Shown here: positions 1 to 64,000 of the stretch, in pieces
How positions within the stretch are numbered: position 1 is the stretch's first letter
How the letters are laid out: the number at the start of each line of letters is the position of its first letter
Assembly (NCBI GenBank): GCA_021292105.1
Contig: CM037870.1
Location: forward strand, 63,982,083-64,046,082
Source of the DNA: Anadara kagoshimensis
Lineage: Eukaryota; Mollusca; Bivalvia; Arcoida; Arcidae
Direction of reading: 5' to 3'
DNA length: 64,000 nucleotides
Translations under genes and position numbers: made by a program
Notes under the pieces: generated by a model
What the model was told of the DNA's origin: nothing
The model's input: the letters and a program-made list of their open reading frames with translations, nothing else
Database searches by the model: none

Positions 1-473
1 GGTCAATGAATATACCAATGATTTGGAATCATTTCTATTTGCAGTGAAATACATGTACATATCACTAAATAAAAACAAAAATCTATTTTGAGTTTGTTGA
101 ATAAAGTCATGTAGGCCAAATATGCTGGACATTGTTTTAGAATTAAGTTACATCATAGATTGTACATATAAATAGATTATATTTACATATTAATACCAGT
201 AACATTACAAATTCATGTATTGTAGATGTACCAGATCTTTGAAATCGAAATCACAGAAAGTTTAAAGTAAAAATAAACATGTGCCAATAAAAATTTACAA
301 GCAGTAAATATGCATCAATGATGTTATATTACATGAATGGAATTGAATGGATCAATTGCTTCATACTTTTGTGAATCTTCATAACTGAAGTAAATAGACT
401 CTATCTTAACTCCAGTTATCAAATGGGAAAATTGCTGCTAGAGTAATTCTACCATATTTGTATGGGTACATAC

Positions 474-3400
474 CTTGATCGACTTCTATCACTTGGAGAA
501 TGACTTCTCTTCTTCCTACTGACATGATTCTTTCTGTAAATAGACAATCAGATTACATTATAACAAACATGGAAATGCACAATACACTGAAATATATGTT
601 TTTATACATTTGATGTAGTTGAGAGTGGAGTGAACCAATTGCCAGTCTTAGGATGGTGGAGAAAACTGGAGTACTTAGTGAAAATACAATCTTTGACAAG
701 GGAGCTGAAATAATCTGGCACTAGGATCTGCTAAAATGGGATTACAAAATTCAAGATTTGTTGATTTCTGGCTTCATTAAACAACACAAAAATTCTTCAT
801 TCTAATGCTATATATTATGCATCTCTACCTATAAATTTCTTTTGATTTATGGCCTATTTAAATGTTCCAAAATGTTGGCCAAATTAGAATTAAAAGCAAA
901 AAATTGTAAGCTCTTCATTTGTTTTCCTACTGTACTTACAATGAACCGTTATCTGAATGTCTGCCTTTTTCTGCCTCTATTCTCTTTATACTGGCCATCA
1001 ATGATGGATTTGGACTGACATTTTTTGGTGAATCTGAAATTTAAATGGTAATTGTTAATTATTATAAGAATATGTTAACACTATATACAAGTGTAATGGA
1101 GTTCCAGAAGTGTAATAAGCGCTCCAGTTAAGTTTATTTACTTGCACTGTAACATCACCAGCTACTAGTGAAACATCACCAGCTACTGGTGAAACTAAAA
1201 AATCTGCAATATGCCTACTAATCTACATAGAGCAGCAAGGGCTTTTTTCCTAATTATTTTCATATTACTACTGAGATAATAAGCATGAGTTTTCAAGACT
1301 TATTAGAAGGACCAATTTGCAGACATATACTGATCCCTGATAATATGATAACATGCTCACATGATTATGCTAATACATTCATTAGCTTTATAATCTTCTA
1401 TAGAATATTATTTCACAATCCACCTGCTTGTACAATTTTCTGATTAAGTTTTGTTGAATAAACCTCTTTTGATAACAAAGCACAAGATGTACATCAAGAC
1501 AAAATGCAGAAATGGCATAGCAAATCCATTTCGTATCGACAAATCACCAAACTTAATTTTAATATAAATCTCAAATAAAAATTGTGATTCAAAAATACAT
1601 GTAGGATGAACTTAAGACATGAAGATAAAATTGTGATCCAAATAAAGTATGAACTTAAGACATGAACGTATAAAATTGTGATCCAAATAAAGTATGAACT
1701 TAAGACATGAACAGATTACTGTTAGTGGATATCTCAATACTTTTAGTGATACAACTTACTTTGTCTAGAGGATGAATTTGGAGTACCATGTTCAGATGAA
1801 GCTAGACCTTTAGCCTTCATCTTGGCTTCTATTTGCAACTTCTTTGCTTCGTTAACCTTTGATTCTATTGCTTCATAATTTGGCTAAAAAAGAACAAAAT
1901 GAATAGACAATAAACAAACAAGTTCAAGGTGTATGTATACATCTTAAACATACACATAACTATCAATATCAGCAAAGTGTAAATTATGAGAATGTTGCAA
2001 GAATCACAGCAAATATAGATATGTAGTCAATCTAAATACTTCATACAAGCCATCAACATATTTAAACCTATTTAAGCCTATTTTGTCAAAGTAAAGCATG
2101 GATCTAACAAGGCAACGCAGCCCAAAAAAGCGTCTGTAACGCATGTTTATATAACTGGCTGCAAATATAACAGTAAAACCACACAAACAAATATCTTACC
2201 TTTGGTCTTGCATAAAGTTTGAGTATAGTTAAACAGATTTCCCTTATATCTTCCTCATCAACATTAAATATAGCGAACCATGCTGGATTGTTTGGAAGTG
2301 GAATCTAAAAATAAACAAAAAATGTATAGATTATGGTTGAATATCACCATATACAAACCATCAACACTACCAACTCTATCAATAATTTCAGACACCAGCA
2401 TAAGAAAGTTTTTTAGATTGGTGGTTTTCTCCCAAGTACTCCATGCCTCAATATTAGCAAAAGATTCTTGAATCAAGCAAAAAATTGATTACTCCAATTT
2501 CAAAAATTAAAATTGCAGACATCCCGCTCAACTATGTAAGTAACAATCAAATCTCTGTAAATATTGCCAGTTTTGATAGAACTCATTAATTACATTTTTC
2601 ACAAAACTTTAGTCTCATATTCTAAACAGGTGAATTTCTTTCCCCCCAATCTTCATAGAAGTATGTCAGAAATAATTACAAGATACAGTTTATATAAGAA
2701 CCAGAGAACACATCAATATTTATCATTAAAGTATTTACCTTTAACTGTCTGGCAGCTAGGTAGATACAAGCACAGGCTATGGTTTCCGGATGATATTTAA
2801 CAAACACATCTGTCCTAAAACTATCATTCATGTAGTTCCTGAAACAATAAATATACCTAGTAAATATATTGTTGATGTACATGCAAGTTGCTGTGTGAAG
2901 ATACATGTAGAGATATAATATTTTTGCGTGTTGAAAACTTGTACTTTTAAACAGCATATTGAAGGAAGTGGAATAAGTCCCAATACTAAAGGGTGACATA
3001 CATGTAAGTGTTTGAAACATGAAGAACAATTTGCTAGTATGAACACCCTAGAAAAAGCAAATGATTCTAATATTGTATAAAAAGCTGTGGAAACAGCAGA
3101 CCTCACTGATTAAAACACACTAAACAACCTGACATTGTACATATTGATCTTTTTAATTTGGGTTGGAAATTGGGATCCATTTCCAATGTGCATAACATAC
3201 ATTTTTTTTATGAACATGTTTGATTTTTCCCCAATTTCAAAACATCCATAAAATTTTTTAAACATTTAAACAGCCACTGTATTTTCCAATTAGATTTCCA
3301 AAAATGACATAATGTGCAGCCCTAAACCCAAATCCAAAATGGGGCACAGCAGCCATCTGCTAGATATAAACACTGAACCCACATGCAGCCCTTCTGTACT

Positions 3401-5567
3401 ATAATGCTATAGACAGGTTAAATATTTTCTTAACACTAAATGAAGCATGACTTGGTTGTGTAAATACATGTATTAAATATACTTTTTTTCTTCTTCAAAT
3501 TTCATTTCCGTACATTCATTTTCAAAATAAACACAGTATGTGGAAACCAAAGTCATACAAACCATTTTTCCTCTTTGCCTATCCCAAAAGAGATGTAAGC
3601 TGCAACTTTCAAATAAACATTAAACATTTTGTACAAAGATAAACATGTAAATATCCTGCTTGACATCATCAGATCTTCGCTCCACTCCAAATCTATTCAA
3701 CCTTGTTTCATGTCCTTCGAGTTTTCTTTCACAAACTCTTTACTACACAACCCATACCTTTCTGTCCTTCAGCCATCATCACAGTTGTCAAGGACACATT
3801 TGTGCTTGTGTAAAACCAATGTTAGTGGTTCAGTACCTGAAAAGATCTGTTTACATGCTGCAACATACATGTTTATGTCATTATACAGTATATTCAACTC
3901 CAAATAAATCAAAATGTTTCTCTAGATTTTTCTATTGCTTAATAGAATGTTATCTTTTGAAAGAAATATCAATTTTTATTTTTCTGTGTTAATTAAGTTA
4001 AAAGCTCTGTTTTCTTGATTTCAGGATATTTTTTTTCATTTTGAACTTCTGCCTTCTAAAAAATAACCTTGTTATTAATATCTACATGTATTTCTACTTT
4101 TCTGATTTTTTCCCCTGTCTTACTAAGTTAAATAATAGAAAACATGCAACTGATATTAAATTTCATTAAGCATGTTGAAGACAACCATATAATTTCCTCA
4201 ATGCGAATAACACTACTAATAAACACAAAACACTGAATTTTCCTCTTCTGTCAGAATAAATCCATGAATTTCTTCACAATAAGGTCTCTACTTCACAACT
4301 GTAGATATACTCAACTCCACTTCTGTTGTTGTTCATCTGGTTTCCATGGTGATGACACAAGGCTGATGATGGATGGAGTAATGCAACACATCTCTACCCA
4401 CCTAATCTGGGGTAGGCAAAAAGGAAAAATAAAATGTTAATATGGTTTCCACATACACTTCACATACAGAAAGGAAAACCAATTAATGTATTTATCAACA
4501 ATTCAATGGTAACATACTCTGACTTCTGATTTATAACATATAATGTCAACTAACATAAATTTTTAACAAGTAAAATTTAACATATCAGAGACAAATTCTA
4601 CAAATTTTCAGATAAAACATTAAATTCCTGATAAACACATTAAAATGACCATCCACTTCTGTTTACTTTAAATAATTTTATGAACCTATTTTTCAAATAA
4701 TTTCTAAAAATAATGAACTTACCAAAATTCATGAACTAACAAGGAGTTAACATAAATTAACTCAAATCTTACATGAAGGATTCCCGCTGTCAAAGAACTG
4801 TATTTAAACAAGTCATATCAGTTAATAAACAATTTTACTTAAAATTTAAAAAAAGAAAATCAAAAATATGAAACTTACCAAGCACATTGGACTAGTTTGG
4901 CATTTTTTTCACATTCCAACACTTGTAGGAACATCACTATTATCTGCAAGAGACAAGTTTAGACATAACAGACAATGACTTAAGTACACATGTAGCAAAA
5001 AGTCCATGACCCTGATATGATTTTTCCTGCAACACTGAAATCAGCAATCTTTCACATATTTTCTCTAAAGAAGATCATAGATAGCTCGTAGAAAAAGGAG
5101 GTTCACCAATATACCATGAACTTTTTATATGTAGTATACAATTGCAAAAACTTATTAAACTTGAACATTGATTCACATTTGAACATGATTGTATGAAAGA
5201 CCCACTTATGGGTCATGTAAAATAATGACTTTACAGATAAACCATCTACGTCGGAGATAGTTTTTGGTCGTGACAGGAACAAATGAACTTTAGAAGTGGT
5301 TTTGGTGGACTGGATGTCAATATTAAGTGGTGATCGCTGAAACAAGTTTTAATATAGTACGATATATGCTTAAGATACAAGTGGTCAAAAATAGATTACA
5401 TATGGTAAAATTTGATGAATACTGGTGAACCCCATTACCACAATAGGTTTAATCTATATATAGATGAATGTATATCTTACAAGTTACAAGTCATTCATGA
5501 CCTGATGGGAATGTACACAGCAAGTGTAGTTTATTATTAGGCTTGTTGTAACAAAGGGTAGGATGGC

Positions 5568-5637
<70 letters not shown>

Positions 5638-8600
5638 AATGCAATCCACTGTTCTTACTGATCAAGGTGGTATAGACTCATAATCTGCCATCAGATCATG
5701 AATGACCTATACAAGTACATATACAACAATAAGAAAGAAAAACATACAATTAAATGTAGTAAATATAAAATTAAGAGTGTTACCCACCTTGTGAGGATGT
5801 TTGACATGGACACAGAAGCCAAGCTCCTTTAATACTCTCCTCTCTGACTTGATCACTTGGTTCTTGGTGTTAATGTAATTCTGATCCAATACCAATGGAT
5901 GTATAACCCTGTTAAGTAAAGTAAATAAAAACATGGCATATCTCATGTTATCTGACAGTATCGGATCAACAATACCAGAAATACTGTTCTCTTTTTACTG
6001 CATAGCATCTTTCATACTATCTATCATATAAAGTGCAAACCAGTGGCCTTAAAAATAAAATCAACATAAAATAATGTTTCCAATATCTACTAACAACGGT
6101 TAGAAGTTTCATATCAAAACCATTTCAGCAAAAATGGATGAAGTGGACATCAAGTACATGTTCAATACAAAAGATGAAAGATTTCCATAAGTTTGTGTAC
6201 TCCTCAGATTCCGTCTTGTTTTCAAATAAACAACTCATTACACTCTTATTTAAATTCACCATAGCGGCACTGATCAACAATGATTGGTCACAAATTTGGT
6301 CATGCAAGCCATACAACACTGGTCACTTAAAAAGTGCTCTCAGCATGTTTAGTGGATTCATCTTCATCTGCCTTGCACTGGATTTCAGCAATGTTCATGT
6401 ATTAAATATTTCACAGTCCAAGTATTATAAGCACAATCTGCATCCAATAAAACTATATTCAGTGTGGCCAGTCTAAACCGCTGAAGGTAAATATATATTT
6501 CCATAGATTTTTTTTAACAAAAAAACAGTCATGATATCAGTCATACTCCTATCAATAATGTATTCTTGATAAAAGGTTTGATGCAAAACAACTATTTTAC
6601 GAAAATAATTTGTTACCATATTTAACGTGCTTATTCATCCCAATGGTATTCCATTTTTCAATAATACAAGACATATTATTTACAATTTGTGATTCTATGA
6701 TAGTTCAACAACGCAAAAAATACAAGCATAATAACTGGTATGAAGAAATTGTAATGCACATTGTCAGAATCTTTAAATTTAATCCAATAAAAATAGTCAT
6801 TCTAAACTCAAAACAGAAATGCATTTTTGAAATTCCTGAGGAACAACATTGGCACAAATGACTAGATGCAAATGACCAGAAGACGAGGCTTATATGCTGT
6901 GTCAAGAAATTTCAGGAAATCATATTATATTACAGTGCAAGCTGTTTATCCAAAGGGTTTTTAAATTTAGAGTGGTTTAGAAATAGTTTACATGTATATA
7001 TGTCTTTATTATATGAAGAAAATCAGTTGCTAAGTGAACTTTTCCTGAATCATGATCAGTATTGAACCTATTCTATGCATCAAAGATGCACAACACTTAG
7101 CAACATCATATCTAAGCCATTTGATCTTTGTGCTTTAGTACATCACATGTTACTTTGTTGAATAATCATTGGATAACTACATAAATACTATTTAATGTAG
7201 AAATCATCTGTCCTTGACAATGCATAGCAACAGGACTATACCTGAGGGACTATACATTATAAATTTTTGATATGTGTGAATGCACATTAATTAATGTATT
7301 TATTTATTTATTTATTAATAGGTTTATTTATTATTTATTAAAGTTGAAAATCAATGATGTTGAATAAAATTAAATTTTAATTAAAACTAAGACATGTGAT
7401 GTACTAAATATATTATGAACCTCTCCCTTGGAACAGTTCTTCTATAGTGTTGTCTTGCTCAGGTACTACCTCTCCAGACAACACTATAGGAGAACAGTTC
7501 TCTTGGGAGAAGTCCATAATAATAGATTAATAATTCCTTTGGATGCCAAAACTGTTTACCAGTACCAGCCACCTGTGTAGATTTCCACTTGTCAATGTTT
7601 TATGTTCTATACCATTTCCTATAATATAGGATCCTGTTAAAGTTATAGTATATTGCATAATTAACATACTGGCACACTAGGTCTTCTTCAACCAACTACA
7701 CAACACACAATTAACACGAAGTATATCAACAAATATGTAAATCTTATCAATTCTTGTTTTATTTCATCAGTTTCCTCAAACATTTTAACTAATGACACAT
7801 GTAAAAAACCAAATATAAATATCTAAAATCTCTTCTGTGTGCAAAGTTTTAATACAATGATAATTCTACTTATTGATACTTTACAAAATTGCTATACTTC
7901 TCTAGTATGTCACATAAGCTTAACATAAATATATAAATCGTTCATTCTATTTCAAGAAAAGATTAACAAAAAAAGTGAGAGTAAAGAGGCCACTGGTTGC
8001 AAGTATTATAAACTTACTATATTGTATCATACAAACCATTTTATCTCTTGACCAACACAGGGAATGATGTGATAGTGTGGTGTCACTTTGACAAACAACC
8101 ACAACATGTTGGGGTGCCATGTGTGGATACTTGAGGTCAAAGGTCATGTAGTCACCACCCCAATCACTTCTACATAGTTGTACTTCCAGGTCGTTTAGTG
8201 TTGTGCCTCATCAAGATAGATTCCAGATGCTGTGCAATGCAGCAAAAAGAAAACAGTATTAAAACTTGTTCACAAAATGCATAGAACTAAAACTAACAAA
8301 ATCTGCAATACAGAGTTTTAATCACTTGTTTGCATATTATAAATTTACATTTCAAAGGAAAAGCTGCTACTTTTACAGAGTTAACTTGCATATTATTGTA
8401 CACATTTGCAGGTCAGATTTTTGGGTGTTAAATTAATCAAAACAAAAATTACAAATTAGTTAAGTCAATTAAAAGTCATAAAACAAGATCAAATGCGTAT
8501 AATTCACCAAATGAAATGCATGATATTTTTGCCCCAACATGAATTGATTATAGATATATAACTGAACTTTACCAAGGTTTTATTTTCAGCCTTATAATTC

Positions 8601-11600
8601 AGCAGGATACATCATCTTCTATGATATGTAATGAATCAAACTGTCATCAAAGTTGTTCTGCTACGAATTTGTATGGTACAAATTCCAGTCATAACATAAA
8701 TTCCTTATAAAAGCTACAGAAAAGGAAACTCTGGATTCATCATAGACTCAAAAGATCTTGATGGATGAATACAACATAAATCTGCATAATACCAATGTAA
8801 TGAAAAACACCATAAGCAAAAAACAGTTTGGTTAGTTATATATGTGAATATAAATATTTTTAAGAGATACTTACTTTTGATATTTCAGTTGTTTTACATG
8901 ATGAAACACATTTATAACATCCCTCAGTCTTCTGGGACTTTCTTCAATTTTGGCAGCTAAATTTATGCAAGCCATTGCAACAACCTAAAACAAGTTCAAG
9001 GAATCAAATGTTATCAAGATATTCAATGGGAATCATGACAACTCGTACCAAACCCAGAAAACAAAGTTCCGAGACAACTTAGTAGTACCAAGAATGCAAT
9101 TTCAGAAAATTAACAATTTCTTTTAAGTCTAAGGATATAAATCACTATTTAATCTTTAATTTTATTCATTTACTTCAAAGTTATAGGGCATTACTAGAAC
9201 CCCTTGCCCATATTTATTTATGTATCAATCAAGAACATGCTTACTGCAATAAATGTTTGTCAACATTGAATTGCTGAAGGACAACTGTAAACTCTCTGTG
9301 CTTTAAAGCGAAATTAATACTATAAGTTTACAAAAAACTTAATTTTCTTTAATTGCTTTCTTGGATATAAGTTGTCCTAGGTACAAGTTGTCCAGCAACC
9401 ATTCAACATGCAATACATCTTTTGAAACTAGACATTGAAGTTAAACAAAGTTTAGACTCAGTTTGTTTTAAATATAATGGGTCAAAAAAGGAAAGGAAAA
9501 GAACAATTGTAAAAGCACCCCATGTAGTATAGGAATGTGACAGACCAGGCTCGATAGCTGACTGTGCAGCTCAGTCAGTAGTTCCCTGCTAGTATTGGGA
9601 AGGTCCCAGATTCAAGTTACAGTTTTGCAATTTCATATTCCTGGTACATATGAGGGAAACCAAAAACCTAGTATTTTCAATTCAAGGGAGGAATGTGGCA
9701 AACATCGGACAGTAAAACAATGTTTTACTATTGGCAAGGTTTAATCACTGCATTGTTTTCATTTCCTGTTAAGGGAAGATCACACAGTATTCTTAAGTCT
9801 TGGTCAAAATATTGACCATGTCAGTAATTGATGAACCCCCCCCCCCCCCCCTTATATAATTAGCAGCAATGATGGGTATGCTTTAGGCCACAATATGTCC
9901 CATCAGAAATTATACAAACCACAACCTTTGGATCAGAGTCTACTGTGCATAAAGGCTATTTTGAACATGCATATATTGCGATTACATTTTTATTTGTATC
10001 TTTTTGTTAACATTTTAATTATATTTCAACAAAGAAAAGAGAGACCCAAGTGGAAAAAAATATGTTTTCTTTTAAATCAGTCTATGCAAGTGTGTGCATA
10101 CCATAAATTTTGTCACTTTTTCAATTAGGGCTGTGACGGGTAGAGAATTCTGTACCCGGGTACCCGAAATCTTGTACCCGACCCGATACCGAGTACCCGA
10201 TGCTTTTCAACTTCCACACATTTCAATTAAGAATCTATTTCACAAACCGTGAATAAGTAACCAGAATAAACAAATATTATTAAATAAATGATTATTAATC
10301 TATATAGATGATTTTACCGTAAACAAATGCAGTAAATTGCAGATAAATCTGATAAATCGGCATCTTGTTTTTTTATTATAGACTAATATAGTAACCTATC
10401 GTGAATCCCGGCTCTCCATGATGAAACCTTAACTATGCATGCGCAATGCTTATACGAGTTACACTTCAAAGGTTTTGTCTTGCAAGCTAGGTTAAATAGA
10501 ATCAGTAACTGTCATTGTTTTGTTAATGTTATTAAATAAAGTAATTTCCAAATTTCCGATTTTCTTTTGGTCATGTTTAAAGTTGCTTAGAGTGGTTCCC
10601 CAATATCGCCATTCGGAACCATATATCGTATTATTGGGTTGAATGTAGTTCCTCAAGGTGTTCCGATACTTACCTCGTGTGTCACAAACTGACAGAAGTA
10701 TTAACAATGTTCACGATTACTGACATGTCGTGTCATTTTGAATGAAAGTCAAGAGTTTAATTGAACTTATATACATTTTATTTTAAATCTACAACAATGA
10801 TACATATTTTAACGGGTAACGGGTAAACAATTTGTTACCCGGGTACAGTCATTACCCTAACCGTGAACGGGTATCCGGGTACTCGTCACAGCCCTATTTT
10901 CAATAAAATCAAAATAGTTAAGTATAAATACTCCTATTATGGACCTCATTGGTGATATGTAGGTCGTCCAGGTGTGAATGGGTGCAAGACGTTTCGTCCC
11001 ATAGGACTTTTCGTCCAATGCCATTTCGTACCATATTCAGGACTTTTCGTCCCATACTTCTAAGATGTTTCGTACCATAGAAGTTTTCGTCCCATGACAT
11101 TTCGTAAACTTTTTAGGGACTATTTTAAGATGTACTATAACATTGAGTAACTTTTTCAGAACATTTCATGCCATATTCGGGACCGTGGAGTACTTTTCGT
11201 CCTGGCAATATAAATTCGTTATATACATTGAACATGTGCACCTCCAATTTGACTGCATTTATTTTTTTCAGATTTTACAGATAGTTGAACTGAGTAGTTT
11301 TCAACAATATTACAAATGAGGGTACCCATTTGTGACTTTGTGTAATGAACTTCTCTTACAGCTTTTAATCAAAGAGTCTGTCACTAAATTTGCATGATGT
11401 TTCTATTACATATTGAACACATGCAAATCCTATTTTTCTGCATTATTTTTTTTATAGATTTTATGGATACTTTTGAACATTGCCATTTTTCAATATTACA
11501 CTGAATGATTTGTATCTTACATTTCTATATAAGCGGGATGATCACGATAAGTAAAAGTGATATTCATACAATGGAAGACATCCAAGTTTGCATATATACT

Positions 11601-14600
11601 GATCATTTAGCCTTTGTAAAATTAAATTATTGGCTCTTTCTATATGTCATATAACAGTATAAGTCCCACGCTTCTTCGTGTTTGTAGAACTGTCTATACT
11701 GACCATTTTGCATATTGACCCACGACCACGCTGCAAAACACACGGAACAACAAAAGCCTATACTTTATGGCTTTAAAGTTTATTTAATGTCACACAATGA
11801 TAAAGCGAGAGAGAAAAAAAGTAATATGCTAGCATAACTTAAATGGTGGTTAGTTAAATCCATATAAAAAGCAAATTTAAGATGTATATACCTTAATCTT
11901 TATTTTTTAAAAAGACAAGATGGGGAAATTAAATATATCCGACCAAATTACCATATCAGACATATCAGAGACATATATATAACTAAATTTTATTCATAAC
12001 ACCAGAGACATAAATCCATATAAATAAATATAAAAAAATAAATAAAATCTCTTTAATAAGTCATTAAAATGTTACGAAATGTCATGGGACGAAAAGTCCT
12101 ATGGTACGAAATGTCTTATAATTATGGGACGAAGAGTCCTGGATATGCACAGGCATTTGTTTCTATGAATGAAAAAAAAATCGAGAAATACTATATAATA
12201 ACACAAGGTGGTCATCTCTTTTTCAGGAGAATTACCACCAGTCCGCTTCAAACTGATTATTTCCATTTTTGCACGATAAAAATTCAAACAAACCTGGTAC
12301 CGTTCGATTCAAAACACTTTTATCTTTACGGTAATACACATTTTTGTATCCCTCGATAACCCCTCGCTTGAATAATTGACATATTTCTCAGCTATTCCAA
12401 CGACTACGACAAATATCACACTTCCACTATATTCACTTCCGGTCCGCAGTTAATATTATTTTGAGTAAATAAAATGAGTTGTTTAAAAAATATAAACGTA
12501 TAACAGTTTTAACATTTATATTTTACACAAACAAAATAATACATCTTAATTTAAAATCTGTGTTTTATTATTTTGACTATATTTATGTTCTCAACATGTA
12601 CGCCATGACAAGTCAAGAGGGTTTCCAAATAAGAACGATAACTCCCGATGAAATCAAATTGACATTTGGTGGGAAATTTAAAACGGACAATTTTGATACT
12701 TTTCAAAATGAGTGAATGCAGAAATAATTTTGCAATTACTTTTTGGTAAGTATAATGAGAGAACTCTCAATTTGTAATACAGCCAATTATATTGACGTTT
12801 TGGGGAAATATATAAAGGAGATAGTACCAAATGAGGCTTTCTATGGTACTAGTAAAGGACGACTCAAGCGCTTAATTAAATTAAGAGTGTCATCAGGTAA
12901 ATTTCCTCTCGACACATCATTCACAGCCTTAATAAAGTCTGGCTGATTTTGACGCATGACATCAGTTAATACAAATTTATGAATAAAATAGGTTTTAAAA
13001 ATATCCGAGACAAAACAATATTCTCCTGGGTCATCCTTTAGGATGTCAGGAACTGGGGCTAACTGAAAAAAATCACCAACCCCCAGTACCTGAATTCCCC
13101 CAAATATTTTCTCACTTTTTCTTGTTTTCCTGCAAATATATTCTAATTGTTCGAATAAGCGTTTTGACAACATAGAAATTTCATCAATGATTAAGCAGTC
13201 TGTTGTTAAAATATTGTTCTTATATATTAAAAAATGTTCATTGTTAGAAATTTTGTCCAGTAAATTTTCGTTCGAATATCTACCATCGCCAATACCACAC
13301 CACGAATGAACAGTTTGTCCCCCTATATTAAGGGATGCTATCCCTGTAGTGGCTGTAAGCCTTACATTTATACACTTTTCTTTAAGTTTACGGGCAATTT
13401 CTTTACAAACAAAACTCTTTCCAGTGCCACTCTGGCCTAAAATTAACAAGGAATGGCCATTTACCGCCTTTTGAACAATATCGTCTTGCATTCTTGTCGT
13501 TTTACCTGTTTTACAATTTCTACTTTCGATTTGTGATTCTATTTATTCACCGACCAATCAAATATGGTCATCATATTCCCTGCGCAGCGGACCGGAAGTG
13601 AATATAGTGGAAGTGTGATATTTGTCGTAGTCGTTGGAATAGCTGAGAAATATGTCAATTATTCAAGCGAGGGGTTATCGAGGGATACAAAAATGTGTAT
13701 TACCGTAAAGATAAAAGTGTTTTGAATCGAACGGTACCAGGTTTGTTTGAATTTTTATCGTGCAAAAATGGAAATAATCAGTTTGAAGCGGACTGGTGGT
13801 AATTCTCCTGAAAAAGAGATGACCACCTTGTGTTATTATATAGTAATTTCTCGATTTTTTTTCATTCATAGAAACAAATGCCTGTGTGGATATGGTACGA
13901 AATGTCTCGAAAATGGTATGGGACGAAAAGTCCTATGGAACGAAACGTCTGTAATTCGTGTGAATTGTCTTGATTCAATCACACAGGTAAAAGGTACATT
14001 CATTTGTAATTTGGGGCCCAAATGGATAGCTGGAATACATATTTTCTGTCACAAATGTGATTTTTTTCTATATACAGACATTAACCAAAACATGCAGCAT
14101 TGACAAAAATATAATTTTAGTTAGGTCTCTGAATAGTAAATAAATATGCACTGTTAATTTGTCCAAGCAATTCTTTATTAAAATGTAATTTACAATATTC
14201 CATGTTCAAAATAGCCTTTATGCACAGTAAATTAAGGTCTACCAAATATCCTATATATGTTTCCATTCCTGGTAGCCAAAATCGCCATTGGCTACTATTT
14301 TCTGAGAAATTCTTTCAAAAAGTAACCGATTTTAACAAATTTGTGAATAAAATACTTTAAAAGGACTATATTTTTACAAATTTTGGAAATTTGGCTACTA
14401 ATAATTTGAAATTTGTGGAAACCTAGATATCGACAATTTCATAGACCATTTGGGCCAGTAAAAAGCTTCAAAACACTTTGCGAGAGGGTACTCTAACTTG
14501 ACAACCAAAGGAATCACATAAATGGTCAAACTTGACAATAAAACGTGCGATATTTTTCTCACCTCCATGTTGTGCTTGACAAATGATTTGGAATAATAGA

Positions 14601-14971
14601 ATCGCTGAAACAACACTTGACCTGTAGCCATTGCAACCTGCAAATAAAAGAAATGAAAACTACAACCTATAAAACAGATAAATATGATATATCCGGTTTT
14701 ATTCATTTATAAAATGCACATTTTCATGATTTTGAGATATTTCCAACATGGCGACAAAGGCTCTCACCTGAGGAACTTTCAGCAAGATTCCAGCCGTCTG
14801 AATTAGTTCACAACCTATTATCCTCAAGTCCATTTCTGTATCAAAATCGAGTCCGTCTTGCAAAGAAGGAGTTGGAGACAACTTATCATCGGGAATAAGG
14901 ACATTATCAAGTGTTAAAATAACTTTACTGAAATCTCTTGGTAGCGTAGGATGCTGTTTCGTATCCGCCAT
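474..14971 (-). CDS. CCNL: Cyclin L (CCNL1/CCNL2 family), 3'-partial, 10 exons
   Basis: Exons on the minus strand: 14971-14768, 14637-14563, 8984-8875, 5908-5788, 4943-4879, 2838-2739, 2304-2200, 1883-1760, 1033-940 and 533-474. All boundaries are GT-AG, the phases join without a break, and the 1058 nt give 352 codons. Residues 1-68 contain [19 protein letters not shown], the cyclin L entry into cyclin box 1. Residues 69-93 include [17 protein letters not shown], 94-129 include [19 protein letters not shown], 130-170 include [19 protein letters not shown], and 192-225 include [12 protein letters not shown]-type sequence ([16 protein letters not shown]), ending cyclin box 2. From about residue 335 the sequence becomes Ser/Arg rich ([16 protein letters not shown]). 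In this family the protein sits in nuclear speckles, partners CDK11/CDK12-type kinases and affects pre-mRNA splicing. Human members are about 520 aa, so roughly a third (the RS domain) lies beyond position 1. The start is the only Met upstream of the conserved core in exon 1. It is head-to-head with the Cab45 gene. I cannot tell CCNL1 from CCNL2; invertebrates usually have one gene. Confidence 0.95.
5570..5630. repeat. (AT)n microsatellite
   Basis: About 30 AT units in cyclin L intron 4, followed by a short ACACAC run. Confidence 0.95.
7422..7510. repeat. Long hairpin in cyclin L intron 3
   Basis: The arms 7422-7455 and 7476-7510 are inverted copies with few mismatches. The inner 14 bp CTATAGTGTTGTCT / AGACAACACTATAG are perfect, around a 20-nt loop (7456-7475). 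Size and shape resemble a pre-miRNA or a tiny TIR element. I recognise no known miRNA seed. Confidence 0.6.
9549..9730 (+). repeat. Possible tRNA-derived SINE remnant
   Basis: GCAGCTCAGTCAGTAG resembles a pol III A box, and a B-box-like AGATTCAAGTT follows about 35 bp on, then an unrelated tail. It lies in cyclin L intron 2. It is too degenerate for a tRNA gene. Confidence 0.35.
10126..10896. mobile_element. hAT-like MITE, 771 bp, with 8-bp TSD
   Basis: The ends are inverted: TAGGGCTGTGACG at 10126 and its complement CGTCACAGCCCTA at 10896, with one substitution further in. The element is flanked by an exact 8-bp duplication TTTTCAAT (10118-10125 and 10897-10904). Subterminal zones repeat the motif acccgggtac several times. 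There is no transposase ORF, so it is non-autonomous. The 8-bp duplication and termini fit the hAT superfamily. It sits in cyclin L intron 2. Confidence 0.85.
12148..13886. mobile_element. 1.74-kb element with 300-bp TIRs carrying a PIF1-like helicase
   Basis: Left TIR 12148-12447 and right TIR 13587-13886 are near-identical inverted copies, differing at a few positions such as an A-run. The ends read CACAGGCATTTG and CAAATGCCTGTG. Exact 8-bp target duplications TGGATATG lie at 12140-12147 and 13887-13894. It is inserted in the right part of the 10980-13957 element, so it is the younger of the two. The only clear cargo is the PIF1-like ORF; I see no transposase. Confidence 0.88.
12841..13491 (-). 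pseudogene. PIF1-like helicase fragment, 216 codons
   Basis: Near the N-terminus GQSGTGKS is a Walker A (motif I). TATTGIAS is motif Ia. LIIDEISM is Walker B (motif II). [11 protein letters not shown] is motif III, and FVLTDVMRQ matches the region after motif III in PIF1/RRM3-type helicases. The frame stops after SRPLLVP, before motifs V and VI. PIF1-family proteins are usually 500 aa or more, so the helicase is cut short. A weak match to the next block (FPQNV) is readable in another frame just beyond the stop, pointing to a frameshift. The family unwinds DNA 5' to 3'. It lies wholly between the two 300-bp TIRs, so it moved with the element. Whether the 216-aa product is made is unknown. Confidence 0.8.
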
Positions 14972-15354
14972 TTTCGGGAACGTGCACTGAACGATTGTGT
15001 CAGTGTATTAATACACGAGAGTCAGATGACAAACTTTGTATTTATACCTTTTTGAAGAATAAAATACATTGGGTTTATAAACAAAAGCTATATTTTTTAA
15101 TTCCACCGATGATTTAATGTATTGTGGTTTAAATTTGTTTAATAAATTATTAGTTTCAGGGAATATTTTGTGACGTAGAAATGACTCATTTTACAATGTT
15201 GTACTTTGGTTTAATGATGTCATCGAAACCAGCACAAATTATAGGGGGCGCTAGTAACGTTATGTGTACACAATAATACACGTATACACAAGGAAGTGCA
15301 TCAAACAAACATTGATACAACATTGATCACAGACTACATTTTACTTTTGCAAAC
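14972..15354. promoter_or_regulatory. Probable bidirectional promoter, cyclin L / Cab45
   Basis: The two start codons diverge from this 383-bp interval, which must hold both 5'UTRs and transcription starts. I see no TATA box at an obvious place. Visible matches are an AP-1 site TGACTCA (15182-15188), a CRE/ATF-like TGATGTCATC (15215-15224) and AGGGGGCGCT (15243-15252), which equals the core of the CTCF motif. Which sites work is inference; the divergent layout is seen directly. Confidence 0.7.
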
Positions 15355-18300
15355 ATGCTGAAGTTAATTTTGTGTTTGACAAATGTTTTTCTTGTCCAGG
15401 ATGTACTCTGTAGGGGTATCCCTTTGCTGGACAAGATGAAATTGAAAGAAGACGTGATTAACATGGAACAACCCATACCACTAAAAAAGCTCCAGCCCCA
15501 AGACCATCTTGATGCTGTTAAAATTGAACAAGATGGTATGCTAAATAAGGATTTTCACAAGGAAGCATTTCTTGGAAACCATGAAGAAATAGAAGACGAT
15601 GCTCCCGAGATTGCTGAGTCGAAGTTGAAAGATATTTTTCACAAGTATATAAATTTCTAATGCATTTTGAATGGGAGTAGTAATTGGAAGGGGACCACTT
15701 CTACTAAATGGGACTGTGAGGCAACTTTAAGCTTATTCAGTAGAGTGACTTGCTTAATGCTGAGCTAATGTAAGCAATGTTTAGCACGGTTTATGTTAGG
15801 ACTTGGAATGGGGACTGCGATTCTTTTTAACAGTTTACATGATTTTGATTTAGTTGAATAAATGTAAAAGCTGGCAATTGTAAAGATCTTTATTGTACTT
15901 TAAAGGTTGAGGCTGTATCAATGACGCTATACATACTCGTTAACATTATTGTTATTTGAGCCATTAGTTGTATATTTCACATTTATATATCATGTATACA
16001 CATAATGTACAAACATTACACTTGGACTGTGACTGACAGAGACAGGTGTGGTTGGTACAGACCTACAGCCCCCCCCCCCCCCCCCCACACACACACATAC
16101 ACGCACAATAAATGTTAGTAAACATTATAAATCTTCCATTACAGAGTAGATTCAGATTCAGATGGTGAACTTAGTGAAAGTGAAATGGAGATGTGGATTA
16201 TGGACAGAATTCAAGAACATTTTGATCATGCAATAGAAGAGAATAAAGAAATATTTAGACACATGGACCCACAAAACAGAGGTAGCAATCACTTTATTTA
16301 AATAATACTGGTACATTAACTTTAGACAACATGTATTGTAATTTAAAACTTATTCAAAGTAGGCACCGCTGACTGAGTGGTCTGATCGAATTCAAGTCAA
16401 TTCGCCCCACGGTAAATTCGCCCCATGTAAAAATCGCCCCCATTCTTGCAAAATCGCCCCCATTTTTTCCAATAACCATATAACATAATTTTTTTATTTT
16501 TTTTTTTATAAAAAATAAAATAAAAAATAATGCTACCGTTTAGAAATGAAACATATCAGTGCATCCATTTAATAATGAATTTCACATTTATGTTTAATTG
16601 TATTATTAAACTTAGTCAGTGTTGCGTTTGACAAATAATTTATTATTTATAAAATACCAACATAGTAGAAGCGTTTAAGTGAACAATGCATATGATGTTA
16701 CCATGAAATTGTTTCATAAGAAGTGCCTGGTTTGTTGAAAAAGATGTTTTTTGTAATGATTTCTCTCAACGATGTAATCTATCAATGCTCTAATGTTATT
16801 CTTTAATAAACGTTAAATATTTTCTTTATCCACTGTTATGAATATATCAAGGACTTTTGATATGAATGCGTGACAACAAACAATACATATTTACAAATAA
16901 TTTGTGTGCAGTTAATTAGGCATATCCGAGGTCGTAAAAAATAATTTTATGTTACTTTTACAATCTCAACAAAAGAAGATGATTTTTCAAAAATTGTGGG
17001 TGAATTTGCAAAAAGTGGGGGCGATTTGATGTAAATGGGGGCGAATTTACCGTGGGACGAATTTACCTGATACCGTCTGATCACATCACCTCTTACTGCC
17101 TGGGTTCGGATCCAATTCAGGACAGATCCTAGTTTGAGGAGGTTTGTCAATTCACTTGGACACCGGACACACCTGTTGGCTCCACCATCCATGAACTGAC
17201 CAACTCAGTATAAGTGAAAGAATCTTAACTGGAACATAAAACTCCATTATTTCACATCAAACTCTAAACATATTGAAAGAAAATTTTGTGCAAGTTAGAA
17301 AAACAGCTATTGTAGCGTCGCTGCCGTAGTCTAGGCCTCGCTCTTCTGCTTTAAGCCAATACTCTTTTTACAGATATCTCAGTTACGCGATGTATACATA
17401 TAAAAAAACTGTTGAATCAAAACGTAGCCCTGTTAACATATAATAATCTCTACATTGTTTCTTGTGAGTGTGACTCTGTGAATTTATTGACTATTCTTGT
17501 GTGGCATCACCACCACCATCAATCAATACACTGTAACTTCTGTGAATGCTCAGCTGTGAGTGAATTGTAACCTCTGTGGGTGCACTGCTGCAAATGCATT
17601 GTATTATTTGTAACCTTTGTGACTGCGCTGCTGTGAATGCGTTGTTATCTCTGTGAATGCTTGTAACCACTGTAAATGTGCTGATGCAAATGCGTTGTAA
17701 CCACTGTGAATGTGCTGCGATGAATGCATTGTAACCTCTGTAAATAGGGCTGATGCAAATGCTTTGTAACCTTTGTGAATTTGCTGAAGTTAATGCATTG
17801 TAACCTCTGTAAATATGCTGATGTGTATGCATTGTTATCTCTGTGAATGCTTGTAACCTCTGTGAATGTGCTGCTGCGAATGCGTTGTAGCATCTGTGAA
17901 TACGCTGATGCATCTGTGTTGTAACCTCCATAAGAGGGTTGACTTGTGTCCTCTGTGGAATCACCAACACCATTAATTAATTAACTGTTTGTTGTTACCA
18001 GTGGGAATGCATTGCTGTGAATGTGTTGTGCTAGTTGTCATGCACAACACATTCAACGGTCTTTTGCTTCAGCACTCACACCCACTAATATAACAAGGTC
18101 TTACTTGTTCTCTTCTTAAATTCTTCTACTCCTCACTTCTCTACTTCTTTATCACTCTTTCTTTTTCTTAGTTCTTCGCTGTGACTTTATTCTTTGTAAA
18201 TCAATAACAACTTTCTTCTTCAAAAGCCAAAGCCACACTGACTGATGAATCGACAGCCCTTTTATAAGCCACTGATGCCAAGGGAAGCAACCCCTACTAT

Positions 18301-21300
18301 TGGCTTAACCTGTATATAGTGATAGGAATTGGTTGCATTTTCATAATAGATTAACCGGTTATAATCGGAAGATGATTTTGATCGATTTTCCAATTATAAT
18401 TGGTTAATAAATTGAAGCGGAAATTACAAAGTAAATTAGGTTAAATTCTAATTTTTAGTCTTGATAATATCTGCAAGATATTTGTATCTCAGCTAAGACT
18501 TAAAATATCCTCCATTTTTCCTAATCATTTACTCTTCCTTACATTTGTGTTAGTTTTCTTTTCCAAGTACACTTATTTCTTGTTTTCCTGATTGGGTAAT
18601 CAATTCCGTATTGCTCAAATGTTGTTCAGCTCTTCGTTCAACACTTCTTTGGCAGTTAAAAAAAAAAACTACTAAACTAAAACGTTGGTGACTGTTTTTG
18701 TCACATGATAGCATTTCATAAATTTTATTATTAACACAAATGCCGGTATAATTGTTTTTTTCTTTGGATATATTGATTGACATCACTTACTATAGGTAAA
18801 TTGGCAGGAATTTAGACCTTTGCTGTGAACAATGTGCATAGAGGATTTCAGCCTGACACACTCAACATAACATGTGGCATCTGTTTTCAATGTGATTGTC
18901 TGTTCTAAAGGGCTCTGTAAATTTTACTTTTAAATACCCATTTTCAAGTCTTAGTCAGATCTAGACATGGTTGGAACCTGGCCTCCTAAACATTAAGTGA
19001 AGTCTTAGTCAGATCTAGACATGGTTGGAACCTGGCCTCCCAAACATTAAGTGAAGTCTTAGTCAGATCTAGACATGGTTGGAACCTGGCCTCCCAAACA
19101 TTAAGTGAACCCTTTACCAACTGAAGTATCTTGCTAGTAAAACATGCAGTACCAATACTACGGTAGTTATAAACACATCTTTATTTGGTTATTTACATTA
19201 TTTGTTTTCTATGTATTTGTTTCTTAATTTTGAGCATTCACTCTGTAATTTTGACAGGTTATGTGGATTGGAAGGAATATTACAAACATTTCCTGTTAGC
19301 TAAAGGTCATCCAGTAGAGAAAGCAGAGAAACATGTGGTGGATTATGACCAAATTGATCTGACTGATATTGGTATGTAGAATTAAAAAGTTATCTATGGC
19401 TCTCTGACAATAGGAGCCAAACATTTATCCAACTTTAAAATTTAGAAGCCGGTTTTAAAGAGCTAGTAAGACTCAGAAACAAAACTATAAAAACTGGTAG
19501 TTCTAAATTTAGTTCTTATGGACTGTATTGATTTGTTTTCTTGATTAACTGTTTGTAACACTTAATGAATTTTTAAACAAAAATAGTTTTACTTTTTTTC
19601 ATATTTATGTTAAAGAATTTCAACGATGTTTGTCTGCCACAAAAAATGGTGAATATTTAAGCAAAAATATTAGAAGACAGAAATTATAAAAGATGAGCAA
19701 TTGGCTAGATTGGTGAATGGCAGTGCATCCTCTGGTTGTCTTGCCAGAATTTTACCATAGGTTTTCTGGTATTAAAAACATTTTGGATGGGATCCAGTAT
19801 TCTTTTTGACTAGATTTCCACAAATCGAAATTTATTAGTAGCAAAATTTGTGATTTTTAGCTCACCTGAGCCAAAGGCTCAGATGAGCTATTGCAATCTA
19901 TCTTCGTCCGTCGTGCGTCGTCCGTCGTGTGTAAACTTTACATTTTAATCTTCTCCTCCAAAACTACTAGGCCAAATTTGATGAAACTTTGCGATTATCA
20001 TGCCTGGGTAACAGCCTTTCAAAATTGTGTTCGGGGTTTGGCCACGCCCAACAATATGGCTGCCGTTACTATAAATAGCCAAAAGACAAAAAAATCTTCT
20101 TCTCTGAAACCAAAAGCTGCAGGCAAATTTTGATTAGATATTTGGATTCAGCATATCTGGGAACATTAAAATTGTGTTTTTCATGAAAATTGAACGAAAA
20201 ATAGGTTACGCGTTTTTTGCGTAAAATTATGTAATTTTGAAAATGAGACATTTATTGTTATAACTCAATAACGGCTGAAGATAATTGCATGGAGTTTTCA
20301 CTGTTGATCTTGTCTTGCTATTTTCTTCCAAAAGATGTCAAGGTCAAAGGTCAAGGTCATATCCCTGTTTTTGACCTTTGATAAAAAATGCTATTTTTTA
20401 AACATTTCAGGTGAAAATGGCATGGGATTTTCAGTTAATTGTAGGTATTGACATGATGATCATTTTGATACATAGATCAAGGTCATGAGTTCAAAGGTCA
20501 AGGTCAAGGATGAACAACTACTACCGTTATAGTTGATTATCTGCAAACTATTAACTTTTTGTATAGGCATACATATTAGAATATGGTAAGTAATGGCACA
20601 ATGGTCATTTTGATATATTAATAAAGGTCATGGGTTCAAAGGTCAAGGTCACAGATGCAAAACAATACCGAAATGGTTAATTATCTCGAAAACTATAAAC
20701 TTTTTGTATAGACATGTATATTACAATATTGAAGGAATTGATTTAACGATCATTTTGATATATAGATAAAGGTCGTGGGTTCAAAGGTCAAGGTCACATA
20801 TGCGAACGAATACCATATTGGTTAATTATCTCGAAAACTATTAACTTTTTGCATAGACATGTATATTACAATATTGAAGGAATTGATTTAACGATCATTT
20901 TGATATATAGATAAAGGTCGTGGGTTCAAAGGTCAAGGTCACATATGCGAACGAATACCATATGGTTAATTATCTCGAAAACTATTAACTTTTTGCATAG
21001 ACATGTATATTAGAATATTGTAGGAAATGATTTAACGATCATTGTGATATGTAGATTAAGGCCATGAGTTCAAAGGTCAAGGTCACAGATGCAAATCAAT
21101 ACCAAAATGGTTAATTATCTCGAAAACTATAAACTTTTTGTATAGACATATTATATTAGAATATTGTAGGTTTTGATTTAATGATCATTTTGATATTTAG
21201 ATTAATGTCATGCATTCAAAGGTCAAGGTCACAGATGGGAAAGAATACCACAATGGTTAATTATCTCGAAAACTATAAACTTTTTGTATAGATATGTATA

Positions 21301-24300
21301 TTAGAATATTGTAGGTTTTGATTTAACGATCATTTTCATATATAGATTAATGTCATGGGTTCAAAGGTCAAGGTCACAGATGTAAAAGAATACTGAAATG
21401 GTTAATTATCGCAAAAACTATAAGCTTTTTGTATAGACATGTATATTACAATATTGTAGGAATTGATTAAACGATCATTTTTATATATAGATTAAGGTCA
21501 TGGGTTCAAAGGTCAAGGTCACAGATGCAAAAGAATACCAAAATGGTTAATTATCTCGAAAACTATAAACTTTTTGTATAGACATGTATATTAGAATATT
21601 GTAGGTTTTGATTTAACGATCATTTTGATATATAGATTAATGTCATGGGTTCAAAGGTCAAGGTCACAGATGTGAAAGAATACTGAAATGGTTAATTATC
21701 TCGAAAACTATTAACTTTTTGTATAGGCATGTATGTTCGAATATTGTAGGTAATGGCCTAACAATCATTTTGATATATAGATGAAGGTCATAGTTTCATA
21801 CTTTTGTTTTTACTTTTTTAGCTGTTTATAAATAATGTGTTGTAGCTAGACTATATATTATATTATTAATATATTATACATATATTATATGTAGCAATCT
21901 TGGGACAAGGTATGATTAATTTGCAAAAATCCTTGCATTTAATTCTGCCTTACTGCTGAAAATTAGGAGTTTTCTTTAATAAATGTTATTGACCATTGAA
22001 CCTCTGCATGAGATATGTACTTAGCCTCAGGTGAGCGTTAAGGCCCATGGGCCTCTTGTTTTCTTTTTAACATGTTGAACTTTGCTAATTTTCTTCCATA
22101 TATATGTATTTTAATCTTTAAGTTGGACCGTATTAAAGCTATACCTTTCAAATTTTGCACACAGTAATATTTATATATGTATGTATCATGTGGACCTCCT
22201 AATTTGAACTTGGCTAATGAGTGTGTTGCATATGTTCTGTAATCTGTTAGTCAAACTGTATAAAAAGCCTTTCTGATATTGTTACATGATGTTTACATGT
22301 ATACCTATATGTATAACTAAGATGTTCACCTTTTTGGAGTAATTTTGCAGATTTTACGATGGATTGTCATTTCCATGTTAACAACATGTATGCAAAAGCT
22401 TCGTAGTGACATATGATGCCACACAGGTCCAGGCACATAATTGGTCTTGTTTATTTTAGATATATAGTAAACTCTTGTTATTATGCCCCTTCATAACTTT
22501 GCCACCTCGCTTATTGCCACAGAATTTTGAAGTTCCAAAATCCAATTATTTATATAAGCCTCCCTCAATTTATTGCTTAACATTTTTACAACATCAAAAT
22601 TTGACTGGATAAATGATGGCAATAATAATAATAATAATTGGTTTTACTATACTTAACAATTTTGTTTTCTATTACAGAGAGGGATCAACTTGTGAGGTAT
22701 AAGTTCCGTTGGTCAGAAGCAGATCAACCTCCTGCTGACAACAGACTGACAGAGATGGAGTTTTTTGCCTTCCGCCATCCAGAACAGAGCAACATTACAA
22801 TGCAAAACATGTTGAATACTTTATTTAATTCGTTAGGTATTTGTTATTTTACATTTCACATGTTTCAATTTTTTTTCAATCTTCAAGACTGTGTACCCCT
22901 GTAATCAATAACAGCCCTCTCGCTGGGCAATATTTTAGGATGATATTAGGTCCCATTTACAATTAGAAATAAAATATTATAGTTTTTTCGCAAACACTAG
23001 GCTGACTTTCACAATTAAAAAATCTGAAAAAAATAAATATAAATAAACAAAAATAAAAATAAATTCATGTCAAAAGTCAATCTGGAAACAAATAGTACTA
23101 AATTCATTAAGCATGTTCTCACTAATTTAAAGTTTTGTAACAATAATTGTATTTTACATTTTTTACAATTTTGTCCATTATACTGCTAATTTTCATAATA
23201 ATAAGTACCCTGACCGAATTCACAAAAATTTTGAGACATGCCTTAATGATTTGTATTAAATATGTTGTAATTTGTATATGTTGAATTATCATGTCCATAG
23301 AAACTTGGACCTAATGAATTTATTATTAAATATTCAAAAGAGCTTTTGTAATGCATCAAGTGAGCATAAGGCCCATGAGCCTGTTGTAACACCTGCATTG
23401 TGAATGTGAGCATTGACATCCCAGGTTTTGATTAGATTTATGACATACTAGTGAGTTAATGTTTCTATAACAACTTTTGACATAGCTATCCACTAATGTT
23501 TATTGGCTCATTGGTAGAGCATCTGCTTCAAGAATGTGAGGTTGTGGGTTCAAACCTGATGGGTCATACATATGATAACACTTACAATTTGAGATACTGC
23601 TTCCTTGTCTGGTGTTTAGTATTAAGAGAACAGATTATCAACTGATTTACCATGTGTCAGTATAGTGTGGCTTATCTATGGCACACTGATTAGTGAGTTA
23701 GCCCTTTAAATGTCATCCTTAGCTGTACAAGGTGGACCACAAACCACTCTCATACATTTCATTCATTTTTAGAGATAAGTAAACTTGCTTTTATCATGAA
23801 CAGCTGAAAGCTTATTGACACAGTGTTAAACAGTATAACAACAACAGCAACAAGATTTGTCTAAGATGTAAATATATGTTCATTTGCATATCTCATTCAT
23901 ACTTGAAAACTTGTTGTGGATAGCTGAAGGATTACTGAAACAACATTACAACAATGACATCAATAAGATTTATTTAAGATGTAGCTTACTTCATTGTTTT
24001 TCAGATACAAATGAAGATAAACTTTTAACAGAAAAAGAATTTGTTGCTCTACCCCCTGGAGATGTAGAAGATGAAGAACAAAAGAAAATGGATCAGGATT
24101 GGCAAGAAGATAGAAAGAAAGAATTTAGAGAAGTGATAGATAGAGATCATGACGGAGTGGCGACAATTAAAGAACTTACGGTACTGGCACAAACATTTAG
24201 TTTTTATAACACATGAACAAAAATGTAATTTCTGGTTCTAGAATTCTAAGAAATGAACAAAATTATACATTCTGGTTATTGAAAGAAATCAAATTTATAA

Positions 24301-25530
24301 GATTTTGTTTCCATTTCTGGTAGCCAAAGTATCCATAAACTACTAATTTTTGAGAATTTTTTTTCAAAAAGTAGGGAAGTTTGTGAAAAAATATTTTAAA
24401 AGAGACTGCATGTATATGGTCACACATTTTTTAAGTTTGGTTACTAATAATTTTTAATTTATGGACACTTAGTAAGAAATAAATGAAATTTTCCTTCTTG
24501 TTATCAACATAACCTTGAAAATTGGCATGAAAATGCAGTTGGTTATAATTAAGCTTATGCAAATTATACTGAAAATCTGGTATTTTTAAGAAGTGTAACA
24601 AGTTGCAAAAAAAAAAAAAAAAAAATAAATAAAATTTAATATACATGTAATTCACTTGCTTTTGCATTGTGACTCATTTGGTGTCAGAAATGTTTAGTGT
24701 CATCTGACATTCATCTTCCATAGCAATATAGTACATACCATGATAATCTTATTTTTCACTTTCCTATTAGTTCCAGTTATTAAAAACTTAATACAAAATG
24801 TTTGCACTAATAAAGACAACAGCATCAGCAGCAATAACCATGTGACTGCTAAGTATCACTTCAGACAAAGCCAAAATATTGATAGAAAACTTTTTATACA
24901 TTTGTTTCTGGAAATGGGACATACATATATTATGGTAAGGCTTTATCAGTCTGTCCATATTTCTGTAATAAATGATCTGGCCTACTCCTCCAACATGATA
25001 ACCAGGGTATAATATTGTTTGTGCCATAAGAGGAGGTAACTATGTGCTTCTCAGTTGTGTGCTTTTGAAATTTTAATAATGTTTTTCTGGAATCTTTACC
25101 AACAGTTTCATGGTAAAAATGTAAACAGTTGTATATTTCACCACCTAGTGCCACTCATTCATATCTAGTATATATATATATATAATTATATATATACATG
25201 TATATATATATAAGGGTTTTAGCAGGTTACACAGCACTATGTACCCTGTGAAAGATTTATGTACCCTGAGCTGCAGGAATACCTAGACCCATGTAAGCCT
25301 CAGCAAGCCAGATCAGAATACATGTATATATATATATGTTTGTTTACTTTCAGGATTACTTGGACCCACGTAACCCTCAGCAAGCCAGATCAGAGGCATC
25401 AAACTTGATACAGATGATGGATGACAACAAAAATGGCCGATTATCATTACAAGAAGTCATGAAACACAAAGATATTTTTATAACTAGTAAAGTAGTTGAT
25501 GTCAAACGGAATCTACATGATGAGTTTTAA
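15355..25530 (+). CDS. SDF4: 45 kDa calcium-binding protein (Cab45/SDF4-like), complete, 6 exons
   Basis: Exons: 15355-15644, 16145-16281, 19258-19371, 22678-22836, 24005-24180 and 25354-25530. All introns are GT-AG and the phases join to 350 aa plus TAA (human Cab45 is 362 aa). The N-terminus (MLKLILCLTNVFLVQDVLCRG) is a signal peptide. The block DHLDAVKIEQDGMLNKDFH followed by EAFLG is the family's N-terminal signature. Six EF-hands follow. EF1 99-110 (DSDSDGELSESE) is canonical. EF2 138-149 (DPQNRGYVDWKE) is degenerate, with Gln and Arg at loop positions 3 and 5. EF3 196-208 (DQPPADNRLTEME) is non-canonical, as in human. EF4 234-245 (DTNEDKLLTEKE) has Lys at position 6. EF5 279-290 (DRDHDGVATIKE) and EF6 315-326 (DDNKNGRLSLQE) are canonical. 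The C-terminus HDEF is a KDEL-like retention tail shared with human Cab45. The family (CREC) is soluble in the Golgi/ER lumen and links luminal Ca2+ to cargo sorting. Start chosen as the first Met, directly before the signal peptide. Confidence 0.96.
16361..17256 (+). repeat. tRNA-derived SINE (family 1), split by a MITE
   Basis: With 16388-17082 removed, the head reads CTGACTGAGTGGTCTGATC and then ACATCACC...CTGGGTTCGGATCC. This is a tRNA-Leu-like A box followed by a B box. The tail (GACAGATCCTAGTTTGAGG, gtttgtcaattcacttg, aagtgaaagaatctt) recurs at 27497 and 38681, with more diverged copies near 46050 and 47560. It lies in Cab45 intron 2. Confidence 0.7.
16388..17074. mobile_element. 687-bp MITE with subterminal 'aattcgcccc' arrays, 8-bp TSD
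   Basis: The first 25 bp and the complement of the last 25 bp agree at most positions, sharing the ends of TCGCCCCACGG / TCGTCCCACGG. Exact 8-bp duplications GTCTGATC flank it (16380-16387 and 17075-17082). Each end repeats aattcgcccc(c)at three to four times. No ORF of note. It is inserted into a SINE directly after its A box. Confidence 0.85.
17530..17990. repeat. Degenerate tandem repeat, unit about 33 bp
   Basis: Many diverged copies of a unit like ttgtaacctctgtgaatg + tgctgctgcgaatgc. Open reading frames on the minus strand (rich in HSQRLQ / IYRGYNA blocks) are a by-product of the repeat; I see no gene signal. It lies in Cab45 intron 2. Confidence 0.7.
18780..19110 (-). repeat. SINE body (family 2) with a 54-bp triplication
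   Basis: The sequence tracks, on the minus strand, the body seen at 53790-54050 and 61290-61572 (blocks like caggaattt-gacctttgc and ttttcaagtcttagtcag). Within it 18947-19000, 19001-19054 and 19055-19108 are three almost identical 54-bp direct repeats. It lies in Cab45 intron 2. Confidence 0.6.
19856..22060 (+). mobile_element. 2.2-kb tandem-repeat element (pearl/HINE-like architecture), copy 1
   Basis: The head is a hairpin AGCTCACCTGAGCC-aaa-GGCTCAGATGAGCT. The tail has CAGGTGAGC and the palindrome GGCCCATGGGCC, ending CTCTTGTT. Between them, roughly 20490-21800, are nine to ten direct repeats of about 145 bp, each with TTCAAAGGTCAAGGTCA, ggttaattatctcgaaaac and aactttttgtatag blocks. There is no protein. 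Terminal hairpins plus a central tandem array resemble the 'pearl' elements of bivalves and Helentron-associated elements; that assignment is inference. It lies in Cab45 intron 3. Confidence 0.8.
23340..23385 (+). repeat. Solo tail remnant of the AGCTCACC-type element
   Basis: ATCAAGTGAGCATAAGGCCC followed by ATGAGCCTGTTGT matches the 3' end of the element at 19856-22060 without its head or array. Cab45 intron 4. Confidence 0.5.
23501..23640 (+). repeat. tRNA-derived SINE (family 3)
   Basis: TGGCTCATTGGTAGAGC is a strong A box and GGGTTCAAACC a strong B box, 35 bp apart. The tail (gggtcatacat, tgcttcct, agaacag) recurs at 42693. The acceptor stem does not pair, so it is a SINE head and not a tRNA gene. 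Cab45 intron 4. Confidence 0.65.
24608..24626. repeat. poly(A) tract
   Basis: A run of about 19 A in Cab45 intron 5; it may be the tail of an old retroposon. Confidence 0.6.
25272..25320 (+). pseudogene. Decayed tandem copy of the start of Cab45 exon 6
   Basis: CTGCAG then GAATACCTAGACCCATGTAA continues to a block identical to exon 6 (cagcaagccagatcagaa). It matches exon 6 from its acceptor AG through codon 14, displaced 77 bp upstream. 77 is not a multiple of 3, and Cys and Lys replace Arg and Asn, so it cannot extend exon 6 in frame. It still carries an AG acceptor. Confidence 0.75.
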
Positions 25531-27496
25531 TGTGTGTATGGGGTTGTTTGAGAGATAGAGAGTATGGTAGTCAGTGTCAAACCGAAAGTGATTAATTAAT
25601 TGTATATGTTTATAGTTGTAAGAGAGAGAGAGAGAGTTGATGTCAACAGAATCTTCATGCTAAATTTTAATGTGTGTATATAGGGGGTATTAGAGCAAGA
25701 GAGAGAGAGAGAGATGTGTGCACTATGAAGATAGAGAAATGACATATTTTCTGAGAATTACTCCAGATAAAAGATACCGGTTGAAAATTCATTAAAAATT
25801 TAATTTTCTAGATATCAAAAAAGTGTCTTTTTCCAAAGCAATAGTGTGATATTATACTGTGTAAATCCATGTACATAATTATGTATATATAAGGTTATGT
25901 ATTTGTACCAGTATTGTGAATTCCATTTTATGGTGATTAACATTCATTACAAGATCTATACAGTAAAACCTTCTAAAAGGGAGAATCTTCTAGACAAAAG
26001 TCGGGACTCTCTGGGCCATATTTGGGGCCGGTATTGGGGACCCATTCGCAATTAAAAATCTAATGGGATTTTTTTCACAGCTGATTTTTACATTTCAAAA
26101 ACAATTAAAATCACTCTGAGAATGGCAAAATAGATAAAATAAATATAAACTTACCTGTATGTCAAAAATCAATTGGAAAGTGAATAAAAGTAATTCATGT
26201 ATATTAGTCATTAAACATGTTTTCATCCATCTATTGTAAAGTTTTGTAACAATAATTCTGGCTATTAGATCACTAATGTTTGGCAATTACAAAGGCACTG
26301 GCCCAATTCACAAATGTTTTAGAGACAGCCCTGTCCCTAGAAGGTTTAGTTTTCATTTTGTGGTTTCGTAATTTAAAAATGTTTAAAATAATTGTGGATA
26401 TTAAATTTTGTGGTTTTTGCTACCCACAAAAGTAAGCAAAATTTAATTAGTTTATCATTCAAAGTATACAGCTTATAAATAAATAAACTATTACAAAATT
26501 TGTGTATGGTGTAAGCTAAACTTTCATCGACAGTAATAATTAGGGTACCGTTAGGTCAGGAAAATCCAGTTTAATCTAAACAAACACATTCAATAAGCAT
26601 ATGTTTATCAATATATTCTGTGCATAAAATCCAAGTTGATGGTATCAATATCACAAGTATTAAAATGTTTTGAATTTGCTTTAAAATGATGTATTGTTAA
26701 ATGTGCCTACTTAGAAATCCTGTTAATTTTAACATAGGACACTATGGAAAATCCAGACCTTTGGTGCCTCACTATTTATAACAGTTACCCCCCTTTACAT
26801 AGAATTCCCCGATATTTACTTGTCTATATGTATCATGTACTGTACCGTTAACTGCATATGTTTGCCTATTTGGAACAATCAAGTTTTTTAGCCGAGTTAT
26901 TCACCACAACTTTGCTTGTTGTACGGCGTTCACATCAGTGAAAGCGTACTTTGCAAAGATCAGGCTTCTTTACCATGAAACAGTAGTTTTTTACAGTACA
27001 TTGGAGAAATAGTGTGCCTTGTAATTTAACTCTGTTCTATCGTGATATATGAATTCTGGTTTTTATAAGGTATATTATTGTATGATATACTGTAGATTTG
27101 TTATTTATTTCATTTTTCAGTACTATGAATTCATTAATTTTCGTCCTGTCCCATATTATTGTTTATTTCTTGGATACCCTATCCTTGTTAACAAAATAGT
27201 ACCAACCATATCAAGAATTTACTACCCCAGGAAATGGTATCTTTTCTCGGGGCCACGAAAATTGGACAGCGCAAAAATAAATGATTTTATGGTTTAAATT
27301 GAAATATTACACACAAGTTATACATTGTTATTTTTTATGGAAATTTATATATGGTTATATATTTAACTTCATTTTGTTTTAAACATTAAGTCATAAAAAA
27401 TCTAAATTCTCATGAGATGTTTTGATTGTATAATTTTTTTCTGACCCGATAATTTGTGGTCTGAGGCACACACTTTTGGATCACAGTGACTTTCAC
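25531..27496. other. Cab45 3'UTR and gene-free sequence
   Basis: Starts with the exon 6 stop context and GAGA tracts (25622-25636, 25699-25714). AATAAA motifs occur near 26130 and 26480, but I cannot say which is used. The rest is AT-rich with no exon I can support. Confidence 0.5.
25632..25700 (+). pseudogene. Decayed tandem copy of the end of Cab45 exon 6
   Basis: GTTGATGTCAACAGAATCTT through ttttaatgtgtgtata repeats the last coding codons, the stop and the first 3'UTR bases of exon 6 (25495 onward), displaced by 141 bp, with substitutions. It follows a GAGAGA run and lies in the Cab45 3'UTR or just after it. Confidence 0.65.
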
Positions 27497-27650
27497 AGCC
27501 GAGGTTCCAACTAAACTCAGACAGATTCTAGTTTCAGAAAGCTGGTTGGTTCACTTGCAGAGGCGTGGTGATTTTTTCCAGGCATTCTGGTTTTCTCCAC
27601 CATCTTTGATATAAGTGAAAGAATCTTTAGTGTGGCTTAATTCCATTACT
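27497..27650 (+). repeat. 5'-truncated SINE (family 1)
   Basis: GGTTCCAACTAAACTCAGAC is a decayed B-box zone; it is followed by agattctagtttcagaaag, ggttcacttgcag and aagtgaaagaatctt, the same order of blocks as the SINE at 17085-17256. Confidence 0.55.
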
Positions 27651-27898
27651 TAAGGCCACTCTACTGCATGTATTCAGAATTCTAAAAAAAGAGCACATAG
27701 TACCATTTTATTCTTATAGCATCATTAAAAATGTTACTTAAAATAATAATTCTTGAGTTCTTTCATAGCATGTACACTGCAATTTAGAGTATAATCTTTC
27801 TATGATGAAACTTACGGTCATTAATGATACTTTAAAAAAATATCCGATAATTTTAGATTACTGCCATCACATGCACATGTGCATTGTATTATCATGGG

Positions 27899-27924
27899 TT
27901 GTGTGTGTGTGTGTGTGTGTGTGT
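27899..27924. repeat. (GT)n microsatellite
   Basis: About 13 GT units followed by a TTGTTTGTTTG run. Confidence 0.9.
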
Positions 27925-29542
27925 TGTTGTTTGTTTGTTTGCATTTTTAAGGTTGTTAGATCATGTAGATTGAGTGGAATTTTATTTATACATTTGTGGG
28001 TGCTTTGTTTAATAAGCTATATTAATAATACTCTTAATTTATTTATTTCAGTTCAATACCTAGATTATTTACATGTATATTGAAATACGATACACAATCT
28101 TTACTAAAATTTGTGTATTTTGTTATTTGTCTGTTTTTCTTGTTATCTCACTTTTGGATTTGTTGTTTTTCTTGTTAGTAACCATGGTAACAGTGTGATA
28201 TGATCTTGTTTTTGTTAACATTTTGATATTTTAAATTCCATTCATTTTAGAGATATACAAATGTTCTGTATTATAATGCTAGGTTTTTTTAAGTAGTCTT
28301 TTATTGAACAAAATAAATTAAAATACAATAAACCTGCGAAATAGTCTCCACCCATGGGACTTGAGGACTATTGACTTTATAGATCTTTAGATATATCTAG
28401 TTTTTTTTATATCAAACAAAGGGACCTTAAAATTGAAGTCTTAATGGGCAGATGGTTTTGTATATAGAGGTGATCACAATAGCAACTTTAGTAGTTTACT
28501 ATCTTCATTTAAATGAAAATTCAAATTTTGGTGGGTTTGTTTGCAATTTGGTTTTAGCTTTTTGAGCAAGTTATTGTGGTGTATGTGTTAAAAATATTAA
28601 ATATATAAATGGTCAAACAGGATGTTCTGTTTTCTTCTTGGTAATTACCTCCACCATCTGCAAAACTTACAAATAACTGTGGTCTAAAGTGCTTGTCTAC
28701 AAGTTACAGCATATCTCGCTCTTAAGTTTAAATGCCACTTGTGTAAGAAAGTTTGTCAGTTCACTTGCCAAAAGTCAAGGATTTTATAACGCATTATCTT
28801 CTAACTCACCTGTACAAAGGCAAAACAGCTAATATCAGTGTTGAAAAATGGGACAAAATTGATAAACAAAAACTGATTGATTATCAATTGCCGGTAATCA
28901 CTGGCTAATATTATGTCAAACCCCTAGTGTCTGTGTCATTGCCTAATGTTACATTTATGTGGAAGTCTATATATAAAATAAAACATCCATACAGGTGAAC
29001 TGTCTGGCAGAACTTGCCTCCCTTTGGTTAGTTTAGGGTCGAAATATTGCCAAAAATGTATGATTGTGTTGTTTTTCACCTTCAGACATTCCATTTAAAT
29101 TTTTCAGTAACATTGAAATGCAATTGATTATTTTTTAAATTTAAAAATATATATCAATCAAAATTTAAGAATTTTTAATTCAAAATTTAGAAATCAAAAG
29201 TAGTCTTGACTACAATAAATATTTTTTTTAAAGATTTCTTTATGTATGATATTTCTTCCTTCCAAATTACATGTATTACAAAATTTGATCAATTTGATTT
29301 TATGACATATCAAATCTTATCATTACATATACAATGTATCACCATAATGTGTATAGTAATATGCCAGATTCTGACTTCTGCTACATAGTTTGTTTTTATT
29401 TATTTTTTGTTAAATACCTTATATCAGAATATCATTTTGATTTTAACCTGTTTAATGACATATGTATACTTGTACATGTTGTAGTACAAATTTCTCAAAT
29501 TTGATAAGAAACACATTAATTTTTAAATGTTTATGATGTCAT
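27925..29542. other. Gene-free AT-rich stretch
   Basis: No exon or structured repeat that I can support, apart from a weak SINE-tail echo near 28740 (gtttgtcagttcacttgcc). Confidence 0.5.
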
Positions 29543-30002
29543 ATCCTGATTGGAACTATTTTTGTTTGTTGTTTGAGATCCCAGATCCTGACATGGACTA
29601 CTTTTTGTTGTTTGAGATCCCAGATCCTGACATGGACTACTTTTTGTTGTTTGAATTTCCAGATCCTGACATGGACTACTTTTTGTTGTTTGAATTTCCA
29701 GATCCTGATATGGACTACTTTTTGTTGTTTGAAATCCCAGATTCTGACATGGACTACTTTTTGTTGTTTGAGATCCCAGATCCTGACATGGACTACTTTT
29801 TGTTGTTTGAAATCCCAGATCCTGACATGGACTACTTTTTGTTGTTTGAAATCCATGATCCTGACATCGACTACTTTTTGTTGTTTGAGATCTAAGATCC
29901 TGACATGGACTACTTTTGTTGTTTGAAATCCATGATCCTGACGTGGACTACTTTTTGTTGTTTGGTATTCCAGATCCTGACATGGACTACTTTTTGTTGT
30001 TA
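29543..30002. repeat. 39-bp minisatellite, about 12 copies
   Basis: The unit is about CCAGATCCTGACATGGACTA followed by ctttttgttgtttgagatc. As 39 is divisible by 3 the plus frame reads a 13-residue repeat (DPDMDYFLLFEIP), and other frames stay open on both strands too. One copy has an in-frame stop (29893-29895) and one lacks a T. I take the ORFs as by-products, since there is no splice or promoter evidence. Confidence 0.9.
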
Positions 30003-30150
30003 AATAATCATTCCTGCTCATATACAACATATCATGTAGAAATTATGGATATACAGAGTTGTATAGTATTTTGTGATATCATGTATAGTCAATCAACAAG
30101 TATATTTATACACACGATGTATAGGGAACACACATGTTTATTTTGTCTAT

Positions 30151-31597
30151 GTAATAAGCAACACTAAGCATGAACACTGTTTATGTATAAACTGTGGATT
30201 TTAATACTACCCATGTGATAGGTGGATTCTTCTATATGATAATTCCTAATTAAAGGTCAATCAAACATTGTCTGCCTATATATAGAAATCGTGGGCATAC
30301 ACAAGTCATGTATTTGAAATTATTACCTATACACAATTTTTATTACTGGTATTTTTGTAGTATTGTTTTGTTTTAAGTTATTTGTAATAAGCAACATTAA
30401 GCATGAACACTGTTCATGTATAAACGGGTGCAAGACGTTTCGTCCCATAGGACTTTTGTCCCATGCCATTTCGTACCATATTCGGGACATTTCGTACCAT
30501 ATTCAGGACTTTTCGTCCCATACTTGTAAGACGTTTCGTACCATAGGACTTTTCGTCCCGTGATATTTCCTAACATTTTCAGGACTTTTCGCTCTGTGAT
30601 TTTAAGATTTATCATAATATTTCGTAGCTTGTCCATGACTTTTCGTACCGTTACATTCCTTTTAACTTTTATGTTGGTGTTATTGTGCCATTTTTAATGG
30701 AAATTTGATGATGTCCAGAGCACAAACCAAAATTTTATTCACGATTTCAATTCACGTATTTAAGAATTTTTCTTATTATGTAAATAGATACTAACTGTGC
30801 TCGGAACATTGTCAAATTCTCTCGTAAGAATCGCAAATAACTGGATATTCATGTTCAGGAAAGATTGTCTCGTAATGTAATGCAATACGTTGTAAATTAG
30901 TTGATTTTAGTTAATAATGAATAAATAATAAATAGTATTTCCACCCTATTTTTAAGTTTTGGATTGCATGTTTTAACAAGAAATAAATAATATTTCTTTC
31001 GTTTTTTTAATAATAAAAAATAAATAAAAAGATATTAAAACAACTTATTTTTTCTCATTTAGATAAATACTCAATACAAATAACCACAGCGATGCGATTT
31101 GCAATTGGTTATATAACCACTCCGTATAAAAAAATAATTAAATTTTATTTTAAAAAAATAAATTAAATAAATATCTCCGATCTGTTTGACTTAATATTAA
31201 AATAATTAAATTTTATTCATGAAACGGTAACAAAAAAAAAAAAAACTTAAAATAAATAAATAAAAAATATCTATTTATCTCTTTTAAATAATATAACAAT
31301 GTTACAAAATGTCATGGGACGAAATGTCCTGAATATGGTACGAAATGGCATGGGACAAAAAGTCCTATGGTCTGTAATTCGTATAAACTTAGAATTTTAC
31401 TACTACCCATGTGATAGGTGGATTCTTCTATATGATAATTCCCGATTAAAGGTCAATCAAACATTGTCTGCCTATATATAGAAATTGTGGATATACACAA
31501 GGTATATTATTGTGTGGTATCATGTATTTGAAATTATTACCTATACACAATTTATATTACCAGTATTTTTGTGGTATTGTTTTGTTTTAAGTTATTT
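30151..31597 (+). repeat. 233-bp tandem duplication, second copy split by a TE
   Basis: Copy A is 30151-30383. Copy B begins at 30384 (gtaataagcaacattaagc), is interrupted at 30426-31388, and resumes to 31597 (ending ttttgttttaagttattt). The copies agree at most positions. Confidence 0.85.
30426..31380. mobile_element. TIR element with 'ttcgtccc' arrays, copy 2, 955 bp
   Basis: Starts GGGTGCAAGACGTTTCG and ends GGTCTGTAATTC, the same termini as the element at 10980-13957. Exact 8-bp duplications GTATAAAC flank it (30418-30425 and 31381-31388). Subterminal arrays of GGACTTTTCGTCC-type motifs are present at both ends, longer on the left. The interior is very AT-rich with no ORF. Confidence 0.88.
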
Positions 31598-34410
31598 ATT
31601 TCCCCAAATCCATTGATTGTATCATCATATTGATGGCTGCTTTATCAAGTTTATGTCTTATTTTGTAAATGTATTACGGTAGTTTTAGCATGTACATACA
31701 AGTATTAGTGCAAATTATAATTTGGGTATATTCACACGAACTTGAATAAGCAAAAATCTCATGGTTGGTTTTGTGCATTATGATTGTATTTAATTTGATG
31801 GTGTCTACATGGTAGCTCTTCTGTATCATCACCAAAATCACTAAAATTTGTTAAGCTTATGTTATATATTGTAACTGTATTAATTTTAGCATGTACAAAT
31901 ATAAGCTCAAATTATAATGTGGCAAAGTTCAAAATAACAGCCAGTCTTACAGTCTGAGACTGGTAACTTTTTGGAAGGACTGTTTAGTTTTACAATAGCC
32001 CCTCTATATACTATAATAGAAAATGTTTAAATTTAAAAAACAAAGACTGGTTGAAAATTTTGACTTTGAACACCTAATATAGATAAATATACAGAGACTT
32101 GAAAGAGCGTAAATCTTATGGAGCACCTTGTACACTATTATCATATATAATTTGGCTGTGACTATAATTGTACTTTATTGTATCTTCTTCAAAATCACTG
32201 AAATTAGTACACTGCTAAAATTAATATGCTTACAGTAGGTAATATACTGTAATATTATTACATAAAGCATTGTGTGGTTGGATAATTTTGTTTGTTGTTG
32301 TCACAATTAGCTCATTTGAGCAAATACTCAAGGCGAGCTGTTCAAATGCTGTTTTATCTGTCATCCTTTGTTTGTCATTTATCTGTCATTTGTCGTCTGT
32401 CTTTTATCCACCATCCGCCATTAATTGCCTGTAAACTTTTCACTAAAAAAACCTTTTTCCACAACCAGTAAACACATGGCTAGAATGCTGTCATGTCTGA
32501 GCTCATTCAAGTTTGCAAAACTGATTGACCTTGGCCCACATTCAAGATCACCTTTGATCTTTTAAAATTTATTTGTGAAGAATTGAAAGGTGAATATTAC
32601 AAAAGACAAGGTCATTTAGTGTGTTGGAGTTATCTTTCTTAAAACATATTTAAAGTCTATATTGTAATTCATATTTTGTTAAAATAATAGTAGTATAGTA
32701 CATGCACAGTAAAACTCCAATCCATCACCACCATTTGTTTTGTCAAATTTTGGAGTTATGATAAATTGAGGTAGGTTTATAAAGCAAACATATAGGTAAA
32801 TTGATTTTTTGACTTCAAAATAGTGTGGTAATAAGTGAGTTGGCACAGTTATTGAATGGCATTATAATGAGTTGTCACAGTATTTACAATTTGATTTAAA
32901 ATGTTAAAAGACTTAAAGATTGCCCTATTAACCTGTTTCAAACTAGCACATCTAAAATTTATTCAAAATTGAGTGCCAGCTTCATTTATAGCATCAGTAC
33001 ATGACAAACCTATATGATACAATGGTGGATCTAGACTTTCAAATATTTCTAAACCATCTTTATTAAATTCCATGATCCTCAGTAAAATCCTTTTTTCCTC
33101 AGGTGAGCCATTTAAGGCCCATACACTGCTTGTTTTAATTGTGTGGTTGAATAATTTTGCTTTTTGTTGACATTATTTGTTGATGTATAGTGTGTTGTTA
33201 GTTAAGGATATGGTGCATTAGAACCTGTGTAAACTTAACACCTCCCAATGAAATTCAGCTTTCCTTAAGTGAGCATTTAAAGACCCATGAGTTACTTGTT
33301 ATCATTATGCAGTAAGACAATTTTGCTTGTTGTTGTTAGATTGGTAAATTAGCACTTTCATTGAAAATATGAACTTTTTCAAGAAATAGCAAATTTTGTT
33401 TTCATGGCAAATTGTTTTTGTCTTGGTTGCAACAGCTAGAATTCCTCTAAGAAGGATCCTAATAATTAAGGTATTATTTACTATGACAACTTATGTTAGC
33501 TTTGGTTAGGACGGTATTAGACAATAGAGTTTAATTTATGTAAATATTTTGCTCTTGCATCACAGTGATTAATGTTTATTGTTTATTGTTTTAATTCTTA
33601 ATTTTGGAAATTTTGGTCATTTTTCTTCAGAGAGAAGTACCTACATTTGGTAGTAATTATAGAAAAACAAAAACCACTGATGTTTGCTGTACCATGTGTA
33701 TATGTTTTTAGTGTCACAGTTAAGGACATGGTACATTGGAACCCGTGTAAACCAAAAACCATCCAGCTTGCCTCAGGTGAGCATTTTAAGGTTTATGGAC
33801 TGCTTGTTTAAATTGTGTGGTTAAAAATTTTGCTTGTTTGCAAATTATTGATTTATATATGCTGTATGTCTTTGTTTTTAGTTTCATAGTTAAGTATGTG
33901 ATGCACTAGAAATTGTTTAAACTGAATACTTTTCAGATCAAAAATTTAATTGGGATTAGACACCTACTTGTACTCTGTTTTGTAATGGAATGTACTAAAA
34001 TACAATATAACCTTGATTTATTGCCACCATTTGTTCATTAAACTTTTGGCACTATAATGTCTCGTGAAAAACCAAGTGAAATTTATAAAGAACACTCAAA
34101 AGAAACAGATTTTGGGACATCAAATCTTGGGGTTTAACAGTTAATCAAGGGAGATTTATATAGAAAAACTATTATAGGAGAAATTGGAATTTTGTAACCT
34201 CAATATAGTGTAGGGATAAGTGAGATGGCAAAGTTATTGAGGGGCATTATAACAAGGTTTTACTGTATATGTAGTTTAGTTGAGACATGATTTCTATGCA
34301 TCCATTCATGTTATGTACTGGATTAAAATTGCAGTTTTATTTAATAGCTTATCACAGATGTAATAAACCTACACTAAAATTACCATCTCATTAGTTGTAT
34401 TTATGTATTT
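31598..34410. other. Gene-free stretch with decayed repeats
   Basis: Apart from the degenerate element at 32309-33135 and the two tail scraps after it, I see no exon, long inverted repeat or array. Confidence 0.5.
32309..33135 (+). repeat. Old, degenerate AGCTCACC-type element
   Basis: The head AGCTCATTTGAGCAAATACTC followed by aaggcgagct is a decayed version of the hairpin head. The tail CCTCAGGTGAGCCATTTAAG + gcccatacactgcttgtt matches the element tail. The ~145-bp array is absent or unrecognisable. Further tail-like scraps lie at 33260-33300 and 33770-33810. Confidence 0.55.
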
Positions 34411-34629
34411 ATACCCCTCCCCCAAAGTTGGGAGGTATTTAGGAATCACCCTGTCCGTCCGTCGGTTACTTCTTACCATCTGGCCTCCACCCCCATTTTG
34501 CGTCCACGCCATATCTTCCATGCCCATGGATGGATTTTGATCAAACATGACGCAAATTTATACCAACGTACCACATTAACTCTGACCGTTACGAATGGGG
34601 ATATTTGTCTCGCATGAGACTGCTAGTAA
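34411..34629 (+). mobile_element. Short element with 5' and 3' hairpins (Helitron-like?), copy 1
   Basis: Opens with an inverted repeat (ATACCCCTCCC / GGGAGGTAT), has ctgtccgtccgtc, and closes with GTCTCgcatGAGAC then TGCTAGT. A 3' hairpin followed by CTAG resembles a Helitron end (CTRR). The second copy is at 54752-55037. Confidence 0.5.
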
Positions 34630-34755
34630 TTAAAGTACGACAATCCCTCATTAGTATCGACAAATGTTTCTGCTTGCTTGTGTGGTTTTCCCCATAATAA
34701 TAAGTGTTAGATCTCCTATGTTATGCATCAATTGTGATAGTGATCAACTAAAATT

Positions 34756-35251
34756 AAAATATAATAATAATAATCTTTATTGGTATTAAGTAACTATACA
34801 GGCTTGTAGCCACATAGCAATATTATATAACAGTTGATGGCTGGCAGGAAATTCAGTATCTATATTGAACATAATAATAATAATAATATCATAATAAAAG
34901 TATTAGCTGATATCAAGAATATGACTTCTTGCAATCCAAGCATTATATAAATATTTAGCAAGTTTTAATAATAAAGTTTTAGATTGATTGCTAATAATAT
35001 TATAGAATTTGTGAATATTTGGCCAGTGATTATAATAAGATGGTAAAAATTTTAACCTTATTTGCCTATATGCTGGACATACCAGAACAAAGTGATATTC
35101 GTCCTCAACTACACGCATTCTACAACACTGACAAATTCTTAAATGACGAGGTGTATTAGAGTATCTACCAGTCTCTACACATAACTTGAGACTACCACAT
35201 CTTAATTTCGACAATAAGTTTGAAAAATGTGTTTTTAGCTCACCTGAGCCA

Positions 35252-35283
<32 letters not shown>

Positions 35284-35306
35284 GTCCGTTGTCTGTCGTC
35301 GTCGTC

Positions 35307-35337
<31 letters not shown>

Positions 35338-37290
35338 GACTTCTCCTCTGAAAGTACTTGGCAGATTTCAATGAGACTTGGTCAGAAGCATGTCTGGGTC
35401 GGTGCAATTCAGATTTGTTCGTGGCGTTGCCATGGCTACCATAACTAGGTCAAGGTGACCTAGGGGTGCAAAAATCTTAAAAAATCTTCTTCTCCGAAAG
35501 TATTGTTTGGAGAAAAAATCTGATGAGATATTTGGCTTCTCTAGGGTCTTAAGCCTATAGTTTGTTCATTTTGTGAAATTCGGTCGAAAAATGGGTTACG
35601 CGTTTTTGCGTTTAATTTTGAAAAAATCGTAAAATAGCTTCAAATTGTTATAACTTGACTACTTGACCAGATAATGACATGGGGTTTTCAGTTTTGACAT
35701 CTTCTTGTTAGTATCTTCAAAATGAGGTCAAGGTCAATTGTGAAGGTCGTGACCTAATTTTTTTTACCTCTGATTATAATTATTATCTCGAAAACTATAA
35801 ACTTTTTGTATAGTCATGTATATTAGAATGTTGTAGGTATTGATACAACGATCATTTTGATGTATAGAAAAAGGTCATGGGTTCAAAGGTCAAGGTCACA
35901 GATGCGAAACAATACCAAAATGGTTAATTATCTCGAAAACTATAAACTTTTTGTATAGGCATGTATATTAGAATGTTGTAGGTATTGATACAACGATCAT
36001 TTTGATGTATAGAAAAAGGTCATGGGTTCAAAGGTCAAGGTCACAGATGCGAAACAACACCGAAATGGTTAATTATCTCGAAAACTATAAACTTTTTGTA
36101 TAGGCATGTATGTTAGAATGTTGTAGGTATTGATACGACGATCATTTTGATGTATAGAAAAAGGTCATGGGTTCAAAGGTCAAGGTCACAGATGCGAATC
36201 AATACTGAAATGGTTAATTATCTCGAAAACTATAAACTTTTTGTATAGGCATTTATATTGGAATGTTGTAGATATTGATACAACGATTATTTTGATGTAT
36301 AGAAAAAGGTCATGGGTTCAAAGGTCAAGGTCACAGATGCGAAACAATACCGAAATGGTTAATTATCTCGAAAACTATAAACTTTTTGTATAGGCATTTA
36401 TATTAGAATGTTGTAGGTATTGATACAACAATCGTTTTGATGTATAGTAAACGGTCATGGGTTCAAAGGTCAAGGTCACAGATGCGAATCAATACTGAAA
36501 TGGTTAATTATCTCGAAAACTATAAACTTTTTGTATAGGCATGTATATTATAATGTTGTAGGTATTGATACAGCGATCATTTTGATGTATAGAAAAAGGT
36601 CATAGGTTCAAAGGTCAAGGTCACAGATGCGAAACAACACCGAAATGGTTAATTATCTCGAAAACTATAAACTTTTTGTATAGGCATGTATATTAGAATG
36701 TTGTAGGTATTGATGCAACGATCATTTTGATGTATAGAAAAAGGTCATGGTTCAAAGGTCAAGGTCACAGATGCAAAACAATATTGAAATGGTTAATTAT
36801 CTTGAAAACTATAAACTTTTTGTATAGACAGTTGTAGGTATTGATACAACGATCATTTTGATGTATAGAAAAGGTCATGGGTTCAAAGGTCAAGGTCACA
36901 GATGCGAAAACAATACCGAAATGGTTAATTATCTCGAAAACTATAAACTTTTTGTATAGGCATGTATATTAGAATGTTGTAGGTATTGATACAATGATCA
37001 TTTTGATGTAAAGAAAAACGTCATTGGGGTTTAGTATTTACGTTTACTTTAAATCTATCAGCTAGCCATTAGTTATCAGGTGAGCGTATAAGGCCCATGG
37101 GCCTCTTGTTAAATAATCTAAGTAAAATTCAAACTGCAGGTCTCTTTGGTAGATTTTATAAAAGTGAAGCTTAGATATAGCATTAATGGAATTTGATACC
37201 ACTGCTGTATATTGGTCATGTAACCGTTGTCTTAACAAATTATAGTCAATAGAAATATAAAAATAATGATATTCTGATTAATTTTCAATT
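34756..37290 (-). pseudogene. LINE reverse-transcriptase C-terminus, 5'-truncated and split
   Basis: 34903-35233 (minus) encodes the domain downstream of the RT: SKLRCGSLKLCVETGRYSN, then CQCC...YHFVLVC, a C-x2-C-...-H-x4-C zinc-knuckle pattern seen in many non-LTR elements. The 3' end at 34756-34800 has AATAAAG and an (AAT)n tail. 37111-37290 holds the preceding segment (INAISKLHFYKIYQRDLQFE), so the two halves are one copy split by the insertion at 35234-37110. An in-frame stop lies upstream of the 37.2-kb part, so the copy is dead. Confidence 0.75.
35234..37110 (+). mobile_element. 1.9-kb tandem-repeat element (pearl/HINE-like), copy 2
   Basis: The head hairpin is near perfect: AGCTCACCTGAGCC-aaa-GGCTCAAGTGAGCT. 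About eight direct repeats of roughly 145 bp follow (35800-37000), each with GGTTCAAAGGTCAAGGTCAC. The tail is CAGGTGAGC, GGCCCATGGGCC, TCTTGTT. It is inserted in a LINE; the flanks join exactly, which fixes the ends. Confidence 0.85.
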
Positions 37291-37945
37291 ACAACAATAC
37301 TGAATGTTGGTTGATACAGAGTTATGTGCGATTTAAATGATAAAATATTATTCCCACCATGTACATATTACACAAATGACGGACGTTTGTGTCTGAAAGT
37401 ATCCACCATGAACACCACACTCGTATCACATATATCAAGGCCACTAATTATAAATAGATGAATGAAATTTGGTGCTTAAAACAAGCTAGGTGAGAGCAAA
37501 TGAAACTGAGATTATGAAACAATACAAACAAATGATGGAAACAGTCAAAGCCTATGCATTATGCAAAAAAAACCTCCAATTTTTAGACCCATGGCCAAAA
37601 TAACCGCTAAAGACAATTTAAACATTTGGATCGGAGGCAAACATTTGTTATAAAAAAATTTGGAATTCTGAAAAAAAAATCAAATTGACCACATAAATTG
37701 TCTAGTGTATGTCACATATAAAGAATTACTTGAAATAGAACATGAAAAAAAATTAAAAGAAATAGTTGATATATAGCAAATGTCTAAAATTCGAGGATAG
37801 AAATAACTGATGTATATAGTAAATGTCCGAATAATCGAGGATTTATACATAGATCATAAAACATTCTAGATATCACGGATTATATCAACATAATCATATA
37901 CTCTATGTAGCACCTCGGGTGTACTAATCAACAAAATTTAATAAA

Positions 37946-38192
37946 CAGTACAGGCCTGTCGAAAGTTTAACACAACACTTACCAATTAGTTCCTAGTCGG
38001 CAGCTCATCACGGACCCACGTTAACTACATGTGTATATATCTTGAAAACGTTTTAACACTGCTATCGATCCCTTGACAGGTTTTCTGCCACTGACTTTCC
38101 ATCCATATCTCGGGACACTTGGCAGCCCAGTTCCCACATATTCCACTCATATTTCTTTAGCTTAGTGTTAAACTTTCGACAGGTCTGTACTG
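37946..38192. mobile_element. Small TIR MITE (family M5), copy 1
   Basis: CAGTACAGGCCTGTCGAAAG on the left and CTTTCGACAGGTCTGTACTG on the right are inverted; TIRs are about 28 bp. Followed by TA. Related copies: 55933, 56895, 59411, 60274. No ORF. Confidence 0.8.
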
Positions 38193-38680
38193 TATATTTT
38201 ATGGATCCTTCCAGAAAGATGTGGGTTGTTTATTTATTTTGTTTTATTTTTAGTTTTGATGTTGCTGATCATAATTACCTTGAGTAATCTGACAGAGAAA
38301 TACCAGGAGACAAAGAAACAAATGATTTAAGAATCAACAAAAGTTTCAATCACTCTTACCAATTTTTTACCTGTTTCCTAATTTATAGTGGCGGTGTCTA
38401 GTTTTCCAAAAAAAAAAAAAATTAGTGGCCAAAATTCCCATAAAAAATTGAGAAATATAGTCCTTCTGAAAAGTTTGTTTTTCAAATTTGCTGAAAAGGT
38501 TAATTTTTGAAATAATTTCTCAGAAATGTGTAGCACATGACGATTTTGAACACCAGAAAAGGAAAAATATTGTTGATGTAATGGTGTGCATCATGTACTT
38601 CACCATGTCATAAGCCTAACTGGGTTTTGCCAATTTAGAGTGGCTCCACAAATGGTAACGGTTTACCATTGTGATGTCAT

Positions 38681-38902
38681 CAGAGGGGCTTCTGAGTGGT
38701 CTAAAGAGCGCAATTACGGAAACAGAGCCTCTAACCACTCAAGTTCGAATCCTACTCCGACAGATCCTAATTTAAGAAAGTTTGTTAGAGTCGGTGTTTT
38801 TTCGGACACTCAAGTTTCCTTCGCTAGCCCTATTGCTATAAGTGAAAGCCTTGACTGGGTTGATCCATCCATACAACGGTCCTTTTGCGGTCAGAATTGA
38901 GA
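38681..38902 (+). repeat. tRNA-derived SINE (family 1)
   Basis: TTCTGAGTGGTCTAAAGAGC is the A-box region of a tRNA-Leu/Ser-like head and AGTTCGAATCC is a good B box. The tail has gacagatcctaatttaag, gtttgtta and aagtgaaagcc, as in the copies at 16361 and 27497. Confidence 0.7.
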
Positions 38903-39366
38903 ACAAATGAGCTTAAAACTGACAGAATATTTCGGTTGTTTCCATTGTGATGTTAATAAATTCACTTAGTAAGTTTATGTATTTTTGCCAACAGAGGCTT
39001 TAATTGAAATATTAGGTCTTAACACTTCCAAATATGACGGGAAACTTCAAGTAGTGTATTTTTAATGGGACACAAGTTAACGAGAGAGTATGTTTGTAGT
39101 TCAAAACAAGAGCCGAGTTCTGAAAGAGCATGTTGAGCTCAAAATGGAATGTATAATGATAAAAGTAAGAAACAAGATCATGGAAAACATACCAACAATT
39201 AAAAAACAAGGAACAAGAAACAACAAAAAGATCATTGGCTATAAAGCACAATCTATCTGTTCTAACGTTTTACAATTGGTGGTCTGGCACTTAAAATATC
39301 AGTCTGTTTTTCAAAATGGCTTTAAAATTGTTAATGAATGAAACAAAATTGTCATTGTGTACAATT

Positions 39367-39370
39367 CACA

Positions 39371-39417
<47 letters not shown>

Positions 39418-39429
39418 ACACACACACAC
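39367..39429. repeat. (CA)n microsatellite
   Basis: About 30 CA units with two CACC interruptions, ending at the terminus of the mariner copy. Confidence 0.95.
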
Positions 39430-40700
39430 GAGGGGAGCAAAAAGCTTATAGAACGGGGTATATATTGCCGCACAACAAACCATACATTTTTTATTATAAT
39501 TTTTCAATATAGTCCCCAATTTCCACAAATGCACTTAGCCATTTTCTTTCAGACTGTCTATACCTTTGAAATAGAAGTCTTCGGTTTGGTCCTGAAACCA
39601 TGCCTCTGTGACAGCCTTAAGTCCATCATAATCAGGAAATCTGATTCCCCGTAAATGGATTTCAAGTTCTAAATAGGAATAATCACTGGGTGCCAATCGG
39701 GGCTGTAGCGTTGGTGATTAAGTTGTTTGAACTTGCATTCACGAATCGATGCTTATGCAATCCTTAACTTGTTTACAGGAGCATTGTCATGAAGATGCAA
39801 TACCCCTCGGCTCAACTTTCCCGCCTTTTTCATTTAATAGCAGCTTTCAGCTGCTTCATTAGATCAGCATAGTAAGCCCGTGATAGAGATTCAGCAGGTT
39901 ATAATTGATTAACAGAACATCCTTAGAATCCCAGAACACAGTGGCCATGATTGCCAGCTGATGGTTGGTTTTGAAATATTTGGTGGAGGGAGCCAGGATG
40001 CTTCCATTGCATGGACTCTTTTTTGGTTTTGGGTTCCAATGATGAAATCCATGTTTCATCACTAGTTACTAAGTGTAAACGGAAGCTCTCTGTGTTATTA
40101 TTATAAATGCCAAGAAGCTCCCGGCTTGACTGGAGTCTTTGGAAGCGATCCTGCACATTAAGGTTCTGGGGACCCATCTTGCGAATACTTTTGACATCAC
40201 AAGATGCTCGTGGATAACCGTGTGTACACTTCCATGTGAAATGTCACATTCCCTAGCTATGTCACCAATCCTAATCGACGATCATTCATAATGAGGGTCT
40301 CCACAGACGTGACAATTTCCTTTGTGATGTCATCAGCTGGCCGACCTGACGTGGGTCATCCTTCAATGAGGTGCGCCCACGTTTAAATTCAGCTGACCAT
40401 TTTGCCACTGTGGAATAGGCAGGACCACTGTCACTGTTCACCTAGCCATTCGCCGGCGAATTCTTTGGCTTTTGATCCCTCTACTGTGAGGAAACTTTAT
40501 TCTGCCCTAAACTCAACATTTTGATTTTCCATCATTCTTGATGGTCACCAACTTTGAATGGTTTTGAGAATAACACAAATATGTTGTGACAAATAAACTT
40601 GATTATGTTTCAATGGCGGAATGTTGTGTTGTCTAAATAAGAAAATGTGTGTTAAGCGTTGGCTGAATACGCTGTTCTATGAACTTTCTGACTTCCCTCG
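39429..40700 (-). mobile_element. mariner-type DNA transposon, 1272 bp, dead
   Basis: Imperfect TIRs of about 28 bp: CGAGGGGAGCAAAAAGCTTA at the left and its counterpart (complement begins CGAGGGAAGTCAGAAAGTTC) at the right. A TA follows the right end; the left TA is replaced by CA from the adjoining microsatellite. Length is typical for mariner. Confidence 0.85.
39494..40535 (-). pseudogene. mariner transposase pseudogene
   Basis: Recognisable blocks in order: LVTSDETWIS (first catalytic Asp zone of the D,D34D triad), SMQWKHPGS, TVFWDSKDVLLINY and, near the end, WLSAFVEIGDYIE. Several stops and frameshifts break the frame, both before and after the DETW block, so no active enzyme can be made. 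Confidence 0.88.
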
Positions 40701-41404
40701 TATTTTTCAAAAGCAAAAACTATAAAAGATCTTTTCTATAAGGCATAATGGTCAAATTGTACCGGATCGATGATGCCTTCATCCTAATGCTGCAACTTAC
40801 TTTACATTTTGTTGTCAATAATACAAGCGTATCTATACATGTCATTGTGCAATTTATATGAAAACTAATTTTGTGATTGTATTATTTCATTAATATTCAT
40901 TGAATATTGCGTGCATTTTAAAAACACAAAGCTTACTTTGAAAACAAATGAATGACTTGTTACTTTTAATGTTTTAATTAGCACGAGGAACAATGACTGC
41001 TTTTGTCAAAGGATAATTTATTCCAATTTGACAAAAGAGGAAATTTGTTGGAATGTGAAAAATAGATAAATATTTATTTTGTTATTAGGGTTCTTATCAG
41101 CACGTGTACATCAATGTATTACCACCACTCTTTCATGTTTGCCTTAATTAATGTGTTAATTGGCACGTGTTGTTCAGTTTGCCCTCATTTCCGTTTTAAT
41201 TGCATTATGGGTTATATTGTTCGGTAATTGATTTTTACGTAGCGTTTGTCTTTTGATTTACGCCATGTGTTTCATCCCTGTTTGAAGTGTTTACTTTGTC
41301 CTTATGAAGTAGATTATTTTCTGCTAACTTTCATTCACTGGTCACGTTCGATAACCTTATTATTATTTTTTGAAAGAGATAAAACATATTAAACCATCCA
41401 GTAA

Positions 41405-41819
41405 TTACGGAACCCGTAAGATGACGTGTGGAAAAATTCTAAACAGTATTTTATATATTTGCAATAGTTATTTTGTATTTTCGGAACAGTATTTCGTATA
41501 TTCATAATTTATAGTTATTTCTTAATTTAAAAAATAGAGTCTGTAAAAAAAAGTATTCGGTATTTTTGTATATTCGCAATAGCTATTTTTTATTTTCGAA
41601 TTAGTACTATGAATATTCGAAATAGCATTCCGTATATTCACAAAAGTTATTTCGTAATTGCGAAAATCGTATTTCGTATATTCAGAATAGTTATTTTGTA
41701 TATTACTTATTCGAAAATACGACATACCATTTTGAAAATACGAAACAACAATTGGTAATAAACAAATTAACTTTTCCTAAAATAACTTTTTTACACATGC
41801 CACTTTATGGACTCCGTAA
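41405..41819. mobile_element. Probable TIR element with 'ttcgtatattcg' interior
   Basis: TTACGGAACCCGTAAGATGA at the left and the complement of the right end (TTACGGAGTCCATAAAGTGG) agree over about 30 bp. The interior is a degenerate array of tattcgtatattcgaaatag-like motifs. I do not see clear target duplications. Confidence 0.5.
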
Positions 41820-41859
41820 CTAACATCATTTATGAATGCTAACATAATCCAATACATAC

Positions 41860-42136
41860 GAGCATGTTGAGGACGAACACATATAATTGGAACCGCTGTC
41901 TCCATGGCAACAGTTGACGTAGGCAAGTCCAATGGAAAGAACCTTGTAACGAAAGCTGCACTTAACTGAAAATTTCCTTTTTCATAGAAAACGTGTCGAC
42001 CACATTGTAAATTAAACGAAGGTAACTTTTTTGGATAAGTTGAATTGTTGAATTGTAGTGGTATGTTCTCGGTAATTTTTGGCTTACTACATTTCAACGT
42101 TGAGAGGAGAGACGTTGTTCTCGCGAGATTCTCCAT
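41860..42136 (-). CDS. Candidate first coding exon, unidentified protein
   Basis: The ATG at 42136 opens 92 codons and then meets a strong donor (c|GTATGT at 41859). The N-terminus MENLARTTSLLSTLKCSKPK has Arg, Ser, Leu and Lys with almost no acidic residues, like a mitochondrial presequence. The first codons contain TCTCGCGAGA, a palindromic element found near transcription starts of many metazoan housekeeping genes. I do not recognise the protein, and I could not find a following exon with the right phase. It could be a chance ORF beside a transposon. Confidence 0.35.
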
Positions 42137-42692
42137 TCACATACTATTACATCCATGTAGAGTAGTTTTGAATGTGATTGTGTAGTAGAGATGTCCCTAG
42201 GCATCTTAACGATATTCTCAACATTGTTCCATTGTTCAAGTTAAAGATGCTACTTGTCATATCTTAACAGTACAAACTTAGAAAAGAGGCTTGTTACAGC
42301 TTTCAGTTAAGATTTTTATCTGGTGAAACTTGAATTCTCAAACCTTTAGTTTTGGTTTTTAAAGCATAAAGTTGCTGCTAACGCCAATTTACATGCTTTC
42401 TGTTTTTAATTCTTTATAAGGAAGTACGAGAAATTATAATTATTACATGTATTCCAATATGACAAACTGTCAATTCAACCTATAATCTTCAATCGTAGCT
42501 GCCTCAACTGGAGTGAATTGCAGGTTACTTTCGGGCGCAACAGAGGTGGACGGATACTGCTGTTTCAGTACGTGATTTAAATAAAATATCTCTATTATTT
42601 GAGAATGCATTCATGAAACTATCAATAAAATGAAGTAAAAACATTGACCATACCAATTTATTATATGAAGTTACATTGCTAACGCAGACCTA
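42137..42692. other. Upstream of the 42136 exon; no feature seen
   Basis: AT-rich sequence without a supported exon or repeat. Confidence 0.4.
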
Positions 42693-42845
42693 GTCACCGC
42701 CTCGGTGGTTCAATGGTTACAGTGATTGCCTTCAGAATGGCTTTGATCCTTAGCAGGGTCATACATACGGATTTTAAAAATGAAGACGCTGCTTCCTCCT
42801 CTTCCGCTGGGCAAAACGAGTACATTGACGGGTTCACTAAGTAGC
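42693..42845 (+). repeat. tRNA-derived SINE (family 3)
   Basis: CGGTGGTTCAATGGTTACAG resembles an A-box region; the B box is decayed. The tail (gggtcatacata, gacgctgcttcctcctc) follows the copy at 23501. Confidence 0.5.
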
Positions 42846-44809
42846 CAAGAAAACTGAAAAATGTGAAGATTTTAGAGAGCCGTAATTCTGTCATATTTTA
42901 TCGAAATTGAGTCAAACCTGACCCGTAGGTCAACTATAAAAACCACGTGCCAAATAGGAATCTAAAATCCAACAAATAGTTAAACTTGGCTTGTATGTCA
43001 ATTTTATAAAGGTACATGTACATATCAAATATGGACCCAAAGGGAAAAGGTAGTCCGAAAAATGTTTGAGGGCAGAAGAAAAACAGACAGACGGAGGGAA
43101 AACATATTGTCTCCTTCTGGTGTCAGTGGGAGTGGACAAAAAATCTTTACCCAATAAATAAAGTTTACAGATCCCCATTCAACACTACGGAAGGTATTTA
43201 GGCAATTTATATGCAAATCATTGGTTTCATGACAGTATTGCCGTTAAAACCATTTGTCTAAAGATGCCTATGCTATAGTTAAGAGATCATTGATTTTTTT
43301 AACTTTGAAAAATGTCATTAAGGATCATTACTCAACATTGAAAATAATTTTGAAATTACACCACGTGCAAAAAGTATTGGGTTTTCCAGGCGTGATCAGC
43401 ATGAATGATATGTAAATGATACAGAAGGGATAATTTTGACATAGTTTTTAAAAAATTTAATTGTACAGAATTTGTTTTTCCTATGAGGTCAGCAAATTTT
43501 GTACAATGTTTTGATATTAGTGAATTTATCGGAAAGTAGTATGTAGTTTTCAGACTTTCATGTGCAATGAATTCATGGAATTACAGTAACTATCTCATTT
43601 GTACAATTAAATGTATTAAACAATATGTCTTGGTCCATTTTATATCTAGTATATATTTGAAGTTTTAGTAGACAGCATATATACGTATCGCATGTTTTTA
43701 TTTCTTTGTTAAACTAGGTTCAATTTTATATATTCATGTACTACAACCATTGGTTGCCTTAAGTTTGGAACCACAACATTGGATTGCCGTTTTTATAGCA
43801 TCCATTGTCTGACCAAAGCCCAACTGGGTTGGGCAATTTTTCAGTTTGTTGGTACTTGTCTTGATTATTTTGCTATGTTTTTTAGCTTTGAACAGCTACG
43901 CGAATCATGCAATGTACACAAAATGTCATTCTTACATTTGTAACAAATAAAAAGCGAAAAGTCTTACGAAAAACAACATTTTCTTTCTTGGGGTTGACGG
44001 GGGTTTAAACTACAGCCTTATAACGCCTTCACCATCCAGCCGCGGCCACTGCGATCTCTAAAATTACCTATGTCTTTTAATGACCATTGAGCCCACGGTT
44101 TTTTGATCATCATTGTCGCTGTTGTTGCTTCAGCTGTCATATATATGTACTTAAATCCGACCCAGATTTCTCTAAATCCGACTCTATTTCATTACAATTG
44201 GTCATGATTAGAGACGACAATTAATTGCACATATGGCACCATAATGCCAGTCCATGACGTCATGGCGTCGTCTATGTTATAATTTTTCAATATTAAAATG
44301 TATAATCACATGCATATATTTTATTCATTAATTATCAGCAATGTGCTTGTGATTTCCAAAAAGCTGTTCCAGTTTTAAAGGGACAAACATGTCATTATTG
44401 TATTCTATTTATGTCTTTACCGACGCTAAGTTGTTAACTAGCTTTCAGTTCTGTGATTTACTGTAGGTCATAAATATATCTGTTCCATGTTTCACAATTA
44501 TTCCTTAACTAAGGCTTTCCTTAATGACAAAATTTCAAATTGTTAAAATTTTGTTTATTCTTGAGATATTCAGGGTTTAAGATGACTTTTTGAAGATGAC
44601 TTCTAGCCTGAAACATTTTTAGTTAGTTTTTGTTTTCAAAATTTTTTATTAGTAGTTCCAAAAAATTACCTAAATTCGCTAAGTAAGTTAATAAATGACT
44701 GTGAAACTGGGACCAGATAATCTTTTGAAATGGTTCCTGTCTTCTGTTAGCAGTTTATTATAGGCATACGACAATTTTGTTTGAACCTTTATAATTCCGT
44801 TTAAACTGC
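42846..44809. other. Gene-free stretch
   Basis: No exon, TIR pair or array that I can support. A tgacgtca motif occurs near 44257. Confidence 0.45.
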
Positions 44810-45290
44810 AGTGCTAACGACGTCTAATCACTTGTGATGAAGGATATTTTGTGTTACATCGAAGAGACCATTGTGATTGACTAAGATGAAAATCTTCAAT
44901 TAAAAGGGGGACGATGAATGTTTGGTCCATTTGTAACACGTTCTGCTTTACTCGTTATTCAGAAAATTTTATTTTCAAAGAAAGGTTTTTAATTTGTTTT
45001 GCTCTTTGTTTGAAGATTTTAGAATGGCGTATAAAAACTGCAGGCAAGAGTTAGACTAAAAGACGTAGTGTACATTGAAAATGGTTGTAAAAGGCATAAA
45101 CTACACTGCTAGAGACTAGTCACGTGTGAGGAAGGAAACTTTGTGCTGTATTGAAGAGACTATCGTGATTGACTAGATGCAAATCTTCAATTAAAACGGA
45201 GATAATAATTTTTTTAGCCATTTTCCCCTGCTGAAATCATTATTCAGAAATGTTTTGAGAGGAAATAATACACTAAGACTGATTGAATAG
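44810..45290 (+). repeat. Diverged direct duplication, about 190 bp, offset about 290 bp
   Basis: 44810-45000 and 45098-45290 share blocks: ctaatcacttgtgatgaagg / ctagtcacgtgtgaggaagg, agagaccattgtgattgact / agagactatcgtgattgact, aaatcttcaattaaaa, and ttattcagaaa. A weak third start lies at about 45315. Confidence 0.6.
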
Positions 45291-46049
45291 GACTGGTGAA
45301 ATGTACACTAAATATTTAATCACTGATTGTGTACGGGAGGACAAAGTAAATCAAGAATCTAATGGGGACACCGCTTTAAAAGGAAGTACGCTTACACGGG
45401 TGGACCAGGTGCAATTTTCAACCCGATGTGGAGAATAAACTGGTAATTTGATTCATAGCGCTAAATTAATTTTAAAAATAATAAAATATAAAAAATGGTA
45501 AAATAACAATAATTACCGTAACAGACTTGTATTCTCTAGAAACCATATTAGATCTAGACTAGAGAAACAGTTTTACCTGTTTCACATTGTACATAGACTT
45601 GGTTTAAATATCACAGAGTCAAAGGAACATTTGGAGATACGTCTGAACAATGCGTTTTTCAAATACGCTGCAGTAGATCTACATTTGAAATAAATTTGTT
45701 TACATTTTAGCTATTTAAGCTTGAGAAAATTATTGTTTCCTGGGACATGATCCCCAAAAATCTCTATAAACAAGTCCACGAGACAACTCCAATTAAGGCC
45801 CAAACTTGAACCGATACATATATCTAATAATTTCCTAAAGCATATTCCATGGCTTCTATAACCTTGGGAAGGACACTTTAAAAGTATTCAAAATAAGCGG
45901 CTAAGTAGATGTTATACCCGTTTTATTATCAACATGTCCGTAACAAGTGTTCTGGAAGTGATTTGTTTTGTCTTTTGTGATCCTTTTAACTTCTAAAAGG
46001 CGGTCTATATCAGTTTTGAACTGTCTTTTTCTTCTTTGTCGTCCATGGT

Positions 46050-46400
46050 CTAACAAATCACACCGCCTTTCATCACCTAGGCTTAAATCCCGCTCGGACA
46101 GATTCAAGTATAACAATTTGTCATTGCGGTTCGCAATCGTACCACGTGATCAATACCTCTTAACGTTTGTGCGGAACATTTTGGAAAACGTCAACGTCAC
46201 AAATTCCCGGAATAACGTCGTTTTTACGGGAAAACGTCATATTGTGCGATTCCATGTCCATTGGAAACAAGCGTTTCACAGACACGTTAGAAGGTATCAC
46301 GTGGTACAGCGGCGAACCCCAATCCCCTTTCCCTGGACATTCCGGTTATTTCCACTATTCCAGAGCTGACAGTCTGTCTCGGCAAGAGTGAAAGATTTAC
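46050..46400 (+). repeat. SINE (family 1-related), split by a MITE
   Basis: CCATGGTCTAACAAATCACA and TAGGCTTAAATCCCGCTCGG (decayed B box) precede a tail with agattcaagtataac. After the MITE at 46128-46318, gagctgacagtctgtctcgg and gtgaaag follow, as in the copy at 47560-47725. Confidence 0.45.
46128..46318. mobile_element. TIR MITE (family M2), copy 1
   Basis: GGTTCGC..GTACCACGTGATC on the left and GGTATCACGTGGTAC..GCGAACC on the right are inverted. A second copy is at 48359-48607. No ORF. Confidence 0.65.
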
Positions 46401-46729
46401 TGACTGTGGCGTATAACTCAAGCTCAGTGACGTTTGTTGCAAGTATAATACCATAATACTTGGTATTGTGCTATTTTATTATATAGCCAATGATTTTGCC
46501 CTTTTCTGATTGGTTGAGAAGACGTTTGGCGAGCCTGATAAATCGTTATGTTCACCGCGCAATAACGCACAGGACGTTTTTATGACGTAACAATGGGTAA
46601 TGTTCACCGCGCAAAAAACGCACGCGACGTTATGCGATGTAACATTGAAAAGAGAAAAGGACACTTTTTACGTTTTGTACTATTAAACATAAAAATATGG
46701 TGATAAAAATCATTGGTCATATAAAAAAC

Positions 46730-46862
46730 ATTGACTTTCGCTTCGATAGACATAAAGATTTATCAACCTCAAAAACATAATATTCACCTCGGCCTACGGT
46801 CTCGGTAAATATAATGTGTTTGAGGTTGATAAATCCTTATGTCTACCTCATCAAAAGTCAAT
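46730..46862. repeat. Long hairpin, arms about 60 bp
   Basis: 46731-46793 and 46801-46861 are inverted copies (TATCAACCTCAAAAACATAA against TTTGAGGTTGATAAATCC), with a short centre. It adjoins two direct GTTCACCGCGCAA blocks at 46549 and 46602. Confidence 0.75.
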
Positions 46863-47059
46863 AATTGTCTAATGTTATACAGTGTACGTCCCTCGTTAAG
46901 AATTTTAAATCAGCGAAGTACAATCTATCTTGTTTACTTCATTTCATTGTTTTGTGTTCTTTGTTTTATGACTTTATTACTATGGCCAAGTACATGTTCT
47001 CAGCTAAGTGGACTGTTTCATTAGCAGTATATGGCGTGTTCTGAAGTGCTTTGTTGAGT

Positions 47060-47450
47060 CTTCATGGTTCTGTAAACGTTTAATTTACTTGCACACACCT
47101 CTATCTTTTTTGAAATTTTGTCTTGGTGTCCCGATGTCCTGTAACCGATTTTATTTACTTGCGGCGATCTAAATCATTTGTTTTATTGTGTCTTTGGTAC
47201 CCCTATTAACTTTTTATTTACTGGCCCTTATTGTCCTGTTAATTTTATTTGTTTGCAGCGGTATACATCCATTTTGTGTAAATCATTGGGTCTTTAATTG
47301 TCCTGCTAACTTTTTATTCACTTGCGGTGTCTGTGTCATATATTTTGTTTTGTTTCGTGTGACCCTGTTAATCAGTTTCCATTTACCTGCTGGTCTCCCT
47401 TTTTTGTTTTGTAATGTTTTTGAGGACACTATTTACTTTTTATTCATTTT
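47060..47450 (+). repeat. Degenerate tandem repeat, unit about 75 bp
   Basis: Blocks like cctgttaactttttatttacttgcggc recur near 47080, 47140, 47205, 47300 and 47370, alternating with tgttttgtgtc-type sequence. Confidence 0.55.
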
Positions 47451-47559
47451 CGACGGCTCTTATCCTTAAGATGGGAAATCCTCAAATTTACATCGTCCCT
47501 TTTCTTATTCTGGCTACATGAAGACTAGATTTTGGTTTGCCTACTTTTCTTCTTCATCG

Positions 47560-47725
47560 TCATGGTCAAACTGATATATGTAATACCTTTCACCACTTAG
47601 TTCATCAGCTCAAACAGATTCTAGTGTGCAAGTGCTTACCGAACGTCGGTGATTTCTCCCGTAATCTCCAATATCTCGGAGCTGACCGTCTAGACAAAAG
47701 TGAAAGAAAATGTAAAACGCATGTT
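47560..47725 (+). repeat. SINE remnant (family 1-related)
   Basis: CATGGTCAAACTG, tttcaccacttagttcatcagctcaa (decayed B box), cagattctagtgtgc and gagctgaccgtctagac-aaaagtgaaag follow the block order of the 46050-46400 copy. Confidence 0.45.
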
Positions 47726-48358
47726 TAGTAACTCATACCACAGCATTGCACGTTATCATGACATGTTGTTATCTGGTTCCGTCAGTCTACAGTTGGGAAT
47801 TTTTAAATCGGTGATGTGTTTTTTTTTTTTGATTTCATCCGTTTGGTGTTTCGTGTTTTTTTTGTTCTATTGACTTTGTTACGGAGTACATGTGTTAGCT
47901 ACAATTCTCTTTGATAATACTATTATGCCATATAATTTACAGATCTACCTTTTTCTTTTGAATCATGTTTTTTCACGACAATTCAATTTTCCTTTATTTC
48001 AAACATTTGCATTGGTCAGACCATTTCTGCTATTTTTGCATGAATGGATTGGATCTCAGTGACGTCATATTATTATTGACGACGCATAGGGACATTTAAA
48101 TTCACATGTCATATGGTAACTTCTATTTACTTGCTTGTATGTATAGTTGTTTAAATGGTTGATTTGTTGTCTAAACAACATAAGAAATGAAAATAATTTT
48201 TCTTTTTTGTGTTTGAAAAATAAACGAATTTGACATTGCACACTGCAAAATTCGCTAATGTTTATTTACAAATTGTCAAATTCTTTCATTTTTTACATAA
48301 CATATGGAAAATTTCAAAAGTAGCGCATGGTACGTGCATAAACGGAAATCGTAAATAG

Positions 48359-48607
48359 GATTCGCCATTGTACAACGTGATCAATACCCCTTAATTAACG
48401 TCTCTGCGATTTAAAAAAAAATTACTTTTAAATGAACACCCTCGTTTTATACTAGAAAACATCGATTCCATTTCCCAAGGAACTCGGTGTTTGGCACAAA
48501 TACTAGGCGGCTCAATTTTATGGAAAAAAACTCAGTTTAAGGGAGTGTATTTCACAATCTTTGTTCCGCATAAACGTTAGGAGGTATCACTTGGTACACA
48601 GGCGAAC
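48359..48607. mobile_element. TIR MITE (family M2), copy 2
   Basis: GGATTCGCCATTGTACAACG on the left and gtatcacttggtacacaggcgaa on the right are inverted and match the 46128-46318 element. Confidence 0.6.
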
Positions 48608-48725
48608 ACACTTACAACTACACCATAAAAATTCCCATGTACATGTAAATTAAGACACAATTCTAATTGTTTTACCATTTTTAATTGCATTTTACATTAC
48701 ATACACCTTATTACAACTCTGATAT

Positions 48726-48728
<3 letters not shown>

Positions 48729-48756
<28 letters not shown>

Positions 48757-48758
48757 TT
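48729..48758. repeat. (GA)n microsatellite
   Basis: About 14 GA units with one interruption. Confidence 0.9.
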
Positions 48759-49148
48759 TGTTGGTGTTAGTTCATAATTTCAAACAGGTACAGCAATTGG
48801 ATTCAATGATATTATAGAAAATTAAAACTTAAGACTTCTATTTGCCAAGCTTTAGCACATTATCTCAATTCACGACCTGGACAATAAATTAAATGTTTTC
48901 TTTGTTATGTTATTTAATCGAAAATGTTTACAACATTTTTGTACAGTGACATGATTGGTGTCTATTATATAAAAGGTTTCCTGGACATGCGCAATTCAAA
49001 AATACTTGTTCGTTCTTATACCTGCCTTTATAATTGGCGATAAGATAAAGCAAAGAAAAATTGTGGTTGAATATATATCTAGTGTTTTAATGTTTCATTT
49101 TGAACTTTTGGAACAGTTCACAGGGATGTCCCCTAAATGACGTCATTT

Positions 49149-49346
49149 TTACTTCCGTCTTTTGTAGCAGGCGATAAGATTGACAAGGCACTGCACGTGA
49201 CTTCTTTTCTGTGCTTCCACGTTATGTGTTTGTGATTCCAGAGATTCAAGCTGTCGTTTTAAAATGGTACCACGCAGATTTAACTCCAATAAATCTCTGC
49301 GAATTTCATCTGCAAATGCCTTTAATAACTGGTCATCTCTGACGTT
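49149..49346 (-). CDS. Candidate terminal coding exon, unidentified coiled-coil protein
   Basis: A good acceptor (tatcttttCAG at 49347-49349) opens 65 codons ending in TAA (49151-49149). The peptide reads NVRDDQLLKAFADEIRRDLL, continues as a Leu/Glu/Arg heptad-like helix with LKRQLESLESQ, and ends CYKRRK. Only the phase-0 frame stays open to this length; the other two stop early. The balanced charged and hydrophobic composition is unlike the AT-driven ORFs around it. There is no Met, so it would be the last exon of a minus-strand gene whose other exons lie at higher coordinates; I did not find them. I do not recognise the family. Confidence 0.5.
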   Translation of the reverse strand, partial: NVRDDQLLKAFADEIRRDLLELNLRGTILKRQLESLESQTHNVEAQKRSHVQCLVNLIACYKRRK

Positions 49347-49689
49347 CTGAAAAGATATAAAAACACAAAAATATCAAATAAATGATTATTATGGAAGCTA
49401 AAGCTAAGCGTAGCCCGCTTTTTTTTTACAATTTCCAAGGAGCATAACTCTGTTTAAATGAATCGACCAAAAATAAAATCAATTTTACTTAAACATTTTT
49501 GCCCAGAATTCCATAATCTTTAACTATAAGATCATATATACTAGTACACTGTCATCTGTAAATAACTATATAAAAGTTATATTTGCCATAGGTTTACAGT
49601 CGAAATTTAACGCCGAGCAAACAAGAAGGGCTCAAAGCTCGACTGCCTAGTGAACTAAATATGGATAGCTTGTGGTCGAAAAACATACC

Positions 49690-50660
49690 AGCCCATGTGC
49701 AAATCACAATCCACAAAAAGCAAAGCAAATACTTTGAAAACTATCAAATTAAATGAACTTTCACCTGGGGAGTAATACTGGATACTCCGGAAGGATGAGA
49801 ACCTCCTTCATCCGTCACTTGTGAATTCAATATTGAAAATAAAAGTGACATGGAACAATGGGGCATCAAATACATGCAGGATAATTTGGAATACATAAGC
49901 GTCATGCTTATTAACAATATTTGTGATAAACTTTCTAAGGTCTGCCATATCCCTAAACGATAATAAAATTCGCAAATAAACTTGATCTTGGATGTTATTC
50001 ATGGTTATAGGTATTAAAAGTATCGTTTTAACAAAATATAATTGATTTATAAGATAACATGAATATAAATATACAGAGGAAAATCTCTAAACTTCTCTCT
50101 CGGCGACCCTCATGGACAAAAAACCAACTAAATCACGAAAACTATAGAGTTTTTCAAATTCATTTGACTTTAAATTTCTCATGCATGTAAGCATAGAACA
50201 GTTTCCTGATGTGTATTGAATTAAGCTGGACTACAGAGACATTAACCGTATCATAGAAGTATATACAGACACATCAGGCATAGCAGTGCACGCTAAGGAA
50301 TTAAGATGCTTATTTATAAAAAAATGTCCAATCCTTGCCAATATATACGGGGGTGGTCTTAAGGAAAGTTGTTATTGTAGCCCACCGTTTAATAATGGCG
50401 GGAGTGGGAGTACTAAGATAACGTTCAAAGTATAGCAGTTCTTTTACTCTAAAACACGTTTTACAACATGTTCGTTCATAGGGTATAATACAAAAAGGGC
50501 AATTTACTTGGCAACAGCCAGCACAGTCAAGAACACGCAACAAATCCAGTTAATGATAAAAAAAAACCAAATAAGACAATACAAAGAAAAAAAACTAACA
50601 CAAATTTGTGCCAATGATTATAAACATCCCCGAGTTTAGAGGACATTGAAGTTACATGTA
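49690..50660. repeat. Dispersed repeat (family R), longest copy
   Basis: Blocks shared with 57385-57960 and 55320-55520: agcaaagcaaatactttgaa, tgaactttcacc, actccggaaggatgagaacc, gcaggataatttggaataca, and ccccgagttt. ORFs inside (e.g. 50310-50543 minus, Cys-rich) have no homology I recognise. Type of element unknown. Confidence 0.55.
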
Positions 50661-51339
50661 TTAGCAGTGTTATTAGAGATACCGCCAAACCTTCAACCTC
50701 ATATTACAACCAATGCTCTATAAATACACACGTATTAAAAAGCTTTATTTTACCAAACAATGACTAAACAAGCCTTGCATCTATACATATGTCATTTTTT
50801 ACTTTAAAGGAACATATGTTTGAATTTTTTTATCACTATGTTTTAAAAATGTTGGCTGGATAACATCCTACAATAAAGTTCTTTATCGTATATATGATAC
50901 CTTTTCTTTTTAGCACGAGGCTCTTTCAAAAACCGATATTTTCCTGTCTTTATTTTTGACCAAAAATCGCAGAATGCATTTTGTCATTCGACTAAGTTAA
51001 GTATTTAATAGACTGTTACCCCTAAAAGAGTATTGTTTACGAAAGATTACAAATGAAGAGTTGTTATCTGTGATCTGATTGGTCAACAATAAAGATGTCA
51101 CAATATCAACTAGAGAAGCTGCTTCTTGTTCATACTTCTACTCGAATACAATCATTGTATTACATTATATTATATTGTAATATTGTAAATGTATCGTACG
51201 TTATTTAAACAAGATTGACAATGATTTAGAAAGCACACCCAAGTCCAGATCTATAATCGTATGATCAAAATTCAGCAAATTAAGTTTTCGTTCTCATTTC
51301 CCTTTTGGAAGGTCACGCGTGTAACTAGATTACTAAACC
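50661..51339. other. Gene-free stretch before the 32-bp array
   Basis: AT-rich with no repeat I can name. The last bases (TACTAAAC at 51330-51337) match a branch-point consensus directly before the first unit of the array. Confidence 0.45.
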
Positions 51340-52762
51340 CGTTTCATTTTTGCAGCACTACACGGATGTTTCGTTTCATTTTTACAGCACTACACGGATG
51401 TTTCGTTTCATTTTTACAGCACTACACGGATGTTTCGTTTCATTTTTGCAGCACTACACGGATGTTTCGTTTCATTTTTACAGCACTACACGGATGTTTC
51501 GTTTCATTTTTACAGCACTACACGGATGTTTCGTTTCATTTTTGCAGCACTACACGGATGTTTCGTTTTTTTTGCAGCACTACACGGATGTTTCGTTTCA
51601 TTTTTGCAGCACTACACGGATGTTTCGTTTCATTTTTACAGCACTACACGGATGTTTCGTTTCATTTTTGCAGCACTACACGGATGTTTCGTTTCATTTT
51701 TGCAGCACTACACGGATGTTTCGTTTCATTTTTGCAGCACTACACGGATGTTTCGTTTCATTTTTACAGCACTACACGGATGTTTCGTTTCATTTTTACA
51801 GCACTACACGGATGTTTCGTTTCATTTTTGCAGCACTACACGGATGTTTCGTTTCATTTTTGCAGCACTACACGGATGTTTCGTTTCATTTTTGCAGCAC
51901 TACACGGATGTTTCGTTTCATTTTACAGCACTACACGGATGTTTCGTTTCATTTTACAGCACTACACGGATGTTTCGTTTCATTTTTGCAGCACTACACG
52001 GATGTTTCGTTTCATTTTTGCAGCACTACACGGATGTTTCGTTTCATTTTTACAGCATTACACGGATGTTTCGTTTCATTTTTACAGCATACACGGATGT
52101 TTCGTTTCATTTTTACAGCACTACACGGATGTTTCGTTTCATTTTTGCAGCACTACACGGATGTTTCGTTTCATTTTTACAGCACTACACGGATGTTTCG
52201 TTTCATTTTTACAGCACTACACGGATGTTTCGTTTCATTTTTGCAGCACTACACGGATGTTTCGTTTCATTTTTACAGCACTACACGGATGTTTCGTTTC
52301 ATTTTTGCAGCACTACACGGATGTTTCGTTTCATTTTTGCAGCACTACACGGATGTTTCGTTTCATTTTTGCAGCACTACACGGATGTTTCGTTTCATTT
52401 TTGCAGCACTACACGGATGTTTCGTTTCATTTTTGCAGCACTACACGGATGTTTCGTTTCATTTTTGCAGCACTACACGGATGTTTCGTTTCATTTTGCA
52501 GCACTACACGGATGTTTCGTTTCATTTTTACAGCACTACACGGATGTTTCGTTTCATTTTTACAGCACTACACGGATGTTTCGTTTCATTTTTGCAGCAC
52601 TACACGGATGTTTCGTTTCATTTTTACAGCACTACACGGATGTTTCGTTTCATTTTTACAGCACTACACGGATGTTTCGTTTCATTTTTACAGCACTACA
52701 CGGATGTTTCGTTTCATTTTTGCAGCACTACACGGATGTTTCGGAGCAGCACTACACGGATG
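51340..52762 (+). repeat. 32-bp minisatellite, about 44 copies
   Basis: The unit is TTCGTTTCATTTTTACAG or ...TGCAG followed by cactacacggatgt. Copies are very alike; the main variant is A or G before the CAG-forming position, and a few units lack one T, one C or 'TTCA'. The plus strand has no stop in any frame, which yields three overlapping ORFs of 469-533 codons; as 32 is not a multiple of 3, each frame reads all three peptides in turn. I treat these as by-products. Confidence 0.95.
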
Positions 52763-52839
52763 TGTTGGATTATATTTCTTCATCAGTAGTGCTTGGACCA
52801 AATTGTGGACATCTAAATGTATTAAAGATGCTAAAATAA
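52750..52839 (+). CDS. Candidate terminal exon downstream of the array
   Basis: After the last AG (GGAGCAG, 52743-52749) the frame reads HYTDVLDYISSSVVLGPNCG then HLNVLKMLK and a TAA at 52837-52839; AATAAA follows at 52844. GHLNVLKML resembles an ankyrin-repeat helix, but the match is too short to name a family. No upstream exon was found. It may be a fragment or chance. Confidence 0.35.
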   Translation, partial: HYTDVLDYISSSVVLGPNCGHLNVLKMLK

Positions 52840-52859
52840 GACAAATAAAAGGACCAAAA

Positions 52860-53789
52860 TAATTTTACCAAATCCACCTAAGGCAGTTCTTTTAACGATT
52901 AAGCATTGCTTATTTTTTGAGAAATTTTAAAACTTAAGAAGCAGTAAATTTTGATGAGCAATGTTTTTCTAACAGTGTCCTAGTTTTACTTTTGCTTTTG
53001 GAAGGGGGGGGGGGGTATATGGACTCTTATGTTTTGTTTGATATGTTGTTCTTATAAATAAAAACATAAAATATGTAAGTTACACAAATGTTTATTATCT
53101 TAACAAAGCAATCTAAAATATGCTGTATATCAGAATTTGAAAATAGATTATGGTAAGCTCCCATGTCATTAAACCAGGGTCTACAATATGATTTTAACGA
53201 CATAATCAAAATTTTATGTTTACAATATCTGTCCTGAATCTTTTATGTTCGACAATTGACAAAAACATATATAAGGTACTTCATATGTTAAATGTTTTAA
53301 TGTTTTAGTTATTAGTTTTCAACTCCCAGTTTTGAAGTTTCATCACAAACGTTATATTACCCACGGAAGGAAATTGGGACAATAAAATCCCCTTGTTTCA
53401 TTAGTTTTTATGGAGTAAATTATGATTTGTTAATTATATTTCTTAGAAGAAAATAAATTGTTAAGGTTTTATTTTGACCAATTACAGCTCCCACCTGCTC
53501 ACCAAAAAACTCATTTTAAAATGAAAATCATCATCATTATTATATATTGTTTATAAGGTAGCTCGATGGATTGGATTCGATTTATGGTGTTTATGTCCCA
53601 CTAATGGTTCTTTGGCTTAACTCAAGGCGGTCAGCTCTGGGATAGTGGAGGAAACCAGAACACCCGGAAGAAACTATCGACGATCTGAAAGCTAACAGGC
53701 AAACTTTTATTTTACCTTAGCATCATTTACTATGAAATTTCAATCTAGGCGGTGAGAGGCACTGTAACGCAACACCGCTATGCGGATTT
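52860..53789. other. Gene-free stretch
   Basis: Holds a poly-G tract (53004-53015 region) and, at 53565-53700, a SINE-like segment (ggaggaaaccagaacacccgg). No exon seen. Confidence 0.45.
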
Positions 53790-54050
53790 GATTGATTAAA
53801 TTGAGTTTTACGTCCCATTCAATAATATTTCACTTATACCAAGATGTCACCAGCTATAGCTTAAGTGGCAGGAGTTTTTACCTTTGCAATGCTCTCAGGG
53901 CAATATATAGGGAAGGTTCTTTTACGTGCCACACCTGCCGTGACACGGGACATCGGTTTTTAATGTCTTTTCCGAAGGACTTCATGTCTTTAATTTCTAA
54001 ATGCTAAGTGGTCTGCGAAAGAACAGTCATGGTCAGACCCATATCATCCG
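53790..54050 (-). repeat. SINE body (family 2)
   Basis: Shares blocks with 61290-61572: aatatttcacttataccaag, gtggcaggagtttttacctt, gacacgggacatcg, aagaacagtca. The tRNA head is missing. Confidence 0.6.
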
Positions 54051-54751
54051 GATTTGAGTGGAGAAATCTAACAATGCACTTTTATATTGTTACAATACAA
54101 TTTTTTTTAACTTTTATTTAAAGCACAAAAGATGAAACGAGAATGGTAAATTATAATAATGAACTCTCTTACTGTAGATCTTTGTCATACCGTACCGTTA
54201 GATATTAAGAGATGAGAACATTTATAAATCATTTATATTTGATTTCCGTTTGCGACGCCCCCTGGGAATTCCTACACATACTTCTACTTGTTGCTTAATA
54301 CTGGAATCGGAGACGTACATAATTCCGGACCATAAATGTGTCTCGGGAGGTAATTCCAAACTTGCTTTAATCTAAGAATCCGAGTCATTAATTACAAAAT
54401 AAGTTGTATATATCTTGTATCTGTTGCTTTTATCACATAAATATTTCCTTCTTCACTCCATAAACAGACAACATTTCGTTCACATCAGCAGTAAACGCGT
54501 GATTTATGTAGTTTCAATTATTTCCAGGGATAAACACCAGGGTAAGACTTGTGTTCATTTTGTGTTAGGGAATCATGAGATAGTATTGTGATGCAGGTGG
54601 TGTATACATGCGTATTAATGAATAAAGTTATACATTTTAAAGTTTTGACGAATGAATGATAACAAAGGTATAATGACAGATTAGGCCGTCGTTAATTATT
54701 GTGATACTTAAAATATCTGAAAAAAACATTGAGTCAGCTAACCGTTATCTT

Positions 54752-55037
54752 CATTATACCCCCGCTTAAAAAGTGGGGGTATATAGTGATATGGGTGTCT
54801 GTCCTTGTGTCCGTCCGTCCTTCCGTTACACCTTAGGGTACCTATCTCTTATCCGCAACTCCTCCTAAACCCTTCAATGGATTTCCATGAAACTTTCACA
54901 CAATCTTTGTGATATAATGTAGATGTGCACCTCTTATTTAAAAAAATGATCTTTTATTTAATTGGATTTTTTATGTGGGGGGGGGGGGGAGAGCGGGGGG
55001 TATTTTTTGTGAGCTTGTGGCTCACAGTTTTTCTAGT
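54752..55037 (+). mobile_element. Short element with 5' and 3' hairpins (Helitron-like?), copy 2
   Basis: Opens with TATACCCCCgct...agtGGGGGTATA, has gtccttgtgtccgtccgtcc, and closes with GTGAGCttgtgGCTCAC, then AGTTTTTCTAGT. A poly-G run lies inside. Compare 34411-34629. Confidence 0.55.
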
Positions 55038-55319
55038 TTAGTATTAGATTCACCGTGTGCAATTCTTGCCATGTTAAAATCGCAAAAAAACGATTGCAAG
55101 AATCGCACAACATCTCTTCAAACCTAAAACAAGAGGTAGTACCACTTTTTACGTAGTTTCGTACTTTAAATATAAGCATGCAAATTATCATATACCCAAC
55201 GAACAAAAAGATTTTGAGTGCATCCATTAGTGTAAATGACACCTTAAATCAACCAGCCATTTCTTCAATAAATAATAAAAACCTAGCAAAAAAAAATTGA
55301 AAACTGACCATAATTTAAA

Positions 55320-55520
55320 CGCGAACTTCCACCAGGCCCCCGGAAAGTGAGGTAAAGTGCTACGGAAGAATAAAAACCCCTTGTTTACCTAGCATCAACC
55401 GTCACGTTTAAATCCCAAATTGAGAACAAAAGGAAGATGGAACCATGGGATATCAAATACATCCAGGGTAATTTTGGACACAGGCTTATCAAAAGTCTGG
55501 GCTTGCAATATCCCTGGGTC
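55320..55520. repeat. Dispersed repeat (family R), short copy
   Basis: gtgctacggaagaataaaaa, atggaaccatgggatatcaa and ccagggtaattttggacaca match the copies at 49690 and 57385. Confidence 0.5.
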
Positions 55521-55932
55521 ATTTACCATGTTTATACTATAAACACATTGTATATGACAATATCATGCTTTAATGGAAAGAATTGTATAAGACAGGGTCA
55601 AAATGCGGTCCTATCTATCAAAACTGTCAAATACATCTTTTTAAAACATTTTATCATTCAATACGTTCAAAAATGTTATTTTGTCTATTGTCATATACAA
55701 TGTTTTAATGTATTTCAAACATGATAATATTGAAAAAGGTATATGGCAAAACAATTTTCGAGCTAGATTGCCTCGTTGCACATTGTATATGCGGAAACTT
55801 TGATTCAACTAACAGGCGATTGCTTGACCATGTATTCTAAAAGTATAGATATACAATATTAACCAATGTCTTCCAGTCTATTTATTAACTTATTATTACG
55901 CAGTCTGCAATTCATGGAACCTAGCTATATTA

Positions 55933-56132
55933 CAGGCCAGTCGAAAGTTTAACACTAACCTAACGAATAAGTGCCGAATCGGCAATCAAAAATCGGTCCC
56001 TCGTGAGCTAGTCTTTCAGCAGCTGCTATCTATGGTTTCTGGCCATTAACATCCATATCTCGGCCATTCGGCAGCTGGGTTTTTGACTCCTGTCCGTTAG
56101 TTCAGTATTGTACTTTCGACAAGTCTGTACTG
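55933..56132. mobile_element. Small TIR MITE (family M5), copy 2
   Basis: CAGGCCAGTCGAAAGTTTAA on the left and TACTTTCGACAAGTCTGTAC-TG on the right, flanked by TA on both sides. Interior has ccgaatcggc. Confidence 0.75.
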
Positions 56133-56894
56133 TAGCTGAGTTTGTGTGCCATGTTTTCTTGTAACGACTCTAATATTATCGTTTATTTCTTGACAATAGA
56201 CGATTAGTTAGTTGACACTTTTACTGAGACCGACATCATTAACTGTTATCAATACAATATTACTACAAGTGATAGTAATATGACTACAGACAAGTCGGTC
56301 ATCCGAATTTGCATTTTCTGTGTATCTATAGACAATTGTACGGCGGCTGAAAAAGCTTTTCCTCCATGGCCGGATTCAGCCAACGTACCATTGATTGTAA
56401 AGTAAGTGACTTGGTTGTGGTCCTTGAAACAATAATACTACAGCTCATTGGTCAATAAAACCAGTACCGTTCCAAATAAGAAGATTAATAATCAGCGTTT
56501 ATAATGTGTTTTCGTGTCCTGTCATGTTTGACTGTTTCAAATTATTTAGTTTAAAGAAATCAGGAAATTTTTGGCAATATATTTTTGGAACTATGAATAA
56601 ACATTTTTGAAAAAAAATAGTTACAGATATATATACACTTTCAAAGTGATCTTCAAAATCAGTATTAAACTTTTGAAAGGCCTTTACTGTACTTTCTATT
56701 ATTTAAAGCTATTGTTATTTTTTGTTTTTGATAAATTAAACTATGTTGTAGAGTTTAATTTGAAGATTAAACATTTTAATGAAAGTGTGTGTTACGTAAT
56801 TGAAAACCTCAGCTTCACTTAAACATTTTGAATGAATTTCTTTAACAAAATTTAGTATCAGAATCCGTCAGTTGTGTTTCAGTACTATTAGTTA
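56133..56894. other. Gene-free stretch
   Basis: AT-rich, no exon or structured repeat seen. Confidence 0.4.
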
Positions 56895-57115
56895 CAGTAC
56901 ATACCTGTCAAAAGTTTAACACCCAAGTTAACGAATCAGCGATTAATCAGAATAGCATTTGTTAGCAATATCTTGGAAGATTTTCTGCAGCATCTACCCA
57001 TCTCTTGACAGCTTTCTGATTATAAGTTATACGTACGAGTATATCAGCCACCTGGCCACTGAGTATCTATTCCTTTTCGTAAGCACATTGTTTAACATTT
57101 GGCAGGTCTGTATTG
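56895..57115. mobile_element. Small TIR MITE (family M5), copy 3
   Basis: CAGTACATACCTGTCAAAAG on the left, GGCAGGTCTGTATTG on the right, TA on both sides. Confidence 0.75.
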
Positions 57116-57384
57116 TAAATTTCCTCAATGAAAATCGGTAAATCGCGCTTATATGGGAGGAGCAGAAAGCTTAGTTTGTATTAATGTAGTTAAAATGGGT
57201 GATTATTTGTAATTAACCAGAGATCAAGGTGAGAAATTGTAATTAAATTAAGATCAAGAAAAACAGGGGTTTCATCTGAGAAAACAGTCACGTTATGTTA
57301 GAAAGAAAAAACAAAAATATCAATCCACATCCAAAAGAAGAAAGGGATTTGTTTCTTAAAACATAACCTTGTCAACAATCAAAC

Positions 57385-57960
57385 GCAAATATACCTGTCA
57401 AAAACCAAAATTCCAAAAGCAAAGTAAAAACTTTGAAAGTTGGCAAATAAGTAAAACACATGAACTTTCCACAAGTGAAGTGAGGTCGGGTGCTCCGGAA
57501 GGGTAAGCACCTCATGTATAGCTAGCTACACTCGTAACGCGTTAAGTCGAAATTGAGAATGAAATGAACATAGAACTATGGAACGTCAAACATATGGAGG
57601 ATAATTTTGGATACAGAGACATCATACTTATCAACAATTATATGATGACGGCATAAAACTTTATGAATACCATGATGCCACATAATTTCTCAGAGTCGTC
57701 ATAGGCAAAGACCTGCAACATCCCTATATGTGTAAGCAGCTTAATATAACTAAGCACACAAAATAATAAAATGTTTAAAGAAACATGTGTACGGGGAAAG
57801 AAAAATACACATTTGGACCACTGATTATAAATCTTCCGAGTTTGGATAGGCACGGGAGTAAATACTATCAAAGGGCCAATAATCACTACACTTATTGTAC
57901 AACCTGTACTGTAAAAATTAATACCAAACAGTAAACAACAACCCATGAATAAACATGTTA
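57385..57960. repeat. Dispersed repeat (family R), second long copy
   Basis: gtgctccggaagggtaagca, ggaacgtcaaacatatggag, ggataattttggatacagag, acatcatacttatcaacaat. A 157-codon minus ORF here (57638-58111) lacks any recognisable motif and I do not call it a gene. A short related piece lies at 60940-61090. Confidence 0.55.
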
Positions 57961-58207
57961 TACGGCAATCAAATAAAGAAAACATGTATCTGTATAACAT
58001 CATGAGCAAATCAAGCTCGGATAAAAACCGGCTGTTATTGGTGTTCTTGTTAGAAAGTGGATTTCCTATTAAATCCGTATTTATGGTACAAGTCTTGTCA
58101 AATATTTCCAATTATCCCCACAACCTCAACCCTTACTCTGCTAAATGGATAACCAGAAAAACGGCCACTAATGGAAAGGCAAGTAATTTACAAATGGTAA
58201 AATATTT

Positions 58208-58280
58208 AAATGAATGAATGAATGAATACTTTTATTTGTACAAGTAAATACTTGCTTTAGCAATAAACAGATAATAATAA
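58208..58280 (-). repeat. (GAAT)n with a possible LINE 3' tail
   Basis: The minus strand reads caaataaaagtattcattcattcattca, a polyadenylation motif followed by a short tetranucleotide run, as at the ends of some LINEs. No RT is seen beside it. Confidence 0.35.
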
Positions 58281-59410
58281 AGATAATAATAATTATAATA
58301 AACAAAAACATGTAAGGAAGCATTGTTATGCTGTTGTCATATACAATTTTTAAAATTCAATCATAAGATACAGTCAAAATGGTATATAACATCGTATAGA
58401 GCTCTCAGGGGAGCTATTACAGTAGCAAAATAAATTGTTGACATAGAACAATTGTTTACCCATACTATTATTACCATTTATTATTATTTAAAATTATGTT
58501 ATTTGGTACAAACGCAGACATCTTGATTTTAGCAATATTTACCACAAAATATAAACATATACCCGCTTAACACAAAAAATCTACAATTTTCTTTGATTTT
58601 AGAGGAAGGTCACACGCCACCGCCTCATACTTGCTGCTTTGGATATTGTTTACCACAAAAAATAAACAAATATCAGCAAAACAACCAAAGATCTATAATT
58701 CTTTTTTTTATTTTAGATTAAGATAACCCTGTACAATTTAAGCTCATCACTTGAGTCCTGTATGAAGTAACTCTAATCGATGTATTTAATTTGACGGGTG
58801 AACATCATAACATTTAATTTAATACTACTAACCTCGAATTCCCTGACTAAACACATAGTATGATACCTGGTATTTATTTTAAAGACCTACTTTATCAAGA
58901 AATCAATGAAATTACATGGTTTGTTTAATAAGAGATGCTCATCGAATCTGTACTTTAGTAGAAAAAATGCTGTTCTTCGGAAATATTAACCCTAGTCGTC
59001 ACTTGTTTGTTTTCTAACTTTTCCGTCTCTGGATTTTCTTTGTTTCTGTCTTTATTCATTTTTATCTTTGACTCAGAGGTATATATAATGGAGGGACGGA
59101 AGAACAACAGTCTTTGATTTTATTTATTTATTTCGAGTATTTATTTATTGATTTATTGTTCTTTTTTACTTGTTTCAGAAGCTTGCTTACATAAAAATCC
59201 CATTATAATCACAGCATTAGGATGGTATAACAGTTATCGTAAGGAAACATGCAGATGGGATTTTCCCGAGTAAGAAATATCAAATATTTTCCATGGGCCT
59301 CGTAACAGTCTTTTCAGTGCCTATTGTAGCATGGATATCTTATAGTAAATCGTATACACCAAGGTTCCTCTATGTTAGCTATCGTTTGTAAAATGTTATT
59401 GATGAAAGTG
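58281..59410. other. Gene-free stretch
   Basis: AT-rich. Two related pieces (accacaaaatataaacatat at 58540 and accacaaaaaataaacaaat at 58650) suggest a small duplication. No exon seen. Confidence 0.4.
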
Positions 59411-59587
59411 CAGACCTGTCTAAAGTTTAACACTATTCTAAAAAAGAATTATTGCCGAATCGGCCGTTCACCACTGTCCCTCTTTAGTTGTATCTCGACA
59501 GGTTCTTATGTACTTGTAATCTATATTTCGGCCTCTTTTGACTTCTTTTCGTTAGTCCAGTGTTACACTTTCGACAGATCTGTATAG
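59411..59587. mobile_element. Small TIR MITE (family M5), copy 4
   Basis: CAGACCTGTCTAAAGTTTAA on the left, ACACTTTCGACAGATCTGTA on the right, interior ccgaatcggc. Confidence 0.7.
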
Positions 59588-59685
59588 TACATATATCTAT
59601 AATATTATGCAATTGGCAGAGTCAACAAACTTGCAAAACTTTAAATGTTTTATGATGGAATATCACTTATTGCAGTCACAAGTTA

Positions 59686-59750
59686 TATAACCCACGATCT
59701 CCCACATATGGAGCGAGCACTTTACCTGTTGAGATACCGTAGTGATACTA
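59686..59750 (-). repeat. tRNA-derived SINE head (family 2)
   Basis: On the minus strand, ACGGTATCTCAACAGGTAAA (A box region) and GATCGTGGGTT (start of B box), the same head as at 61510-61572. Confidence 0.5.
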
Positions 59751-60273
59751 AAGTATAATGACAATCAGATTGAGGCCACAATACATAAAAGACAACTCTA
59801 AACAAATCTGTATTTTATGCCGTATGGATTTTACAGCATACTTTAAAAGCAATACAGAGCTTAATCACTTAATCCATCAAAAAGCGGTTTTACTTTTGAA
59901 TCCTTTTAAGATAAAATCAAGCATTCAATAATCTTAGCAATTCGTGTTCAAGATTGTGATATACGCGTTTGAATTTGCGGGTTAGTATAATACATAGAAC
60001 TCAATAACTCTGCATCAGGGGTGCCAAAATGCATTAAGTTGACCACGCAGACAATGGGAAAAAGATATTCATGTTTCAGTTTACCAGCTAGTACAATATA
60101 TAACTCCGGTCCATTAGTGATTGAATTGACCACACATACAAAGGCAAAAATACTTAACTTTTTCAAATGGTTATATGCAGTTTTGTTATAGCTCCTAGTA
60201 TTGTTTGTTTGTGTAATCTCTATACTTCTGTTTTATTAGATTGGCATTGTTTCTTTATATTAACATTAATGTA

Positions 60274-60480
60274 CTGTACAGACCTGTCGAAAGTTAAACA
60301 CTAGTGTTGAATCGGCATTTCATCTCAAACTACCCTTACCGGTATCTCAACAGCTGTTATATATTTGGCCACTAGCTAGCAGTTTTCAGTTACAAACTAT
60401 CCACACTCGGATTCTCGGCAGCCGAGCTTCGATTCCTTTTTTATTAGCTCAGTTTTAAACCTTCGAAAGGTCTGTACTGT
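60274..60480. mobile_element. Small TIR MITE (family M5), copy 5
   Basis: TACAGACCTGTCGAAAGTTA on the left, CTTCGAAAGGTCTGTACTGT on the right. Confidence 0.75.
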
Positions 60481-61289
60481 GAATTATGAATCAAACTGTT
60501 CATAATCATTCACGATTGTCATATTCAATATATTTTCTAAAAGTAAAACATATCTTCTGTACTATCAATGTGTTGTTGTTTTATTAATAGTTTGTTTCTG
60601 AATACGTTCACTCAAGACTAGCAATGGTTTTAGAAATTAATGCGAGTATTAATGGTATAATGTCTGCAGATAGGATCATGGCTTTTAACAAGAACATTAG
60701 TTCTTTTTTATTCTTAGCCTTATGATTTTACATTTGCGAACCCCCACTGGGGATGCACGGAATCTAACCACGGTCATTAATCAGTCTCGTTATGTGATTA
60801 TGTTCTGAAGATATAATAGGCTTTTGCAATTAAAAAAAACACCAGAAAAATCACATTTAATAATTTTTACCTGCAATTTTATTTTATGTTTGCGAACCTT
60901 GATAGTTGATAGTTTTTATTGAAAAGCTTTATTGTATGTTTGACAGAGACATCATACTTAAAAACAATATTGTGATGACGTCCATCAAACTTTTAGGGCC
61001 TTGGTAAGCCTAGGATTGTGGTATTTATGTATAAGCCCAATAACAATGTGACCCTTATTGTACATTAGCTTAGTAAGCTTCTAGTACACATTGGATTGAC
61101 CGGGACCAAAACTACTAAAAACTTTATAGAACAAAGCAACTGCTTACAAATAAGCTGTTATCCCAGATATATCTGACGTCAATGGTCCTTTCTTTTTCAA
61201 TTTTGATAACTTGACAGGAAGTGCTTACCCTTCCTAAGTTTCCGGCCTTGCTTCCCTTCAGTGTTATACTTTATGATTTTTAAATGTTT

Positions 61290-61572
61290 TAATAATATTT
61301 CATTTATATCAAGACGTTAACAGCTATTGGTGAAGTGGCAGGAATTTTGACCTTTGCTTAGGGCAAGGTGTGACACGCTTTCCGCGACACGGGGCATTGC
61401 TTTTTAAGGTCTCTTTCGACCTCTTCTGACTTTTATTTCTAAAATCCGAATGCTTGGTGAAAGAACAGTCACTACCTATTTTCAAGTCTTGGTCAGACCT
61501 TAGCCTGATATCGAACCCACGACCTACCACATACGAAGCGAACACTCTACTATATGAGCTACCGTAGTGGCC
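61290..61572 (-). repeat. tRNA-derived SINE (family 2), best copy
   Basis: The minus strand begins GGCCACTACGGTAGCTCATA, with a good B box GTGGGTTCGATATC about 40 bp on. The body follows (gaccaagacttgaaaat, ctgttctttcacc, gccccgtgtcgcgg, gcaaaggtcaaaattcctgc) and ends near gatataaatgaaatatta. Confidence 0.65.
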
Positions 61573-61599
61573 TAGTAACGTTAGAAATTCATTTCTTTA

Positions 61600-63440
61600 C
61601 GTTCTATGAATATTTAAATTTACTTTCGGAACTTATTTGTTTTTATCGTATACGATGATTTTCACTCGTGATTGAATATTTTCACGGGTGGTTGATTCCT
61701 TGTTATATATTACTGCACGCTTTTCTGGGTAGGGTATATAAGTAACACGCGTGTTTTTAAGTTATTCAAACCGGTTGCAAGCATTTTTTCCTTTATACTC
61801 TATATATTATTTTGTAAAAATAGTAAATATTTTAAACAAATGTTTCTTTAATATTATATAATCATGTTTGTGGATATATAAATATATAAAGAGCTTGCAA
61901 CTAGGCATCCTATTTTAATTGTTTGTGTTTTATTTGCATAGTTAGTCAAGAAAATATTTATTTTCGGAGGAACGGAGAAAATAAAAGTCATGTTATAACA
62001 TTTACAGTATAGTAACTATTATGGTATGATAATTATCCTAAAGGTTTAACTGCTTGAGTAAGACTTAAATTGACTTTCAGCATAATTTTCTGCATAATTT
62101 GATCTCTCTCAGAATGAGTGTCATAAATAAGCCACCATCCATTGTTGTCTTTAATTTAAGTGACATCAATATAACTTCAAAAAGGATTCTATCAGTAGAG
62201 ATTTGGATAATCATGCGTAACATTTGATTATACATATACATTACAATAAAGTGGTGTACTAAGTTAACCTTTGGCTTGCTCTGTCACATTTAATCTTCAC
62301 TCAATCAGGTACTACATTTTACACTGAAAAGGTTGTTGTTTTATTTTTAAATAAAATAAGGTTTATCTTTTAATATTTACATATGCCTATTTATCGGCAA
62401 CTGGTTGTAAAGTGGAGTGGTTGGATTCATCAAACACTACTACGACAGCACCACGCAACATTTACTCTATTACCCTTACAGAGTAGGTAGATAATTTTAT
62501 GTTTGGGTGCTTTCAATAGTACTATAACCAAACAACTAAGCATGCTTTAATTCTATAATCCACTTAAAATTTTATAATCATTAGTCAATGTGTTTTTATT
62601 TATTTTTAGTACCGTCTTATTTTGTTTGGTTGTTTTATAACCAACTTGTTTTTTGTTCTTGGATGCGTTTGTTGTTTCTAAATCTACTTTTCCTATTTAT
62701 TGAAGACAAGGACAATATCTACAATGTGTCAATTTTAGTTTACATCGATGGCAAAGGTACAGTTTGTGACTGGCAACTGATTTGTCCAAAAGCACTCAAG
62801 ATATGCGACTGGTAACGAATTTGATGTCATGGAAGATATCGCGAATGACAAAGGTACAGTTTGTGACTGGCAAGTGACCTGTCCAAAAGCACTAAAGACA
62901 TGTGACTGGAAGTCTGAGAATGACGTCAGAGAAGGACGCTAAATGTTTTATTGAGTGTTTTCTAGCTATTAAGATACACAAAGACATCAAAAGGATAATA
63001 TATCTACAACACTGATGATGGATGACAAAGCCAAAAACCCTGTCACATTTGGCGTTAAATCTTGATAAACTCCGGAAACAAATGGTTGTGTAGTCTCTTG
63101 AGTTTTTAATGTATAGTAACAAACATTTGGATAAAGCCAAGAACGAAATGTTAGATTCAAAGAGTTTGGAAATTGATAGTTAGTATCTATAATAAGACCT
63201 GAATTCATCTTCATGTTAGTAAGAAAATGTCGCTATGATTTATTGTGTCTGACATGCAAGTCCCCGGATGTAAAACATACATAATTCATCCTAAAAGGTG
63301 ACGTAGCGTTCAATGTAATGCAAACACATACAAATGATTTAGCCATAACGAAGTCAGGATTAAGAAGAAGATGTGTATTCTGTAAAATGTTGTTACATTT
63401 AATATATTTCCCTTGATAACATTAATTAAACCCACGACGT
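61600..63440. other. Gene-free stretch
   Basis: No supported exon, apart from the 97-bp duplication at 62751-62943. Confidence 0.4.
62751..62943 (+). repeat. 97-bp tandem duplication
   Basis: 62753 and 62850 start two copies of aaaggtacagtttgtgactggcaa-type sequence. Each can be read as KGTVCDWQ..CPKALK.CDW, but in different frames since 97 is not a multiple of 3. Confidence 0.7.
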
Positions 63441-63600
63441 CTAACCGAGACTGGTCCATCCAAAGAAACCGATGTCCCGTGACACGGTAAAGAACCCTTT
63501 CTTTACATTGGACTGAACACATCGCAAAGGCAAAATTTCTGCGAAATCTTCTAAGATGGTGATGTCTCTATATAAGCGAAATATTATTGCATGAGACTTA
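63440..63600 (+). repeat. SINE body (family 2)
   Basis: In the orientation opposite to 53790-54050: accgatgtcccgtgacacgg, aagaaccctttctttac, gcaaaggcaaaatttctgc, atataagcgaaatattatt. Confidence 0.5.
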
Positions 63601-64000
63601 AAACCCAATCCAATCAACTCTGATAACTTTTCCTCTTTGCTTTCGCCACAGGAAAGGGAAGTCCAGAAATTCAAATTTTTTATGCATTTCTTTTTAAGTC
63701 TCTTTCGTTTTATTGCAAATCCCTTTAAAATGCCAAAATCTGAATAAACAAATGGTGACAATTAATCAAGATGGTATTGTACTTCGTGGTGTAAAGTTTA
63801 TGTTTAAGGGTTTTATTTTACTAAACTTTTAAATGAACTAAAGGAAGTGGAAGCTGAATATCGCGTGCTTTACTAAACGTAAAAAACCATACGGAACACA
63901 AACCGGTCTCTACAAACACATATGTCCGTTGGTTAAATGGTGTTTTACGTCGCATCAACGAGTTGCCATTAATGCAGCATTATTTTGATTATTAATCTCA

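Follow-up and report, generated by a model that had tools for sequence, protein, structure and literature searches.

Transposons of the P superfamily are described as having 8-bp target duplications, a DDE transposase with an RNase H fold and a GTP-binding insertion, and deleted non-autonomous copies, according to the available excerpts (PMC7776569; PMC8230255). Galileo, a member of this superfamily, has terminal inverted repeats (TIRs) of 0.5–1.2 kb in the excerpts of its description (PMC3688188). Among eukaryotic DDE transposons, those that also carry a helicase are represented, as far as the excerpted sources go, by KolobokH, which carries RecQ (PMC9587614), and AcademH, which generates 9–10 bp duplications (PMC10045372), and Helitrons and Helentrons are reported there to encode PIF1-family helicases (PMC4067079). 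Within these sources, helicase-bearing DDE transposons (Kolobok, Academ) and P-superfamily elements with long TIRs (Galileo) are already known, and the pairing of P with PIF1 was not found. Searches of the open-licence PubMed Central literature returned no P element with PIF1; a record elsewhere, for example in Repbase, is possible.

We analyzed a 64,000-nucleotide stretch of the Anadara kagoshimensis genome (the window), in which the initial annotation had recognized, at positions 12148–13886, a recent TIR insertion of cut-and-paste type with a PIF1-like helicase as its cargo. This reading was borne out, and the helicase belongs to the element's family. The left TIR (12148–12447, plus strand, outer end CACAGGCATTTG) and the right TIR (13587–13886, minus strand) are each 300 bp long, one base less than the 301-bp family arm. 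They are indeed near-identical: the ungapped comparison of the two 300-nt arms gave 98% complementarity, and the gapped alignment contained no substitutions and two 1-base indels. The 8-bp target-site duplication TGGATATG, present on the left (12140–12147) and on the right (13887–13894), is exact, as first reported. The left internal stretch (12448–12854, plus strand) follows the 8.9-kb element colinearly as far as element position 711, which precedes the transposase open reading frame (ORF); an upstream transposase exon, missing so far, may sit within this stretch. At its end is a deletion junction with 3-bp microhomology (12852–12854). Compared with the full-length element, positions 712 to about 7872 (~7.16 kb) are absent, a loss that takes in the whole transposase ORF and the greater part of the helicase ORF. 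The helicase remnant is a 216-aa ORF (12841–13491, minus strand) with a Pfam match to PIF1 (E 2e-33); it keeps motifs I, Ia, II, and III, as originally described, and has lost motifs V and VI, the 2B domain, the middle region, and the PHD finger. From its ATG, 213 residues are identical to residues 18–230 of the family 1049-aa PIF1-PHD ORF, and beyond the junction the frame reads three residues and then a stop. The earlier statement that the element lacks a transposase is true of this copy, in which none was found between the arms because of its own internal deletion, and does not extend to the full-length relatives, which carry a P-superfamily transposase.

The genome searched was the one holding the window (G000; 1.115 Gb, 36 contigs), the only animal genome compared. 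The search with the TIR, which had been proposed at the outset, recovered full-length relatives holding both the complete 1049-aa helicase and a transposase. The 300-bp arm matched at least 40 places (40 scored of 136 candidates), and arm pairs enclosed elements of 1.7 to 8.9 kb. An exact 8-bp duplication was present in 17 of the 19 whole elements of this family, designated family A, and two had none; L042, whose right end lies beyond the fetched stretch, was left out of the 19. Since the arm matches 40 scored places and these 17 elements have exact duplications, the element represents more than chance. Full-length family-A elements are ~8.9 kb long, with 301-bp TIRs and 8-bp target duplications. 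Four of the five fetched 8.9-kb copies had no substitutions among them over ~8,900 columns and differed by 2–7 gap columns per pair; family A was therefore very recently active. The fifth copy, L035, had eight substitutions and a single-base insertion clustered within ~20 bp of the helicase ORF, which looks like a single patch event. We consider the window copy to be a non-autonomous, internally deleted member of this recently active P-superfamily family, of cut-and-paste origin, with a probability of about 0.88, a value that covers its identity and origin and not the role of the helicase.

The 13 short family-A copies, counted without L041b (a tandem duplicate of L041a), each have a different breakpoint pair. 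The mean microhomology at 14 deletion junctions was 2.3 bp, two junctions with 3-bp insertions being scored as 0. Random breakpoints, drawn from element positions 310–2000 and 7000–8590 (which leave out an end in three of the 14 junctions observed), gave a mean of 0.78, and the observed mean was reached in about 1 of 20,000 draws. End joining after incomplete repair leaves such scars at P-element gaps, and the deletion junctions are the scar of this process. One deleted copy contains an unrelated 1463-bp insertion (L048:5634-7096 approximately), perhaps a nested element, which was not counted among the junctions. At L041 (C5:48829286-48862624), six deleted family-A copies of ~1.89 kb each follow one another at a regular 6.29-kb step, and the target duplication was identical in the two units examined, indicating a tandem segmental duplication that carries the element.

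In the full-length element L031, a plus-strand 790-aa transposase ORF is convergent with a minus-strand 1049-aa helicase ORF. The transposase ORF is uninterrupted over residues 1–790 at no fewer than 15 places in the genome, and both ORFs are uninterrupted at seven, as read from the two lists. Judged by sequence, the transposase of the full-length copies is assigned to the P superfamily, the family having a P-type RNase H transposase with a GTP-binding insertion domain. RNaseH_N scored above the Pfam cut-off in the divergent family B and in L051 (both described below) and GBD did so in family B; in the family-A transposase, both were just under the cut-offs. Structure comparison (Foldseek and VIA) gave 6p5a/6pe2 as the best match, for two models of low confidence (mean pLDDT 50.5 and 51.8), and PDB sequence searches with the transposase returned unrelated chains or nothing. 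The signature D, D, [C/D](2)H, E was found in L031 as D379, D480, D520-P-C-H523, and E724, and its four acidic residues and the histidine are invariant in a three-row transposase alignment. The distances D480-D520 and D480-E724 are 40 and 244, compared with 40 and 239 in THAP9, and the first spacing, D379-D480, is 101, whereas THAP9 has 70 and the fly transposase 73; we infer which acidic residue would be the first catalytic D. The start of the transposase ORF resembles a splice acceptor and probably is one. No THAP-like zinc signature was found in the stretches upstream of the ORF, and two ORFs located there had no Pfam families. IMG/VR, scanned with the single transposase and with the transposase alignment, yielded no relative.

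The 1049-aa ORF of L031 contained, all above the Pfam cut-offs, PIF1 (4e-32), the Pif1 2B domain (2e-8), and a C-terminal PHD finger (5e-7), and motifs I, Ia, II, III, V, and VI are all present. For the middle region (residues 440–849), no Pfam family was found at E under 0.1. The helicase, whole or partial, occurs at many family-A places and in divergent lineages, and its ORF is uninterrupted over residues 1–1049 at nine places at least. The best-scoring solved structures for this protein, by both sequence and fold, are the cellular PIF1 helicases of human, yeast, and Candida; unlike them, the element helicases contain an extended helical region in the middle and the PHD finger, and the host PIF1 is a separate gene.

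Drosophila P and THAP9-type elements share with family A the 8-bp duplications, the P-type DDE transposase, and the internally deleted copies. Drosophila P is 2.9 kb long with 31-bp TIRs, whereas family A is 8.9 kb long with 301-bp TIRs and has a second, convergent gene for PIF1-PHD; a THAP domain has so far not been found in it. Further characters of the P superfamily are an N-terminal THAP domain and, biochemically, GTP dependence and a 17-nt staggered cut. Galileo resembles family A in having a P-type transposase and long TIRs and differs in that the available excerpts mention no helicase gene (PMC3688188). KolobokH has a transposase of another superfamily and RecQ, and AcademH, as far as its source goes, an Academ transposase and 9–10 bp duplications, in contrast to the P-type transposase, PIF1, and 8-bp duplications of family A. 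Helitrons encode an HUH rolling-circle replicase and are not known to have TIRs or a target duplication, unlike family A with its P-type DDE transposase, 301-bp TIRs, and 8-bp duplications. For annotation, a PIF1-like gene or gene fragment found in an animal genome can be part of a P element and not of a Helitron.

From 63 transposase matches, 19 divergent places outside family A were grouped by eye and compared with 112 PIF1 places, likewise grouped by eye; these counts are lower bounds because the searches score only the best candidates. PIF1 was present within 10 kb at 12 of the 19 transposase places, against an expectation of 0.04, and all 12 pairs were convergent, as in family A. The 12 pairs are not all independent, since L049, L055, and L056 are >99% identical and L050 and L058 about 92–96%. 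At a thirteenth place, L054, PIF1 lies 13.4 kb off, and the coding sequence beside the transposase looks, from its ORFs, like that of a retrotransposon. Family B (C4:21368556-21378227) has 518-bp arms that are 99% identical and share the CACAGGC ends of family A. Its helicase ORF is open over 1047 aa, and its transposase occurs as two pieces; no 8-bp duplication was seen around the one family-B element examined. In L056, a copy of family B, the helicase ends in a PHD-like zinc finger (0.0073, below the cut-off). The sequence data show that transposase and PIF1 helicase have been kept together, in convergent orientation, in divergent lineages.

At six of the 19 divergent places, PIF1 was absent within 15 kb. 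L051 (C16:10118500-10127000) has an open 803-aa P-type transposase with 48–50% identity to the family-A protein, and PIF1 is absent for 15 kb around it; it may represent a lineage devoid of the helicase or a gene that has been domesticated. It adjoins a 1.2-kb palindrome. L051 and the six places without the helicase mean that the helicase may be dispensable. If it were a roleless passenger, retained merely by its position inside the element, an open transposase without it would be no surprise, nor would the broken or shortened helicase ORFs at eight of the 15 places where the transposase ORF is uninterrupted. A passenger would, however, have decayed over the divergence between families A and B, which are about one third identical and both keep a ~1,050-aa helicase ORF with motifs I to VI; on this argument, drawn from ORF retention, a passenger is improbable.

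The four element helicases, one of which (L058) is a 148-aa piece, formed one clade in the 13-row and 34-row trees (support 100/98 and 100/100). Three Helitron helicases of the same genome, each with Helitron_like_N in an ORF of equal length, formed a separate clade (100/99). In the 34-row tree, the element clade, the human, yeast, and Candida PIF1, and the viral PIF1 meet at a common unresolved fork, a branching that speaks neither for nor against a viral origin; 23 viral rows were chosen from 80 loci, and 21 were used after two with stops were dropped. In the tree that had been proposed initially, the element helicases are therefore a separate deep clade apart from Helitrons, grouped with host PIF1 only loosely through this fork. 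The host PIF1 gene has an exon at C4:4753508-4753669 that is 74% identical to human PIF1, whereas the element helicases A, B, and D have 30–36% identity to human, yeast, and Candida PIF1 over the helicase domain. A recent copy of host PIF1 was rejected on this difference and a Helitron origin on the separate clades; the element helicase is therefore neither. Pfam Helitron_like_N was absent from the two L031 proteins, and a comparison by eye placed none of its 104 matches in the genome beside the PIF1 places of the 12 pairs. IMG/VR scanned with the single helicase contained no relative, and the scan with the helicase alignment found at least 87 viral PIF1 relatives, of which 80 were kept. Neither a P transposase nor the element C-terminal region was detected in the DNA fetched for the 80 viral PIF1 loci kept, at E 0.01.

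The initial annotation had also considered capture of the helicase by a non-autonomous element. A chance one-off event, in which a non-autonomous TIR element acquired part of a helicase from the host or a Helitron, would match the window copy with its shortened helicase and missing transposase, but it is hardly conceivable given the whole family ORFs, the convergent pairs of the divergent lineages, and the single element clade outside Helitrons, and we rejected it.

Cut-and-paste elements multiply chiefly when the host uses a template to repair the gap left by excision. The transposase type, the target-site duplications, and the deleted copies suggest that family A moves by P-type cut-and-paste in trans: by analogy with P elements, transposase made from intact copies would act on the shared ends, and would excise and insert the short copies. 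Excision of a full-length element would leave an 8.9-kb gap to be repaired from the sister or homologue, and copying the element back would need long synthesis. The element PIF1 could promote D-loop (bubble-migration) synthesis in this repair, making cut-and-paste effectively copy-increasing, a proposal made tentatively and at somewhat less than even odds. The PHD finger may tie the helicase protein to histone tails. Where synthesis was aborted, the ends could be joined at microhomologies, giving elements like the window copy. It is more doubtful, though conceivable, that a long-lived P lineage with its own PIF1-PHD drives donor-gap D-loop synthesis as a self-assisted, copy-increasing process that allows the persistence of elements three times as long as Drosophila P. 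If the gap-repair reading is true, a DNA transposon that supplies the kind of helicase employed in this synthesis would directly exemplify the takeover of host gap repair by such an element. The near-identical full-length and deleted copies, together with divergent families of which some have the helicase and others lack it, make a testable system.

The helicase might instead work in the transposition complex, melting or remodeling the long inverted ends or disassembling the strand-transfer complex. Long TIRs occur in families A and B alike, and helicase-bearing DDE transposons of other superfamilies exist in the excerpted sources (KolobokH, AcademH); P ends are described as distorted in the strand-transfer complex (PMC7776569). 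Against such a role, fly P transposition in vitro reportedly proceeded with no helicase added. The excerpts describing this reconstitution name GTP as the cofactor (PMC7776569). Galileo has long TIRs as well, with no helicase gene named in its excerpts (PMC3688188), and we regard a role in the transposition complex as unlikely. A targeting or chromatin function, in which the PHD finger would read methylated H3 tails to reach open chromatin or evade silencing and the helicase would give access, is quite unlikely. It would agree with the top-ranking PDB sequence hits for the PHD finger, the Alfin-like PHD fingers 5y20 and 5yc3, the titles of which refer to PHD bound to H3K4me3 and H3K4me2, and with a PHD match above the cut-off in lineages A and C (3.6e-9 in C) and a weak one in lineage B (0.0073, below the cut-off); these are likenesses of sequence and fold.

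The flanks of the window copy, joined without the element and with one copy of the target duplication, were used as a query, positions 2–171 of 201 of which aligned across the join with copies of another dispersed repeat. The 40 scored genomic places had 87–91% identity, and the genomic stretches were mostly ~10 bases longer than the query part. Empty sites therefore exist. The insertion target is itself a repeat (window 11000–11124, 12055–12147, and 13895–13955), with the 40 scored copies matching the empty site, and it holds GGGACGAAAAGTCC and GTACGAAATGTC motifs in both inverted and direct copies. The insertion is probably intronic, within a cyclin-L-like gene whose exon-like minus-strand ORFs were found at 2679–3029 and 14401–14971. 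The ORF at 14401–14706 matched cyclin-L2 in PDB (4e-9), the adjoining ORF at 14702–14971 had no Pfam match, and the cyclin C-terminal match of the ORF at 2679–3029 was weak and below the cut-off. Elsewhere in the window, a 32-bp unit is repeated in 44 copies with 97% matches at 51340–52743, where three frames are open across 469–533 codons, and two separate tandem arrays, apparently of one 145-bp unit, are located at 20438–21798 and 35782–37024, with ~14 kb between them.
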